Below are positions 1 through 64,000 of a DNA stretch of 64,000 nt, one piece after another. Source of the stretch: Acidobacteriota bacterium (GTDB taxonomy: Bacteria > Acidobacteriota > Blastocatellia > UBA7656); the NCBI GenBank assembly GCA_016201275.1, contig JACQDB010000116.1, positions 27,276-91,275 on the forward strand, in the 5' to 3' direction. A program made the translations under genes and the position numbers. The notes beneath the pieces were generated by a model, which had not been told where the DNA came from, did no database searches, and saw only the letters and a program-made list of their open reading frames with translations. How positions within the stretch are numbered: position 1 is the first letter of the stretch; every line of letters begins with the position of its first letter.

Positions 1-18
1 CCCGTAGCGGCGCGGCTG

Positions 19-2115
19 ATGGCGCGTGCCATGTTCGAGCGCTCCAGTGTTGCCGAGACCCTCGAAGACCGTTGCAAAGATTTGCACAATGCGGTGCAGC
101 GCGCCCCCGCCGATACCACCTATCTGCTGGCACTGGGAGCTTGCCAACTGCTGGCGGAAAACTCCGAATCCGCCTATGACTATTTTGCCAAGGCGCAGAT
201 GGATGCGCCCGATAATCCCTTGGTCAAACGCGCTGTGACTTTGGGCTTGCTGGCTACAGGCAAGACCCGCGAAGTGCGCGATGCGCGCAAAGCCTCGCCC
301 GAAGAAAACCTCGACGCGCCTCTGCAAAGGCTCTTTGCGATGCGCGATTTTTTCGTCGGCCATCAAGCGCAAGCCGCCGCACTCTTCGCGCCCACGGCAA
401 CGGCCAAGCCCTCTGTCGCCACGCATCTTTTCGGCGGCTTACTAGCGCTGGCGGCGGGTGATGTATCCAACGCTCAACAACGCCTCAACGACATTCCTGC
501 CTTTGATCGCAATCCGTCAACCGGCGAAAGAGCGGCGCTGGCAACGCAGTTCTTTTATCGAGGGGCCTTGTCTTTTGAATTGGGCAACCTCGAAGCAGCG
601 GCCAGCGCATTATTTGAAGCCGAAGATTTAGCTCAAAAAACCCCTATAAAATTGCCCTTTTTGGCGAGGCTGCCACTTTATTTTCACAAACTCGCAGAAG
701 CCGCGCTCCAGCACAGCGAGGTGAAATTGGCGGTCGAGTGTTGGCAAAGAACGCTTACCCTGAACCCCAAAGACCAGATGGCGACGGCCAATCTGATTGC
801 TGCCTTGCGCGTGTTGGGCAATCAAGCGTGGCGTGAAGGGCGTCACCTCGAAGCCTTGGAGTATTGGCAAAGGGCGCTGCAACACACGCCGCAAGATGAA
901 AAATTGCTGCTCAATGCCGCCGCCGCCTGCCAACTGCTTGAGCGCCACGAAGAGGTATTAATACATTTGCGCGCTCTGGCTCGCCGTTGGCGACAACAGG
1001 TCAAACAAGACGCGGATGCGACGTTGAAAGAACGCCTGTTGGTTCTCGAAAAACATCTCATCGAAAAGATGATGAAGGCGGATCGTCCGAATCACGAAAT
1101 TATTTCCGAGCTTGATGCCGCCTTGAGTCTGGATGCCGCGAACCCCGAAATGCGGCGCAAGTACATCGAATTTTATTTTGACATCGGACAGCCCAAACAG
1201 GCGCTCAAACATATCGAATATCTGGAACGACACGGAGCCGAATCGGCGGAATTGTTGGCGCAAAAAGGTCTGGCTTTGGAGATGACCAACAAGGCCACTG
1301 CGGCCCACAAATGTCTTGAGCGCGCTCTGGAATTGGAGCCGACCAACCCCTTGGCGCGTCAAGCCTATCTGGCCTCGTTGGGACGCGAAGGCGCAAATGC
1401 AGTCAAGCGTAAACAACTGGCAAGCGCCATCAATCTCTTTCAGAAGCAACTGGAAATTGAGCCAACCTACAAGCCTGCACTGATTAATATGGGCTACGTT
1501 TATTTTTCTATGGATGAAGTGGAGAAAGCGCAAGCCGCTTTAGCGCAAGCCATCGCCGCGCATCCCGACGATGCTCACGCCTATGTGAACGTCGGCGCGG
1601 TTTATTTTCATAACGGCTACAACAAAGAGGCCAAGGCGCTATTCAAACAGGCGGAAGCCTTGAACCCCAGCGCCGATTGTTTATTCGAGATCGGCGACAT
1701 CTATCTCTCCGAGTGCAAACATAAAGAGGGTGCTGCCTATTTCGAGCGCGCCGCGAAAACGGCTTCCGCCGAGATGCTGATAGAGATGTACATCACCTTG
1801 ACTGAACACCATGACGATAAGAAGATCGCAAAAACCCTTGAGCATCTGCTGGAATTAGTCATGCAAAAAAATCCCTCGCTGCCGTTGCCGCATCTGGTCA
1901 AGTTCACTCACATGATGACGCAAGGAAACCTGGCCGCCGCCGAGGCTGAACTGGTCGAGGCCGAGCGTTTGATTTTAGCTAATCCAGAGTATGCCCCGAT
2001 GATGAAGGAAGTTGACGAATTCAAACGGACTTTCAAACAGATCAAACAACTGGTAGAAAAAGAAGGCCTACCGCCTGCCTTGTTGGGGTTGTTGGGAAAG
2101 GTGAAGGTGGATTGA
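19..2115 (+). CDS. TPR-repeat protein
   Basis: 698 aa ORF with many TPR-like helical repeats (e.g. KPALINMGYVYFSMDEVEKAQAALAQAIAAHPDDAHAYVNVGAVYF); may start upstream of the window. Confidence 0.85.
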   Translation: MARAMFERSSVAETLEDRCKDLHNAVQRAPADTTYLLALGACQLLAENSESAYDYFAKAQMDAPDNPLVKRAVTLGLLATGKTREVRDARKASPEENLDAPLQRLFAMRDFFVGHQAQAAALFAPTATAKPSVATHLFGGLLALAAGDVSNAQQRLNDIPAFDRNPSTGERAALATQFFYRGALSFELGNLEAAASALFEAEDLAQKTPIKLPFLARLPLYFHKLAEAALQHSEVKLAVECWQRTLTLNPKDQMATANLIAALRVLGNQAWREGRHLEALEYWQRALQHTPQDEKLLLNAAAACQLLERHEEVLIHLRALARRWRQQVKQDADATLKERLLVLEKHLIEKMMKADRPNHEIISELDAALSLDAANPEMRRKYIEFYFDIGQPKQALKHIEYLERHGAESAELLAQKGLALEMTNKATAAHKCLERALELEPTNPLARQAYLASLGREGANAVKRKQLASAINLFQKQLEIEPTYKPALINMGYVYFSMDEVEKAQAALAQAIAAHPDDAHAYVNVGAVYFHNGYNKEAKALFKQAEALNPSADCLFEIGDIYLSECKHKEGAAYFERAAKTASAEMLIEMYITLTEHHDDKKIAKTLEHLLELVMQKNPSLPLPHLVKFTHMMTQGNLAAAEAELVEAERLILANPEYAPMMKEVDEFKRTFKQIKQLVEKEGLPPALLGLLGKVKVD

Positions 2116-2495
2116 TGCAGATAACCAGCAGCGAGAATCCCTACAAAGTTTTAGGGCTTGAGCGCAACGCGACAGCGGCGCAAATCAAGCAAGCCTATTT
2201 CGGCTTGGTGCGCGAGCATTCGCCCGAATCCGACCCCGAAGGATTTAAGCGCATCCGTGCCGCTTATGAAAAATTGCGCGACAGCAAAGACCGCGCTCAA
2301 ACCGACATCTTCACGGTTGACGATACGCCATTAGTGCTGCCCCTTGCTGCCATTCAAACGAGCGCCGCGCCCTTGCCGCCGCTTACGCTGGCCGAGATGA
2401 AAGCCGATTTGCTTGCTGTCGAAGCCCTGACGCTGCTTGATGAATTGACGACTGCCGCCGCAGCGCGTCCGCCAAATCATCAGTTGCTTGATTGA
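2112..2495 (+). CDS. J-domain (DnaJ-like) protein, probably truncated at the C-terminus
   Basis: N-term NPYKVLGLERNATAAQIKQAYFGLVREHSPESDPEGFKRIRAAYEKL is J-domain-like; ATGA overlap with upstream TPR ORF; last codons lie in a MerR-derived fragment. Confidence 0.75.
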   Translation: MMQITSSENPYKVLGLERNATAAQIKQAYFGLVREHSPESDPEGFKRIRAAYEKLRDSKDRAQTDIFTVDDTPLVLPLAAIQTSAAPLPPLTLAEMKADLLAVEALTLLDELTTAAAARPPNHQLLD

Positions 2496-2542
2496 GAATG
2501 GCTTTCATCTGTGCTAGCGAAAAGCCGATCAATTTCGTAACG
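2462..2542 (-). pseudogene. MerR-family regulator gene fragment
   Basis: Reverse strand reads TKLIGFSLAQMKAILNQATDDLADALR, near-identical to LKFIGFSLAQIKAILNQSTDDLANALR of the MerR CDS at 4161-4931. Confidence 0.75.
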
Positions 2543-2645
2543 AGAGCGTATCGCAGAATTTCAGAAACAACCTATATCTTGTGGATAGTTAAACCATCAC
2601 CGACCATATCTGGACAGAACATCCAAGTTATGCGACCCGCTCTAA
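2543..2645. mobile_element. MITE-like element, degenerate copy of the 16625-16728 element (inverted)
   Basis: ATCGCAGAATTTCAGAAACAACCTATATCTTGTGGATAG... aligns with the reverse complement of 16625-16728; ends AGAGCGTATCGCA / TGCGACCCGCTCT. Confidence 0.6.
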
Positions 2646-2920
2646 CCTCGACTTAGTACATTTTTCAGAGGCGAACCGAGCTTGCCAATCCCCCCGATGG
2701 CAATCGGGGGATGCTTAAAGCCCAACCCTACGCAACACTGCCAACGAGAAACGAATCCCCCCGATGGAAATCGGGGGATGGTTAAAGTCCAACCTTGCCC
2801 GAGGCTCAAGGCTGGACTTTAAGCATCCCCCAACTGCCGTTGGGGGGATTGCAAAAAAACTTTGCTTGCTTGGTGTGTAGGTAGGACTTTAAGCATCCCC
2901 CAACTGCCGTTGGGGGGATT
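2642..2920. repeat. Array A of palindromic CCCCC-GAT/AAC hairpin units
   Basis: Hairpins at 2691-2710, 2758-2777, 2827-2846, 2897-2916; first two forward, last two inverted; left edge has the CTCGACTTAGTACATTTTTCAGAGGCGAACC flank seen in arrays C and D. Confidence 0.8.
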
Positions 2921-2935
2921 CAGATGAATTGCCTC

Positions 2936-2999
2936 ACAACCCAGTCTAGTTGTGAGAGTCGAATGCGGCACAGCCGCACGCCCTGACTCTAGTAGTTAC
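2936..2999. repeat. Short copy of GTAAC...CCCAGTC palindromic element
   Basis: ACAACCCAGTCTAGTTGTGAGAGTCGAATGCGGCACAGCCGCA...AGTAGTTAC matches ends and core of the elements at 40005-40138 and 52997-53236. Confidence 0.5.
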
Positions 3000-3156
3000 C
3001 GAATTTCAAAAATTAAAAAGCTCAATGACAGACTGCGGATTTAGGTTATCAACTGGCATTTTTTGTTAGCACTATTTGTTATCTCCTCCACAGCATTTTG
3101 TCTGGCAATACTACATAAATGTTTTTTTTTACTTCTTTGTCCCCTAAATATCTTAG

Positions 3157-3236
3157 TGGCACAGGCTTTGCCATAGTCTGTGTATCAACGCAAAGCTCTG
3201 GTCATTAGGTGAGTGACCCGCAGGACGGATGATGAA
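3157..3236 (+). promoter_or_regulatory. Candidate GEMM-type (c-di-GMP/cGAMP) riboswitch, degenerate
   Basis: GGCACAGGC...GTCTGTGTATCAACGCAAAGCTCTGGTCATTAGGTGAGTGACCCGCAG: ACGCAAAGC core after a helix, then a second hairpin; upstream of a pilin. Confidence 0.4.
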
Positions 3237-3259
3237 CCCAAATATTTTAGGAGACTGGA

Positions 3260-3913
3260 ATGAAAAATAAGAACGGCTTTTCACTAATTGAATTGCTGAT
3301 CGTCGTAGCGGTTATCGGTATCATCGCCGCCATCGCTATCCCCAATTTACTGAAATCGCGCCAGGCGGCCAACGAAGCCTCGGCTATCGGTTCGGTGCGT
3401 ACCATCGGTACGGCGCAATCAACCTATCAATCCACTACTGGCGGCGGCAAGAACTTCGCCGACTCGCTGACGACCTTGAATGCGTTTGGTCATGTGGATT
3501 CGGCTTTAGCCAACGGCGTTAAAAGTGGTTATGTGTTCGCTAGCACTGGTGTGGCTGCGACCACCAGCTTGCCTTCGTACTTTGACACCATCGCCATACC
3601 GCAATCGAGCGCCTCCCCACCCCCACCCCCACCCCCAGTCACTGCCTTTTTTGGCCCAGTGAACTTGACGCTGATCAGAGGCGTCCAAAACCGCAACCGC
3701 TTCGTGCGCGTTGGCGTGGCTTCGATATTACCGCTGCCCGCGTACTTTTACCTTCAGGTACCATCATCGGGCAGCATCTTTGGCACCGGCACTCGCAGAT
3801 TTTATGCCAATGAGATCGGCGTAATCTATGCTTGCTCGGTGAATGAGAATCCGGAACTCCCCAGCCCGCCGCCAGCCCAGCGCGTACCTACGGGTATGAC
3901 GCCGATTGAGTAA
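3260..3913 (+). CDS. Type IV pilin-like protein with prepilin N-terminal methylation motif
   Basis: MKNKNGFSLIELLIVVAVIGIIAAIAIPNLLKSRQAANEASAIGSVRTI; RBS AGGAGA upstream. Confidence 0.9.
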   Translation: MKNKNGFSLIELLIVVAVIGIIAAIAIPNLLKSRQAANEASAIGSVRTIGTAQSTYQSTTGGGKNFADSLTTLNAFGHVDSALANGVKSGYVFASTGVAATTSLPSYFDTIAIPQSSASPPPPPPPVTAFFGPVNLTLIRGVQNRNRFVRVGVASILPLPAYFYLQVPSSGSIFGTGTRRFYANEIGVIYACSVNENPELPSPPPAQRVPTGMTPIE

Positions 3914-3934
3914 CCTCTGACTATTCATTAAGTG

Positions 3935-3996
3935 AAAACCCGAAAAGAGGAAGCCCGTTACGAACTTCCTCTTTTCGCCTTTGGAGGGTTTTTATT
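3935..3996 (+). terminator. Probable intrinsic terminator after pilin gene
   Basis: CGAAAAGAGGAAG (3941-3953) pairs with CTTCCTCTTTTCG (3965-3977), followed by GGGTTTTTATTTT; T-tract slightly offset. Confidence 0.55.
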
Positions 3997-4016
3997 TTAG
4001 ACGGATGCCAGATTTG

Positions 4017-4164
4017 CTTAGAGCGGTTTTTGTTTGGGATTACGGAAACATCAAACCCGTTGAGCGGCGGTCGAAGACCTTCGTGCGGTCGAAGACCTTC
4101 GTGCGGTCGAAGACCGCTGCTCAACGATAGGGGGTCCGTACACACATATGAAAACCGCTCTTAG
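4017..4164. mobile_element. MITE-like element, 14-bp terminal inverted repeats
   Basis: CTTAGAGCGGTTTT (4017-4030) / AAAACCGCTCTTAG (4151-4164); inner palindrome CGTTGAGCGGCGGTC...GACCGCTGCTCAACG with 18-bp tandem GCGGTCGAAGACCTTCGT. Confidence 0.7.
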
Positions 4165-4931
4165 TCTTGCGCCCGCTCTTGCCAAATCGCTACGGCTTTA
4201 CAGATGAACTCGCCGACTTCATCGCTGTAAGGCTTCTTAAACGTCGTAGGCCAGTGCTGTTGATCGGCGTACAACTTATTCAAGCCTTCGCGTATGGCCG
4301 GATTGCCTTGGGTGAATTGCCCGATCAAATCCGTCCAACGCGCCGCCAGCGCTTGCGCGTTGGCGCTTGCCGGGTCTGCGCCATTAGCGATTGCTGTCTC
4401 GACATCTTTTATCAGCGTCGCCCAATCCTGCTCGGCTTTCGCCTGCAATTCCGGCGTCCACTGTTTGAGGCGCTTGGCAATCGCTTGCTGCGCTTCCTGG
4501 TCATAATATTTTTTTGCCCATTCCATTTCGTTTTGCATATTAATCACCTCGATAATTTTGTTGAAAGCCTGCCAATCAATCTCCGCTTGCGAAGCGACAA
4601 CCTGCTCGACTTCGGCGATGGCTTTGACCGCCTGCTGTAGTTGAGCCAGTTTGTCTTCGATGATCTCTCTTTGCACGCGCAGTGCGTTCGCCAAATCATC
4701 GGTTGATTGATTGAGAATGGCTTTAATTTGTGCCAGCGAAAAGCCGATAAATTTCAAGGTGACGATCTGTTGCAGACGAGCGAAATCGCGCTCCCCATAC
4801 AGACGATACCCCGCTGCCGTGCGTCCGCTCGGTTGCAACAAACCCAAGCGGTCGTAATGATGCAGCGTCCGCACCGTTACGCCTGTGAGTTTGGCGAATT
4901 CGCTCGCCTGATACCAACATCGTTCACTCAT
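4161..4931 (-). CDS. MerR-family regulator with TipA-type ligand-binding domain
   Basis: YQASEFAKLTGVTVRTLHHYDRLGLLQPSGRTAAGYRLYGERDFARLQQI HTH plus C-terminal TipAS-like region (WTDLIGQFTQGNPAIREGLNKLY). Confidence 0.9.
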   Translation of the reverse strand: MSERCWYQASEFAKLTGVTVRTLHHYDRLGLLQPSGRTAAGYRLYGERDFARLQQIVTLKFIGFSLAQIKAILNQSTDDLANALRVQREIIEDKLAQLQQAVKAIAEVEQVVASQAEIDWQAFNKIIEVINMQNEMEWAKKYYDQEAQQAIAKRLKQWTPELQAKAEQDWATLIKDVETAIANGADPASANAQALAARWTDLIGQFTQGNPAIREGLNKLYADQQHWPTTFKKPYSDEVGEFICKAVAIWQERAQD

Positions 4932-5113
4932 TGAAAGCTACTTCTCCTGACATTTTTATCCTAATGCCTGACGTAACGTCAGACTCAAGCACTTTTTTTG
5001 GAATTTTTTTTGTAACTACCCAGCATTTTTGGGGTGAGAAAAACGCGCCTATCGGGCGCTTGAAAATTCAAGTACAGGCGATCTTGCAACAGCATCTAGC
5101 GTTGCTTCACCTG

Positions 5114-6421
5114 TCACCGCAAATCCATGCCGTCGAGTTTCATCAAGGCGTGCAGCAAAACATTTGCGCCGTTGGTGATGTCTTCGGGGCGCGAAAATTC
5201 ACGCGGCGAATGGCTGATGCCGTCAACGCTGGGAATAAAAATCATGCCGACCGGCGCAATGGCGGCGATCTCTTGGGCATCGTGTCCAGCGCCGCTGGGC
5301 AGGGTTTTCGTCGTAAAGCCGAGTTGTTGGGCGGTCGCATCTATCACTTTTCGCAAACGCAAGTCCGTAGGCGCAGGAAGATTGGTGAAAGTCTGCTGGA
5401 AGGAAAAGGTGGTGCCGCTTTCTTTGGCGATTTGTTCGGCTTCCGCCTGAATCGTTTGAAACAGCGATTGAATTTTTGCCGTCGCCAAATCGCGGAGTTC
5501 CAGACCGAGAACCACTTTTCCGGGAATGACATTGTAAGCCCCCGGCTGCGCTTGAAGTTTACCGACCGTGCCGACCTGACGCCCGGCGGTGCTGGTGACG
5601 ATGCGATTGACGGCGACGATGAATTTAGCAGCGGCCAACATCGCATCGCGTCGTTGATTCATCGGCGTAGTGCCAGCGTGATTGGCAAAACCCGTGATCG
5701 TCACTTCCCATTGATGGATGCCGACGATGCCTTCGACAACCCCTATGTCAATTTTCTCGCCATAGAGAATGCCGCCCTGCTCGATGTGCAATTCCATATA
5801 GGCGGCAAGGTCGCCGCGTTGACGCAGTGCTTGAGAAAGTTTATCGGGATCGCCGCCGATAAACTTGATGCCGTCACGAACCGTCTTGCCGCTGTTGGTG
5901 GTGAGTTTTAGTTGTGCATCGGTTAAACCGGCAACCAGCGCGTGACTGCCGGAGGTGCCGCCTTCTTCGTCTTGAAAGATGATGACTTCGAGCGCATGGC
6001 GCAAAGTCGTGTGAGTTTCGGCCAGCGTCTGGGCGACTTCGATAGCGCCCAGCGCTCCGACATCGCCGTCATAGTTGCCGCCTTCCGGCACTGAATCAAT
6101 ATGCGAACCCAGCGCCAGCGGCGGCAGGCGCGTATCACCTCCCGCCCGTCGTCCGATGAGATTGCCTGCGCGGTCAATGCTCACTTCCAATTGCGCTTCC
6201 CGCATTAACTTCATGGCGTACTGGCGTCCCTGCAAATCGGCTGCGCTAAAGGCTAGACGACTGACGCCGCCTTGAGGATTGCTGCCGAACGCCGAAAGCT
6301 CTTGTAGATGCGTGTTGAGGCGTAGTCCGTTGACGCGCAGCGCAGCGGACGATTGCGCGCCAGGCAAAGCCGTCAACGCCAGCGCCGATAATAAATTCAC
6401 ATTGAACATTCGACGATTCAT
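5114..6421 (-). CDS. M20-family Zn-dependent hydrolase (allantoate amidohydrolase / N-carbamoyl-amino-acid hydrolase type)
   Basis: GSHIDSVPEGGNYDGDVGALGAIEVAQTL, FQDEEGGTSGS, ELHIEQGG, SGAGHDAQEIA motifs; start taken at MNRRMF. Confidence 0.85.
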   Translation of the reverse strand: MNRRMFNVNLLSALALTALPGAQSSAALRVNGLRLNTHLQELSAFGSNPQGGVSRLAFSAADLQGRQYAMKLMREAQLEVSIDRAGNLIGRRAGGDTRLPPLALGSHIDSVPEGGNYDGDVGALGAIEVAQTLAETHTTLRHALEVIIFQDEEGGTSGSHALVAGLTDAQLKLTTNSGKTVRDGIKFIGGDPDKLSQALRQRGDLAAYMELHIEQGGILYGEKIDIGVVEGIVGIHQWEVTITGFANHAGTTPMNQRRDAMLAAAKFIVAVNRIVTSTAGRQVGTVGKLQAQPGAYNVIPGKVVLGLELRDLATAKIQSLFQTIQAEAEQIAKESGTTFSFQQTFTNLPAPTDLRLRKVIDATAQQLGFTTKTLPSGAGHDAQEIAAIAPVGMIFIPSVDGISHSPREFSRPEDITNGANVLLHALMKLDGMDLR

Positions 6422-6629
6422 AACTCTCCTTTTTGAGAAAGGCAAAAAGTAAAAAGGAAACAGGCCGAAGTAACGACGCAACAGCCTTCAGTCTGCTTCT
6501 TAGAAGGGCCGCACTTCATCCGCCAACCGCTTGATTATCTTCCACTCCGGCTCGATTTGGGTAGCAAATTTTCTGTCGGGCGGGACTCCGAGTGCTGCGC
6601 CGCTGAGAAGTTTATCAGCGGAGAGCCAA

Positions 6630-6750
6630 GACCGTTAAGCCATTTGCCTGAATCCCCCCAACGGCAGTTGGGGGATGGTTAAAGTCCAGCCTTGAGCATC
6701 GAGCAAGGTTGGACTTTAACCATCCCCCGCTTGCCATCGGCGAGATTGGT
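6630..6750. repeat. Array B, minimal (one forward unit, one degenerate inverted unit)
   Basis: AATCCCCCCAACGGCAGTTGGGGGATGGTTAAAGTCCAGCCTTGAGCATCGAGCAAGGTTGGACTTTAACCATCCCCC. Confidence 0.75.
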
Positions 6751-6857
6751 GTGGCGGTCGAGATTGCTTGCGGAGAAGGAGGTTTGAATGTTAATAAATC
6801 TATCTGGCTCACGAATCAAAATAAGCGCTCGAAGCCTGACCTCGAAAGGAATTTTTC

Positions 6858-7631
6858 ATGCGAATCGTTTTCCTAATTCTGCTGCTTGCCACTCTGGGCT
6901 TCAGCAGTTGCGACAGCAATACCAGCAATGCCAATCGGTCTCTTGCCAACAGCAATGCCAACGTACCCAATTTTACGCCGCCGGAAAAAATTAAAGCGAC
7001 GGAAAATCCTGACCCGCATTTCAAATCCTGTAATCCCTATTTCCCTTTGATTCCAGGTTCGCAGGCCGAATACACCTTGCAATATTCCAGCCCACTGGTT
7101 GCCGATGTGACGATCATCGTCAGCCAGATCGAAGAGAATGGCCGCAAGCTCTTCCTCGAAAAAACTCAGATTGTTGATAAAAGCGGGGGGCTATATAAAG
7201 ACGAATTGACCGAACGGAAATATGCCTGCGATAACGGCAGAGTGCAGCTTCTCTCCGAAGAGGTGAACAATCGCACCGATAAAAGCGTCTCGAAAGTCAC
7301 CACTCAATATCGCGATGTCGCGGTTTATATCGTTGATCCGGCGGCGCTGCTGAAAAAAGGCACGACGTGGTCTTACAATTTCACTCAGCAACTGCAAATG
7401 GGAACTGACCCGCCGATGACTACGGATGCCGCGACCGTGAGTTTTGAAGCGGCGGGTGAAGAAGAGATCAAAGTGCCTGCCGGTACATTCAAGACCATTA
7501 AGGTAATCCGAAAAATCAAAAGCACGGTGGTCTATGATTATTACGCTGCCGGAATCGGGCTGGTGAAACGCGCCAATCTGGAAGGCACCACCTGGGAGTT
7601 GAAATCCTATAGCGGTTTGCAACCGAAATAA
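6858..7631 (+). CDS. Putative lipoprotein, unknown function
   Basis: MRIVFLILLLATLGFSSCDSN lipobox-like N-terminus. Confidence 0.7.
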   Translation: MRIVFLILLLATLGFSSCDSNTSNANRSLANSNANVPNFTPPEKIKATENPDPHFKSCNPYFPLIPGSQAEYTLQYSSPLVADVTIIVSQIEENGRKLFLEKTQIVDKSGGLYKDELTERKYACDNGRVQLLSEEVNNRTDKSVSKVTTQYRDVAVYIVDPAALLKKGTTWSYNFTQQLQMGTDPPMTTDAATVSFEAAGEEEIKVPAGTFKTIKVIRKIKSTVVYDYYAAGIGLVKRANLEGTTWELKSYSGLQPK

Positions 7632-7754
7632 AAAGACCGAAGGCAAAAGGCAAACAGGAAAAGGCCAACGTCAACCAACGGTTGACCGCTGCCCTCGCGT
7701 TGCCGCAGAGCTGTATGGAACGGTGAACGCCGCACCCGTAAAAGGCGATTCGAG

Positions 7755-8159
7755 GTGGCGATGAAGATGACGATTATTAATCCTGAAACGATGGGAATGC
7801 CCAGCGGCTATAGCAACGGCGTGTTAGTCGAAGGCGGTAAGCTGTTGTTTGTCGCCGGACAAATTGGCTGGGATCACGCGCAGCGCATCATCAGCGATGA
7901 TTTCGTCGAGCAATTCGCGCTGGCGCTGGAAAATGTGTTAACCATCGTGCGCGCAGCCGGAGGCGAGGCGACCAGCATCGCACGTCTGTTGATCTTTGTC
8001 ACCAATAAAAAAGCTTACACCGAAAACCTCAAGCAGGTGGGCGCGGTGTATAGGCAATTGATGGGCAAACATTTTCCCGCCACCGCTTTGATAGAGGTCA
8101 GCGGCCTGGTTGAAGACCTTGCCCAAATTGAAATCGAAGCAATCGCGATGATTGGATAA
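7755..8159 (+). CDS. RidA/YjgF family protein
   Basis: MGMPSGYSNGVLVEGGKLLFVAGQIGWD...KHFPATALIEVSGLVEDLAQIEIEAIA. Confidence 0.85.
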   Translation: MAMKMTIINPETMGMPSGYSNGVLVEGGKLLFVAGQIGWDHAQRIISDDFVEQFALALENVLTIVRAAGGEATSIARLLIFVTNKKAYTENLKQVGAVYRQLMGKHFPATALIEVSGLVEDLAQIEIEAIAMIG

Positions 8160-8225
8160 GCGCGGCGGCAGGTTGAAATAACCTGCCTTTTTCTTTGCTA
8201 AGACCGAAAGGTTTGAAAAGCTGTT

Positions 8226-9041
8226 ATGACTGCATCCTCAAATTTACCGCAGCCGAAAAGTTTTGCTTACGAAGAGCAAGGCGCTATAGCGGTGATTCGC
8301 TTCAATCGTCCGGAACGCCTGAACTCTTTGACCTTTGAAATCTACCGCGAATTGACCGACACCTTTGCGTTGCTGGAACAGCGCCAAGCGGTGCGCGTTG
8401 TCGTCATCACCGGCAGCGGTCGCGGCTTCTGTTCGGGCGGCGATGTCAACGATATCATTGGCGAATTGTTCCGCCGTGACATCGTTGGCTTGCTCGACTT
8501 CACACGCCTGACCTGTGCGCTGATAAAAAATATTCGCGGTCTGCACAAACCGGTGATTGCCTCTTTGAATGGCACGACAGCGGGGGCGGGGGCGGTCATC
8601 GCTTTGGCGGCGGATTTGCGAATCGCTGCCGAAAGCGCCAAGATTGCTTTTCTGTTCACCAAAGTCGGCTTGGCTGGCGCGGACATGGGCGCAGCCTTTT
8701 TGTTGCCCAGAGTCGTCGGCTTGAGCCGCGCCACCGAGATGCTGTATAGCGGCGATTTCATTAGCGCGGCGCAAGCGTTACACTTCGGTTTGTACAATCA
8801 GGTCGTAGCAATAGACGATTTGCAAGAGGCCACCATGAAGATGGCCGAGCGACTGGCGGCGGCTCCCGGGTTTGCTCTGGCGATGACCAAAGCGGCGCTC
8901 AATCGGGAGATGCACCTGAGTTTAGAGCAGGCGCTGGAAGCCGAAGCCGAAGCCCAGGCCATCTGTATGCTCAACCCTGATTTCAAAGAAGCGTATCAAG
9001 CGTTTGTCGAAAAGCGCTCCCCGAATTTTAATCAAACATAG
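8226..9041 (+). CDS. Enoyl-CoA hydratase/isomerase family protein
   Basis: RFNRPERLNSLTFEIYREL, SGRGFCSGGDV, GTTAGAGAVIALAADLRIAAESAKIAF crotonase motifs. Confidence 0.9.
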   Translation: MTASSNLPQPKSFAYEEQGAIAVIRFNRPERLNSLTFEIYRELTDTFALLEQRQAVRVVVITGSGRGFCSGGDVNDIIGELFRRDIVGLLDFTRLTCALIKNIRGLHKPVIASLNGTTAGAGAVIALAADLRIAAESAKIAFLFTKVGLAGADMGAAFLLPRVVGLSRATEMLYSGDFISAAQALHFGLYNQVVAIDDLQEATMKMAERLAAAPGFALAMTKAALNREMHLSLEQALEAEAEAQAICMLNPDFKEAYQAFVEKRSPNFNQT

Positions 9042-9053
9042 GAGTTTTCATTT

Positions 9054-9776
9054 ATGACCAGTCCGAAAACCATCGAGAGCAAAGACGAGATGACTCCCGA
9101 ATATCGAGCGTTGGTCAAACAGTTGCTCGAAAGTCAGGGCTATAGGGAAGTGATGGCCGCCAATTTATTCGGTCACGCGATGAAGCACATTCCGACGCTG
9201 GCATATAAAAAACTGGTTGCCCATCAGTTGGAAGAAGAGTTGGAGCATTTTGAAGAAGCGGCGAAATTGTACCACGACGTGACCGGCAAGGATTTGCTCA
9301 ATGCGGTGCAGAGCAAGATGGAGCGCGTGCCGTACCCGGAGAGTTGGACGGAGCTGGCGATGGCGCAATTTCTTTATGACCGCGCTGGTGAATTTCATCT
9401 GCGCGAATACCGCACTTGCAGCTTTGCGCCTTATGCGAGAATCGTCACCAAGATACTGGAAGAGGAAGAAGGTCACGAAGGCTTCGGCGAACAAGTGGTT
9501 CTCGAATTAGCAAAAGAGCCGAAAAACCGGGCGATTTTGCAGACTTTATTTGAAAAGTGGCTGACCGTGGCGTTGCTGTCATTCGGCAGACCCGCGACCG
9601 AAGGCAATCGTTTCGCCATTGCTGCGGGCTTGAAGTCCCGCGACTCCGGCGCGGTGATGAACGATTTTATCAATGACATCAAAGCGACCATGACGGCCTG
9701 CGGTTTGCAGTTTCCCGAACGCGACAAGATCGGCATAGCCATGCCCGATGATATTGATTTAAGCTTGCCTGCGTAA
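9054..9776 (+). CDS. PaaA/PaaC-like ferritin-fold diiron protein (phenylacetyl-CoA epoxidase type)
   Basis: Diiron ligand motifs HQLEEELEHFEEAAK and KILEEEEGHEGFGEQ. Confidence 0.7.
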   Translation: MTSPKTIESKDEMTPEYRALVKQLLESQGYREVMAANLFGHAMKHIPTLAYKKLVAHQLEEELEHFEEAAKLYHDVTGKDLLNAVQSKMERVPYPESWTELAMAQFLYDRAGEFHLREYRTCSFAPYARIVTKILEEEEGHEGFGEQVVLELAKEPKNRAILQTLFEKWLTVALLSFGRPATEGNRFAIAAGLKSRDSGAVMNDFINDIKATMTACGLQFPERDKIGIAMPDDIDLSLPA

Positions 9777-9801
9777 GAATTATTCGAGGGCAGATAAAAG
9801 T

Positions 9802-10299
9802 ATGGACGCAAAATTTCTTCGCGCCAATGAGCTTGGCATTCGACTGGAAATGGTCGGCGGATTGCCGATCTGGGAACCGCAGCCGATTTATAAACACCAG
9901 AAAGCCATAGATCGAATTCGCGCTACCATAGAAAAAATCCCTACCTCGACGAGTAATGAAAATGAGGTTTGCGAGTGCGTTCATACATCGGATGTCTATA
10001 TCAGTTTCCCCGATGGTTCGTTGAAGCGCCCGGATATTTCCATCTTTTGTAAAGAGCCGGAGGAAGAAGACGAAGCGATTACACTGGTTCCCGAAGCGGT
10101 GATTGAAATCCTCAGCAAAGGCTATGAAGCGAAAGACCTGGAAATTGGTCCGCCTTTTTATTTGTCGCAGGGCGTCAAAGATATAGTGGTGTTTGATCCC
10201 TACACGCTTCTGGTTTTGCACGTCCGCAAAGATGCCGTGACTCGGCAAGTTTCGCCGGTCGAAATCACCCTTGAATGTGGCTGCAAATGCGTCGTTTGA
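9802..10299 (+). CDS. Uma2-family (DUF820) endonuclease-like protein
   Basis: SDVYISFPDGSLKRPDISIF...VPEAVIEILSKGYEAKDLEIGPPFYLSQGVKDIVVFDP. Confidence 0.7.
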   Translation: MDAKFLRANELGIRLEMVGGLPIWEPQPIYKHQKAIDRIRATIEKIPTSTSNENEVCECVHTSDVYISFPDGSLKRPDISIFCKEPEEEDEAITLVPEAVIEILSKGYEAKDLEIGPPFYLSQGVKDIVVFDPYTLLVLHVRKDAVTRQVSPVEITLECGCKCVV

Positions 10300-10333
10300 T
10301 TCATTGAAGTAAAGGAAGAGCTTTCAAACTAAA

Positions 10334-10879
10334 ATGTCATCCGAAATATCAATCCAGCTAGAGCCAAATCGCAAAGTGAAGTTCAATCGCAAGCGGTTGC
10401 TGCTTGTAATTCTGGCTTGCATATTGATCCCTCCGGCGGTTTCTATCCTCGTTGTTTTATTTGTCATTCAACCGGTAAAAAATCAAAGCGGTGGGATGTC
10501 GCCAACGATTAACGATGGCGATAGAATTCTACTCAGCAAGAGGATAGGGACGCTGAATCGAGGTGACATTATCGTTTTCTATTTTCCCTTGGAACCCAAA
10601 TTAAGCTATGTGAAACGAATCGTTGGGTTGCCAGGGGAAGCGATTCGGATAGACGAAGCTGGCAAGGTTTTTATCAATGGCAGCCCGATTGAAGAGGCGT
10701 ACCTGCATACAGAATTTTATCGCCACCCCAGACCCGTAGATGAAGTGCTCATCAAGCCGGATTCCTACTTTGTTATGGGTGATAATCGTGATGGCTCGAA
10801 TGACAGTCGCAGTTGGGGACAAGTTCCCAGATCACTGATTTATGGGAAATATCTCTGGCGTTATTGGGCGGCAAATTAA
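10334..10879 (+). CDS. Signal peptidase I homolog; nucleophile position Gly instead of Ser
   Basis: TM helix, SGGMSPTINDGD, YVKRIVGLPGE, MGDNRDGSNDSRSWG boxes. Confidence 0.85.
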   Translation: MSSEISIQLEPNRKVKFNRKRLLLVILACILIPPAVSILVVLFVIQPVKNQSGGMSPTINDGDRILLSKRIGTLNRGDIIVFYFPLEPKLSYVKRIVGLPGEAIRIDEAGKVFINGSPIEEAYLHTEFYRHPRPVDEVLIKPDSYFVMGDNRDGSNDSRSWGQVPRSLIYGKYLWRYWAAN

Positions 10880-10882
10880 ACG

Positions 10883-12328
10883 ATGAAACTCTTTGAGCCG
10901 ATACAAATCAATTCGATGCGGCTGGAAAATCGCATCGTGCTTACCGCTATGGTCACGCGACTGTCGGGCGAAGATGGTTTCGTCAACCAAGACATACACG
11001 ACCGCTACATACGTTTTGCCAAAGGTGAGCCGGGCTTGATCGTCGTTGAAGCGATGGCCGTGCATGGCGCAAAATCCGGCCCGCTTCTGCGTTTGTCCGC
11101 CGATGAATTTATTCCTCCTTTACGCGCCCTTGCTCGTGAAGTTCATGACCTCAGTCCGTCAAAAATCGTTCCGCAGATCATACACTTTTTGAAGATTGCG
11201 CGTTCCGGCTGGCGACAACGCATCAGCGACCTGAAGAAAGAAGAACTCCAAGCCATCGTCGAAAATTATGGCGCGGCAGCCCGGCGCGCACGCGAAGCCG
11301 AATTCGATGGCGTCGAACTTCACATGGCGCACGCCTACACGATGTCGTCTTTTCTTTCGCGCATGAACAAACGCGCCGACGAGTACGGCAAAACGCTGGA
11401 GAACCGTATGCGCTTGATGAGCGAAGTCATCAACGCGGTTCGCACGCAAGTCGGCAAAGACTTTCCCATCGGCGTGCGTTTCGACGGCGAAGAGTGCATC
11501 AAGAACGGTTACACCACGGTTGATTCGTGCGAAATCGCTTTGCGAATGGCGGAGCTTGGCGTGGATTATATTTCGACTTCTGCCGGTGGAAAATTTGAAG
11601 ACGCCATGCACAAACCGGGCGAGCCGCTTTATCCATACACAGGCTATTCGGGCGACCGTTGTATGCCCGGCGCTTCGTATCAGGACGGCGCGAATGTCTA
11701 TATCGCCGACGCCATCAAGCACTACATCAATGCGAAGGGGTTTGCGACGCCTGTGGTGACGACCGGCAAAATCGTGCATTCCAATTTGGCGGAGTCCATC
11801 TTGCAGGAAGGCCGCGCCGATTTAATCGGTATGGCGCGAGCGTTGTTGGCCGACCCCGACTGGCCGCGCAAGGTGCGCGAAGGCCGCGAAGATCAAGTGG
11901 TCAAATGCGTCTATGGCAACATCTGCAAAAACCTTGATGAGAATTTCAAGAAAGTGGTTTGCGTGTTGTGGCCTAAAGGCGAATTGCAAGCGCCGTTGTC
12001 GTATGACCGCGAAGCGCCGCGCTGGGCGGATGAAGGCGCAGAGCTTACGGCGCGTGAAATGATCGGGCAGATTTATCTGGAATGGAACGCCGCAACCGAT
12101 AACGAAGCGATTTATGGATATGAAATTTTTCGCCGTGAAGATGATGGCGACTATGCGCGGCTTCATGCGATTAAACGCACGCATTTTTATGATACGCAGG
12201 TAGTCGGTGGGCGCAGCTATTCCTACTATGTTCAGGCTTATGATCTGGCGGGCAATCGTTCGGAAAAATCGAATGAAGCGACAGCGCAGTTATCGCGTTT
12301 GGAGGCGGCGACGAACACCGCATCATAG
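10883..12328 (+). CDS. NADH:flavin oxidoreductase / old yellow enzyme with C-terminal FN3-like region
   Basis: MKLFEPIQINSMRLENRIVLTAM, FDGVELHMAHAY, FLSRMNKRADEYGKTLENRMRL; C-term LEWNAATDNEAIYGYEIFRREDDGDYARLHAIKRTHFYDTQVVGGRSYSYYVQAYDLAGNRS. Confidence 0.85.
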   Translation: MKLFEPIQINSMRLENRIVLTAMVTRLSGEDGFVNQDIHDRYIRFAKGEPGLIVVEAMAVHGAKSGPLLRLSADEFIPPLRALAREVHDLSPSKIVPQIIHFLKIARSGWRQRISDLKKEELQAIVENYGAAARRAREAEFDGVELHMAHAYTMSSFLSRMNKRADEYGKTLENRMRLMSEVINAVRTQVGKDFPIGVRFDGEECIKNGYTTVDSCEIALRMAELGVDYISTSAGGKFEDAMHKPGEPLYPYTGYSGDRCMPGASYQDGANVYIADAIKHYINAKGFATPVVTTGKIVHSNLAESILQEGRADLIGMARALLADPDWPRKVREGREDQVVKCVYGNICKNLDENFKKVVCVLWPKGELQAPLSYDREAPRWADEGAELTAREMIGQIYLEWNAATDNEAIYGYEIFRREDDGDYARLHAIKRTHFYDTQVVGGRSYSYYVQAYDLAGNRSEKSNEATAQLSRLEAATNTAS

Positions 12329-12361
12329 CGATGGAATTTGGAATCATACAGGAGTAATCGA

Positions 12362-13204
12362 ATGTCATTTGGTTTACCGTTAAATAAAAATAAAGAGGGC
12401 ATCACCTACGGCGGCTACTTGAAAATCAATCAGTTGATTAATCTGCAACAGTTGCAATCAGACCCGCCGCAACACGACGAGACGTTGTTCATCATCATTC
12501 ATCAGGTTTATGAATTGTGGTTCAAGCAATTGCTGCATGAACTCGACGCCATCGTTACCAAACTCAATCAAGACGAGGTGCTGGGAGCGATTCGTCTGCT
12601 GCGCCGCTGCATAGAAATTCAACGAGTGCTGGTCAATCAAGTTGCGGTGCTGGAGACCATGACGCCTATGGATTTTCTCACCTTCCGCGATCACTTGATG
12701 CCGGCCAGCGGCTTTCAATCGTCGCAATTTCGTGAAGTCGAATTTGTTTGCGGTGTGAAGAGCGAAAGTTTCTTGCACAACTTTGCGGTGGATTCGCCAG
12801 AGTATGCGCGACTGCAACAGCGCTTCGACAGCCCTTCTATCAAAGAAGCGTTTTATGCTTTGTTGCAACGGCGCGGGTTCAATTTGCCCACGGCGTCAAA
12901 GCCGCCAGACCGCGCTTCGCATCATCAAGTGTTGGGCGAATTGATCCGCATTTATCAGGAGGCCGAAAAGCATTATGATCTGTTTATGCTATCGGAAAGC
13001 CTGATTGAATTTGATGAGACCTTCATCATCTGGCGCTTGCGTCATGTGAAGATGGCCGAACGCATGATTGGCAGCAAAACCGGAACCGGCGGCAGCGACG
13101 GCGTCGCCTATCTGCAATCCACCACCGAGCAGAAATTCTTCCCAGACTTGTGGGAACTGCGAACCTATCTGAGCAACGCAACAGGCGGCTGCCCGGTGAA
13201 GTGA
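12362..13204 (+). CDS. Tryptophan 2,3-dioxygenase
   Basis: YGGYLKINQLINLQQLQSDPPQHDETLFIIIHQVYELWFKQLLHELDAI and PMDFLTFRDHLMPASGFQSSQFREVE. Confidence 0.92.
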   Translation: MSFGLPLNKNKEGITYGGYLKINQLINLQQLQSDPPQHDETLFIIIHQVYELWFKQLLHELDAIVTKLNQDEVLGAIRLLRRCIEIQRVLVNQVAVLETMTPMDFLTFRDHLMPASGFQSSQFREVEFVCGVKSESFLHNFAVDSPEYARLQQRFDSPSIKEAFYALLQRRGFNLPTASKPPDRASHHQVLGELIRIYQEAEKHYDLFMLSESLIEFDETFIIWRLRHVKMAERMIGSKTGTGGSDGVAYLQSTTEQKFFPDLWELRTYLSNATGGCPVK

Positions 13205-13272
13205 AGTAGGGGAGTGAGGGAGTAGGGGAGACAGGGAGAAAGGGAGTGAGGGAGTAAAAAGAAAATGATTTA

Positions 13273-13830
13273 TTGAGAGGGAGAACGATGAAGAAGGCTC
13301 TAAAAATCATGTTGCTCATACTGGGTTTGCTTGCGGTCTATCCTATTGTTTGGATTGCCGCCAGCAAAGGCTATTTGGGTGAGATAGAATTTGGCTACTA
13401 CGAAGAATTTAATATTGCAAAGCACGCCATCGAAAATTCAGGGTGTGCAAAAATTGAAGATCAAATGGCCAACCCAGACCTAGAATTGGAAGAGATCAGT
13501 TTCGGACTCACCACATCAACAGGCCAAAAAATAAGAGTAGATTTCGATGCAAGCAACATGGATGTAAAACAGGTGTGTCATAAGCCGGATGGTTTGGCCG
13601 TTAGGTTCAGTGGCGACGCACAGGGGTTAGCTGCCCAGTCCTACAGCATCGAATTGCTTTCAAACCTTCTGAAAGGGAAGAATGTTAAAGTAACAAATCT
13701 AAAGGATGCCTTGTGTAATATGGATGAACTGCAACAACTGTTTAAGGCTAATCGGACAAACAAGGATATTCCGCGAATATCTTTTTGGGATTCGCGAAAG
13801 CATTTGCACATTTTCTTTGAGGATGAATAA
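13273..13830 (+). CDS. Hypothetical protein with N-terminal TM segment
   Basis: 185 aa ORF between TDO and kynureninase-like genes. Confidence 0.55.
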   Translation: MRGRTMKKALKIMLLILGLLAVYPIVWIAASKGYLGEIEFGYYEEFNIAKHAIENSGCAKIEDQMANPDLELEEISFGLTTSTGQKIRVDFDASNMDVKQVCHKPDGLAVRFSGDAQGLAAQSYSIELLSNLLKGKNVKVTNLKDALCNMDELQQLFKANRTNKDIPRISFWDSRKHLHIFFEDE

Positions 13831-13842
13831 AGGAAAACCATC

Positions 13843-15021
13843 ATGGACGAATTATTAGAATGGCGCAAAGAGTTTCCTTCACTGGAAAACACGGTCTATT
13901 TTATTTCGCATTCGCTGGGCGCGATGCCGCGTCGTACACGCGACCGCTTGAATGAATATGCCGATATGTGGACGACGCGCAGCATACGCGCCTGGGATGA
14001 AGGCTGGTGGGAGATGCCGCGTTCGGTGGGCAATCTCGTCGGCAAAATTATCGGCGCACCGGAAAACTCTGTGGTGATGCATCAGAATGTTTCCATCTGC
14101 CAATCACTGATTCTGTCGTGTCTGGACTTTTCCGGCAGGCGCAACAAAATCGTTTCCGAGAGCATGAACTTTTCGTCGAACCTGTATATCTATCACGCTA
14201 TGGAAAAACGCGGCGCAAGGTTTGTGACCGTGCCTTCCGATGATGGCATTACCATCAATCTGGAAAAGCTGCTCGCCGCGATTGATGAAGAAACTCTTTT
14301 GGTCAGTGTCTCGCACGTCTTGTTTCGCAGTTCGTTCATACAGGATTTGCGAGCGCTTGCCCAACGCGCTCACGAAGTCGGCGCGTTGATTGTCGCCGAT
14401 GTCTATCAAGCTGCCGGAACCGTGCCGTTGAATGTCACGGAGTTGAATCTGGATTTTGCTACGGGAGGTTCGGTCAAGTGGTTGTGCGGCGGCCCCGGCG
14501 CGGGATATTTATATGTGCGCCCCGATTTGTGGGCAACCCTTGAACCCGGCGCGACCGGCTGGCTGGCGCACAAACATCCTTTCGATTTCGTCGTCGGCCC
14601 TACCGAATATGCCGATGATATTTATCGCTTCCTGAATGGTTCGCCGAATGTGCCAGGGCTGTACGCGGCGATGAGCGGCTACGAAATCATCAATGAAATC
14701 GGCGTCGAAAACATTCGCGCCAAATCCATACGGCAAACCAACAAGCTGATTGAACTGGTCGAAGAAGCCGGATTCAAAATCAATTGCCCGCGCAATTCTA
14801 GCGTGCGCGGCGGCACCGTGGTGGTTGATGTGCCGAACGGGCAACCGGTGAGCAAAGAATTATTGCGCCGCGATTTTCTGGTGGATTACCGACCCGGCGC
14901 AGGCATACGCATGGCTCCGCATTTTTATACCAAAGACGAAGAGTTGGAACTCATCGTTCGAGAAATCAAAACGATATTGGAAACCAAAGCCTATGAACAA
15001 CACAGCGTCGCGGCGCATTGA
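13843..15021 (+). CDS. Kynureninase-like PLP-dependent (class V aminotransferase fold) enzyme
   Basis: FISHSLGAMPRRTRDRLNEYADMW, ADVYQAAGTVPLNVTELNLDFATGGSVKWLCGGPGAGYLYVRPDL (PLP-Lys context). Confidence 0.8.
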   Translation: MDELLEWRKEFPSLENTVYFISHSLGAMPRRTRDRLNEYADMWTTRSIRAWDEGWWEMPRSVGNLVGKIIGAPENSVVMHQNVSICQSLILSCLDFSGRRNKIVSESMNFSSNLYIYHAMEKRGARFVTVPSDDGITINLEKLLAAIDEETLLVSVSHVLFRSSFIQDLRALAQRAHEVGALIVADVYQAAGTVPLNVTELNLDFATGGSVKWLCGGPGAGYLYVRPDLWATLEPGATGWLAHKHPFDFVVGPTEYADDIYRFLNGSPNVPGLYAAMSGYEIINEIGVENIRAKSIRQTNKLIELVEEAGFKINCPRNSSVRGGTVVVDVPNGQPVSKELLRRDFLVDYRPGAGIRMAPHFYTKDEELELIVREIKTILETKAYEQHSVAAH

Positions 15022-15033
15022 GGAGAAGTAAAG

Positions 15034-16614
15034 TTGAAGAGAATTAAACGTGCATTAATCAGCGTATCGGATAAAACCGGCATAGTGGATTTTGTGCGCC
15101 TGCTAACGCCGTTTGGTGTTGAATTGGTCTCGACGGGCGGCACAGCGACGATGCTGCGCGACAAGGGTTTTGAGGTGCGCGACGTTTCTGACCTTACCGG
15201 CTTTCCCGAAATTTTAGGTGGGCGCGTCAAGACCCTGCATCCGAAAGTTCACGGCGGCATTCTCTCGATTCGTGACAACGAGGAACATCAAAAGCAGGTC
15301 GAAGAGAACGACATAGAATATATAGATATGGTCGTCGTCAATCTCTATCCCTTTGAAGCCACGGTTGCCAGAGAGGAGGTCACCGCCGAAGATGCTATCG
15401 AAAATATAGACATCGGCGGCCCTTCGATGATTCGCTCGGCGGCCAAAAATTTTCGTGATGTTGCCGTCGTCGTTTCGCCTGCCGATTACATTGTCGTCAT
15501 TGACGAAATGGCTGCCAATGATGGTTGCCTGGGTTTGCAAACGCGCTTTAATTTGGCGCGCAAAGCCTTCGAAATCACTTCGCAATACGACGCGGCGATT
15601 TCCAGTTTTCTGGTTGATTCGATGAATTTGGATGACGAGGCCAAAGAGTTTGGCGTAGCGAGACTCAACGATTTGCCTTCGCGTTTGAATCTCTTTGCCA
15701 GAAAAACTATGAGTTTGCGCTACGGTGAAAACCCGCATCAACGCGCCGCGCTGTATGTGATGCAGGGCGCGGGGCAGGGAATCGCGCAGGCCGAAAAAAT
15801 ACAGGGCAAAGAATTGTCTTTCAATAATCTGATAGACCTTGATGCCGCCTGGTCGCTGGTCGCCGACTTTTCCGACACCGCTTGTGCGATTATCAAGCAC
15901 ACCAATCCTTGCGGCGCGGCGCTTGGTGACGATGTGCAGGAGGCTTTTGAAAAGGCCAAAGCGACCGACCCGGTTTCAGCTTTTGGCGGCATCATCGGCT
16001 TCAATCAAAAAGTCACCGAAGCAGCGGCGCGCAGCATTGCCGAAACCTTTTTTGAAGCCATCATCGCCCCCGATTTTGAAGAGGCGGCGCTCGCTGTTTT
16101 TGCCGCCAAGAAAAATCTGCGCGTCATGCGTATGGGCGAAGTGGCCAGCCAAATCACTCGATTGGATATACGCACAATCAGCGGTGGTCTGTTGGTGCAG
16201 GATAAAGATCAAGCGTTGATTGATGACACCAAGTTGCGCGTCGTTACTCAACGACAGCCGACGCCGGAAGAGATGCGCGCTTTGCGTTTCGCCTGGATGT
16301 TGTGCAAGCACGTCAAGTCGAATGCGATTGTGTATGCGCGTGAAGGCCAGTTGGTCGGCGTCGGCGCAGGGCAGATGAGCCGCGTGGATTCGGTGAAGCT
16401 CGGCGCTATGAAGGCGCAACTTTCTTTAGACGGAACGGTGCTGGCTTCTGACGCTTTCTTTCCGTTCCGCGATGGTGTTGATGAAGCGGCAAAGGTGGGC
16501 ATCACGGCGGTGATTCAACCCGGCGGCTCGGTGCGCGATGACGAAGTGATCGCCGCCGCCAATGAACAGAATCTGGCGATGGTCTTTACCGGTATGCGCC
16601 ATTTCAAACATTGA
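15034..16614 (+). CDS. purH: Bifunctional AICAR formyltransferase/IMP cyclohydrolase
   Basis: [75 protein letters not shown] start. Confidence 0.97.
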
Positions 16615-16624
16615 TTCTGTGAAA

Positions 16625-16728
16625 CTAGAGGGTGTCGCAGAAATGGATATTTTGCCTAGGTATTGTGTGCAATGGTTTGGCTATCTACAACATATAGATG
16701 GTTTCTGAAATTCTGCGACACCCTCTAG
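16625..16728. mobile_element. MITE-like element, 18-bp terminal inverted repeats CTAGAGGGTGTCGCAGAA
   Basis: 16625-16642 and 16711-16728 are perfect inverted repeats; flanking TA dinucleotides. Confidence 0.75.
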
Positions 16729-16769
16729 CTCCTTTTCTTTTATCATCAGCACCAATCCAGAGTTGGAGT

Positions 16770-18497
16770 ATGCCCATGCAAAAGCGTTTTCAATGTGTAG
16801 TCTTTTCTCTCATTCTGCTTTCTTCTGTTTTTCAGCCTTTGGTGTTGGCGCAAAAGCCGTCAACGAAAACCGCCGACCTGGTTTTGCAAAACGGCGCGAT
16901 TTATACCGTTGATGCGGTGCGAAGTTGGGCGCAGGCCGTAGCGATTGCCGATGGAAAAATCGTCTATGTCGGCAATGATAACGAGGCGAAAAAGTTCATC
17001 GGCGCATCAACGCGGGTTATTGATTTGCAGGGCAAGATGGTGTTGCCGGGCTTTCACGATTCGCACGTTCACCCGATTAGCAGCGGCATCGAACTCGGCG
17101 AATGCAATCTCAGCGAGGCCAAAACCGTTGATGAAATTCTTGACCTGATACGCCGGTTCGCCGCCTCTCATCCGACCGAAAAATGGATTCGCGGCAGCGG
17201 CTGGCAATTGCCGGTCTTCGAAAATGGCAACCCGCACAAAGCGTTGCTCGATAAAATTGTTGCCGATAGACCGGTGTTTCTGAGCGCCGCCGATGGGCAT
17301 TCGGCGTGGGCGAACTCGCGTGCGCTGGCCATCGCAGGCATCAATCAAGCTACTCCTGATCCGGTGAACGGGCGCATCGAACGCGACCCCAAAAGCGGCG
17401 AACCGACGGGAACCTTGCGCGAGAGCGCCACGCGTCTGGTGACGGAATTCTTACCGGACTACAGCGACAACGATTATCTTGATGGCTTGCGGCGCGCTTT
17501 GAAACTGGCCAACGCTTTCGGCATCACCTCTTTTCAAGATGCCAGCGTTGACGAGAACGAATTGAAAACCTATGCGGCTTTGGATCAACGCGGCGAATTG
17601 ACGGCGCGCGTCAACGCCGCTATGTACGTCAGTCCCACCAAAGGGCTGGCACAGATAGCCAACCTCAAAGCGTTGCAGCGCAAATATCAAAGCCCGAATG
17701 TGCGAATCAACTCGGTGAAAATTTTCGCCGATGGCGTAATCGAACCGCACACCGCCGCCTTGCTTGAGCCGTATGTCGGATTGGGCGAGGAACGCGGCAA
17801 AGCCAATTGGGAAGCGTCGGCATTGAATCAAATGGTGGCGGCGCTGGACCGCGAAGGCTTTCAGATACACATACACGCCATCGGTGATCGCGCTGTGCGT
17901 ATGGCGCTCGATGCCTTTGCTGCGGCGCGCACCCTTAATGGCATACGCGATTCCCGGCATCACATCGCGCATCTGGAATTAATCAACCCGGCGGACATTG
18001 AGCGCTTTCGCAAGCTGAATGTCATCGCCAATTTTCAACCGCTGTGGGCGTATGCCGATCCTTACATCACCAAATTGACCGAGCCCTTTTTAGGAGCGGA
18101 GCGCTCGCGCTGGCTCTATCCGATTGGCAGCGTGGTCAAGAGCGGAGCCGTGGTGGTGTGTGGTAGCGATTGGTCGGTGTCTTCGCTCAATCCGCTTGAT
18201 GCCATGCAGGTAGCCGTGACGCGGCGCGGACTTGAAGAGGGCGAAGGCGCAGCGTGGCATCAGGAAGAGTTGGTAGATTTGCCGACGGTGCTTGCCGGAT
18301 ACACCATCAACGGCGCGTATGTGAATTTCCAAGAACGCGAAGTCGGCTCCATAGAAGTTGGCAAGGCGGCGGATGTGATTGTCTTGGAGCGCAATCTGTT
18401 CGAGGTTGCGAAAACCGAAATTCATCAAGCCAGAGTTTTATTGACACTGCTGAAAGGCAAGGAGCTTTATCGCGCCGCGAACTTCGATAGACATTAA
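16770..18497 (+). CDS. Secreted amidohydrolase (amidohydrolase_3/YtcJ-like)
   Basis: VLPGFHDSHVHPISSGIELGECNL, IHAIGDRAVRMALDAF, ADVIVLERNLFEV. Confidence 0.88.
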   Translation: MPMQKRFQCVVFSLILLSSVFQPLVLAQKPSTKTADLVLQNGAIYTVDAVRSWAQAVAIADGKIVYVGNDNEAKKFIGASTRVIDLQGKMVLPGFHDSHVHPISSGIELGECNLSEAKTVDEILDLIRRFAASHPTEKWIRGSGWQLPVFENGNPHKALLDKIVADRPVFLSAADGHSAWANSRALAIAGINQATPDPVNGRIERDPKSGEPTGTLRESATRLVTEFLPDYSDNDYLDGLRRALKLANAFGITSFQDASVDENELKTYAALDQRGELTARVNAAMYVSPTKGLAQIANLKALQRKYQSPNVRINSVKIFADGVIEPHTAALLEPYVGLGEERGKANWEASALNQMVAALDREGFQIHIHAIGDRAVRMALDAFAAARTLNGIRDSRHHIAHLELINPADIERFRKLNVIANFQPLWAYADPYITKLTEPFLGAERSRWLYPIGSVVKSGAVVVCGSDWSVSSLNPLDAMQVAVTRRGLEEGEGAAWHQEELVDLPTVLAGYTINGAYVNFQEREVGSIEVGKAADVIVLERNLFEVAKTEIHQARVLLTLLKGKELYRAANFDRH

Positions 18498-18741
18498 AAA
18501 AAGGTTTCGTCGTTCCGCCTGTAAGCCAATGGCCTGAAGTTCAAACGGGGTGCGTGGATATTGCCTGTTTGAAGATGTGGGCAAGGATGTCCGCGCTCCT
18601 CGTAAGGCTTGCTCTTGATCGGTGTGCTGCCAACTCCGTTACCAAAATCTCGCCGCGCCGTTTCGTTCTAGGCGCAAAACATCGTAAAATCGAAACTCAT
18701 AAGTACGGTTTATCACAAAATCAATCTGGAGATATTTGCAC

Positions 18742-19854
18742 ATGATAATTGGACTACCAAAAGAAGTGAAAGATAATGAAAGTCGCGTTGGCTTGACGCC
18801 TGCAGGGGTCAAAGCCTTAACCCATGCCGGTCACACGGTGTTGATTCAACAATCGGCGGGCGATGGCTCCGGCATTACCGACAGCGAATATGTAGCGGCG
18901 GGCGGCGCTCTGGTGGACAGCGCCGAAGAAGCCTGGGCACGCGCCGATATGGTCGTCAAGGTCAAAGAGCCGGTCGCTGCGGAATACGGCTTCCTGCGCG
19001 ACAACCTTTTGCTCTTCACCTATCTGCATCTGGCTCCCGCCAGAGAGTTGACCAAAGCTCTTCTTGACAGCGGCACTACCGGCGTCGCTTATGAAACCAT
19101 CACCAACGACCGAGGCCATCTGCCTTTATTGACGCCGATGAGCGAAGTGGCTGGGCGTATGTCTGTGCAAATCGGCGCGTATTATTTGGAGAAAGTAAAC
19201 GGCGGACGCGGCGTGCTGCTGGGCGGCGTGCCGGGCGTTGACCCCGCCAAAGTCACCATCATCGGCGGCGGCGTGGTTGGCACAAATGCCTGCAAAATGG
19301 CCGTAGGCTTGGGCGCAGATGTCACGATCATTGATCGTGACCTAGACCGTTTGCGTTACCTGGATGACATCTTCGGCAGCCGCATCAAAACGGTCGCCTC
19401 GAATTCTTACACCATAGGCGAAGCGGTAGCGCAATCGGATTTAGTGGTCGGCGGCGTATTGGTTCCGGGCGCAGCGGCTCCGAAGTTGGTGACCCGCGAA
19501 ATGTTGAAAGACATGAATCGCGGCTCGGTGATTGTAGATGTAGCGGTAGATCAGGGCGGTTGCATCGAAACCACCAAACCGACGACGCACAGTCAGCCGA
19601 CTTATTTTGTCGAAAACGTGCTGCATTATGGCGTGACCAATATGCCCGGCGCAGTGCCGCGTACCTCGACGTTTGCTTTGACCAATGTGACGACGCCGTT
19701 TGCCGTGACCTTGGCCAATCGCGGCGTCGAAGCGGCGATCAAACGCGACCCGCATTTAAGACGTGGCGTCAACACCTACAAAGGCAAGTGCGTGTATGAA
19801 GCGGTCGCTTTGGATCAGGGAATCGAGTACACGCCGATTGACAGCTTGATTTAG
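18742..19854 (+). CDS. ald: Alanine dehydrogenase
   Basis: [47 protein letters not shown]...[28 protein letters not shown]. Confidence 0.95.
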
Positions 19855-19945
19855 TTTGTTTTGATGAACTGGCTGACGAATTCAAATCGTCAGCCAGCTA
19901 CCTTCCAATCCAGTAGTACAAAACTGCATCCAGAGGAAATCAAAG

Positions 19946-21034
19946 ATGCCTCGAAATACTTTTTTGGATGATGCACTTGAGGGCTGGAACGATATAGAAA
20001 GTGGTCGCTTACAATTACTCGAATTTTTAAACAAGACATTGATTCAGCTTTTTCCTCAAGAAGAGCCTCGAAAACTTTTTCTAAATATAATAGCGGATAC
20101 TATAGAGGCGGCGCATAGCAATACGGGTTGATGTTGGGAGTGGGTGAGGCACCGGGAATGGAAAGAGGCTCCTACCCCCTACACCTTAAGCAGACCAGAT
20201 ATATATGAAAACGTATTAGTCAGATATCACATAGATGTTGGACTACTTCCAGCCATCGAATGGTCTGACAGGTTCATACGCTTGTGTCTTGATGCAAACT
20301 CTTTTGCAGAAGAAGAACTGAAAAAGTTAACACATTTCCAATCCAGTTCTACCATAAAGGTTCCATATTGGGTTATTCAAATAGATATTCCGGGGGGAGG
20401 ATTTGCAGACATTTTCCCTATGGTAAGAAACGGATACTTCAATTTCATAAATAAGCTTTCTCGTTTAACAAAACTACGTAATTATCCGCCGTCTTTTGAC
20501 CAAAAGGTTATTAAAAGCATTTGCAGAAAGCAATATCTTAAGGACAATGATATGAAAATACTTCGATTTTACCGAAAAGCCACATTCATCCAATTTTTAC
20601 GAGATTATTTGAACAGGCAACTTCTTGATAGTGAGATTGTTTTTGAAAATATATCTCGCTTTTTTTCAAAAGACCAGTTTGTTGTTGCTCCCCTTGAAGT
20701 TGAGAAGTTAATAAAAGTCTCATGGGAAATCCTCCCACTTGGTGAGCATCCGTTTTTGGAAATCGTCAAACATTGCGAAAAGCTGCAAGAAAGAAATAGT
20801 AAAGCGCGTTTTGAATTAGGGAGACTCAAGCGCATAAACGAACTTGAACCAACGGAAATCTATCAGGGAGTAGATGAGTTCGATGGATATTTTGTTTTTT
20901 ATTTTAGAGATTCAGGTGTCGCAATCTTGGATTGTCCTACTGTAGGAGTAGAGAATGTTTCTCGAATTATTCACTCCGGTGATTGGTTTAGACGACTATG
21001 TGCTAAACTTCCTCAGCAAATCACAGCAAAGTGA
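19946..21034 (+). CDS. Hypothetical protein split by an in-frame TGA (19946-20131 and 20144-21034)
   Basis: Both ORFs share a frame; TGA at 20129-20131 is the only interruption (NTG*CWEWVRHREWKEA); AT-rich relative to neighbours. Confidence 0.55.
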
Positions 21035-21243
21035 GACAGGATATGAAAGTCATTACATTTGAAGGCATTGTAGAGAATGGTCAGATTCAACTGCCGCCTG
21101 ATGTGCATCTGCCTGAAAAAGCAAAAGTGTATGTGGTGATTCCTGAGGTTGAGATCAAACCAACAGCTTATGTTGGCAGTCCAAGACTGGTGAATCAGGA
21201 GCAGGCATCTGACTTCACAAAAGAAGTCACGGCCCAAATTTGA
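21031..21243 (+). CDS. Small AF2212/DUF104-like putative antitoxin
   Basis: ITFEGIVENGQIQLPPDVHLPEKAKVYVVIP resembles beta-rich antitoxin-like proteins. Confidence 0.45.
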   Translation: MRQDMKVITFEGIVENGQIQLPPDVHLPEKAKVYVVIPEVEIKPTAYVGSPRLVNQEQASDFTKEVTAQI

Positions 21244-21412
21244 TTTGGAGTGAACACCAAACTTCCTGAAACATTTCGATGGAATGCGAAGACCGACAAG
21301 GACTGGCAGGAGACTGCCGATTGGTCGGTGCTGGGTATGCTAGAGATAACGCGCCTCGCGGTCAGTGCCAGGGCGATAAAGTCATCATCGTCGCGCAAGG
21401 CACGGCGGGTGG

Positions 21413-21733
21413 TTAAATCTTCACGGCTGCTTGCAACCACTCCAGATATTCTTTTGAACCGCGCTCAATGTTTATCGCAATGATTTCCGGCGTCGTGTAG
21501 CTGTGCAGAGCTTTGATGCGCTGTTCCAATTCGGCGAAGCGATGGGCCGTGGTCTTGATGATGAGCAACACTTCGCGGTCTCTGGTCACTTGGCCTTCCC
21601 AACGGTAAACCGATTCAATCGCCGGAAGGATGTTCACACAAGCAGCCAGTCGTTCGTTGACCAGTGCTTCGGCAATCCGGCTGGCTTCCTCTTGATTGGG
21701 CGTGGTGACGAAGGTCAGGTACTCTTGGTTCAT
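21413..21733 (-). CDS. cutA: Divalent cation tolerance protein
   Basis: TTPNQEEASRIAEALVNERLAACVNILPAIESVYRWEGQVTRDREVLLIIKT. Confidence 0.93.
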   Translation of the reverse strand: MNQEYLTFVTTPNQEEASRIAEALVNERLAACVNILPAIESVYRWEGQVTRDREVLLIIKTTAHRFAELEQRIKALHSYTTPEIIAINIERGSKEYLEWLQAAVKI

Positions 21734-21836
21734 GCGAAAAGAGTAGCAGGAGTCAGTCAAGTGGCAAAAGCCTGAGCGCTTGAAATTGCCGCACAGACGA
21801 TTGATGGGAACGGCTCAAGGAGGTGAAAACGGAAAG

Positions 21837-21889
21837 GGTTTCGTCGTCCCGCCTTCAGACCAATAGCCTGAAGGCGGGACGACGAAACC
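21837..21889. repeat. Perfect inverted repeat, 22-bp arms
   Basis: GGTTTCGTCGTCCCGCCTTCAG / CTGAAGGCGGGACGACGAAACC; decayed relative at 18503-18548. Confidence 0.85.
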
Positions 21890-21916
21890 TCTCGCCTCTA
21901 ATTCATGAACGGCGCT

Positions 21917-23062
21917 TCAATTGTTCTTGCCGGGTACTGGAGCCGTGGCCTTCGGCGTCAGTCTTTCAAGCATCTGGTCTAAGGCCGGAGTAGCGATTTC
22001 CTGCGGAACATCCAAATCTTCTTTCAGGTCAACAGTGCCGGACATAAATTGTCTGACCCATTCGGTAAACATGAAATTCTCTTCGATAAACGGGAAGTGA
22101 CCGCTGTACCGCAAGACCGCAAGCCGCGCAGAGGGAAAGCCTTTCTTCATCTCTTCGGCCTGATTCATCGGCGTCACCAAATCGTATTTGCCCTGTATAA
22201 TCAGCACCGGAACCTTGATTTCATTGAGCCGCGAGCGATAATCGTAAGGCCCTTGATGGCCCACATAAAGCAACTTTCTGCCGAGCGCATCGAAGTAAAC
22301 CGAATACAGACTCTGTTCCTGATAACGCGATTCCAACTGTTTGTGAAAATAGGCTGGAAACAAGGCGCGATACCGATTGGATACCTGTTCACAAGAAATC
22401 GTCGAACGTCCGGCGCTGTCGCTGGCATTATATGTCGCCAATTGTTCGGGCGTTAGCGATTGCAGCAAACGCCTCTCGACAGTGCGCTGGTCTTCCAGGG
22501 CTGCCGAGGTGCCAACTAAAATCAAACGCTTCACATGGTCGGGATAACGCAGCGCGTAATCAATCGCCACGCCGCCGCCCAGGCTATGCGCCAACAGCGT
22601 CACGCGGTTGTAACCGAGGGTACGACGTAACACATCTATGTCGTCGGCCATCTCTGCAATGGTCACAAAGTCATGCGGCGTTTTGGTGCTGAGGGTATCG
22701 GCACGGCGGTCGTAATAAACCAGCGTCATATAGCGACTGAGCGGCGAAAGATTGGGTTGAAAATATTCACGCGGCAGACCCGGCCCACCGGCCACGACGA
22801 TGACCAGTTCTTTGCCTGCGCCTTCGACGTTGTACGCCAGATTCAATCCATCGGAAGTAAAACGAAAGGTGTGGAGGTTGGGAATCCATACGTGATGATA
22901 GGTGATGGCCTTATCGGGCGGCCCCGGCACCACGTAGCGGTTGGTGCTGACCAGTCGTATGCACTCGAATTCGGCTCTGGCCGGAACCTCTTGGGCGTTG
23001 ACGATGAAAGACGAGAGCAGCGCGAGAGAAACAACGAAGCCTAAGCGTACAAGATTTTTCAT
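21917..23062 (-). CDS. Secreted alpha/beta hydrolase
   Basis: Signal peptide; VVAGGPGLPREYF, LLAHSLGGGVAIDYALRYPDHVKRLILV, GHFPFIEE. Confidence 0.85.
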   Translation of the reverse strand: MKNLVRLGFVVSLALLSSFIVNAQEVPARAEFECIRLVSTNRYVVPGPPDKAITYHHVWIPNLHTFRFTSDGLNLAYNVEGAGKELVIVVAGGPGLPREYFQPNLSPLSRYMTLVYYDRRADTLSTKTPHDFVTIAEMADDIDVLRRTLGYNRVTLLAHSLGGGVAIDYALRYPDHVKRLILVGTSAALEDQRTVERRLLQSLTPEQLATYNASDSAGRSTISCEQVSNRYRALFPAYFHKQLESRYQEQSLYSVYFDALGRKLLYVGHQGPYDYRSRLNEIKVPVLIIQGKYDLVTPMNQAEEMKKGFPSARLAVLRYSGHFPFIEENFMFTEWVRQFMSGTVDLKEDLDVPQEIATPALDQMLERLTPKATAPVPGKNN

Positions 23063-23296
23063 GGCAGCCTCTCAAAAAGTTTTGGGGTTCAATGATTGGT
23101 GAATTGAATGCGATTCGTCAATAGGGGCAGGCGTACAAATGAGTGGCGTTCAAAACACACGTTTACACGGCGTTCGATTTGAAGTACACGCTCGGATGAT
23201 ATGACACCCGCAAGCACGGCGCAATAGTTTTATCTGTCGCAACGCGGCCTTTGGCGTTTTCAGAGTTGTAAACGGTCACGAAGAAAATGTTACCGT

Positions 23297-25753
23297 CTAG
23301 CGCTTCAACACGACGATGGTCGCGCCCGCGCCGCCTTCATTCGCAGGTGCCAGGGTAAAGCTTTTAACGTGGGTATGACCTTTTAATAAATTGGCAACCG
23401 CCTGTCGCAAAGCTCCTTTGCCATGTCCATGAACGATGCGTATGGTTTCGAGTCCGGCCATAAATGCGGCGTCTAAAAATTTATCCACGCGGTCTTCGGC
23501 TTCATCCACTTTGGTGCCGATGATGTTCAACTCTTGGGCGAAATCTTCATCCACTTGGAAAGACGCGCTCACGCCTTTGGGTAAACTGGCGGCGGCCTTG
23601 GGCGTGGGCGTGGCCGTTTGCAGTAATTTTAGTTCTTCGCGTTTGGCGCGAAATCGCAGAGAGCCTATCAATATGGTATAAGTGCCGTCGTTGATGCTTT
23701 CCACGGTGCCGTCCTGATTGAGCGTCAGCAAGCGCACACGATCACGCTCGCGTATCTCCGCGCTCTCTTCTTCAAATTGGCCGGGGCTTTCTGCAACCGT
23801 CGGAGGTTCAGGCAGCGGTGCGCTGCTTGGCGCAGTCGGCGCGGCTGATGATGAAGTCGTAGCGGCAACTTGTTTGCGTAGTCGCACGCCAGCCGAACGG
23901 CGCAATTCGGCAGCGCGAGTCTCGGCCTCTTTCTTCACTCGCGCCGCTGCGACTTTATCTTGCACCGCTTGCAACAACTGTGCACTTTCACGCTTGAAAT
24001 CGCTGATGACTCGCGCCAACTCCTCCTCGAACTGTTTGCGCCGCGCCGCTTCTTTGCGAACAAACTCCAAATCCAGTTGCGAATATTTTTCCGCCGTCGC
24101 CTGACGTTCTTCTTCGAGAGCGATTCGCAAAGCCTCTTGTTCATCCACCAGCGCTTTCAAACGCTTCACATAATCGTTGGCCTCTAGATGTTGCGGATTC
24201 AATTGCGCCTTGGCGTCTTCGATAACTTCCGCAGGCACTTCCATACGTCGCGCAATCGCCAAACCTGCCGAAGCACCGGCAATGCCAACCAACAAACGAA
24301 AGGTCGGCCTCAAGGTCTGCTCGTCAAATTCCACCGAACCATTCAACACCTGGGTCGCTTGCGACGCCCACACCTTCAAAGGGTTGTAATGCGTCGTTGC
24401 TATAGTGGTCGCGCCGCGCTGTTGAAAATGTTTGACGATGGCAATGCCCAGCGCCGCGCCTTCGTCGGGGTCTGTGCCGGTTCCCACTTCATCGAGCAAG
24501 ATCAAGGCCGGTGGTGCAACCAGAGCCATCATTTCGGCGATATTTTTCATGTGCGCCGTAAAGGTGGAGAGATTGGCGGCGATGGATTGTTGATCGCCTA
24601 TGTCTGCGAGTATCTGTGTGAAAATCGGCAGCGCGGCTTGTGTGGCCGGAACGTGCAAGCCCATCTGCGCCATCAAGGCAATCATCCCTACGGTTTTGGT
24701 GACCACGGTTTTGCCCCCGGCATTGGGGCCGCTGACCACCAATGTCAAATGCTCTTCATCCATTTCCAGAGTGATTGGTACAATGCGCCCGCCTGTCTGT
24801 TTCAAATTTTGTTCCAGCAACGGATGCCGCGCCTCTTTTAACAACAGGCCGCGACCGTTTTGCAATTGCGGCGCGACACAATGAAATTGCAGTGACAAGC
24901 GCGCTTTGGCTTGGGTGAAATCCATCTCGGCAAGAGCGGCGACGATCTGATGAATGCCCGGCAGATTGGCGCGCAGGGTTTCCGAAATGTGAAATAGAAT
25001 CTGCGCGATCTCCGCTTCTTCCTGTTCGCGCAGGCGCGTCATTTCATTGTTCTGTTCGATGACGGCCAGCGGCTCTACATAAGTTGTCTGGCCGCTGGAT
25101 GAAAGCCCATGCATGACGCCCGGCACTTGTCCGCGCGCATCTGTGCGAATCGGTATGACAAAGCGCCCGTTGCGAACCGTGACGATTTCATCTTGCACAG
25201 AGCCGGAACGGTCGCGCATCAACGCTTCCAGATTGCGATAAATGCGATTGCGGCGGTCGTTGATTTCGCGGCGTATGCGCCGCAATTCGGGACTGGCGTT
25301 GTCATCAATTTCGCCGTTCGGCAAAATCTTGCCGCGTATCGTTGCCAGCATTCGCCGCAGATCAGGAATCTTTGCGGTGATAGAGAAAAGCTCTTGGTAA
25401 CGCGCTCGAATCTCGGTTTGATTGAACTGCGCCGCCAGGTCAGCGCCGACCGCCACCAGACTTTGCAAGGCCAGAAGTTCAAGCGGCTCCAGACTCGTCC
25501 CCATGATTTGCAACTGCGCCAGAGAGCTTTCCGGGTCGGTGATTTCGCCCAACCCAAAAGCTCCCCCTGTGGTCAAATAATCCACGCACTCTGTGGTGCG
25601 CTGCAATTCACGTTGCAACCATAAAGGGTCGGTCGAAGGTGACAGTTGCGCGACTCGTTTGCGACCAAGTGGTGTTTGTACGTGTCGCACCAGCAATTGC
25701 AAAAGCGCTTCGAGTTCGAGAGTTTGAAAGGTGCGCTGATTCATAAACTGCAA
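23297..25753 (-). CDS. mutS2: MutS2 family protein with Smr domain
   Basis: VSGPNAGGKTVVTKTVGMIALMAQMGLHVPA, LLDEVGTGTDPDEGAALG, C-term IRIVHGHGKGALRQAVANLLKGH. Confidence 0.95.
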   Translation of the reverse strand: MQFMNQRTFQTLELEALLQLLVRHVQTPLGRKRVAQLSPSTDPLWLQRELQRTTECVDYLTTGGAFGLGEITDPESSLAQLQIMGTSLEPLELLALQSLVAVGADLAAQFNQTEIRARYQELFSITAKIPDLRRMLATIRGKILPNGEIDDNASPELRRIRREINDRRNRIYRNLEALMRDRSGSVQDEIVTVRNGRFVIPIRTDARGQVPGVMHGLSSSGQTTYVEPLAVIEQNNEMTRLREQEEAEIAQILFHISETLRANLPGIHQIVAALAEMDFTQAKARLSLQFHCVAPQLQNGRGLLLKEARHPLLEQNLKQTGGRIVPITLEMDEEHLTLVVSGPNAGGKTVVTKTVGMIALMAQMGLHVPATQAALPIFTQILADIGDQQSIAANLSTFTAHMKNIAEMMALVAPPALILLDEVGTGTDPDEGAALGIAIVKHFQQRGATTIATTHYNPLKVWASQATQVLNGSVEFDEQTLRPTFRLLVGIAGASAGLAIARRMEVPAEVIEDAKAQLNPQHLEANDYVKRLKALVDEQEALRIALEEERQATAEKYSQLDLEFVRKEAARRKQFEEELARVISDFKRESAQLLQAVQDKVAAARVKKEAETRAAELRRSAGVRLRKQVAATTSSSAAPTAPSSAPLPEPPTVAESPGQFEEESAEIRERDRVRLLTLNQDGTVESINDGTYTILIGSLRFRAKREELKLLQTATPTPKAAASLPKGVSASFQVDEDFAQELNIIGTKVDEAEDRVDKFLDAAFMAGLETIRIVHGHGKGALRQAVANLLKGHTHVKSFTLAPANEGGAGATIVVLKR

Positions 25754-25829
25754 TTATGCCTTGAGCAATCCCGAATTCGTAAGCAGAATTATTCCAGCCC
25801 ATCATCAAAGTTGAATTTGAGAAATCGTT

Positions 25830-28800
25830 ATGAAGATATTAATCGGCAAAGCCAACTCTGGAAAAACTACGCGCCTGCTATTGCGTATAGCGGAAGTTGT
25901 CGGCAGCAATCGCGGCAAACCGATTTTATTGGTTCCCTCAAGCAACAGCGCTGCGGTGTTTCTTGAGCGCTTAACGCCGTTTCTGCCGCCGCAATTTTCC
26001 ACCCAAGCACAACCGTTGATTATCACCTTTCCCGCTTTTGCTGAAAAACTATTTCGTCATTTGGGCAAGCCTTATGCCTTGCTGTCAACCATTGAGCGGC
26101 AGCGCATTTTGCAAAGCATCATTGCCGGATTAGCCGAAGAAAAGGCGCTGGAATATTTCGCCAACAACGCCGATAAACCCGGACTGTGGCATTCGCTGGC
26201 GAAGTTTATAGATGAGCTATGGAACAGCGGCACGGATGCGGCGGCCTTCGCAAAGGTGGCGCAGGGCGGTAGTAAAAAAGATGCTGACATCGCCAGAATT
26301 TTCCGCCGCTATGAAGCAAGGTTGCAACAGCGCCGCGTGATGGATGGCGAAAGCGCGCCGTTTTTTGCGCTTCAAGCCTTGCAGTCAATATCCGGCGCGA
26401 CTTCTCTTGAACCTGAAAAATCGCTGCAAAAGTTGCAGCAGGATTTTCCGTTGGTGGTTGCCGATGGCTTCGATTTTTTTACTGCGGTTCAGGTGCAGTT
26501 GTTGTCCACGATCAGCGCCCTTGGCATAGAAACCGCCGCCGCCTTCACCTATGAAGCCGAGCGTGCGGTGCATATGTGGCAACAGCCAACCCACCAACGC
26601 TGCAAACAGGAAGCGGCTGAGTTTCTGTTTTGTGAGGCTCAACCCGGCTCCCGCATCGCCCAGGTCGCGGCGCATTTGATGGACGATGCAAAACCAGAAT
26701 CTGATAACGAGACTGAAGACGTAGAGCGCGAGGGTGTAAAGGCGCGAGCTAAGATTACTGCTGGAAATGAACCGAGCCTTGAGCCTGAACCGAGCGTTGA
26801 ACAAGAACTGAGCATTGAGCATGAAGCGAGCGTTGGGCATGAACTGAGCCTTGAGAATGAACTGAGCGTTGAGCATGAAGCGAGCGTTGAGCACGAACCG
26901 AGCCTTGCACAAGAGCGCTTGGCCGATCAATGTACGGGCGACCACAGAGGGTCGCCCCTGCGTCAAGGGGCGACCCTCTGTGGTCGCCCGTACAAGCAAG
27001 CGATAACTGAACTAGCAGGGCGAATTTTATCACCCTCATCAACCAGTCCGAGTGACCAGAAGGGCGCAGCGACGATGCAAATCGTTTCGGCGGCGGATCG
27101 TGCCGGTGAAGTGCGCGCCGTTGCCAGAGAAATCAAACGGCTGGTCTTGGAAGAAAAAATTTCGCTTGATGAGATAACCATTGTTTGTCGTTCCTTGAAT
27201 CTCTACGCTGATCCGCTTGAGCGAGTGTTTGCGGAATGCGCTGTTCCGCTTGAACTCGACAATCAATTGCCGCTTGGCGAAAACCCTTTCATCGTTGCCT
27301 TGCTGCGGTTGGTGAATCTTCACGCCGAGCAGTTTCAACGGCGAATGGTGATAACCTCTTTGCGCTCGCCGTACTTTGATTTTTCAGCCTTCGGGTTTGA
27401 CGACGACCGGATAAATTTATTGGAGCAGATTTCGTTTAGTGAACGAATCATTCAAACCGAAGCGCAATGGCAAGAGGTGCTAGGAAATCCCCCCCAAAGC
27501 CCAGCCGTTGATGCTTATGAACCCGCTTCGCCCGTGATTGATGCACCCACGAAATCAACTCTGCTGACCAAACTCAATCAGTTTTTTACAGCGGTAAGTT
27601 TTTCACTCAAAGCGACGAGAGCAATTTTCGTTCGCCAAATTCTCGCACTGTTGAACACCCTGAAAGTCGAAGAACGCATGGCGCAAAGCGATCAGGCAAA
27701 AGTTGATGCAGCGGCGTGGCAAGCTTTTTCTACTCTTCTACAAACACTAGGCAAAGAAACTCCTCTGGAAACTTTTGCTCAAGCCAAGGCAATCAACGCC
27801 GTGCCGCCGCCAGGCCGGTTTGAAACATCGCCTCAAGAAATTAACTGGTCGGCATTTTATTACGAGTTGGAGAGCGCCGTGGCAGCGACTTCGTTCCGTC
27901 GTCCATCGCCAATGACGGCAAAGATTTTGGTGCAGGAGGCGCACAATTTACGTCCGCGAAAGTATCAAGCGATTTTTGTGATCGGCTTAATCGAAGGCGA
28001 ATTTCCTAAGAAATCCACCGAAACTACGCCTTACACGCTGGCCGAAAAAAAACGCTTGCGCCAACAGGGCATAGATTTTTCGGAGACCATCAACGATGCC
28101 GGAGCCGACTTGACGCAATTTCATAAAGCTCTGACTCGCGCTGCCGAACGCCTTTATTTAAGCTATGCGCGCACCGATTCTTCGGGCGGTGAGTTGCTGA
28201 AATCTTATCTTCTAGATGAAGTTCTCGCGGTCGCAAATCCCGCAGACCTTCATCAATTGCATCTGGAAAAACAGAATGAAAGAACAGCTATACATTGCGC
28301 CGCGTCGCTTGAAGAACTGGCGCTCATCGCCGCTGCAAGGTGGCGTCATCACCATGCAAAACGGCACGAGGCGCACGCTGCTCTTTTCGCCGACCCGCTT
28401 GCCGATATGCTGGCGGAAAATTTACCGAGTTGGCCTGCAACACGGCGTGGTCTGGCCGTAGAACAGCGCCGTCTCTCCGGCTTGGAAGTTGGCGCGTATG
28501 GCGGCGTATTTGACGACCGCATCGTTGCCGGAAAAATCAACGCGATCTTTAACGAAGACTATACCTGGAGCGCCACCCGTTTGAATGATTACGGTATCTG
28601 TCCGTTTCGCTTCTTCGCCAAACATCTGTTGAACCTCGCGCCGATCAAAGAACCCTCCGTAGGTTTTGCCGCCGAAGGTTTAGGCATCGCTTATCACAAA
28701 ATTCTTGAAAAAACTTTTCGCGATTTACGGAACAAGGGTCTGACCTTGAGCGCCGCGACGTTTGATGAGGCGGTCCAGATTGCCTACGACCACTGTGAAG

Positions 28801-29423
28801 CGACGCTGCAAAAGATGCTCGACGAGCGCCTGATTCGCCAGAGCGCTTTATGGGATTTCGAGAAGAGCGAAATGAAAAAACGCCTCCATAATCTGCTGCG
28901 CGCCGAAGCCCTTTGGCAAAGCGAACAAACCATCGAGCCGATTCGCTTTGAGCAAAGTTTCGGCCAAGGCGGACAAGCGCCGCTCACTATCGAAAGCGCC
29001 GATGGGAGCATCAAGATTCGCGGCAGCATAGATCGCATTGATAAGCAGGGCGATGGCCTGGCGGTGATTGATTATAAAACTTCACGCTCGCCAATTAATG
29101 CCAAAGATGCTCTCGAAGGGCGCAACCTGCAATTACCGATTTATCTGCTGGCGGCGCAACGTGTACTGAAACTTGGGGAAGCGGTGACCGGCGGTTATTA
29201 TCTGCACATCTACAGTTGTAAAAAAGGTTCGGAGTTTCCGAACAAAATGATGGACATGAAAACCATCACGGAAAAAGCCGAAGCCTTTATACGTGAGTAT
29301 GTGAGCAAAGCGCGCCGCGCCGAATTTCCGATTCAACCGAATCAACAACGCTGTCCGCCGTATTGCGAATTCGATTCGCTGTGCCGCATACAATCTTTAG
29401 GCGCGGCAGTCGAAGAAGAATGA
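25830..29423 (+). CDS. AddB-like PD-(D/E)XK nuclease/helicase-like protein
   Basis: MKILIGKANSGKTTRLLLRI; CPFRFFAKHLLNL; GSIDRIDKQGDGLAVIDYKTS; C-term CPPYCEFDSLC (FeS-type Cys). Confidence 0.85.
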   Translation: MKILIGKANSGKTTRLLLRIAEVVGSNRGKPILLVPSSNSAAVFLERLTPFLPPQFSTQAQPLIITFPAFAEKLFRHLGKPYALLSTIERQRILQSIIAGLAEEKALEYFANNADKPGLWHSLAKFIDELWNSGTDAAAFAKVAQGGSKKDADIARIFRRYEARLQQRRVMDGESAPFFALQALQSISGATSLEPEKSLQKLQQDFPLVVADGFDFFTAVQVQLLSTISALGIETAAAFTYEAERAVHMWQQPTHQRCKQEAAEFLFCEAQPGSRIAQVAAHLMDDAKPESDNETEDVEREGVKARAKITAGNEPSLEPEPSVEQELSIEHEASVGHELSLENELSVEHEASVEHEPSLAQERLADQCTGDHRGSPLRQGATLCGRPYKQAITELAGRILSPSSTSPSDQKGAATMQIVSAADRAGEVRAVAREIKRLVLEEKISLDEITIVCRSLNLYADPLERVFAECAVPLELDNQLPLGENPFIVALLRLVNLHAEQFQRRMVITSLRSPYFDFSAFGFDDDRINLLEQISFSERIIQTEAQWQEVLGNPPQSPAVDAYEPASPVIDAPTKSTLLTKLNQFFTAVSFSLKATRAIFVRQILALLNTLKVEERMAQSDQAKVDAAAWQAFSTLLQTLGKETPLETFAQAKAINAVPPPGRFETSPQEINWSAFYYELESAVAATSFRRPSPMTAKILVQEAHNLRPRKYQAIFVIGLIEGEFPKKSTETTPYTLAEKKRLRQQGIDFSETINDAGADLTQFHKALTRAAERLYLSYARTDSSGGELLKSYLLDEVLAVANPADLHQLHLEKQNERTAIHCAASLEELALIAAARWRHHHAKRHEAHAALFADPLADMLAENLPSWPATRRGLAVEQRRLSGLEVGAYGGVFDDRIVAGKINAIFNEDYTWSATRLNDYGICPFRFFAKHLLNLAPIKEPSVGFAAEGLGIAYHKILEKTFRDLRNKGLTLSAATFDEAVQIAYDHCEATLQKMLDERLIRQSALWDFEKSEMKKRLHNLLRAEALWQSEQTIEPIRFEQSFGQGGQAPLTIESADGSIKIRGSIDRIDKQGDGLAVIDYKTSRSPINAKDALEGRNLQLPIYLLAAQRVLKLGEAVTGGYYLHIYSCKKGSEFPNKMMDMKTITEKAEAFIREYVSKARRAEFPIQPNQQRCPPYCEFDSLCRIQSLGAAVEEE
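26769..26912 (+). repeat. 18-bp tandem repeat, 8 units, inside AddB-like CDS
   Basis: Units GAACCGAGCCTTGAGCCT / GAACTGAGCATTGAGCAT / GAAGCGAGCGTTGAGCAC etc. encode E-[PLA]-S-[VLI]-E-[HQPN]. Confidence 0.9.
26931..26994. repeat. Perfect palindrome, 29-bp arms, 6-nt loop, inside AddB-like CDS
   Basis: TGTACGGGCGACCACAGAGGGTCGCCCCT-GCGTCA-AGGGGCGACCCTCTGTGGTCGCCCGTACA, translated as TGDHRGSPLRQGATLCGRPY. Confidence 0.95.
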
Positions 29424-29524
29424 ACGGCCAGAGGATTCGTTGAGGCTGCCATTTCGCTTTGCCGCCCACCCGTTGAAGCGCTACAATCCGAAGTCTCAAA
29501 ATTGAATTCATTTTGAAAAATCAC

Positions 29525-30673
29525 ATGATCGAAAACGACATCACCGTGCGCGCAGTGCGCTCGCCAAAAGAGCAGAAACAATTTCTCGAACTGCCCTATC
29601 AACTCTACAAGGGACACCCGCACTGGATTCCGCAACTGCGTATAGCGCAGCAGGATATTCTCAATACCCGCAAGCATCCGTTCTATCAAACCTCTGAGGT
29701 GGAAAAGTTTTTGGCCTTGCGCGCAGGCAAAGTGGTCGGGCGCATCATGGCAATCGTCAATCGCGCTCATAATGAATATCATCAGGAACAGGCCGGTTTC
29801 TTTGGCTTTTTTGAAGTTGAAAATAATTTCGCCACCGCCAAACACTTGCTTGATGCGGCGCGTGACTGGTTGCAATCAAAAGGCGCACAGCGTCTGCGCG
29901 GGCCGGTCAATCCTTCGACCAATTATGAATGCGGCTTGCTCGTGCAAGGTTTCGATCAAGACCCCGCCGTGATGATGCCTTACAATTTTGCCTACTATGC
30001 AGAGTTGTTGGAGGGTTATGGAATGCACAAGATGGTTGACTTGTTCGCCTATGAAATCGGCGTCAGCGTTTTCAATATGTCGGAAAAACTCAAGCGCGTA
30101 GCCGACCGTTTGAAGAGCAAGTACCGCATCAGTCTTCGCAACATCAATATGAAAGACTTCAAGAATGAAGTGCAAATCGTCCGCCGGATTTATAACGATG
30201 CGTGGAGCAACAACTGGGGTTTTGTGCCGGTCAGCGAAGACGAATTCAAGCATCTGGCGAACGATATGAAACAGATCGTTGACCCGTCTGTGGTCTTTGT
30301 CGCCGAGCGTCTGGAAGACGACGGGAGCAAGCGACCGATAGGGTTTTTCCTCGCCGTGCCGGACATCAACCGCGCTTTGAAGAAGACCAACGGCAATCTT
30401 TTTCCTACCGGCTTGCTCAAATTGTTATGGCATTCGCGCCAGATCAATTATATGCGGATCATCACTATGGGCGTGGTCAAAGAGTTTCAACCGCTAGGCA
30501 TTGCGGCGGTCTTTTACGATGAAATTTATCGGCGTGCGGTTTCCGGCAAATTCAAAGATGGCGAGATGAGTTGGGTTTTGGAGAACAACATGATGATGAA
30601 TCGTTCGGCGGAATTAATTGGCGGTAAGGTATCGAAGGTCTATCGCATTTATGAAACGCGCCTAATAGATTAG
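29525..30673 (+). CDS. GNAT-like N-acetyltransferase superfamily protein
   Basis: VRAVRSPKEQKQFLELPYQLYKGHPHWIPQLRIAQQDIL...KLLWHSRQINYMRIITMGVVKEFQPLGIAAVFYDE. Confidence 0.65.
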   Translation: MIENDITVRAVRSPKEQKQFLELPYQLYKGHPHWIPQLRIAQQDILNTRKHPFYQTSEVEKFLALRAGKVVGRIMAIVNRAHNEYHQEQAGFFGFFEVENNFATAKHLLDAARDWLQSKGAQRLRGPVNPSTNYECGLLVQGFDQDPAVMMPYNFAYYAELLEGYGMHKMVDLFAYEIGVSVFNMSEKLKRVADRLKSKYRISLRNINMKDFKNEVQIVRRIYNDAWSNNWGFVPVSEDEFKHLANDMKQIVDPSVVFVAERLEDDGSKRPIGFFLAVPDINRALKKTNGNLFPTGLLKLLWHSRQINYMRIITMGVVKEFQPLGIAAVFYDEIYRRAVSGKFKDGEMSWVLENNMMMNRSAELIGGKVSKVYRIYETRLID

Positions 30674-30778
30674 AATACCAGCGCACTGCTTTATGCAGCG
30701 CTGCTTCATCCTGTTGACCATCCATCGCAGCGTATCGGGTTGCTGATAGCTGCGCCTTGAGCAGGAGACGAATTGACC

Positions 30779-31618
30779 ATGCGAAAAGCGATTGTCGTAA
30801 TGATCCTTGTGGTTTTGCTTGCCGGTGGCGGCTATTACGTTTACAAAAATGGCTGGCACTGGCCGTCTTCACCGTCGGCGCTTTTTTCTGCCGATGCTGA
30901 TACCGCCAACAAAGTGAAAGACTCGTTTCGATTTTCCAAACGGCTGTCCGGTTTCAACATCAACGTGGCTTCAAACAGCGGCAAAGTGGTTTTGACCGGA
31001 CAATTGCCGTCCGAGAGTTTGAAAGCGCTGGCTGGCGAAATCGCCAGCGATACCCGTGGCGTCTCTGAAGTGAAAAATGACATCGCGGTTGACCCGGCGG
31101 CGCAACCTTCGATTGAAAATGCGCGCATAGATGATCTGGAAATCCGTGCCGCTATTTTAGAAGCCTTCGCTCGCAGCCCCGAACTGGGCGGCAAAAGCAT
31201 AGATGTGAAAGTCGAAAATAAAATGGTGACATTGGCGGGAACGGTGGACACCCCGGCGCAAAAAAGCGGCGCGGAACAAACGGTGCGCGCCGTTGATGGA
31301 GTCGCCGGTGTGGCCAATAATCTGGCCGTGACCAATCCGCAGGCGACCGCAGAACCGTCCGCTATGGCGTCGCAAAAACCGTCCGAGACCACAGCGGATT
31401 TGGCCAAAACCGTAGAGTTCGAGTTGTTTCGCACCGGCGCGTTTGACACAACGAAGATGAAGATCACGGCGGCGGGCGATAGCGTGACGCTGGCTGGAAC
31501 GGCGCGTTCCAAAGCCGAGCAGTTGCTGGCGGAAAAGATTGCTCAATCCATCCACGGCGTGAATAAAGTGGTCAATGAATTGAAAGTTGTGGCACCTTTG
31601 CCACCGACAAAAAAATAG
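30779..31618 (+). CDS. Membrane-anchored protein with multiple BON domains
   Basis: Repeated NVASNSGKVVLTGQLPSESLKALAGEIASDTRGVSEVKNDIAV-type motifs. Confidence 0.8.
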   Translation: MRKAIVVMILVVLLAGGGYYVYKNGWHWPSSPSALFSADADTANKVKDSFRFSKRLSGFNINVASNSGKVVLTGQLPSESLKALAGEIASDTRGVSEVKNDIAVDPAAQPSIENARIDDLEIRAAILEAFARSPELGGKSIDVKVENKMVTLAGTVDTPAQKSGAEQTVRAVDGVAGVANNLAVTNPQATAEPSAMASQKPSETTADLAKTVEFELFRTGAFDTTKMKITAAGDSVTLAGTARSKAEQLLAEKIAQSIHGVNKVVNELKVVAPLPPTKK

Positions 31619-31823
31619 CGAGGCTAAATGCGCCAAAGACGAAAAGGTTGTGGTCAGCTATAATCAAGGCGATGAAACGGCTGTCCCGTATCACTTTTCG
31701 CAGTAGAGCAAAACCGAGACGATAGCACCGTAAATATTCAAGCTTGTGGAGTACCGGTTTCATACGAGATTTTCCTAAAGGATTCAGCCTGGCGGTTTCA
31801 AGTAACGGACGTTAAGGGGTCGT

Positions 31824-33629
31824 GTGCAACAGTCGGAACGGACAAAGAAGTGGTATAAAATCGAACTCGGTGCGACGCGCATCTTCCAGCGTATCCATCT
31901 TCCGCCCAATCAGAAAAATTTTATTCTCACGGTCATCATCGCTATTGCTTGTGGTTTGATGGCGGTCACCTACCACTTATTGATTAAACTGGTATCGGCC
32001 AATGTCATTGACCGCGTGATGGCCATCGAAGGCTCCTCGCGTCCTTTCTGGATGATGGTGGTTCCGACGCTGGGCGGTTTGGTCGCCGGTCTCTTGATTT
32101 ATTTCTTTTTCCCGGAAGCTCGCGGCAGCGGTATTCCGCAAGTCAAGGTCGCCTATTCGATGGATTACGGGCGCGTGCCTTTGCGCGCCGCCTTTGGCAA
32201 AGCCATCGTTTCGGCGTTAAGCGTCGGCAGCGGCGGCAGTCTGGGGCGCGAAGGCCCCACCGTGCAAATCTGTGCGGCGATTTCGTATGCGGTATCGAAA
32301 CTCTTTTCAGTGCCGCGCCGCGTCCAGATGAACCAATTGCCGATCAGCGCCGCCGCCGCGCTCGCCGCCGCTTTTAATGCGCCGCTTGCCGCCGTCACCT
32401 TTGCCATAGAAGAGATCATCGGCGACCTCAATCAAAAACTCGCCGCCTCTATAGTCATCGCCGCTGTGATTGCGTCAACCATTGAGCGCTGGTTATTGGG
32501 CGAGCATCCTTTGTTTGCGGGCGCGAATGTCTATGTCTTGAATCGGCCATTGGAATTGCTGGCCTATGCTGGATTGGGCGTCGCGGCGGGCATCGTCGGG
32601 GTGATTTTTTCCAAGATGATTTTATGGTTGCGTATGGTTTTTCGTGACCGCATCAATGTGCCTGTGTGGTCGAAACCGGCCATCGGCGGGATGATTCTCG
32701 GCGTCATAGGTTTGTGGCAACCGCACGCTCTGGGCTTGGGCTATGACTATCTGGGAACGGTTTTGCAGGGGCAGGATCATCTATTGTTGAAAGGCGTTTT
32801 GATGTTGATGGTGGCCAAAGCGCTGGCTTCGTCGTTCAGTTACGGGTCGGGAATGTCTGGCGGCGTCTTGGGGCCGTCTCTCTTCATCGGCGGGATGTTG
32901 GGCGCGGCGATGTGGCATCTGGTAGCCTTTTTAAATCCCACCGTTCAAGCCGCCAGAGGTTCGTTTGCTCTGGTTGGCATGGGCGCGATGTTTGCCGCTG
33001 TGATTCGCGCCCCGATGACTTCGATTCTGTTGATCTTCGAGATGACCAACAACTACGCGATTATTTTATCGGTGATGGTGGCCAACGCCACCGCGTATCT
33101 GGTGGCTTCGCGATTTTCGCCCTTGCCGTTATATGAAGCGTTGCTGTTTCAAGATGGCATCAACATCAGCCACGCGCCCAAGACCGATGCCTTGGCGCGC
33201 ATCACGGCGGCGTCCGTGATGACGCGGGAAGTGGTCACCTTGCCTGATGATATAACCGTGAATGAAGCCCTAGACATCGTTGGCAGATTGGAATTCAACG
33301 GCTATCCGGTTTGTACAGATGGTCGAATGATTGGCTTGATTACCACCAATGATTTGAAGCGACTGGAAGCCAAAGGTAATAAAGCGGCGATGCTGACGGA
33401 GGTGATGACGCGGAAAATTGTTCACACTCATCCCGACCAGACTTTGGATAAAGTGGTGTTGAAACTGGCACAGCGCGAACTGTCGCAATTGCCTGTGGTT
33501 TCACGCGCCGATGATTCGCGGCTATTGGGCATCATCACTTTGCGCGATATTGCCCGCGCGCAAGCGCGACTGGCATCAAGTAAATATTCCCTCGATCAGG
33601 ACGACACCATTCAACCTGTGAACCGCTAA
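31824..33629 (+). CDS. ClC-family chloride channel with C-terminal CBS domains
   Basis: GSGIPQVK, GSGGSLGREGPTVQ, AAFNAPLAAVTFAIEE; CBS pair; GTG start. Confidence 0.95.
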   Translation: MQQSERTKKWYKIELGATRIFQRIHLPPNQKNFILTVIIAIACGLMAVTYHLLIKLVSANVIDRVMAIEGSSRPFWMMVVPTLGGLVAGLLIYFFFPEARGSGIPQVKVAYSMDYGRVPLRAAFGKAIVSALSVGSGGSLGREGPTVQICAAISYAVSKLFSVPRRVQMNQLPISAAAALAAAFNAPLAAVTFAIEEIIGDLNQKLAASIVIAAVIASTIERWLLGEHPLFAGANVYVLNRPLELLAYAGLGVAAGIVGVIFSKMILWLRMVFRDRINVPVWSKPAIGGMILGVIGLWQPHALGLGYDYLGTVLQGQDHLLLKGVLMLMVAKALASSFSYGSGMSGGVLGPSLFIGGMLGAAMWHLVAFLNPTVQAARGSFALVGMGAMFAAVIRAPMTSILLIFEMTNNYAIILSVMVANATAYLVASRFSPLPLYEALLFQDGINISHAPKTDALARITAASVMTREVVTLPDDITVNEALDIVGRLEFNGYPVCTDGRMIGLITTNDLKRLEAKGNKAAMLTEVMTRKIVHTHPDQTLDKVVLKLAQRELSQLPVVSRADDSRLLGIITLRDIARAQARLASSKYSLDQDDTIQPVNR

Positions 33630-33703
33630 GTAGGCGCGTGCGTGGTTGCTAGAGGCTGTCTCTTCCCGCTGCTGGCGAGGCTGCCGGAAATGATTTTGGT
33701 GCG

Positions 33704-33988
33704 TCATTGCTTTTTGAACAGGTTGTCGAAATCAAGCCGGGCGCTGTCGCGTTGTTTGACAATCAAATTCCTGGTCTCTTTTCGCGCCACAAAGAAGTCG
33801 CAATAATTCGCTTTCTCGCGGTCGGTTACCCATTCGGCTTGTGGTTCGAGGCATTTGTTATGCGCTGTCGGCTCGTACTGATCACAGTTGACACAGCAGT
33901 GAACATCGGCCTCGCACTTTGGACAAACATCCGAACGATATATTTTCCCTTCCAAAAAAACTTTTGCGCCACAGTGAAAACAGATCAT
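33704..33988 (-). CDS. Small Cys-rich zinc-ribbon-like protein
   Basis: MICFHCGAKVFLEGKIYRSDVCPKCEADVHCCVNCDQYEPTAHNKCLEP. Confidence 0.65.
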   Translation of the reverse strand: MICFHCGAKVFLEGKIYRSDVCPKCEADVHCCVNCDQYEPTAHNKCLEPQAEWVTDREKANYCDFFVARKETRNLIVKQRDSARLDFDNLFKKQ

Positions 33989-34059
33989 AGGATTTCTCCA
34001 AACGCTGTACTTATCATTCGCTCAAGCGGCAAACCGTCAGTGCCATTGTAAAACCAACC

Positions 34060-34830
34060 CTAGCGCGATTTCAAAAGTAATCTTACGCGCTCGATTTTTT
34101 CGGTGGCTCGCTTCCACAGGCCGCCCACCAGTTTATCGGCGTTAAAGCGATTGCCGACCACGGCAGCGGTTCGCATTTCGGGATACAAGGCCAGCACATC
34201 GGCGACAAGGGTTTCGGTTTCACTCAAGGTGCCGTCCGTGCCAATCTTGAGCGTCCAGACCGTGCGCGCCGCATTGTAATCAATAATCGCCCCAGCCAAT
34301 AAGGCCAGGATGCGCGCTTCACTTTGATTATCCGAGGCGCTGTATTTTTGTAGGAATTTATCGGCGACGCGGCGCAGGCGAATCAACTGGTCGTCATAAT
34401 CAGTGTAGCTGGAGCCGGTGCGGGTCTCGTCATTCATCAACTGAAAAGCCTTGAGCGGCGCGTTCAATTCGCGCAAAAAATTTTCCCCTGCCGGTTGTAG
34501 CAGCGGCGTGGTCTCCAGCCGCTTCGCGGTATCGAAAGAGAGGGCGGCGATGGATTCAAAGGGAATAACCGATTCCATATTGTTGGCGCGCAGGCGCACG
34601 CTGAAAGCATTCAAGTCAAGCACCTCGCCGGTCAAGGTATCGCCGCCTTTGGTTTGAATCAACACGGTTGCACCGATGATTGGCGCAACCGACATGGGCG
34701 CAGCCGAGGGCGCAGTTTTGGCCGCCGTTTTACCGGAGGCTTTGGGGCGCGGCTTCTTGCCTTTCTGGGCGCTTGCGACTCCACCCCAACCCAGGCTCAA
34801 AAATAAAAGGAGAACTACGATTCGTCTCAT
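34060..34830 (-). CDS. Hypothetical secreted protein
   Basis: 256 aa ORF with signal peptide. Confidence 0.6.
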   Translation of the reverse strand: MRRIVVLLLFLSLGWGGVASAQKGKKPRPKASGKTAAKTAPSAAPMSVAPIIGATVLIQTKGGDTLTGEVLDLNAFSVRLRANNMESVIPFESIAALSFDTAKRLETTPLLQPAGENFLRELNAPLKAFQLMNDETRTGSSYTDYDDQLIRLRRVADKFLQKYSASDNQSEARILALLAGAIIDYNAARTVWTLKIGTDGTLSETETLVADVLALYPEMRTAAVVGNRFNADKLVGGLWKRATEKIERVRLLLKSR

Positions 34831-34883
34831 ATAAATTTTTCTCTATAGTGGCGGCAACGGTTCGCTGCCAAGTGTTCGGCGCG

Positions 34884-36083
34884 TCAATCTGCGCCCACCG
34901 CAATCAACTTGCGCGAGGTTACGATTTCTTCATTGGCATACACGCCAGTGCCTGCCGATGGCGGCGACAACAACTTGGCGCGGGATTGCAAAGCTTCTGC
35001 GCTGGCTTGCTCGACTTCGGCGGTGACGCGCTCTTCGGCCTGGCGCAAGCATTCCGCATTGCGTTCCTGCATAGAAGTGGTGCGGCGCATACGGCGTCCG
35101 TTGCTTAAATCGAGCGTGCCTTCGATTAAATAATTTTCAAACATTCCTATAGGGTCGCGTTTGCCATAATGCGCGAATAATTTGGCGTCGAAAGTTTCCC
35201 GCGCTTCGCGTTCATCGTGCGTAGCGTGACCGCCCATACGAAAAGTTTCGGCGATCAACAAAAACGGGCCTTCGCCGTTGCGACAACCATCAACCGCAAG
35301 CTTGGCTGCTGCATAAGCGTCCAACACATGATTGCCGTCAAAGACCGCGCCCTTGACGCCGTAAGCCTGCGGCCAATCGGCAAAATTACTGCGATGATGT
35401 TGGTCGAGGCGCGTGCCTAAAGCGACTTGATTATTTTGAATGATGACCACCATAGGCAGATTTTGCACCGCCGCGAAATTCATGGTTTCGTGAAAGACGC
35501 CCGACTTGGTCGAGCCATCGCCGATCCAGGTGAGCGCGACTCTGGGTTGTCGCCGCTGTTTGAAACTCAGCGCAACGCCAGCGGTGACCGCCATAATATC
35601 GCCGACCGGTGAAACCGGCGCGAGAACGCCGTGTGGGAAATCGCCTATGTGCAGGTCGCGCCCGCGTGTCGGCGAATCTGCGGTTCCCAAGTAACCGCGC
35701 AGCATATCGGCAACCTTCATGCCCATCTCGTGACAGGCTCCGGCGTTGCGAATCATCGGCGCGACAAAATCAGTGGAGCCTTCATTGTCTTTGGTTGGGC
35801 GTTGCAAAGCATGAACTACGCCAATGGTGGCAGCCTCTTCGCCTATGCCCAGCCAGGCTTTAGAGATGACGCCCTGTTTCACCCAACGCTTGAGGGCGAT
35901 GTCGTGCAGGCGGTTGCGGATCAAGCCTTCATACATAGCGATGAGTTGCGCTGGCCTCAGAGCGCGAACCAAGTCGCGGCGCAGCGCATAGGCTTCGATG
36001 GTGTTGGCGTATTCATCGAGAATCTGGCGGTCGGCCTGCCAGTTGACATATTCCGGCGGATCGAATGCAGGATAACGAATCAT
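34884..36083 (-). CDS. Thiamine-PP-dependent dehydrogenase E1 alpha subunit (pyruvate/branched-chain 2-oxoacid type)
   Basis: GIGEEAATIGVVHALQ, GRDLHIGDF, WIGDGSTKSGVFHETMNFAAVQNLPMVVIIQNNQVALGT. Confidence 0.9.
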   Translation of the reverse strand: MIRYPAFDPPEYVNWQADRQILDEYANTIEAYALRRDLVRALRPAQLIAMYEGLIRNRLHDIALKRWVKQGVISKAWLGIGEEAATIGVVHALQRPTKDNEGSTDFVAPMIRNAGACHEMGMKVADMLRGYLGTADSPTRGRDLHIGDFPHGVLAPVSPVGDIMAVTAGVALSFKQRRQPRVALTWIGDGSTKSGVFHETMNFAAVQNLPMVVIIQNNQVALGTRLDQHHRSNFADWPQAYGVKGAVFDGNHVLDAYAAAKLAVDGCRNGEGPFLLIAETFRMGGHATHDEREARETFDAKLFAHYGKRDPIGMFENYLIEGTLDLSNGRRMRRTTSMQERNAECLRQAEERVTAEVEQASAEALQSRAKLLSPPSAGTGVYANEEIVTSRKLIAVGAD

Positions 36084-36086
36084 GGT

Positions 36087-36119
36087 TAGTCCTTAGTCCT
36101 TAGTCCTTAGTCCATAGTC
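36087..36119 (-). promoter_or_regulatory. 7-bp tandem repeat carrying repeated Shine-Dalgarno-like AAGGA
   Basis: Reverse strand: GACTATGGACTAAGGACTAAGGACTAAGGACTAACCATG directly before the E1-alpha ATG. Confidence 0.75.
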
Positions 36120-36196
36120 TTTGTTGATTCGCCAATCGTTACCTTCAAGTGCCATCAGTAGCAGCAACACAAAGAGTTCGTACTAAAGATTGGTGA

Positions 36197-36916
36197 CTAC
36201 TGGTTCGTCACTCCCAGAGGAGTTTTTTGGTCGGCGAAAGCGATCTCGACTTCGCCGCCGATTTCCAAGCCCAAGGCTTCGAGCGCGCCCGGCGATAAGC
36301 TGATGGTCAGGCCGGTGTTTTCGTGTGGACCGAAATCCACGGCGCGCACTACGACTTGATGGCCATTGGCTGGATTGGTGATCTGCAATTTTTTATTCGC
36401 CCACCAACGCTTGCTCTCTTCCGGGCTTTTGCCGTGCAAGTGATACTCCCAACGCATGGCGCAATAAAATGATTTCGGATTGAGCGAACGCACGCGCTCA
36501 AAGGTGAAATGCCTGCCGACCGGCAAAGCGAGTTTATCATCCGGTTTGATGCCGCGATCTTTCGACCCACCCAATACGCCCGCCTTGCCTTTGCTTGCGG
36601 GCAAAGCAAAGCCATCCAGCGTGCTGGCTTCGGCTGCGTCGCTTGCTTGCGTGGCTGCGGCCTCTGGCGACGCTGCGTCCGCCTGTGCAGTGATGTTTTC
36701 CTGCACAGATGGGGCGTTTGCGTTGGGTGTTGCGGATGCTGACGCCGTGTTTACGGCTTTTTTAGCGGTAGATTTTTTTGCTGGTGACTTTGCTTCGTTA
36801 TCGGCAGCGGCGGATTTTTTTGCCGTTACTTTGGTCGCCTCTTCATTGGTCTTTGTTGTTTTCGCCATAATCTTTTCTGTTGAACCATCCCTTCTTGTGG
36901 AAAAATTATTATACAC
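36197..36916 (-). CDS. Protein with Lys/Ala-rich N-terminus and DPBB/RlpA-like C-terminal region
   Basis: ITNPANGHQVVVRAVDFGPHENTGLTISLSPGALEALGLEIGGEVEIAFA. Confidence 0.55.
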   Translation of the reverse strand: MYNNFSTRRDGSTEKIMAKTTKTNEEATKVTAKKSAAADNEAKSPAKKSTAKKAVNTASASATPNANAPSVQENITAQADAASPEAAATQASDAAEASTLDGFALPASKGKAGVLGGSKDRGIKPDDKLALPVGRHFTFERVRSLNPKSFYCAMRWEYHLHGKSPEESKRWWANKKLQITNPANGHQVVVRAVDFGPHENTGLTISLSPGALEALGLEIGGEVEIAFADQKTPLGVTNQ

Positions 36917-37359
36917 GTTCAGCCCTTTTCGTCACGCCTGCATGATTGACCGGCAACCCGTTGCCAAAGCGGAAGCCATTCTGTCACAGTGAAAGACAAA
37001 TTATGTCAAAATGAAAAGAGCAAAAAATTAAAGCTTGAAATTTTGAGAAAATTTACCCCTATATAGGCGGCACAATAGTTGCAAATGAACTTTATGAATG
37101 ACGCGCTCTGTACCAGCAAATTGCTCGAATGCGGTCATTCAATCTTTGATGTTCTTTGAAGCGGAGCGGTAACTTATCGCTCTTTCAGCAAATGTTTGAT
37201 TGGATTTGAATTGACGGAGGTTGAATTCCTTGCCTTACTCCCTTGAGGTAGTGGAAGCCCGATTCACACTCTGTTACCAATCCACTCAAAGCGCGAATCG
37301 GCTCAAGTAGGTCAGCGTGAATTACCCCTCACGCGAGACGATGCGCGCTACTCGTTTCA

Positions 37360-37425
37360 CCGATAAAGGCACACCAGGAGTGATCCTGGGTCGCAAAGCC
37401 AAGGTCTTCGTGAAGCGATGATGCA
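37360..37425 (+). ncRNA. Candidate c-di-GMP-I (GEMM) riboswitch
   Basis: AAAGGCACACCAGGAGTGATCCTGGGTCGCAAAGCCAAGGTCT: GGC/GCC closing pair, CCAGGA-GTGA-TCCTGG GNRA-capped helix, CGCAAAGCC core. Confidence 0.65.
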
Positions 37426-37429
37426 GGAA

Positions 37430-37459
37430 CGTGAACGGGGATTATCCCGACGGTTTTTT
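37430..37459 (+). terminator. Candidate intrinsic terminator of riboswitch expression platform
   Basis: CGTgaaCGGGgattatCCCGACG followed by GTTTTTT just downstream of the GEMM core. Confidence 0.5.
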
Positions 37460-37704
37460 CTGTATTCATCTCGCCACGAAGAATGACTGGCTGCCGAGTG
37501 AGATGAATCCCTTCCTAAAGATTCCATCTCACCCACAACTACATAGCAGGAGGTCCCTAAATGGTTCACTCTTAGCCGCAACGACGATTCCCCAATCGTG
37601 TTTCGGCAAGGAGGCTGCCAGCCGGTTCCCGCCGCTTGCTCTTTCGCCCCACGACAGAGCATCAGGCGTAAGGCCGAGGTGTGCAGCGCAGAGGGGTTAT
37701 TGAG

Positions 37705-39873
37705 ATGGAAAATTACAAACGATTCTTACTGGTTTTCGGGTTTTTGATTTTGTTCTTCGGTAGCGTTGCCGCCGGTTCTTCGAGCGCCGCTACTCTCTAC
37801 GTTGCCACCAACGGCAGCGATTCCAACACCGGAACGCAGAGCGCGCCGGTTGCCACCATCGGCAGAGCCTTTGTGCTTGCCGCGCCCGGCGACACCATTT
37901 ATCTTCGCGGTGGTCGCTACAATCTCAGCCGCTATGTCTATATTGATAAAGCGGGCTTGACCTTCTCTTCTTATCCGGGTGAATCGGCGGTCATCGTTGG
38001 CAGCAATACCGACGCCGCGAACATGGGTTATGTCATGTATCTGGGTGCTGACAACATCACTTTGCAGAACCTGGAAATTCAAGGCGGCGAAACTTACGTA
38101 GTGAAAATCGAGTCCAATCTGAATGCCGTGCTTCGCAATTGCCGCATCTGGAACAGTGGACGCGATTGCATCAAGACCTTCAACGCCGACAATCTGTTGA
38201 TTGAAAAATGCAACATCGGCCCATCCGGGGTGCGCGATCCTTCCAATGCCGAAGGCATAGATTCCATAGGCTCCATCGGCATCACCATACGCGATTGCTA
38301 TCTTCACGATACCGCCACCAACGGCTTGTACTTAAAAGGCGGCGCTAAGAATGCCATCGTCGAACGCAACCGTGTAGAGAATTGCGGTCACGGCGGAATC
38401 TTGATGGGACAGGACACCGATCTGGAATTTATGCGCGACGGCACGGTTTACGAATGTCTCGACTCCGTTGCTCGCAATAACATCGTCATCAATACCAACG
38501 GCGCAGGCATAGGCACTTACTCCGGCTCGAACATACGCTTCGAGAACAACACCCTGGTGGATGTGGCCAAACAATTTCACGGCGGTTTTTATGTTGTCAC
38601 CAATGGCCGCGAAATTCCCGCCCGTCAGATTTCTTTCAAAAATAATGTAGTGGTCGTCAACAGCACTCGTCCGATGGCTTTTGTCATTAACCTTTCAGAC
38701 AATCTGGTTTCCAATTCCAACATCTGGTACAAAGCCAACGGCGGCACGTACAAATTTTTCCTCGAATCGCCGACACGCACCTATTATTGGGAAAGCTTCA
38801 GCGATTGGCAGGCGGGAATGAATGTGGATTCTCGTTCCTTGATTACCGACCCGATGTTGGACGCTACCAATGTTTGCCAGCCTTTAGCCAACAGCCCGAC
38901 CATAGATAAAGGCGAAGCGGTAAACAACCCGAACGATTTTGCTGCGGCAGCTCGACCGCAAGGCGCGGCTTTCGACATCGGCGCGCACGAACGCGGCAGT
39001 GCCACCGCTCCTCCTCCGACCAATCAACCGCCAACCGTCAGTGTTACCGCTACGCCGACCACCGGCACTACGCCGCTTAACGTCGCCTTCGTTGCCAACG
39101 CCAACGACCCCGAAAGACAGGCGATGACGTATAGCTGGAATTTCGGTGATGGCCAGAGTTCAACGCAGGCTTCGCCTTCGCACCTTTATCAATCGGCGGG
39201 CAGCTTCACTTCTACCTTGACTGTAACCGACGCCGGTGGCTTGACCGCCAGTGCTACGGTGGTAATTACGGCCAACGCCGCGAGCAACCGCGCACCTACA
39301 GTTTCAGTAACGCCTTCGACGACTTCCGGTGCTGCGGCGCTGTCGGTCACTTTCAACACCACGGCGGCAGATGCCGATGGTACAGTGGTTTCTTATGCTT
39401 GGAATTTTGGTGACGGGCAGAGCGCAACGGTCGCCTCGCCGACTCACGTTTATCAGAATGCCGGAACCTATACGGCCACTGTTGTCGTGCGCGACAACGG
39501 CGGCGCGACTGCTGGAACGCAAGTCACGATTACTGTAACCCAGGCGCAGACCCAAGCCATCGTCATTCGATTGGTAACTCCGGTAGGCGGCGAAGTCATC
39601 AACGGTAACAGCAAAATCACGATTCAATGGTCGCTCACCGGCACCGGAGTTTCCCGTCAGGATGTCGCTTATTCGTTGGATGGCGGCGCGACCTGGATTG
39701 ACATTGTCAACGGCCCCGGCGGCTACAGCAGTTTGGAATGGACGGTTCCCAATGTGAAATGCAAAGCCGTTAAAGTTCGTGTGGTGGTCTATGGCCCGCA
39801 AGGTACGGAACAAGACCAGAGCAAAGCCAACTTCACCATCGTCAAAGTCAAAAAAGGCAAAGCTCAAGGCTAA
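37705..39873 (+). CDS. Secreted right-handed beta-helix protein with two PKD domains
   Basis: Parallel beta-helix region; TYSWNFGDGQSSTQASPSHLYQSAGSFTSTLTVTD and SYAWNFGDGQSATVASPTHVYQNAGTYTATVVVRD. Confidence 0.88.
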   Translation: MENYKRFLLVFGFLILFFGSVAAGSSSAATLYVATNGSDSNTGTQSAPVATIGRAFVLAAPGDTIYLRGGRYNLSRYVYIDKAGLTFSSYPGESAVIVGSNTDAANMGYVMYLGADNITLQNLEIQGGETYVVKIESNLNAVLRNCRIWNSGRDCIKTFNADNLLIEKCNIGPSGVRDPSNAEGIDSIGSIGITIRDCYLHDTATNGLYLKGGAKNAIVERNRVENCGHGGILMGQDTDLEFMRDGTVYECLDSVARNNIVINTNGAGIGTYSGSNIRFENNTLVDVAKQFHGGFYVVTNGREIPARQISFKNNVVVVNSTRPMAFVINLSDNLVSNSNIWYKANGGTYKFFLESPTRTYYWESFSDWQAGMNVDSRSLITDPMLDATNVCQPLANSPTIDKGEAVNNPNDFAAAARPQGAAFDIGAHERGSATAPPPTNQPPTVSVTATPTTGTTPLNVAFVANANDPERQAMTYSWNFGDGQSSTQASPSHLYQSAGSFTSTLTVTDAGGLTASATVVITANAASNRAPTVSVTPSTTSGAAALSVTFNTTAADADGTVVSYAWNFGDGQSATVASPTHVYQNAGTYTATVVVRDNGGATAGTQVTITVTQAQTQAIVIRLVTPVGGEVINGNSKITIQWSLTGTGVSRQDVAYSLDGGATWIDIVNGPGGYSSLEWTVPNVKCKAVKVRVVVYGPQGTEQDQSKANFTIVKVKKGKAQG

Positions 39874-40004
39874 TCTCTATAACCCGTAGGACCATTGGTT
39901 CCTGCTTTGGCAGAGCGTGAGAAGTTTTCACGCTCTGCCGTTTTTTTTGGCCTTGCAGAATTGCCGAAGGGTGTAAAAAATGCCCGGTTTTATTGGCTTT
40001 TTTT

Positions 40005-40138
40005 GTAACTATCCAGCCACTGCTTGCAGCTGTGCAGCGAAAAGCAACACCAGTCTAGCGGAGAGTCCGAGACCCTCCGCACCTCAAAGCGGCACCGCCG
40101 CACTGCATTCAACTGTCACAAGAAAGCTGGGAAATTAC
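40005..40138. repeat. GTAAC...CCAG palindromic element, 134 bp copy
   Basis: GTAACTATCCAGCCACTGC ... CTGTCACAAGAAAGCTGGGAAATTAC with internal GCGGCaccGCCGC. Confidence 0.6.
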
Positions 40139-40146
40139 CTTTTTTT

Positions 40147-40941
40147 TCAGCCAGCCGATGACCGCTCCGACGATTCACGTAGAATCGTTTGAGCGCGTTT
40201 GAAGACCGCCTGAAACATCTCTTCGGTGAGGATACCGGTAAAGGTGTTTTGTTGACTTGGGTGATACGACGCCAGCAGGGTGATGCCCTTAGCCATTTGA
40301 AATTCCGCTCCGTGGGCGAAGTTGTATCGGCGTCGCACCGGCAGCGACTTTTTTACAGCAGTCGGTGCTGGCGCGCCTGAAGCCAACACGGCGTCACTCG
40401 GCGCGCCGTTCTTTAATAACGCCACAGCCGTATCAAAAGCCAGTCTCCCCAACGTCACCATGACGCGAACCTGTGGTAACAACGCCAACTCGCGTAGCAG
40501 GTATGGGCGACAATTTTTCATCTCGTCGGGAAACGGCTTGTTGTCGGGCGGGGCGCAATGAATCACCGCCGATATATAAGCATCAAGCAATTCCAAACCA
40601 TCATCACGATGCACCGATTCACTCTGGTTGGCAAAGCCGTAGCGATGCAGCGCGCTATATAGCCAGTCGCCGCTGCGGTCGCCGGTAAACATACGCCCGG
40701 TGCGGTTGCCGCCGTGTGCCGCCGGAGCCAGTCCTAGTATGAACAAGCGCGCCTGATGCGAGCCGAAACTTGGAACCGGCTTGCCCCAATATTCTTGCTC
40801 GGCAAAGCGCCTCACTTTTTCTCTGGCGACCTGCTCGCGCCACTCGACCAGACGCGGACAGCATCTGCACTCGACAATCTCTTGTTGCAGAATCGCCAAC
40901 TCTCTTGCCGCTGGATTTGGTTCGTTGCCGCTTTTATCCAT
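40147..40941 (-). CDS. Family 5 uracil-DNA glycosylase (UdgB-like)
   Basis: CCRLVEWREQVAREK, RLFILGLAPAAHGGNRTGRMFTGDRSGDWLY, LLASYHPSQQNTFTG. Confidence 0.88.
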   Translation of the reverse strand: MDKSGNEPNPAARELAILQQEIVECRCCPRLVEWREQVAREKVRRFAEQEYWGKPVPSFGSHQARLFILGLAPAAHGGNRTGRMFTGDRSGDWLYSALHRYGFANQSESVHRDDGLELLDAYISAVIHCAPPDNKPFPDEMKNCRPYLLRELALLPQVRVMVTLGRLAFDTAVALLKNGAPSDAVLASGAPAPTAVKKSLPVRRRYNFAHGAEFQMAKGITLLASYHPSQQNTFTGILTEEMFQAVFKRAQTILRESSERSSAG

Positions 40942-41052
40942 AGGATGAATTTAACCGGTACAGATTTGACGTTATGAAGCGCAACAGAATACCATAACGA
41001 CGACCAAAGTAGATATGTCGAAAGTTTTGGCCTTTGCCTGGACACATAAAAT

Positions 41053-43212
41053 ATGTTGGAAGCCAACACCCTTCTCCAAAACCGTTATCAAATCATTCGT
41101 CCCATTGGGCAAGGCGGAATGGGAACGGTTTATCTGGCGAAGGATTTGCGGCTCGACAATACTGTAGCCTTAAAAGAGAGCATCTTTAACGACGAAAAAA
41201 TGTTGAAGGCATTCGAGCAGGAAGCCCGTTTGCTGGCCGGTTTGCGCCACTCGGCGTTACCCAAAGTCTCTGACCATTTTACCGAAGGCGAAAGCACGTT
41301 TCTGGTGATGGACTACATCGCCGGAAATGATCTGGGCGAAATTCTGTTGAAACGCAAACAGCGTCTGGAACCAATAGGCAAAGCCAAACCGTTTGAAGTC
41401 GAAGAGGTTTTGGGGTGGGCCGAGCAGTTGCTTGATGCGCTTGATTACCTGCACACGCGCAGTTCCCCGATCATTCACCGCGACATCAAGCCGCAGAATT
41501 TGAAACTCGCTGAACGCAATCAAATTATTCTGCTGGATTTCGGTTTAGCCAAAGGCTCGGCTTTTCAAATGACGCACGCCGTGTCCAACAAAAGCATCTT
41601 CGGTTACACCCCTGCCTATGCGCCTATCGAACAGATACGCGGCAGCGGCACGGATGCGCGCAGCGACCTGTATTCTCTGGCCGCCACCCTCTATCACCTG
41701 CTGACCGGGCAAGAACCGCCTGACGCGCTGCATCGCGCCAATGCCTTTTTAGAAGGCGAAGCCGACCCGTTGCCTCCGGCGCATCATCTCAACCCGCAGA
41801 TTCCCGCAAAGGTTGCCGAACTTATCAATGAAGCGATGTCGCAACATAAGAATCTGCGCCCGGAATCGGCTCAAGCCATGTTGAAACGCCTGCGCGAAGT
41901 CCGCAGGGCCAATCAAACTCCTGGCGCAACGGTAAAAGCGGAGCCGCCGACTTTGCTTGTGCCGCGACAAGAAACGGCGAATCCTGCCGTGCCTTATACC
42001 GCGCCGCCTGTGCAGACTTATCCGAATTCCTATGCGCCGCAAAACCCTTATCCGAGCGACCCCGCACCGCCAACTCCACAGCCTCAGCCTTTTCCTTCGT
42101 CGCCGCCGAATTATCAAAGCAATCCGATGGCGCAGCCGCAAACCATGCAAGGCAATCAGGCCACCAATCTCAACCCGCCGCCGCTGACCACCAATGTTGA
42201 CCCGGCCTATTATTCGCAGTATTCGCAAACGCCAGAGCCGAGAAGCGGCGCAAGGATTTGGTGGCTGATGCTGGGTATCGTCATGCTCTTGTCCGGCATC
42301 GTCGTCGCCGCCGTGTATGTGTATCAGGAAAATCTATTCGCGGGTTCCTCAACGCCTACGAAAAATGTTGCACCGCCTTACACGCCGCCGGCCAACGGCA
42401 ATAAAAATAGTATAGGCAACAGCAATGCAGCTATGAATGCCGCACCGAACGCGGCGCTGACCGCGCTGACCGCAGCTGAGAGTTACGTCAAAATTCCTGT
42501 AGGCGAATTTATGATGGGCATAGACGACCACGGCGATAATCAAGACGTGCCGCATTTGGTGAAACTCACCCGCCCTTTCGAGATGGGCAAGTACGAAGTC
42601 ACACAGGCGCAATGGCAAGCCTTGATGTTGGAGAATCCAAGCAATTTCAAAAGTGACAAGAGCGACCGCCAGCCGGTTGAAAATGTTTCGTGGGACGACG
42701 TGCAGGAGTTTCTGGAAAAGTTGAACGCTTTGAAAGATGGCTACAAGTATCGCCTGCCCACGGAAGCGGAATGGGAATACGCGGCGCGTGCTGGCAGCAA
42801 AGCGGTTTATCAAGACAACCTCGATGCCGTAGCGTGGACTGGCGACAACAGTGGTTTGAAAACCTTGAACTCGATGGAGATTTGGAACACGGAGCGCGAA
42901 AATTATAAGAAGCGCCTGAACGCCAACGGTTGCCAGCCGCATCCTGTAGGCCAAAAAAAGCCCAATAAATGGGGCTTATTTGATATGCAGGGCAATGTCT
43001 GGGAGTGGTGCGCCGATTGGTACGCCGAGGATTATTATCTGGCCAGCCCCGAAGCCAACCCGAAAGGCGCAGACAGCGGCACCCAGAAAATCAATCGCGG
43101 CGGCAGTTGGTACTCCCAGATAGACCGCTGCCAGATGTTCAATCGTAGCAAAGACACGCCCTCTACACGCTTGTCCAATCTGGGCTTTCGTCTGGTCAGA
43201 ACCAAATCGTAA
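41053..43212 (+). CDS. Ser/Thr protein kinase fused to formylglycine-generating-enzyme/sulfatase-modifying-factor domain
   Basis: YQIIRPIGQGGMGTVYLAKD, IIHRDIKPQNLKL, LLDFGLAKG; TM; VKIPVGEFMMGIDDHGDNQDVPHLVKL...PVENVSWDDVQEFLEKLN...NKWGLFDMQGNVWEWCADW. Confidence 0.93.
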   Translation: MLEANTLLQNRYQIIRPIGQGGMGTVYLAKDLRLDNTVALKESIFNDEKMLKAFEQEARLLAGLRHSALPKVSDHFTEGESTFLVMDYIAGNDLGEILLKRKQRLEPIGKAKPFEVEEVLGWAEQLLDALDYLHTRSSPIIHRDIKPQNLKLAERNQIILLDFGLAKGSAFQMTHAVSNKSIFGYTPAYAPIEQIRGSGTDARSDLYSLAATLYHLLTGQEPPDALHRANAFLEGEADPLPPAHHLNPQIPAKVAELINEAMSQHKNLRPESAQAMLKRLREVRRANQTPGATVKAEPPTLLVPRQETANPAVPYTAPPVQTYPNSYAPQNPYPSDPAPPTPQPQPFPSSPPNYQSNPMAQPQTMQGNQATNLNPPPLTTNVDPAYYSQYSQTPEPRSGARIWWLMLGIVMLLSGIVVAAVYVYQENLFAGSSTPTKNVAPPYTPPANGNKNSIGNSNAAMNAAPNAALTALTAAESYVKIPVGEFMMGIDDHGDNQDVPHLVKLTRPFEMGKYEVTQAQWQALMLENPSNFKSDKSDRQPVENVSWDDVQEFLEKLNALKDGYKYRLPTEAEWEYAARAGSKAVYQDNLDAVAWTGDNSGLKTLNSMEIWNTERENYKKRLNANGCQPHPVGQKKPNKWGLFDMQGNVWEWCADWYAEDYYLASPEANPKGADSGTQKINRGGSWYSQIDRCQMFNRSKDTPSTRLSNLGFRLVRTKS

Positions 43213-43224
43213 AGTGGAAGGCAC

Positions 43225-43809
43225 ATGAACGCGAACGTCTCTGCATGGAACTTTGCCAACCTCCTCACCTTGTTCCGCATTATTTTGATCGCGCCGTTTT
43301 TGTTCGAGATTTATGGTGGACGATACGGAGCCGCGTTGTTGATTTTTTTTATCGCCAGCGTCAGCGACTTTTTTGATGGCTATGTGGCGCGTCGGTTCAA
43401 TCAACAATCCAAGCTAGGGCAAACCCTGGACCCCTTGGCCGATAAGATTCTCACCACCGCAGCGTTTATCGTGATGGCTTTGCCACGCGCCAATTTTCCT
43501 TCGATACCGGTTTGGTTAGCCATCGCCGTGGTCGGACGCGACGCGGTGATTCTGCTCGGCTCGGCCATTGTTTATGCGCGCACCAAGTTCAAGGATTTCA
43601 AGCCGACGACTTCCGGCAAAGTGAATACCTTTCTTGAACTCGGACTGATTGTCTGGTTTTTGTGGTTCAACTGGATGGGCAGATTTACTGTGATTTTGCC
43701 GCTGTGTTATCTCATCGTCCTGAGTTCGGTGTTGTGGTCGGGCGCGAGTTACATCGTGCAGGGCGCAAGAATTCTTGCCGACCATCGTGTGCAGAAAAAG
43801 ACCGCATAG
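43225..43809 (+). CDS. pgsA: CDP-diacylglycerol--glycerol-3-phosphate 3-phosphatidyltransferase
   Basis: NFANLLTLFRIILIAPF, DFFDGYVARRFNQQSKLGQTLDPLADKI (CDP-alcohol phosphotransferase motif). Confidence 0.88.
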   Translation: MNANVSAWNFANLLTLFRIILIAPFLFEIYGGRYGAALLIFFIASVSDFFDGYVARRFNQQSKLGQTLDPLADKILTTAAFIVMALPRANFPSIPVWLAIAVVGRDAVILLGSAIVYARTKFKDFKPTTSGKVNTFLELGLIVWFLWFNWMGRFTVILPLCYLIVLSSVLWSGASYIVQGARILADHRVQKKTA

Positions 43810-43883
43810 ATTTTGCGAGTCTTGAATTTATGATAATCTCTTGCCTTGCTCCAAACCATTTTTACCGATGCGAGAATGAATCC

Positions 43884-45644
43884 GTGATTTTCAAATCATT
43901 GGTGCTGACCTTTATCGCCGCTACGCTTGTCGCCTTGACGGTGTCGGCGCTGCGCCCCGATTATTCGCGGATTCGCCAAGGCAAGGCTGATGAAAATTAT
44001 CTGTCATCGAAAAATTGTCTGGCTTGTCACCAAGACCATTTCGCTTCGTGGGCGAAAACTTTTCACAGCCGCATGACGCAGGAAGCCAAAGCCGATTCGG
44101 TGCAAGGCGATTTTGAAACCGCCAACACCTTCGCTTATCTGGGCGTGAAGGCGCGCATGGAAAAACATGATGGCCGATTCGCCATGACGTTCACCTATGC
44201 CGATGGCAAAGCGCAAACCTTCAGCGTTGACCGCACCGTTGGCTCGCGGCGTATAGAGCAATATTTAACCAAACAAGCAGGGCAATACACGCGCTTGCCT
44301 TTGGCTTACGATTTGACCAATCGAAGATGGATGAGTCTCAACGGTTCGTTCTTTTATCCCGACAGTGAAAATTATTTTCAGCATCAAGCGCAATGGGATG
44401 GCAATTGCGTTTTCTGTCACAACGTCAAAGCGCAGCCTCATCTCAACACCAACACCAAGCAATACGACACCGAAGTTGCAGAGCTTGGCATCGCCTGTGG
44501 AGCTTGTCATGGCGCGTCTGCCCATCACGCCGAAGAAGCAACTTCGCCTTGGCAACGAACCTTCTGGCGTTTATTCAAAACCGCAGACAAGCAGATTATC
44601 AATCCAAAAAAACTTGCTGCCGAACGCTCTTTGCAAGTCTGTGGGCATTGTCATGGGCAGCGTGTGCCAGAGCCAAATAATCGCATACTGGAAATTTTAC
44701 AACGCGGCGACCCATATAATGCGGGCGAAGACTTGGCGCATTTTTACAAGCCTGTCGAGCGCGAAACCTTGATAGGCAGCTACGCTTTCGCCAATCGTTT
44801 TTGGGCGAATGGTTCGCCGCGCCTGACGGCCTACGAGTATCAAGGCATTTTGCGGTCGCGCTGTTTTACCCAAGGCGACGCCAATAATCGCATCAATTGC
44901 TTAACTTGTCATTCCATGCACGAAGGCGATGTGCGCGGACAAATCAAAGCTGAAAACCGCACAGACAAACCTTGCCTGCAATGTCATCAGCAATTCGCGG
45001 ACGCTGCGAATTTGGCGGCGCATACTAAACACTCAAATGAATCGGCAGGCTCTCGTTGTTACAACTGCCATATGCCGCGAGTGGTTTATGGGGTGATGGC
45101 GATTCATCCTACGCACGACATTACGGTTCCGAATCCACAATTGACAACCGCGCAAGCTGTGCCGAACGCCTGCAATCAATGTCATCTCGACAGGTCTGTG
45201 AATTGGGCGATTTCAGAAACGAAGCGCTTATGGCCAGAGCGGTTTTCGTCGCTTGCCACCAGCGGGGATAAACAATTCGACATAGCCGAAGGGGTGCGCG
45301 CCTTGTTTGCCGGTGATGCGTTGACCAGAGCGTTGACTGCCGAAGCGTTAAGCGGAGAAGGCGTGGCAAAGGTGGAAGGGAAGTGGGCGCTGCCGTTTTT
45401 GCTGGAAGCCTTCAATGATAATTATCCTATCGTCAGATTTTTCGCGGCGAACGGATTGGCTAACTATCAAGCGCAACTGACGAAGCCCGATTATCTGGCA
45501 AGCGCAGCGGCGCGGCAAACGTCGTTCAAGCAATGGCGCAGCGCGATTGACTTGCTCAATCCGCAAAGCACCGAGAAAGCGAAGACGCTGGCGCAGTTGC
45601 TGCGCGCCAACCGCAAAGATGTGGACCTGGAAGTTGGCGAATGA
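43884..45644 (+). CDS. Multiheme (8 CxxCH) cytochrome c with HEAT-like C-terminus
   Basis: CLACH, CVFCH, CGACH, CGHCH, CLTCH, CLQCH, CYNCH, CNQCH. Confidence 0.88.
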   Translation: MIFKSLVLTFIAATLVALTVSALRPDYSRIRQGKADENYLSSKNCLACHQDHFASWAKTFHSRMTQEAKADSVQGDFETANTFAYLGVKARMEKHDGRFAMTFTYADGKAQTFSVDRTVGSRRIEQYLTKQAGQYTRLPLAYDLTNRRWMSLNGSFFYPDSENYFQHQAQWDGNCVFCHNVKAQPHLNTNTKQYDTEVAELGIACGACHGASAHHAEEATSPWQRTFWRLFKTADKQIINPKKLAAERSLQVCGHCHGQRVPEPNNRILEILQRGDPYNAGEDLAHFYKPVERETLIGSYAFANRFWANGSPRLTAYEYQGILRSRCFTQGDANNRINCLTCHSMHEGDVRGQIKAENRTDKPCLQCHQQFADAANLAAHTKHSNESAGSRCYNCHMPRVVYGVMAIHPTHDITVPNPQLTTAQAVPNACNQCHLDRSVNWAISETKRLWPERFSSLATSGDKQFDIAEGVRALFAGDALTRALTAEALSGEGVAKVEGKWALPFLLEAFNDNYPIVRFFAANGLANYQAQLTKPDYLASAAARQTSFKQWRSAIDLLNPQSTEKAKTLAQLLRANRKDVDLEVGE

Positions 45645-45694
45645 TTTTTTTTCTAACCATGCGGCAAATAAAAGAGACGACTGAACATCGAGTT

Positions 45695-46159
45695 ATGACA
45701 AAAGAAAAATCGCAATCTACGAATCCGCTGGCGTCGCTTTTGATTCAAGGTTGGGCGGGTATCGCCGTGTGGATGACCTTCGGCTTGTTGCTTGAAGGCT
45801 TGCTGGGCTACAAAACGCCAGCCTATTTGAATGATGCACAGCGGCGGGAATTGTTCACCTTGGCGCACACTCATGGCAGCTTGTTGAGTGTAGTCTTAAT
45901 CATTGCTGCTTTGGGCGCGAAAAGTTTTGCCCTTGAACTTTCCCGAATCACGCAAATCGCCTTTAGAATTGGGGCTATTTTAATGCCTCTGGGATTTTTT
46001 GTGGCGGGCATCTGGCACCCGGAAGGCGATCCCGGAATAGCGATTTGGCTGGTGCCGCCAGGCGCTTTGCTGATGATCTTCGCAGCGATTTCCATGACGC
46101 TTGCCGGTGTCAAGAGAAACAAGGTAACGGATAAGGAAGAGGTAAAAAATAAGTTGTAA
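45695..46159 (+). CDS. Small integral membrane protein, unknown function
   Basis: Four hydrophobic segments. Confidence 0.55.
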   Translation: MTKEKSQSTNPLASLLIQGWAGIAVWMTFGLLLEGLLGYKTPAYLNDAQRRELFTLAHTHGSLLSVVLIIAALGAKSFALELSRITQIAFRIGAILMPLGFFVAGIWHPEGDPGIAIWLVPPGALLMIFAAISMTLAGVKRNKVTDKEEVKNKL

Positions 46160-46168
46160 AGCTTTCAA

Positions 46169-46349
46169 TTGCCACTAGCTTTAGCTAGTGGTCAGAGGCA
46201 AAGGAACCCCCCGGCTTTAGCCAAACTTCAAGATAATGATTATTCCTTATAGCTTTAGCAAAAAGCTGAAAGGATGATTGAGGTTTTCTTTTATTTGGCT
46301 AAAGCCAGGTCTTGACCTGACCTTCTCCACTAGCTAAAGCGAGTGGCAA
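46169..46349. mobile_element. Nested palindromic MITE-like element
   Basis: TIR TTGCCACTAGCTTTAGCTAGTGG (46169-46191) vs 46327-46349, 22/23 match; inner arms CCCGGCTTTAGCCAAA / TTTGGCTAAAGCCAGG. Confidence 0.75.
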
Positions 46350-46392
46350 GTTATCCAGCTTCAAAGTCTTCTAAGTTATTTTTTACACGTTC

Positions 46393-46979
46393 CTAAGCTC
46401 GACTTTGTACAATTTCAAATTGAACCACACCAATCAAGCGCTGACATTGCGGTGCGCGCTTGGAATGATTGAACCTCACCTCAACAAGATGAGGGGCAAT
46501 AATTCCAAGGGTTGAAAAAGCCTATAAAATCAGGCTACTTCGCCTCTGAAAAACCTAGCAATGGAGAGCCGAGGCAGTGAGGCAATTCGTCTGAATCCCC
46601 CAACGGAGAGCCGAGGCGGTGAGGCCATTCGCCTGAATCCCCCCAACGGTAGTTGGGGGATGCTTAAAGTCCTACCTACACACCAAGCCAGCAAAGTTTT
46701 TTTGCAACCCCCCCAACGGTAGTTGGGGGATGCTTAAAGTCCAGCCTTGAGCCTCGGACAAGGTTCGACTTTAACCATCCCCAACTGCCGTTGGGGGGGA
46801 TTCGTTTATCGTTGGCAGCGTTTCGTAGGTAGGACTTTAAGCATCCCCCAACTGCCGTTGGGGGGATTCGTAGATGTTGCGCGGCGTTTTGTAGGTTGGA
46901 CTTTAAGCATCCCCCGATTGCCATCGGGGGGATTGGCAAGACTGGTTCGCCTCTGAAAATGTACAAAGTCTAGTTAAGC
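46393..46979. mobile_element. Array C: TIR-bounded array of palindromic units
   Basis: CTAAGCTCGACTTTGTACAATTTC at left, GAAAATGTACAAAGTCTAGTTAAG at right; hairpins at 46640-46659, 46710-46729, 46779-46796, 46845-46864, 46911-46930. Confidence 0.75.
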
Positions 46980-47011
46980 AAGATTGAAAATAAAACAGAG
47001 GCTTATTTTCT

Positions 47012-47329
47012 TCACGTACTTCTTCCTTTTCTTTTTGGCGATAGAGTTTTTCTCGCTCTATGCCTGCTGTGGAGAACGTGAACCGAATTGCCTTTCACGG
47101 TGAACAGAATTCGATAATGCTCAAACAGGAGTTGGCGAATCTTTTGTTTGAAGGCTTGGCTTTCTGGCGCAAGATCACAGCGATTGGGAAAGGTTGCAAG
47201 AGAGTTTACGAATTCAACCAGCCTTTCAAACCAATCGGGCGCAACTTGAGGAAAATGGCGAGTCATCCATCTCAAGGCTTCTTCTGCCTCATGGGAGGCT
47301 TGTTCTGTGATCTCAACCTCATAGATCAT
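47012..47329 (-). CDS. ParE/RelE-superfamily toxin
   Basis: MIYEVEITEQASHEAEEALRWMTRHFPQVAPDWFERLVEFVNSLATFPNRCDLAPE...IRQLLFEHYRILFTV...VHVLHSRHRARKTL. Confidence 0.85.
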   Translation of the reverse strand: MIYEVEITEQASHEAEEALRWMTRHFPQVAPDWFERLVEFVNSLATFPNRCDLAPESQAFKQKIRQLLFEHYRILFTVKGNSVHVLHSRHRARKTLSPKRKGRST

Positions 47330-47619
47330 TTCTTTGCCGCCATGTTGTACTTTTTGCGTAAACCTTTAAATATCTTTTCCGCAGGTTTTACTCTGCCTTG
47401 CTCTACCTGTTCAAGTCCGATTTGGATAGCCGCTATGGTTTCCGCCTGCTCAACCAAGTCAAGCATCTTTTGATAGGATGCCGCATCGTGGACAACCAAC
47501 TCAGCTTTACCATTGATGGTCAAGACCACTGGTCGCCCAGTTTTTTTCATTCTGCCAATATAGGATTTGGCGTTGCGCTGAAACTCTGACAAAGAATGAA
47601 TATCGTTTAAATCAATCAT
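47326..47619 (-). CDS. Phd/YefM-type antitoxin
   Basis: HSLSEFQRNAKSYIGRMKKTGRPVVLTINGKAELVVHDAASYQKMLDL; overlaps toxin start. Confidence 0.88.
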   Translation of the reverse strand: MIDLNDIHSLSEFQRNAKSYIGRMKKTGRPVVLTINGKAELVVHDAASYQKMLDLVEQAETIAAIQIGLEQVEQGRVKPAEKIFKGLRKKYNMAAKK

Positions 47620-47924
47620 AAAAAAACTCGCTTCGATAAGAAATTTACTGCGAATTCAATGCTGTCATAGAGAGCAAATGATGACAAGGAGAAAGTGATT
47701 TTTTCGAGACCAGACCACCGGCAAAATGCCACAACGGTAGCCCACAAAAAACCTACGAAGAAAGCTATTGCCGAATTGCATACGGCGAAGCATCTGTTAT
47801 ACCCTTCATCCGCAAGTTGACCGTTACAGCTTTTTTGCTCGGAGCAGAACCAAAATCGTTAATCAATCAACAAGTGGAATCAGCCCGGCTGATTAGTTTC
47901 CAGATTCAAGTTGAGGAACCTTCT

Positions 47925-49358
47925 ATGACTCTTTCATCTAGCTTGTTACAAAAAACACTATTCAAAGTTTTTGCTTTATCGCTTTTCATCGTAGCGTTGA
48001 CGGCTACGGCTTTTGCTCAACAGACCTACCTGGACAAGTACATTGCCAAAGCCGATCCGGCATACCAATGGAAGTTGATGAAAACTATTGCTGGCGAAGG
48101 TTGCAAAGCCTATGTGCTGCGCTTGACTTCGCAGACCTGGCGCAGCGCGCAAGAGGTTGATCGACCTGTGTGGACGCATTGGCTGACCATTGTTAAACCC
48201 GACACTCTCGCGCACCATAGCGCCTTGTTAGTCATCGGCGGCGGCAGCAATAAAGACCAGATGCCTTCGGCGATTCCTGAGCGCGGTAAAAAATTTGCCC
48301 TCGAAACTCATTCCCTCTACGCCGACTTGAGCGATGTGCCGAATCAGCCGCTCTACTTTGCCGACTCGAAAGACCACGGGCGTAGTGAAGATGATCTGAT
48401 CGCCTATAGCTATGCCAAACAGATGGAGACCGGCGATGATAGTTGGCTGGCGCGGCTTCCTATGGTCAAAAGTGGCGTGCGTGCGATGGATGCGATACAG
48501 GAATTTATGGCAAGCCCGGAAGGCGGCAAGTTGCAGATTGAGCAATTCGTAGTTGCAGGCGGTTCCAAGCGCGGTTGGACAACTTGGCTGGTGGGCGCGG
48601 TTGATAAACGAGTGGTGGCGATTATGCCCGTCGTTATTGATGTTTTGAATTCTCAGGCCGCCATCAAACATCAATTTGAGGCGTATGGATTTTTCTCGAC
48701 TTCGCTTAACGATTATACGCGGAATAAAATTTTGCCTGATAAGCTAGACACTCCCGAATACCGCCGCTTACTGGCCATCGAAGACCCTTATGAGTATCTG
48801 GCGCGGCGGCGTTTGCGAATGCCGAAATTCATTATGAATGCCTCTGGCGATCAATTTTTTCTGCCCGATAGTTCGCAGTTTTATTGGGACAAGGTGCGCG
48901 GCGAAAAGCATTTGCGCTATGTGCCGAATGCCAAACATAATCTTGCCGGAAGCGACGCGGTGGAATCTATGCTGGCGTTTTATGAAGCGGTGTTGAATCA
49001 TCGAGCGCGACCGGAATTTACTTGGAAAAAGCAGAAGGACGGTGCGCTGGTGGTGTTTGCCAAAGACCAACCGAAAGAGGTGAATCTGTGGCAAGCGACC
49101 AATCCGCAAGCGCGGGATTTTCGCGTTGACACCATAGGCAAAGCTTATACCAGTTCGCCTGTGAAGGCGCAGCGCAAAGGCGTATATGTTGGGCGCGTCG
49201 AAAAACCGGCGAGCGGTTACACGGCGTTCTTCGTTGAGTTGGTTTACGACAGCGGCGGCAAGTATCCTTTCAAGTTCACCACCGAAGTCAGCATCGTGCC
49301 GGACGTTTTACCCTTCCATTTCAAAGATGCAAAGAAGAGCAATGTTGCTTTGAAATAA
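47925..49358 (+). CDS. PhoPQ-activated pathogenicity-related (PqaA-type) protein
   Basis: YLDKYIAKADPAYQWKLM, HWLTIVKPDTLAHHSALLVIGGGSNKD, VVAGGSKRGWTTWLVGAVDKRVVAIMPVVIDVLN. Confidence 0.88.
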   Translation: MTLSSSLLQKTLFKVFALSLFIVALTATAFAQQTYLDKYIAKADPAYQWKLMKTIAGEGCKAYVLRLTSQTWRSAQEVDRPVWTHWLTIVKPDTLAHHSALLVIGGGSNKDQMPSAIPERGKKFALETHSLYADLSDVPNQPLYFADSKDHGRSEDDLIAYSYAKQMETGDDSWLARLPMVKSGVRAMDAIQEFMASPEGGKLQIEQFVVAGGSKRGWTTWLVGAVDKRVVAIMPVVIDVLNSQAAIKHQFEAYGFFSTSLNDYTRNKILPDKLDTPEYRRLLAIEDPYEYLARRRLRMPKFIMNASGDQFFLPDSSQFYWDKVRGEKHLRYVPNAKHNLAGSDAVESMLAFYEAVLNHRARPEFTWKKQKDGALVVFAKDQPKEVNLWQATNPQARDFRVDTIGKAYTSSPVKAQRKGVYVGRVEKPASGYTAFFVELVYDSGGKYPFKFTTEVSIVPDVLPFHFKDAKKSNVALK

Positions 49359-49507
49359 GCAAAGCTGGTTCAAGGGGCTTGCCATATACTTGGTGGAAAA
49401 TCTTGGGAAGAATGGATCGCGCACTATTCAAAGGGGCATCAGCACTCTGTGAAGCGCGCCTGTCACACGATGTAAGGGAAGGGGAAGAAAATATAATCCC
49501 ATAATTC

Positions 49508-49564
49508 CCGTTGAGAAGCGGTCTCTGACAGCGAGACTGGCGGTCAGAGACCGCTTCTCAACGG
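49508..49564. repeat. Perfect inverted repeat, 22-bp arms (CGTTGAG family)
   Basis: CCGTTGAGAAGCGGTCTCTGAC / GTCAGAGACCGCTTCTCAACGG. Confidence 0.85.
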
Positions 49565-49649
49565 TATGCTATTTTTTTTCCACACCTTCTCTAATTTTCT
49601 GGTTTCCCGAATTCTTGAAACGACACATTGGTTGGGTAGTTACGCCAGC

Positions 49650-52600
49650 TTACTGAATTGGCCAGCCGCCGTGCTGCTCAATCGCTTGGTCTATCTCTGC
49701 CATCAAGCCAATGGTTTCCGATAGAGCCGCAACGATGCGTTGATAATGGGTCAAATCGTCGTAAGTCAGCTTGCGCCCTTTGCGGTCTTTGAGCCATTTC
49801 TGGCAAACCTGATAACCACCGATGTGAAAATTCCAGACCGCTTGCGGAACGCCGTCAAAGTATTGTTCTTTGTTTATCCAGACGCGCCCGGTTTCATTGT
49901 CGGCTTCATCGTCTTGGTTGTAGCGCACTTCTTCAACGGTGTTATCTCCGGCAATCGGGTAGCCGGTGAGCGACGCGCCGAAACTCTCCAGCAAATGCAA
50001 AGCCACCAGTCTTTCGCCTGAGGCACAGAGAGCGCGAAAGAGCGCGATGTTTGCAGTGAGCGGCAAGCGCGGAAAGTCTATCTTCAAAAACTCGGCGTAG
50101 CGGCTGCGATAAGTAGGCGAATGAAAGACCGCGTACATATAATTGAAGACATCTTCGGGAGCGAAAGTGTTTTGCAAATCGCCTTTGCCGTCATTGACGA
50201 AAGCGAGTTGCAAGCGCGTTGCAAAATCCTTGATGAACTCTGGCGCAAGATTCGGGTGACGACTATTAGTCGCTGCGAGAGTATCGAATAGACCGCCCTT
50301 TTTTTCGACCGGATAAATATATAGCGGAAAATTATAGTTTTGCTCTTTGGTCTTAGTTGAAACAAGACAACTTTCCGCCACGGCCTTTGATGCTCCAATG
50401 TGTTGCCAGCCTAATGTGCTAATTTGACGAGGAACAAGCAGGCAAAGATTTTCTTTCCCTGCAACATGGTCAAGAAGTTCTCTGCGCGGATAATCCATCA
50501 CCGCATTGCTAAAGTAACAAGGTCGCCAATCGAAAGGGCGATATAAACACTGAATAAAATGTTGCTGCCAATGCTTATCATCACGAAGTTGTCTTCTTGC
50601 TTTGGAAAGTTGCCAATCTCGATTATCACGCAATTCATAAGCCGTTCGCAGCTCATCGTCACTTCGCGCCGTATCGCGCAAATCGGCTATGCGTGAACGT
50701 ATTACCTTTTCGTCAAAATCAATAGCGAAATGGTCACGATGCGTTTGGAAGCCTAGAACATTAATCGGCATCATCTCGGTAACTTTCCAACCGCCTTCAT
50801 ACTCCGCTAGTAAATCCGTATCCTGTGGCACGAATAAATAAAACGGCGATTGCGGTTCCAGCTTCTTCCATTCCGTGCTTCGTAAATCATGCTGTGAAAG
50901 CCAATGATATTTGCCACCCACCAATTCTTTCTCGTGATTCACATTATCTTCGTAAACCTCGCGCACACCCCACAGATGCGCGTGATGCACCACCGCATCG
51001 CTCTCTTTCTCGCCGCCGCGTTTTACGAAGATACCTATCGCTACGCCTTGCTGAATATCAAAAACATTTTCGTCTTTCGAGCCATCGGGCGATCTCTCTT
51101 TCTTCTTGCTATTGCCATGCAGGTCTAGCAAATAAATGTCGTCAAAAGTTTCCATCAAACTCTGACGCATTCCGCGAAACGTAGGATTATCCAGATAACC
51201 ATGATTGGTAATGAAAGCCAGAACGCCGTAACCTGTCTGCTCTATGCGCCACTGTGCAAAGCGTATGAACTTGACGTAATCATCATTGAGCCATTTGGGA
51301 TTCTTCTCGCCAAGCGGTTGCCCATCCATAGCGAAATAATTTCCCGTAGGCGTTCCCGTGTGGGTGTCCATTCCATGCAAAAGCTTGGCTATCCATTGAC
51401 CTTGATTCGCCGAATGCCCCGAATAAGGCGGATTGCCTATGACCACCATCACCGGCTTGTCTTGCTTCACCTTTCCCGCTTCGTCGGCTTCTTCGTTAAT
51501 CCATTTCGTGAATGTCGGAGCGTTCGCCAATTGATGCACTTCGTCCAAAGTGTTGGTCAAATAAACGCGCAGGCGTTCTTCCGATTGAAAACCGTAGCCC
51601 GTTTCATCCAACAACAAACCAAGCTTCATGTGAGCTACGGAATAAGCCGCCATCAAAAGCTCGAAGCCAAATATGCGCGGCAACAGATGTTCGGAAACAT
51701 AGCCCGACCACATCCCTTTATTCTTCGCGCCGAACTTTTCCCAAATCTGTTTGATGACGCTGTAAAGAAAGGTTCCTGTTCCTGTCGCCGGGTCTAAGAC
51801 AAGAACTTTGTGGGTTTCGATTTCGCCTTCGCCGTAAGGATTTTTGATTTTAATTTTGCTCGAATCGGCTAACCCCTCGGCAAGTTTAAAATCGGTCTTG
51901 AGAAGATGGTCAACGCTGCGGACGATGTAAGAGACCACAGGCTCCGGCGTGTAATAAACGCCGCGAGCTTCGCGCATCTTCGGGTCATACGCCGTCAGAA
52001 AGGTTTCATAGAAATGCACTACGGGGTCTTCGCGTCGCGTGCGTTTGCCAAAGTCTTGCAAGATGGCGGCGATGTCTGCGCGTTGCAACAACTCCGCCAG
52101 ATCATCAACCGCCCAAGAGATGCGCTCGTCAAGATCGGGTCCGGCGATGTGCGAGAACATCTTGCGAAGAAACGGATTGGTTTTGGGCAAATCATAAGCC
52201 GCATTCTTGCGCGAAAAATGTGAGCCATCTTTGACATTGCAACGCGCCGCAAACAGTCCGTAGCAAATGGTCTGGGCGTACATATCGGCAAACTGTTCTT
52301 CGGTCAAATCGTGCAGCAAGACTTCTTGAAAACCTTTCAACTGATCGTGCAGAGGGTCTGCTTTTTCGTCGGTCAAATCCTCATCATTGAGAGCTTTGGT
52401 TATGGCTTCGCGTATCAAACGGGCTATCGCAGCCATACGCTTCGCCAAATCTTTCGGGCTGCTGACGGTCGCAGTTTGTGTAGTCAAAAAAGCCTTCAAG
52501 AGATTGAAAACGTCATCTGCGCCGCCTTTTTCAAGGCTTAACTTGCCGCTCTTTTTCGCAAGCTTCGCCAGTCGCGCTGTCAAACGAAGCTTGCCTTGAA

Positions 52601-52919
52601 CGTACCAACGAAACTCCAGATAATCGGTGAGAATCAGATTGCCTAAGCTCTCAAGGTAACGCTTCATCTGCTCGGACTTTTCTTCTTTGTCGAGTGCTTT
52701 CCCGAGGTCTTTCGCTTCGATGTAGCCGAGCGGCGTTTCGCCTTTTGTGACAATGTAATCAGGCGCGCCGCATTTGACGCGCTTAGGCTCGTTGGTCGCG
52801 GTAATTCCCACAATGATAGATTCAAGTAAGGATTTGAGAGCCGGACGATAGGTGTGTTCGGTGGCATTGCCTAGTTGCAAGGCGTGTTCGAGTTTCTTCA
52901 GATAATCTTGTAGGTTCAT
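49650..52919 (-). CDS. Solitary nuclease + N6-adenine methylase restriction-modification protein (type IIG/ISP-like, no evident helicase)
   Basis: N-term PDYIVTKGETPLGYIEAKDL nuclease-like; YYTPEPVVSYIVRSVD, VLDPATGTGTFLYSVI, MVVIGNPPYSGHSANQ methylase motifs. Confidence 0.85.
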   Translation of the reverse strand: MNLQDYLKKLEHALQLGNATEHTYRPALKSLLESIIVGITATNEPKRVKCGAPDYIVTKGETPLGYIEAKDLGKALDKEEKSEQMKRYLESLGNLILTDYLEFRWYVQGKLRLTARLAKLAKKSGKLSLEKGGADDVFNLLKAFLTTQTATVSSPKDLAKRMAAIARLIREAITKALNDEDLTDEKADPLHDQLKGFQEVLLHDLTEEQFADMYAQTICYGLFAARCNVKDGSHFSRKNAAYDLPKTNPFLRKMFSHIAGPDLDERISWAVDDLAELLQRADIAAILQDFGKRTRREDPVVHFYETFLTAYDPKMREARGVYYTPEPVVSYIVRSVDHLLKTDFKLAEGLADSSKIKIKNPYGEGEIETHKVLVLDPATGTGTFLYSVIKQIWEKFGAKNKGMWSGYVSEHLLPRIFGFELLMAAYSVAHMKLGLLLDETGYGFQSEERLRVYLTNTLDEVHQLANAPTFTKWINEEADEAGKVKQDKPVMVVIGNPPYSGHSANQGQWIAKLLHGMDTHTGTPTGNYFAMDGQPLGEKNPKWLNDDYVKFIRFAQWRIEQTGYGVLAFITNHGYLDNPTFRGMRQSLMETFDDIYLLDLHGNSKKKERSPDGSKDENVFDIQQGVAIGIFVKRGGEKESDAVVHHAHLWGVREVYEDNVNHEKELVGGKYHWLSQHDLRSTEWKKLEPQSPFYLFVPQDTDLLAEYEGGWKVTEMMPINVLGFQTHRDHFAIDFDEKVIRSRIADLRDTARSDDELRTAYELRDNRDWQLSKARRQLRDDKHWQQHFIQCLYRPFDWRPCYFSNAVMDYPRRELLDHVAGKENLCLLVPRQISTLGWQHIGASKAVAESCLVSTKTKEQNYNFPLYIYPVEKKGGLFDTLAATNSRHPNLAPEFIKDFATRLQLAFVNDGKGDLQNTFAPEDVFNYMYAVFHSPTYRSRYAEFLKIDFPRLPLTANIALFRALCASGERLVALHLLESFGASLTGYPIAGDNTVEEVRYNQDDEADNETGRVWINKEQYFDGVPQAVWNFHIGGYQVCQKWLKDRKGRKLTYDDLTHYQRIVAALSETIGLMAEIDQAIEQHGGWPIQ

Positions 52920-52996
52920 AAACGGTCTTCATCTTTGTTTACGGCGCGAGAATTTTGTAAAAGATAGATCGGCGATTGACATCTTTCATATTGTTC

Positions 52997-53236
52997 GTAA
53001 CAACCCAGTCAGTGCTTGTGGCTGTGCCGCTTTGATGTGCGGAAAGGGCTACGTCTTTCCGTAAACTGCGTTCCCCACTCTCGCGGCTGCGCCGCCCAGA
53101 GGCTTTGCCGCCAAGCTTTTCTGCGGCGCAGCCGCGAACAAGGAGAGCCAGCCTACGGGAGAGTCGCAGACTCTCCGCACCTCAAAGCGGCACAGCCGCA
53201 CAGCATTCAACTCTCACAAAAAGGCTGGGAAGTTAC
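52997..53236. repeat. GTAAC...CCCAGTC palindromic element, 240 bp copy
   Basis: GTAACAACCCAGTCAGTGCTTGTGGCTGTGCCGC ... GCGGCACAGCCGCACAGCATTCAACTCTCACAAAAAGGCTGGGAAGTTAC. Confidence 0.65.
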
Positions 53237-53524
53237 TTAATTCTATTGGTCATTGCTAAAATCGTTTTATCATACAGAGCCTTTGATTATTCTCCTACCA
53301 ATTTTTCACTCAAGGCTTGAAGCCTGGCAGACTAGGTGAGATTTCTCATCAGCCTAATTCGTCAAGCATCGCTGTGAAGACAATTGCGCGTTGATTCTTT
53401 GAACGCTTCTATTTATCTTTACCTTGATGAATTTTCTCATGACCAAGACTCCATTCACCCAGGGCAATCACTTGAAACCCCTGCTTGTCATGTTCGCAAT
53501 GCCTCGATGGTTTCAGGAGAATGC

Positions 53525-54952
53525 ATGAGAGGCAATCAAGCGAAGTTGTGGGCAAGGTTTTTGCTCCTCATGCTATTTGTAACCAATGGTCAATTGACCT
53601 TCTCCTTGTATAAGAAGCTGCCGGATTTAACCGTCTCTGATTTGCGCTGCGACACTGCGGCAAAGGTTGGCGCAGCAATTCAAAACGTCGTCGCAGAGCT
53701 TGTCAATCAAGGCAAACGCCCTGCCGCTGCTTTTCGCCTCAAGTATTTTCTATCCTCCGACGCTAACTTCAGCGCTGACGATGTGGATACCGGAGCGGTG
53801 TGCGAATTTGCCGGACTGGGACGTGGTGAAACGGTGAAATGTACTGTGGCGGTTCCGGTTCCCCATACGTTTATGCCGGGACAATATTTTCTCATCGCTT
53901 CGGTTGACGATCAAAACAGCATCGCGGAACGCGACGAGACCAACAACGTGAAGGCGTTCGGGCCGATTACTATTGAAAAGGCGAAAGACGATGATGGCAA
54001 TCCGCCGCCGCCGCCGCAAGGCATCATCAAGGTGGATGGCGACCCGGAAGATTGGCAGGGCATCGCGCCGCTTTATACGGATGCAGTGGGCGATGGCCCG
54101 TTTGATTCATCCGGGCAATATCAAGCGGGCAGCGACATCACGCATATCTCTGTAACCAACGATAATCGTGCGGTCTATTTTTTGATAGAGTTCGCGGGCG
54201 CTCCATACAGCGGCGGGCTGACGCTCTTTTTTGATACCGATGTCAATCCCACTACCGGTTGCAATGGCTCGGAAACGGTGCTCTTTTCGCCGCCTGCCGA
54301 ACCCCATCGTCTGGCCTATGGCGATTTCAGCAATTGCGAATTGACTGAGTCGTTCCCCGGTGTGGTGACCTCTGCCACTAAAGAAAAAGCGGGTCACAGT
54401 TATGTCGAAGCGGCGATCAATATCGAAGACCTGTTCCGCTTGACGCCGGGCCGAAGAGATTTTCGCTTCTATGCCAAAACCGCGCTTACAGGCGTAGCGG
54501 ATGAAGTGTGGCCGCCTACGGTTTACTCGTTGACCGCGCATTATGCTGATGGCGCAAACCTGCAAATTCGCTTTCATCCTGAAACCGTGTTGCCGGATAA
54601 TGCGCGACCTTGCGGCGCGGCTATTCCCGGTTGGTATTATGGTGTGACGTTGACTGAAACGGCAGGCGTCGGCGTTACCATCAGCAGTTACAAAATCGTA
54701 CTCTATGACAGCAACGGCGGCTACCTGATGACCATAGGCACGTACAGCGGCAGCGATTTCGCCCGATACTTTACCGATTGCGGCAGCGCCAGCGATCACC
54801 TCAATCCGCTAGGCACGGCGTGCAGTCAATCGCTATGCGTGAATTTAGGCGGCAGAAACGCCGGACAACTCGACATCACCTTCAGCGGTACGGATGACAA
54901 AGGCTACGCCGTGCGCTTCACCAGCCCCCGATTGATTTTGGTCAGTCGTTGA
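53525..54952 (+). CDS. Secreted protein with CARDB-like domain
   Basis: LPDLTVSDLRCDTAAKVGAAIQNVVAELVNQGKRPAAAFRLKYFLSSDANFSADDVDTG...IASVDDQNSIAERDETNNVKAF. Confidence 0.7.
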   Translation: MRGNQAKLWARFLLLMLFVTNGQLTFSLYKKLPDLTVSDLRCDTAAKVGAAIQNVVAELVNQGKRPAAAFRLKYFLSSDANFSADDVDTGAVCEFAGLGRGETVKCTVAVPVPHTFMPGQYFLIASVDDQNSIAERDETNNVKAFGPITIEKAKDDDGNPPPPPQGIIKVDGDPEDWQGIAPLYTDAVGDGPFDSSGQYQAGSDITHISVTNDNRAVYFLIEFAGAPYSGGLTLFFDTDVNPTTGCNGSETVLFSPPAEPHRLAYGDFSNCELTESFPGVVTSATKEKAGHSYVEAAINIEDLFRLTPGRRDFRFYAKTALTGVADEVWPPTVYSLTAHYADGANLQIRFHPETVLPDNARPCGAAIPGWYYGVTLTETAGVGVTISSYKIVLYDSNGGYLMTIGTYSGSDFARYFTDCGSASDHLNPLGTACSQSLCVNLGGRNAGQLDITFSGTDDKGYAVRFTSPRLILVSR

Positions 54953-55096
54953 TTGAGAGTGCAGTCAGCGGGGGGAATTTGTCAGGAGCAAAAACACCAT
55001 TCTTCATCACGAAGAACCCAAAAAACACCAAGGTTTTTCCGGTATTTTCTGACTTCGTGGGCTTCGTGGTTCAGAAACGGATTGGCTTTTCACGCC

Positions 55097-56227
55097 TTAC
55101 AATTTGCGAGCGAAATATTTGCCCGGCAGTTGTTTGATGCGGTTGCTCATCTCCAGACTGAGCAGTGCCGCCAGCAATTCGCTCAGGCTCAATTTGGTTA
55201 GCGCTATCAACTCATCTATGTGTATCTGATCGTCGCTCTTTAATTTGCTATAGACGCGCTTTTCGTTTTCGCTCAATGCCACTTCATCCATGCTGAGTTG
55301 TTCGGCGCGTTTGTCGCCGGGTTCGGCGGCAAGAATTGTCGTTTTCATTTCGGTAGGAAATTCTTCCACCACATCGCGCCAGGTCTGCACCAGTTTCGCG
55401 CCGTCTTTAATCAAATAATTCGGCCCGAAACTTTTTGACGAAGTGATATTGCCCGGCACGGCGAAGACTTCACGCCCCTGTTCATAAGCCATTCTTGCGG
55501 TGATCAAGGAGCCGCTGCGTTCCGCGCCTTCGACGACCATCACGCCCAAGGTCATGCCGCTGATGATGCGATTACGAAAAGGGAAGTGTTGCGGCAGCGG
55601 CGGCGTGCCTAAAGGAAATTCGGTAATCAACGCGCCCTGGTCTTTTATTTTTTCGGTGAGCTTTTTATTCTCCTTCGGATAAACTTCATCAAGCCCTGTG
55701 CCGATGACCGCAACCGTCAAGCCTCGGCCTTCGAGCGCGCCCAGATGCGCCGCCGAATCAATGCCTCTTGCCAGTCCCGATACGATGGTGACGCCACGCC
55801 CTGCCAGTTCTCGCGCCAACATCTCTGCGACGTTGCGACCATAGGTTGAACAGCGCCTTGACCCGACGATGGCGATGGCCGGTCGCGCCAGCGCCCTGTG
55901 CAAATCGCCGTAAGAATACAGCACAATCGGCGGGTCGTAGGTCTCGCGCAGCAAGGCAGGGTATTGGGGACTGGCGATGACCAGCGGTGTGCCGCCGGTT
56001 TTTTCCAACTCGCGCAATTCTTGATCGGCGCGATGAAATGGTTCGCTGCTTTTGAGTTGTTCGATGGTGTCGCGCTTGATGCCTGCGGCTTCCAATTCCT
56101 GCGGACTGGCGCGGAAACAATGGGCAGGCGTAGCAAAGCGATCTATCAAGGTTAAAGCGGTGCGTGAACCGACGCCGGTGACGAAACTGAGCGCCACCCA
56201 ATCGCGAATTTCTTCTTGGTTTTCCAT
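55097..56227 (-). CDS. dprA: DNA-processing protein DprA
   Basis: AIVGSRRCSTYGRNVAEMLARELAGRGVTIVSGLARGIDSAAHLGALEGRGLTVAVIGTGLDEVYPKENKKL. Confidence 0.96.
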   Translation of the reverse strand: MENQEEIRDWVALSFVTGVGSRTALTLIDRFATPAHCFRASPQELEAAGIKRDTIEQLKSSEPFHRADQELRELEKTGGTPLVIASPQYPALLRETYDPPIVLYSYGDLHRALARPAIAIVGSRRCSTYGRNVAEMLARELAGRGVTIVSGLARGIDSAAHLGALEGRGLTVAVIGTGLDEVYPKENKKLTEKIKDQGALITEFPLGTPPLPQHFPFRNRIISGMTLGVMVVEGAERSGSLITARMAYEQGREVFAVPGNITSSKSFGPNYLIKDGAKLVQTWRDVVEEFPTEMKTTILAAEPGDKRAEQLSMDEVALSENEKRVYSKLKSDDQIHIDELIALTKLSLSELLAALLSLEMSNRIKQLPGKYFARKL

Positions 56228-56349
56228 ACGCCGAGGGCTCCTGAAAAAAGTGTAGGCAATCTGTGTTGCGGTTGCTGCCGAGCGATCATGTTATGCGCTG
56301 TCTGTATCGCCAATTTCAAACTACAATATGAACATCCTGGAGAGGCAAA

Positions 56350-56610
56350 ATGAGTTACCAATATAGACAATCCGTAGTGCAGGAATTAATGCAGCACGGC
56401 ATCAAGCCAGACGACCACACACCGCCGGAGTTGGCGCATGATTTCGTCAACGATCTGTATCGTTATGAAATTCGTGCGCTACGCCAACAACTGCTCGATG
56501 GTGCGTTTCCGAAAACCGAATACGCGCCAAGAGTGTTGGCGCTACGCCAGCGCTATCCGATTTTAGGGCTGCACCTGCGCTTCTGGACGGAAGCGAGCGC
56601 CGCGTCTTAG
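56350..56610 (+). CDS. Small hypothetical protein
   Basis: 86 aa ORF; TAG stop overlaps the MITE edge. Confidence 0.55.
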   Translation: MSYQYRQSVVQELMQHGIKPDDHTPPELAHDFVNDLYRYEIRALRQQLLDGAFPKTEYAPRVLALRQRYPILGLHLRFWTEASAAS

Positions 56611-56737
56611 GATGGTGGATGAAATAAAGTGCAAGTTCAGAGTTACGCCTTTAGGCGTGAAGCGTCTGCGTCAACTCACGCTTAAAGGCGTAACTCTGAA
56701 CCTCAAAAACTGCGTCTTATTTCATCCACCATCCTTA
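56607..56737. mobile_element. MITE-like element with TIR GGATGGTGGATGAAATAA, flanked by TTA
   Basis: 56610-56627 and 56717-56734 perfect 18-bp inverted repeats; TTA on both sides; inner palindrome GTTCAGAGTTACGCCTTTAGGCGTGA / TCACGCTTAAAGGCGTAACTCTGAAC. Confidence 0.85.
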
Positions 56738-57244
56738 AAAGGCCGACTCGTCTGCCGATGGTCCATAGATAGAAGGAACCGGTATATCATTCAAGCGCAG
56801 ATAAACTCCAAGTTGAGCGCGATGATGAATACTATGGCTCATAATAAAACTGCGAATCGCGGCGATACGAGGCATGGAAAAAATCGTCTTGCCGCCAGCC
56901 TTCAAACTCCAGCTTTGCCGCATCTGCTCATCGCTTGCCGAAGCAATCGCCGCTCGTGCCGCTTCTACATTTTTATCGAACACTTGCAGAACTTCTAAAA
57001 CCGAGTGCGCCTCCGCCATTTTGGGCGCGGGAGCATCAAGCGGTGCTGTGTCAAACGAGTCTTGTTGCAAAGTGATAACTGCCCAGTTGGGAAGGTTGGC
57101 AAGGTGACTGGCGAGCGCGCCCATCGAAAACGATTTTTCGTGCGTCCGCCAATGGAATTTCTCTTCGGGTACACGCTCCAGCGTCTTTCTGGTGTTCGCC
57201 ATTTCGTGATCAAATTCCGGTAAAATGGATTCGCTGATTGACAT
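56735..57244 (-). CDS. DinB-family protein
   Basis: EKFHWRTHEKSFSMGALASHLANLPNW and IRSFIMSHSIHHRAQLGVYLRLNDIPVPSIYGPSADE. Confidence 0.92.
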   Translation of the reverse strand: MSISESILPEFDHEMANTRKTLERVPEEKFHWRTHEKSFSMGALASHLANLPNWAVITLQQDSFDTAPLDAPAPKMAEAHSVLEVLQVFDKNVEAARAAIASASDEQMRQSWSLKAGGKTIFSMPRIAAIRSFIMSHSIHHRAQLGVYLRLNDIPVPSIYGPSADESAF

Positions 57245-57308
57245 TGATTTTCTCCCTTCAAATGGTTGTAGTCGTGTTGCTCTATTGTCCGTTTCAGGCG
57301 ACGGATTT

Positions 57309-58853
57309 TCAAGCCCAGTAGGTGCGGTCTAACGAGCGATATTGAATCGCCTCGCTCATGTGATGCGCTTCCAGATTGGTTTTGCCTTCCATATCGGCAA
57401 TGGTGCGACTTACTTTCAATATGCGGTCATAGGCTCTGGCCGAAAGCCCCAATTTGGTGATGACGTTTTCCAACATGGTTTTTGAAGCCGTGTCGAGCAG
57501 GCAATATTTGCGAAGCAAACGCGGCGTCATCTGGGCATTGCAGAAAATATTTTCGCCCGCGAAGCGTTGCAACTGACAGCGCCGCGCCCTTATGACGCGC
57601 TCGCGGATTTTTTCCGAGGATTCGGAAAGCGTGTGATTCGATAGCTCTGATATTTTTACCGCAGGCACGTCTATGTGAATGTCTATGCGATCAAGCAGAG
57701 GGCCGGAGATGCGGGAAACATAGCGTTGAATCTGCACCGGCGAACACTTGCACTCCCGCGTAGGGTCGTTGAAGAAACCGCAGGGGCAAGGGTTCATCGC
57801 CGCCGCAAACATGAATTGTGAAGGAAAGGTCAAAGACATAGCGGCGCGGCTGATGGTGACGCGCCCATCTTCTAAAGGTTGGCGCAAGACCTCCAAAACA
57901 TTGCGGTCAAACTCCGGCAACTCATCGAGAAACAACACGCCGTTGTGCGCCAACGAAACTTCGCCGGGGCGCGGGACCGCGCCGCCGCCAATCAATCCGG
58001 CATCGGAAATTGTGTGATGCGGCGAGCGAAACGGGCGCGTCGTAATCAAGCCCTGTGTTTCCGTCAACCCGGCGACCGAATGAATCTTGGTGCATTCAAT
58101 GGCTTCTTCAAATTCGAGCGGCGGCAAAATCGTGCGTATGCGTTTGGCCAACATGGTTTTGCCGGAACCCGGCGGGCCGATCATCATGATATTGTGGCCG
58201 CCGCTAGTGGCTACTTCGATGGCGCGCTTGGTGTGCATCTGGCCGCGCACTTCCGAAAAATCTTCGCAATAGTGGTCGGAATGTGAAAGCAGATTCTGCG
58301 TATCAATTCGCAAGGGTGCGGTTGGCTGATGGGCAATCAGCAGCGCCACCAAGCCGCGCAAATCGGCTACCGGATAAACGTCCAGGCCGGAAACTACGGC
58401 AGCTTCCTGTGCGTTTTCCTGCGGCAACAACAAGCGTTTGATGCCGCGTTTGCGCGCCGCCACCGCTATAGGCAAAGCTCCCTTGATCGGACGCACACGA
58501 CCATCGAGCGACAATTCGCCGACCGTTAAGGTGTCCTCCAATTCTTCATTCTTCAAATCGCCGTTGGCTCCGAGTATGCCTATGGCTATGGGCAAATCGA
58601 AACTGGAGCCTTCTTTTTTTATGTCTGCGGGAGCGAGGTTGACAGTGACGCGATGAATCGGAAAGAAGAAGCCGCAATTGTTGATGGCGGCGCGTATGCG
58701 TTCGCGGCTCTCGCGCACAGCCGCGTCCGGCAACCCCACCATTGTGAAGGATGGCACCATGCTGTCACTGGCTTTGGGCGTCAGATCAACTTCTATATCC
58801 ACCACGTAAGCGTCTATGCCAAAGACGGCGGCGCTGAAGGTCTTAAAAAGCAT
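57309..58853 (-). CDS. comM: YifB/ComM-family Mg chelatase-like AAA ATPase
   Basis: [70 protein letters not shown]. Confidence 0.95.
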
Positions 58854-58991
58854 TCCTCTCTCCTTGCGATGTGATTTCCGGTGCGGATGTGAATATTTAC
58901 TTCATAGCGAGAGACGGAAAAAAACGGCAAACTTGTACAAAAAAAAATTGCTGATTGAGAAAAATCATCAAAGCGCCGTAAACTGACCCGC

Positions 58992-59171
58992 ATGAAGAAT
59001 CTCGGCGATACGCTTTTGACGATAGTGGTTTTGGGCGGCATCTTAATTTTCAGCGCCGTGTTTACCAATTGGTTTACGCGGAAGATGTATTATCGTTGCG
59101 GCGAATGCGGCGCTTTGAATGCCAAGCGGCGGGCGCATTGCCGGGTTTGTGGAGAGGAATTGAAGCCTTGA
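58992..59171 (+). CDS. 59-aa TM + zinc-ribbon microprotein (absent from the supplied ORF track)
   Basis: MKNLGDTLLTIVVLGGILIFSAVFTNWFTRKMYYRCGECGALNAKRRAHCRVCGEELKP. Confidence 0.6.
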   Translation: MKNLGDTLLTIVVLGGILIFSAVFTNWFTRKMYYRCGECGALNAKRRAHCRVCGEELKP

Positions 59172-59243
59172 AAGGCGCTGAAAAAGTAACCGGACGCTAT
59201 GGTTGAAGCGTCCTGTTGATGAGCGTGAAAAGGGTCAGGCCAA

Positions 59244-60305
59244 TCAGGGCTTGGCGGTCTTCGAGGCGGCGTTTTCATTCGGAGCAAAATAGCCTGTGCG
59301 AGTGCGCGCCACCAAGCGTCTATTGGCAGCCGAATTGACTGTCACGCGGACGCTGCGAAACAAGCCGTCGCGTTTTTCATTCGACGGATAATAGCCTATG
59401 GCGTATTGGGTGCGGAGGTCTGTAGAAATTTGCTGACCGATGGTGTGGACTTCCGAAAGTTCTTTGGGAAAGAAAGCGCGTCCGCCGGTTTCGGTCGCCA
59501 GTTTGTTCAACAAGGCTTCGGCTTTATCCTTAGGACTCTTCTTAAACAACCCTGAACCATTATCCAAATCCTGGGTGAAGCCGATCAGATAAACCTGCAC
59601 ATCGCTTTCTTGCAGATGCTTCACCACGTCGTCGAATTTGTAGTAGTTCTCTTTATCCAGACCGTCGGTGACGACGATCAAGGCGCGGCGGCGATTCTTG
59701 GCCTCTTTCTGGGCGTAATCGGCAGCCAGATAAACCGCATCCAGCATCGCCGTTTGACTGCGCGCCACCAAACTGTTCAAGGTATCAATCACATCGTTCT
59801 GGTCTTTGGTAAATTCCTGCAACAGTTCGGGCGTATCGCGGAATTCAATCACCGCCATCTCGTCGCCGGGTTTGCTGTCCTTCACCAGATTGATAGAAGT
59901 TTTGATCACCGTGTCAATTTTCTGGCGCATCGAACCAGAAGAATCAATGGTGAAGACCACAGAGACCGGCACTTGATCTTTGCTGAAGAATTTAATTTCC
60001 TGCGGCACTTTGTCTTCCAGCACCTGAAAATCTTTTTGCGTCAGGTTCATCACCGCCGTGTTGTTGGCGCTGGTGTCTATGACCGAAACATCCAGCGTGA
60101 TCAAATCGGTGCCGAGTTTAATTGGCGTGTCGTCTTTGTCTTGGGAGTCTGGTTGAGGCGGCTTCTTATTTTGCGGCGGCTCTTTTTGTGGCGCACCGGC
60201 GCGGCCTGTGCTGGCCTTTGAGGGAAACGAAATGCTGCTGCCTGTCAGCAAGAACAGCGACAAAATAATACCTATCGCGAATGCTCTTTTGCCCGTGTGT
60301 TTCAT
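59244..60305 (-). CDS. VWFA-related (Acidobacterial-type) secreted protein
   Basis: NLTQKDFQVLEDKVPQEIKFFSKDQVPVSVVFTIDSSGSMRQKID...QISTDLRTQYAIGYYPSNEKRDGLFRSVRVTV. Confidence 0.88.
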   Translation of the reverse strand: MKHTGKRAFAIGIILSLFLLTGSSISFPSKASTGRAGAPQKEPPQNKKPPQPDSQDKDDTPIKLGTDLITLDVSVIDTSANNTAVMNLTQKDFQVLEDKVPQEIKFFSKDQVPVSVVFTIDSSGSMRQKIDTVIKTSINLVKDSKPGDEMAVIEFRDTPELLQEFTKDQNDVIDTLNSLVARSQTAMLDAVYLAADYAQKEAKNRRRALIVVTDGLDKENYYKFDDVVKHLQESDVQVYLIGFTQDLDNGSGLFKKSPKDKAEALLNKLATETGGRAFFPKELSEVHTIGQQISTDLRTQYAIGYYPSNEKRDGLFRSVRVTVNSAANRRLVARTRTGYFAPNENAASKTAKP

Positions 60306-60607
60306 AATTGAATCTTACCCCGCACGTTGATTTTTGCAAACCTTGTTGCCCACCGATGGCTTGCGGCTTGGTTCGCCAGCGCCTCTGCTCACCTGATGAA
60401 ATTGGACAACTAGGATGCGCCGCATCACTTTATCCGTTGCCGAAAGAACGCACGGAGAGCAGAGCTTTTGCAGTTTTGATAAAGGAAAAGACGAACTGGC
60501 GCGACGGCGAGAGCGCCACACCGTAGAGCAATTTTCAATGGCAAAAAACGGTTGAGAGGCAGTCAAGGCTTGCGCCAGGCGGTGGTCACTGGCCGCTGCA
60601 CGAGCGC

Positions 60608-60723
60608 TTAGGATGGTGAATTAAATAACCTGTAAAATGTAAGTGATTTTCCAATGCCCTGAACGGGCGACCACCGCAGGGTCGCCCGTTCAAGGTTGCA
60701 GATTATTTAATCCACTATCCTTA
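60608..60723. mobile_element. MITE-like element, same TIR family as 56607-56737, TTA-flanked
   Basis: GGATGGTGAATTAAATAA (60611-60628) / TTATTTAATCCACTATCC (60703-60720), TTA at both edges; inner palindrome TGAACGGGCGACC / GGTCGCCCGTTCA. Confidence 0.8.
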
Positions 60724-61677
60724 CTGTTTGAACGATTGATAGCCATCCTTGTAATTTACCGACAACCGCCCAAGCCCTTTGGGAGGATTAATCTTGACCT
60801 GCAATTTATGCCACTTGCCAATGCTTGAGGTATCCGATGGATAAAAGCCCAGGGAATATTGATGGCGCAATTCCAACGCGATGCGGGTGCAGATTTCAAT
60901 CAACTCCGGCTCGTTGTAGGCGTTGGGGAAGAACGCCCGTCCGCCGGTCATACGAGTAATCTCTTCGAGAATCGAACGACCATAACCGACCAGCGAATCG
61001 GATGCCGGATCGGTGATGCCGATGGCATAGATTTGCACGTCGGCTTCTTTAACGCGATTGCGAAGTTCTTTGTAGGTGTAGCGGCTGTTGTTGTCCTGTC
61101 CGTCGGAGATGATTAAGAGAGCTTTTTTCTTATGACGCCCCTGCGCCACTTTTTCCACCGCCAGATAGGCCGCGTCATAGAGCGCTGTCGAGCCTTTCGG
61201 TTGCACGAACATCAGATGGCTGATGACTTGATCGCCAGAGGTGGTGAAATCCTGCACCAGTTTGGCGCGGTCATTGAAGCCGATTAAAAAGAAATCGTCG
61301 TCATCGTGTGAAGTTTCAATGAAGCGCTTGAGGGCTTTGACCGAACGTGCGACGCGCTCTTTCATTGAGCCGGAAACGTCATAAAGAATGCCCAGAGAAA
61401 TCGGCGCGTCATCATCAGTAAACAGCGACACCTGTTGTTTGACCTTTTCATCGAAGACTTCAAAATGGTCTTGGTTCAAACCGGTGACGAAGCGGCCATA
61501 AGGGTCGGTCACGCTCACCGTCAGGCTGACCAGATTGGTGTTGAGAATCACTTTGTCATCAGCTTGTTTCGGGCTTCCCGTGGATGCGGCTTTGTGATCT
61601 TGCGACCGCGAATGGGTCGGCAATACGGTCAGCGTCAAAACGATAGCCAATAAAATTCGAGCGAATCTGTTAGCCAT
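60721..61677 (-). CDS. VWFA-related (Acidobacterial-type) secreted protein
   Basis: VTDPYGRFVTGLNQDHFEVFDEKVKQQVSLFTDDDAPISLGILYDVSGSMKERVARS...ELRHQYSLGFYPSDTSSIGKWHKLQVKI. Confidence 0.88.
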   Translation of the reverse strand: MANRFARILLAIVLTLTVLPTHSRSQDHKAASTGSPKQADDKVILNTNLVSLTVSVTDPYGRFVTGLNQDHFEVFDEKVKQQVSLFTDDDAPISLGILYDVSGSMKERVARSVKALKRFIETSHDDDDFFLIGFNDRAKLVQDFTTSGDQVISHLMFVQPKGSTALYDAAYLAVEKVAQGRHKKKALLIISDGQDNNSRYTYKELRNRVKEADVQIYAIGITDPASDSLVGYGRSILEEITRMTGGRAFFPNAYNEPELIEICTRIALELRHQYSLGFYPSDTSSIGKWHKLQVKINPPKGLGRLSVNYKDGYQSFKQ

Positions 61678-61997
61678 GACAGATGTCCCCTCTCTCTTGA
61701 AGATTCAAAGATGATGATCGTACCGGTTCTCTCCTCCGGCTTGATAAATGTATGCTGAAACTAAAATGACCTGGGCAATCGTTTTAGTAAACCCTGATAT
61801 TAGGAATCAAAACCGGAAAGAAAGTCAGTGCACCGGAGTGGAAAAAGTCCCAATTCCATTCGGCAAATTCATAATAGCACAATTCATTTTATAGGCAACA
61901 GGCAAAGGGATTTTTGATGCCGGAAAGCAATTTTTAACCCACCGGTTAGTCTCAAGAAGTCACACTCAAGGTGGATAGATAGGCATGGTCAGCGATT

Positions 61998-62370
61998 ACT
62001 AAGCTCGACTTTGTACATTTTTCAGAGGTGAACCAGCCTTGCTAATCCCCCCGACGGCAGTCGGGGAGGCTTAAAATCCAACCTACAAAACGCCGCGCAG
62101 CCTCAACCAATCCCCCCGACGGCAGTCGGGGATGCTTAAAGCCCAACCTACGAAACGCTGCCTACGATAAACCAATCCCCCCGATGGAAATCGGGGGATG
62201 GTTAAAGTTCAACCTACGAAAACGCCGCCAAAGCTCAACGAATCCTCCCGATGGAAATCGGGGGATGGTTAAAGTCCAACCTTGCCCGATGCTCAAGGCT
62301 GGACTTTAACCATCCCCCAACTGCCGTTGGGGGGATTGCAAAAAAAAATTGTACAAAGTCGAGCTAAGTA
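61998..62370. mobile_element. Array D: TIR-bounded array of palindromic units
   Basis: CTAAGCTCGACTTTGTACA at left, TGTACAAAGTCGAGCTAAG at right; hairpins at 62049-62066, 62114-62131, 62178-62197, 62245-62264 (forward), 62314-62333 (inverted). Confidence 0.82.
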
Positions 62371-62516
62371 GGTTTGCGTATATCTTTTGAAAAAAACTGA
62401 TTAAAAAGCCTGAAAAACAAGGGTTTTTTGTGATGATTTTTCAACAAACTTTTGCCTACCTACCTCGACAATGTCACATTTCAACAGAAGGCTAACAATT
62501 TGATAAAGTTAGGCTT

Positions 62517-63995
62517 ATGTTGAAACACGAGAGTTTAAATACCGGGAGCCTAAAAACTTCCCCAAACCACCAGGGACGAAATTTATTTAATCCCTCATCA
62601 TGGGGGTTGCCAATTGAAGCCATTGGCAGTTTGGGACAACGGTTGCAAGATTTTCATCGGCGTTACGCGGATTGTTTTAAGACCAAAACGCGAGATGCAA
62701 GCGCGCAAGCGTTGAACTATTTGAGTGGGCTTTTGCGCATGGTTACACAGCGAAACTTTGCCACCATCGGACGCACGACCGACAGTTGTGGACAACAGGT
62801 GCATCATTAAATGAGTAATTCTCCGTGGTCTAGTCAAGCGCTTTTGCAACAAGTACGCCAAGAGATTTCTCAGCTTGAGGAATTTCACCAAGGCGGCATG
62901 GGGTGGTTGGATGAAAGTGCCGATGAGCAGGCTTCCGATAAAACCGTCGGCGCCGACAAACACCATAATGATCGCCTGGGGAAAGTCGAGACCAGCCAAG
63001 TCGGGACTTTTTTGGCCTACGTCAATCAAGAGATGTGGACCTGGGTGGATGGCGAGTTGTTTTTGCCGGTCGCTTGGTTTGGCACCAAGAAAGAAAACCT
63101 GTGCAAGAAATTGGGAGTTCCTGAAGGACGCGAATTTGCCACCAAAATAGAACTCGGTTTGCAGATGATCGAGCGCGCCAAAGCAGAAGGATTGCCCTTT
63201 GAAGCGGTCGGTTGTGACACCCTTTACGGACGCTCGATATGGTTGCGACGACAGATGGCGACTCAAGATATTGTATATATGGCGGATGTTCCGGCAGACA
63301 CGCGGGTCTCTTTGCGTTGCCCGCAGGTTGGCGTTCCTGAAAGCAAGCCGGGCAGCAAACCCTTTACCAAAGTCCGCGTCCTCAGTGCTGACAAAGCCGT
63401 AGAAGTGCGCGCTCTGATCCAGAGTTGGGCGTTCCAAGCCATCCAAGTCAGAGCCGTTGGAAGAGGCTTTTTGGAAGACGAGTTTGCCACTCTCTGGGTG
63501 TGGACGGCAACCCACCAATATAGTCCTCAAGAAGAAACCTTGCTGGTGAGACGCGATGCCGGAGGCAAGTTGTATTATGGGCTTTCGAATGCAGCCCAAG
63601 AAACGTCCCTCGAGAAACTGGCGTGGATGAAATGCAGTCGTCATTTTATCGAACGCTCGAATCAAGAGGCCAAAAGCGAATTGGGTGGGGATGAGTTGCG
63701 AGCGCAAAACTATCTGGCTTGGGAACATCATCTGGCCTTGACGGTGTTGGCGAGTTGGTTCATCGCCCAAACGCAACACCAAGGGCAAGGGGACCATCTT
63801 CGCGATGAAAGTTTGAAGGAAGAGTTTGAAATGGAAAAGTTGCCGCGACTGTCGATGGCCAATGTGCGCGAGAGGTGGCGAGCCACGATGCCCTTGTCGC
63901 AACTGACACCCGAAGAAGCGACGAACTTGGTGGTGCGCCATCTGGTGAACCGAGCCAGGTCTCGAAAAAGTCGAATAAAACATAGGCATGATTGA
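62517..63995 (+). pseudogene. IS701-like DDE transposase interrupted by in-frame TAA
   Basis: ORFs 62517-62810 and 62811-63995 are in the same frame, separated only by TAA; HH*MSNSPWSSQALLQQVRQEI...GWLDESADEQASDKTVGADKHHNDRLGKVETSQVGTFLAYV. Confidence 0.8.
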
Positions 63996-64000
63996 CGTTA

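Follow-up and report, generated by a model that had tools for sequence, protein, structure and literature searches.

REP hairpin arrays as cargo of small TIR-bounded transposons in a Blastocatellia genome

Two hairpin arrays enclosed by the same terminal inverted repeat (TIR) raise the question of whether such arrays are mobile DNA and which transposase would move them. They lie in a 64-kb window, the whole stretch of DNA that was analysed (G000:C22:27276-91275), within the 6.84-Mb, 162-contig genome G000 of the class Blastocatellia, Acidobacteriota. The first-pass annotation had read both arrays, C and D, as bounded by a 19-bp TIR that included CTAAG. The shared termini were found where it had placed them (C, 46393-46978; D, 61999-62368), but the boundary was wrong, as the outer 5 bp constitute a direct target duplication and the TIR proper begins with CTCGAC. 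The duplication was mistaken for part of the inverted repeat because the target consensus, CTWAG, is nearly palindromic.

Element C spans 576 bp from TIR to TIR (46398..46973, minus strand), with end 2 on the left and end 1 (TTTTCAGAGGCGAACC) on the right. Its left TIR, CTCGACTTTGTACA (46398..46411, plus strand), adjoins the target duplication CTAAG (46393..46397), and its right TIR, TGTACAAAGTCTAG (46960..46973, minus strand, one mismatch), adjoins the right duplication TTAAG, which also carries one mismatch (46974..46978). The fixed backbone (46412..46553, minus strand) is composed of the end-2 subterminal part and a palindrome, and extends up to the internal copy (46532..46552) of a direct repeat of ~22 bp, the terminal copy of which is situated at 46939..46959. 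Between these two repeats lies the REP cargo, arranged as ++ followed by --- (46636..46934, HMM scan). Element D, of 360 bp (62004..62363, plus strand), has end 1 on the left and is flanked by exact copies of CTAAG (61999..62003 and 62364..62368), with its cargo arranged as ++++- (62044..62337, HMM scan). The difference in length had been ascribed to unit number, an explanation that failed, since the HMM scan found five units in each; the shorter length of D reflects the absence of the fixed end-2 backbone segment. Across 45 complete elements of the genome, unit number correlated with element length at r = 0.66, with about 57 bp per unit. An ORF check of the interiors of C and D detected no reading frame of at least 100 aa. 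The window also contains a truncated copy, A (2647..2937, plus strand), with a left TIR (CTCGACTTAGTACA) and four REP units (++--), its right part missing where another repeat starts, and an internal remnant, B (6593..6750), composed of two REP units and adjoining element-specific sequence without a TIR.

When the whole genome was searched for the 14-bp end CTCGACTTTGTACA, as the first-pass annotation had proposed, 88 forward and 87 reverse copies were obtained at no more than one mismatch, and the reversed control gave 0; within the 64-kb window, five matches at up to three mismatches were found versus 0.01 expected. Retrieval of most genomic TIR sites yielded the 45 complete TIR-to-TIR elements, 360-759 bp in length. 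Two longer TIR pairs, L083 (1,448 bp) and L110 (1,091 bp), were dropped, both being false pairings. The family comprises approximately 90 copies in G000. The figure is rough because contigs break off at these elements: many copies are only a few hundred bases or less from a contig end, so that the repeat itself is what interrupts the assembly.

The search for target duplications, likewise proposed at the outset, revealed an exact 5-bp duplication in 27 of the 43 evaluable elements (of 45 complete), while shifted controls gave 0/2,640 and no duplication of another length, from 3 bp upward, was found across these 43. Element L039, which sits at the junction of two other repeats, carries GTTAG on both flanks, and a paralogous empty site at L100:731-662 preserves the uninterrupted junction with a single GTTAG (89% over 70 bp, only ~14 bp of it on the left side). 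With TIRs, a target duplication of constant length, and a small size without a transposase gene, the hairpin arrays are non-autonomous transposons (MITEs). The earlier idea of a mobile element that is non-autonomous and carries an expandable array of hairpins was thus borne out by the exact 5-bp duplications, the ~90 copies, the constant backbone and unit numbers from 1 to 7, as well as by the empty site and an insertion sequence (IS) with the same target, described below.

Several other repeats occur around these elements. A second repeat family, palindromic and with termini resembling TAGAGGGTGTCGCAGAAAT, is present at 16628-16726 and 2543-2640 of the window, is possibly an IS630/Tc1-type MITE, and often has the REP-bearing MITEs at its edge. 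A third dispersed repeat (CCAG...GGAGAGTC...CACCTCAAAGCGGCAC...) is found at 40050-40138, at 53148-53236 and from about 2938 onward, where it apparently truncates array A. At L105:956-1714, a REP-bearing MITE flanked on either side by CTATG is inserted at the centre of yet another palindromic repeat (AATTTCGTAGCTCCTATG / GGAGCTACGAAATT), and at L055 and L104 other palindromic repeats are nested in or beside such MITEs (TATAGCGGTTTGC..., TATATGCGCGGC...), indicating layered insertions. The window further contains an 18-bp tandem repeat (26767-26914) within a 1,197-aa ORF (25830-29423).

According to the hairpin-unit HMM, all 45 elements carry REP units, 203 in total and 1-7 each, most commonly in the layout +++--, while shuffled sequence gave 0. 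The units end in CCTAC and are palindromes with the GTAG-type foot of REP/REPIN sequences. Strict unit matches numbered 409 in G000 and 1 in the control, and part of them were inspected. The stem pairs covary, one pair for example being G-C in 65 cases and A-T in 54. This compensatory variation could also be claimed for a selected regulatory or structural array (a terminator, RNA-stability or supercoiling site) whose mobility is only historical, and such roles have been hypothesised for REPs (PMC3733652). We consider that explanation very unlikely, given that the copies range from intact through decayed to truncated, as expected for mobile DNA without a fixed role, and that compensatory change is also expected from recognition of the hairpin by a transposase. 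Integron attC sites were a further candidate and were informally set aside.

All REP clusters examined in G000 turned out to be MITE copies, their remnants, or the flanks of a gene encoding a fused tyrosine transposase. Four clusters (L236-L239), together with window array B, had been candidates for REP arrays without TIRs and were rejected as decayed, truncated or contig-end copies of the element. No REP unit was detected in 400 kb of G000 DNA without listed TIR sites; this sample was drawn away from those sites and therefore gauges REPs outside the elements only, not their overall density. Within the class, REP units were present in 14 of 162 genomes, and the loci read there lacked the MITE TIRs.

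The fused gene, which encodes two Y1_Tnp domains, is intact in G000 at C80:24020-24850 (L147:1518-2348), with REP units directly on both sides, heads inward. Besides G000, two-domain Y1 genes flanked on both sides by REPs were found in G128, G006, G003, and G119, and the same flanking was seen in the Acidobacteriota records L201, L202, L204, L205, and L206, although some of the Acidobacteriota homologues in these records are the same genomes as in the former set, seen via two collections. The gene was present in 8 of the 162 genomes, 6 of which were among the 14 bearing REPs (hypergeometric p = 3e-6). Because REP units flank the two-domain Y1 genes on either side and co-occur with them in genomes, the units are the REPs of that transposase group. 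The more distant homologues L207, L208, L209, and L211-L213 showed no match to the REP unit; weaker homologues of the gene were observed in Pirellulaceae, Planctomycetota, and Myxococcales records.

Across seven aligned homologues, the catalytic tyrosine (Y122---Q126) is retained in domain 1, which lacks the HUH pair, and HUH (H207, H209) is retained in domain 2, which lacks Y---Q; an overlapping set of eight homologues gave the same invariant positions. Two Y1_Tnp (PF01797) stretches were identified by Pfam in each of the three homologues tested, and the AlphaFold model of the fused protein (mean pLDDT 79.6) contains two Y1-type folds whose best PDB matches are IS200/IS605 transposases. From this division of motifs we infer that both halves would form a single composite active site. 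Under the published RAYT class motif definitions (PMC6006769), canonical class 2 RAYT/TnpA-REP proteins have a single Y1 domain and the motif Y---NP, and the fused protein departs from both. The accessible part of the 2018 survey sets unusually long proteins aside as fusions or annotation errors and contains no description of the split-domain arrangement.

Over ~113 bp, the cargo of the MITEs shares 87-90% identity with the REP pair adjoining the C80 gene, including the spacer of that pair; the layout of the cargo, (+)n...(-)m, is that of the arrays flanking the fused gene, minus the gene. This shared layout and the intact gene in G000 are what would be expected if the fused tyrosine transposase itself spread the arrays and the TIRs were an incidental conserved array end. 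Such a reading conflicts outright with the 5-bp duplications, and we regard it as extremely improbable: transposases of the IS200/IS605 group have neither TIRs nor larger target duplications (PMC2817692), whereas the MITEs show both. The 400-kb sample free of REP units and the occurrence of REPs in other genomes without MITE TIRs likewise argue against it.

The sister-genus genome G007 contains a complete IS of 1,455 bp (L112:1-1455) with ends CTCGACTTTATCCA and a 450-aa transposase assigned to the IS701 family (profile NF049999, 299.5 bits versus a cut-off of 170). The genome G000 has its own copy at L142:1419-2748, of 1,330 bp, with CTTAG on both sides and 46% protein identity to the G007 transposase; it is the sole nearly full-length copy in G000, and the C-terminus of its transposase is damaged. 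Further IS ends adjoining CTTAG/CTAAG are located on C62, C93, C66, C30, and C143. The IS and MITE ends agree at 12 of 14 positions and differ at two, with the terminal hexamer CTCGAC in common and the same CTTAG target; further inward, the subterminal sequences do not resemble each other. At L181, one MITE end, CTCGACTTTATACATTTTTCAGAGGCGG, is intermediate between the MITE and IS ends. The search for a transposase with matching ends, which the first-pass annotation had suggested, led to this IS701-family IS with the same target and most of the end; an IS copy bearing the exact MITE end was not found, so that the partner assignment is one that we infer. The IS701-family IS is the likely partner of the MITE.

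The IS resembles the IS701 family in its transposase profile and in its length in G007, and differs in target duplication, which is listed as 4 bp for the family (PMC6352166) and is 5 bp at the one G000 IS copy with both ends and at the MITEs. This discrepancy, together with the two mismatches in 14 bp, the missing exact-end IS and the unlike subterminal sequences, would fit a MITE moved by another, possibly extinct, transposase family that duplicates 5 bp, the match to the IS701 ends then being convergence. The chance of this appears low to us, considering that the G000 IS has the same 5-bp duplication, CTTAG, the same hexamer and the same residues at 12 of 14 end positions, and that the intermediate end at L181 exists. 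Taken as a whole, we hold it highly probable that each array is a copy of one DDE-type MITE that is non-autonomous, is most likely mobilised in trans by an IS701-family transposase, and captured a REP/REPIN array before it was itself amplified.

Regarding the origin of this combination, the backbone was detected in only two genomes of the class, G000 and, once, G002, in contrast to the REPs found in 14 of 162. When sequences were joined across the ~22-bp direct repeats that bound the cargo, a core of 169-171 bp was obtained for almost every one of the 37 elements keeping the internal repeat. TIRs unlinked to hairpin arrays, which the first-pass annotation had named as evidence against its reading, were absent among the 45 complete pairs in G000, and a REP-less relative does occur in another genus: the MITE of 139 bp in G002 matches the first 53 bp of the core at 79%. 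These observations suggest that an older REP-less MITE backbone captured a REP/REPIN array, now lying between the ~22-bp repeats, perhaps by way of two MITE copies forming a composite, perhaps by insertion. The REP-bearing MITE would then have amplified to roughly 90 copies, most likely moved in trans by the IS701-family transposase, with 5-bp duplications at CTWAG. Its REP units belong to a RAYT/IS200-type tyrosine transposase in which two Y1 domains are fused. A doubly mobile element, in which the DDE-type transposase spreads the MITE and the fused-dimer tyrosine transposase adds, removes or reorders REP units in trans, is conceivable, though we consider it doubtful.

When compared to known systems, the units resemble those of REP/BIME/REPIN and RAYT in their GTAG-foot palindromes (CTAC on the other strand), inward heads and flanking Y1 gene (PMC2817692, PMC3116915). 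Unlike those systems, the units described here travel inside a TIR-bounded DDE-type element, and the linked gene encodes a fusion of two Y1 domains between which the motifs are split, with Y---Q instead of Y---NP. The BOX elements of Streptococcus (boxA-boxBn-boxC) are likewise small and interspersed, with fixed end modules and variable internal hairpin units, but these units are not described as tyrosine-transposase REPs (PMC3049150), and the likeness is one of layout only. The BrickBuilt MITE of Porphyromonas gingivalis also has a leader, a tandem array and a tail (PMC4596501); its array is a spacerless 23-nt minisatellite, the copies number 19, and the accessible part of that report mentions no transposase of the array's own (PMC4596501). 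MITEs carrying arrays are therefore already known from BOX and BrickBuilt, and a DDE-type MITE with a captured REP/REPIN array appears to be new; a literature search, incomplete in coverage and not in itself proof of novelty, returned no report of a MITE carrying a REP array.

REPs have been puzzling because their transposases seem incapable of self-transposition and because the route by which REPs spread is unproven. The fused Y1 protein, with its histidines in one half and its tyrosine in the other, offers a natural and testable form of the transposase dimer that has been postulated to work on REPs in pairs. In G000, nearly all REPs lie inside a second, TIR-bounded transposon, which provides a clear alternative route of REP spread. 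As the REP array is cargo inside a MITE, one selfish DNA family rides in another; if the element were in fact doubly mobile, a REP lineage would survive as a rider on another transposon.

Follow-up and report, generated by a model that had tools for sequence, protein, structure and literature searches.

REP-type hairpin arrays inside MITEs, and a gene for a two-domain Y1 transposase with the same hairpins on both sides, in an Acidobacteriota genome

The window analysed here, a stretch of 64,000 nucleotides of an Acidobacteriota genome, contains exactly 16 short hairpin units in four arrays, at 2687-2920 (four units), 6651-6747 (two), 46636-46934 (five) and 62043-62337 (five), all of them intergenic relative to the main open reading frames. 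Each unit consists of a GTAG (or CAAG) tag, a 16-nt linker (e.g. GTTGGACTTTAAGCAT), a GC-rich stem of 7-8 bp with a 4-nt loop and, finally, GATT; the tag is thus found 20 nt ahead of the stem. The original prediction had counted about 16 hairpins in four arrays, which is borne out, and had overlooked the tag. It had also remarked, rightly, that the units are not separated by unique spacers of the CRISPR type, since the inter-unit spacers are found again in other arrays.

The interval singled out by that prediction (61998-62370) proves to be one TIR-bounded element, a feature that had escaped notice, namely a MITE at 62000-62367 (no strand assigned), in which the TIRs and the identical 3-bp flanks, i.e. 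the TAA target duplication present on each side, are included. Its left TIR GCTCGACTTTGTACA, at the short-flank end, lies at 62003-62017 (plus strand) and its right TIR, again GCTCGACTTTGTACA, at 62350-62364 (minus). Between them are found two GTAG units with the stem GAC/GTC (62043-62086 and 62108-62151), a GTAG unit with the stem GAT/ATC (62174-62217) and an innermost CAAG unit with the stem GAT/ATC (62241-62284), all four on the minus strand, and, facing the latter, an innermost CAAG unit with the stem AAC/GTT on the plus strand (62294-62337). A second complete element (46394-46977, no strand assigned, TAA target duplication included) is delimited by a left TIR at the long-flank end (46397-46411, plus) and by a right TIR with two mismatches, ACTAGACTTTGTACA (46960-46974, minus); it encloses a GTAG unit (46636-46679, minus), two innermost CAAG units (46706-46749, minus; 46759-46802, plus) and two further GTAG units on the plus strand (46825-46868 and, with the stem GAT/ATC, 46891-46934). 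The first array belongs to a truncated element with a single TIR-like end, CCTCGACTTAGTACA, at 2646-2660 (plus), and is made up of a unit with the stem GAT/ATC in which GTAG is displaced by one inserted base (2687-2730, minus), innermost CAAG units at 2754-2797 (minus) and 2807-2850 (plus), and a GTAG unit at 2877-2920 (plus). The remaining array is a remnant pair of CAAG units without TIRs (6651-6694, minus; 6704-6747, plus, its stem partly decayed).

In the 6.84-Mb assembly, a genome-wide search returned 430 matches to the core GGGGATGSTTAAAGTCC with at most two mismatches, against 2 for a reversed-pattern control. Among 240 units selected by their linker only, the tag is GTAG in 143 and CAAG in 71; in the window, CAAG is confined to the pair of units that face each other in the middle of an array. 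The stem variants AAC/GTT, GAT/ATC and GAC/GTC, which the prediction had listed as occurring with pairing mostly kept, do so in 112, 55 and 14 of these 240 units, respectively, while 12 more carry a GAC/ATC stem in which one pair is broken. The proportion of paired cells in the same set is 90.0%, compared with 83.1% in shuffles (shuffle maximum 84.1%), and folding of four units as single-stranded DNA gave z-scores from -2.3 to -3.1. Taken alone, the within-genome evidence for covariation is modest, because the stem haplotypes are few and have been propagated by copying.

The organization of the arrays was studied in a sample of 62 arrays of at least two units, which is a part of all arrays in this genome. 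Direct repeats spaced by about 66 bp form one arm, which a short palindromic centre joins to the opposite arm; either arm may be absent. The polarity of the arrays, also overlooked before, is identical in 62 of 62, with no plus unit after a minus unit in the strand labels of that scan. Nested self-insertion was considered as the cause of such layering and was dropped, the arms being unequal in unit number in many arrays. Nearly all sampled arrays are held in a carrier element of 360-711 bp with inverted ends of sequence GCTCGACTTTGTACA and a 3-bp target duplication. Both TIRs are present in 37 of the 62, and the only TIR-less arrays with sequence on both sides are the pair at 6651-6747 of the window and the transposase locus described below. 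Identical 3-bp flanks, mostly TTA or TAA, accompany 31 of 38 TIR pairs (shuffled mean 10.3, maximum 20). The assemblies are drafts broken at arrays: in the present one (G000), many contigs (C2, C9, C11, C13, C35, C45 and others) start or stop within the centre of an array or within a TIR element. A separate short inverted-repeat family, GAGCGTGTCGCAGA...TGCGACACCCTC, probably a second MITE family, is found in the window at 2543-2625 and 16644-16726, and also adjoins other TIR elements (L038).

As to the origin of the carrier, a first guess of IS5-like ends, prompted by the TNA duplication, was replaced when the element with matching ends turned out to be of the IS701 family. This insertion sequence, on contig C135, has an open reading frame of 389 aa (NF049999, 289.6 bits against a cut-off of 170), ends GCTCGACTTTATCCA and a TTA target duplication. 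It is probably related to the element that would have mobilised the MITE, but is perhaps not the actual mobiliser, as the two sets of ends agree at 12 of 14 compared bases. The MITE thus resembles other IS701-related MITEs in having TIRs, a short target duplication, no coding capacity and, in the same genome, an insertion sequence with a comparable TIR and a duplication of the same type; it differs from them in having a REP array as its interior, for which no precedent was found in the literature searched.

A search of the genome with the Y1_Tnp profile (PF01797) gave eight matches, two of which are the halves of one open reading frame on contig C80. This gene, present as one full-length copy, encodes a protein of 276 residues with two Y1_Tnp domains, and is bordered by several hairpins on each side, in inverted orientation and with their GTAG ends facing the gene; these hairpins stand outside any TIR element. 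The right arm of the locus matches positions 2807-2920 of the window at 90% over 114 bp. Because this match includes the inter-unit spacer, the dispersed arrays would descend from a C80-like locus, or the reverse. No hairpins were detected within about 1.5 kb of the six other Y1_Tnp places.

Homologues comprising both domains were found in the same family (G005 and G002), in other Acidobacteriota, and in Pirellulaceae, Anammoximicrobium and Verrucomicrobia, and nearly all of their loci carry their own cognate hairpins in the flanks. The units read GTAGGTTGAGCTTGAACCAT-CCACCCAC..GTGGGTGG-GATT in G005, GTAGGCTGAGTATGAACAAT-CCACCAAC..GTTGGTGG-GATT in G002 and GTAGCGAAGAGCCTAACGAT-CCACCGG..CCGGTGG-GATT in Pirellulaceae, and the distance from GTAG to the stem is mostly 20 nt, otherwise 19 or 21. 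The order GTAG, 16-nt linker, hairpin and GATT is common to nearly all of them. As to individual loci, L095 has TTAG in place of GTAG, L095/L114 has units on one side only, the verrucomicrobial locus retains decayed hairpin remnants only, the hairpin scan found none at the G038 locus, and G022 has the tandem protein with its own diverged GTAG hairpins. Pattern matches in G001 and G006 have no hairpin and look like chance. At L104, the closest relative (74%), one stem family, CCGCCAAC, precedes the gene (3800-3980) and another, CCACCGAC, follows it (4837-4980), so that REP families may have split within a single locus. In G005, several arrays (loci L074, L077 and L078) are bounded by inverted GTAGTGTCTTAA ends, whose sequence is unrelated to that of the G000 ends, so that REP arrays seemingly entered MITEs at least twice. 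That hairpins could have arisen merely as the interior of an IS701-derived MITE, with no relation to a Y1 transposase, would agree with the enclosure of nearly all sampled arrays between TIRs with a target duplication; however, the same hairpins flank the tandem gene outside TIR elements, homologues in other phyla are flanked by cognate ones, and the G005 arrays reside in elements with a different TIR, which together make such an origin distinctly improbable.

The homologous loci also provide a second view of the stems, whose sequences differ among loci with pairing retained. When 26 units, taken from 12 transposase loci and from the G000 and G005 arrays, are aligned, compensatory changes are found in five of the seven stem pairs, with no broken pair, and the covariation score is 0.570, compared with 0.144 for shuffled and at most 0.095 for slid alignments; since the units were chosen by hairpin, the 'all paired' figure suffers from bias, which affects the diversity of pair types to a lesser degree. 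The earlier claim that paired changes argue for selection on the folded strand is thereby supported. Covarying stems, the intergenic position of the arrays and the roles credited to published REPs (PMC8266576) would also suit hairpins acting mainly as RNA, be it as terminators, mRNA stabilisers or processed intergenic RNAs. Against this, an Rfam scan of the window found no family at the arrays (the sole match being a c-di-GMP-I riboswitch), conservation extends beyond the stem to GTAG and the linker, which are unpaired, and the units go together with an enzyme that processes DNA, so that a main function as RNA appears very improbable, although a secondary one is compatible with the data. Association of the units with an HUH transposase suggests that they act as single-stranded DNA, and no RNA role is needed.

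Of 118 genomes belonging to the class, six have a strong match to the tandem protein and eight have at least five matches to a custom RNA model of the REP (the threshold for a positive genome, the E-values of the model being rough), four being common to both sets (p=1.3e-4). REP and protein distances are correlated (Mantel r=0.86, p=0.013, n=8); much of this correlation is probably due to the split between Acidobacteriota and Planctomycetes. These data bear on whether another, single-domain Y1 protein might serve the REPs, the tandem protein being a mere neighbour. The six other Y1_Tnp places in the genome would offer candidates, and no tandem protein was detected in four REP-positive draft genomes (G003, G027, G099 and G110); but the lack of units within about 1.5 kb of those six places, the many tandem-protein loci flanked by cognate hairpins across phyla and the correlation of distances render this highly improbable.

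The tandem protein itself was compared among 12 sequences, of which L095 is without the N-terminal strand. The first domain (D1) has lost the HUH motif in 12 of 12 (HLR, QFR, NLR, HVQ, TDV and similar are found instead) and has kept its tyrosine, within Y-x3-Q-x2-HH, in all 12. The second domain (D2) has kept HUH (D-H-x-H) in 12 of 12, its tyrosine position being occupied by Phe or Trp in seven proteins of Acidobacteriota and by Tyr in the other five. With both the D1 HUH and the D2 tyrosine lost, the residues of the seven allow no more than a single active site, from D2-HUH and D1-Tyr, while the tyrosine kept in the five makes a site within D2 possible there. In IS608 TnpA dimers, the tyrosine of one subunit serves the HUH motif of the other. 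By analogy, the fusion looks like an IS608-type dimer in which one site has been abandoned. In the tree, D1 forms one clade (support 97/92) and so does D2 (99/97), so that a single fusion event suffices; D1 is placed beside Y-x3-Q-x2-HH proteins that have one domain, and D2 beside a protein of the IS200 type, with support (94/78) below the tool's threshold. A structure search with the AF2 model (pLDDT 90, pTM 0.87) found ISDra2 and IS608 TnpA as the closest structures (best E ~1e-9), with the E. coli RAYT 4er8 at 1.4e-4, and the NCBIfam RAYT model scored the protein at 57.5 bits, below its cut-off of 80.

Comparison with known systems places these repeats close to, though apart from, the REPs of the TnpA-REP (RAYT) subclasses 2.2, 2.4, 2.5, 2.7 and 2.8 (PMC6006769, PMC8266576, PMC2817692), with which they share high copy number, intergenic position, palindromic structure and the GTAG tag. 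As in a REPtron, a Y1 transposase gene lies between inverted cognate REPs, and every protein is accompanied by a REP family of its own. The arrays are therefore REPs in the operational sense, as the same hairpins flank a Y1 gene here and cognate ones do so in relatives; the original prediction, which had left the family unrecognised and offered REP/BIME as an analogy only, was in essence right about REPs but too cautious; the arrangement differs from that of BIMEs, since unit orientations do not alternate, as those of REPs in BIMEs do, in any of the 62 sampled arrays, their polarity being fixed. In published REPs, GT[AG]G stands at the stem foot or 1-2 nt off, against the 20 nt seen here; the enzymes that go with those REPs are class 2 TnpA of a single domain with Y-x3-NP (PMC6006769, PMC8266576), unlike the present protein with its Y-x3-Q-x2-HH motif and two Y1 domains which, to judge from the residues kept, would form one usable site in most members. 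The motif of D1 is the signature of TnpA-Y1 subclass 1.2, whose members are single-domain and reported without REPs (PMC6006769). The Y1 fold, with the closest solved structures, and the position of hairpins next to the gene are shared with IS200/IS605 elements (ISDra2, IS608), from which the locus differs by the two fused domains, the many hairpins per side, the absence of any highly similar multicopy insertion sequence for the gene, and the fact that no tnpB was seen beside it. No two-domain RAYT was found in the literature searched, including PMC6006769, PMC2817692, PMC3733652 and PMC8266576 (subscription papers were outside its scope); in the survey of PMC6006769, unexpectedly long proteins had been discarded. 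In short, the system resembles a REPtron yet departs in two features from canonical REPs and known RAYTs.

We regard it as probable that the arrays consist of REP-type repeats belonging to a kind of RAYT not described before and were spread by a MITE; a composite active site and hitchhiking are proposed for this system. The tandem protein would bind the GTAG-linker-hairpin as single-stranded DNA and may cut or join the REP strand by one composite site, formed by D2-HUH and D1-Tyr, which would act like an IS200/IS605 dimer in trans, within one polypeptide. The dispersed arrays may be copies of the two hairpin arms of the gene after deletion of the transposase, a reading suggested by the polarity and spacers, which match those of the arms. 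An IS701-family transposase would then have dispersed the MITE, so that the present genome-wide spread would be mainly hitchhiking, and unit number would have changed afterwards. On balance, we also favour the broader view of a distinct RAYT class in Acidobacteriota, Planctomycetes and Verrucomicrobia, in which a subclass-1.2-like and an IS200-like Y1 domain would be fused, with exactly one composite site and a new REP geometry, and whose arrays would have been captured, in two or more genera and each time independently, by DDE-transposon MITEs that differ in their ends.

If it is true, a natural single-chain, single-site pseudo-dimer would allow the roles of the two halves of a Y1 transposase to be told apart by means of point mutations, a difficult task with homodimers, and, as the 16-nt linker keeps tag and hairpin physically apart, their roles can be tested separately. 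The mode of REP spread is an open question (PMC8266576), for which REP arrays inside IS701-type MITEs would represent a second route of dispersal, with the warning that REP copy number need not reflect RAYT activity.

Three other features of the window may be recorded. The c-di-GMP-I riboswitch (37358-37428; 35.1 bits against a gathering score of 35) lies upstream of the open reading frame at 37681-39873; an 89-bp direct repeat, 87% identical, is found at 40050-40138 and 53148-53236; and eight copies of an 18-bp tandem repeat occupy 26749-26928, within the open reading frame at 25830-29423.
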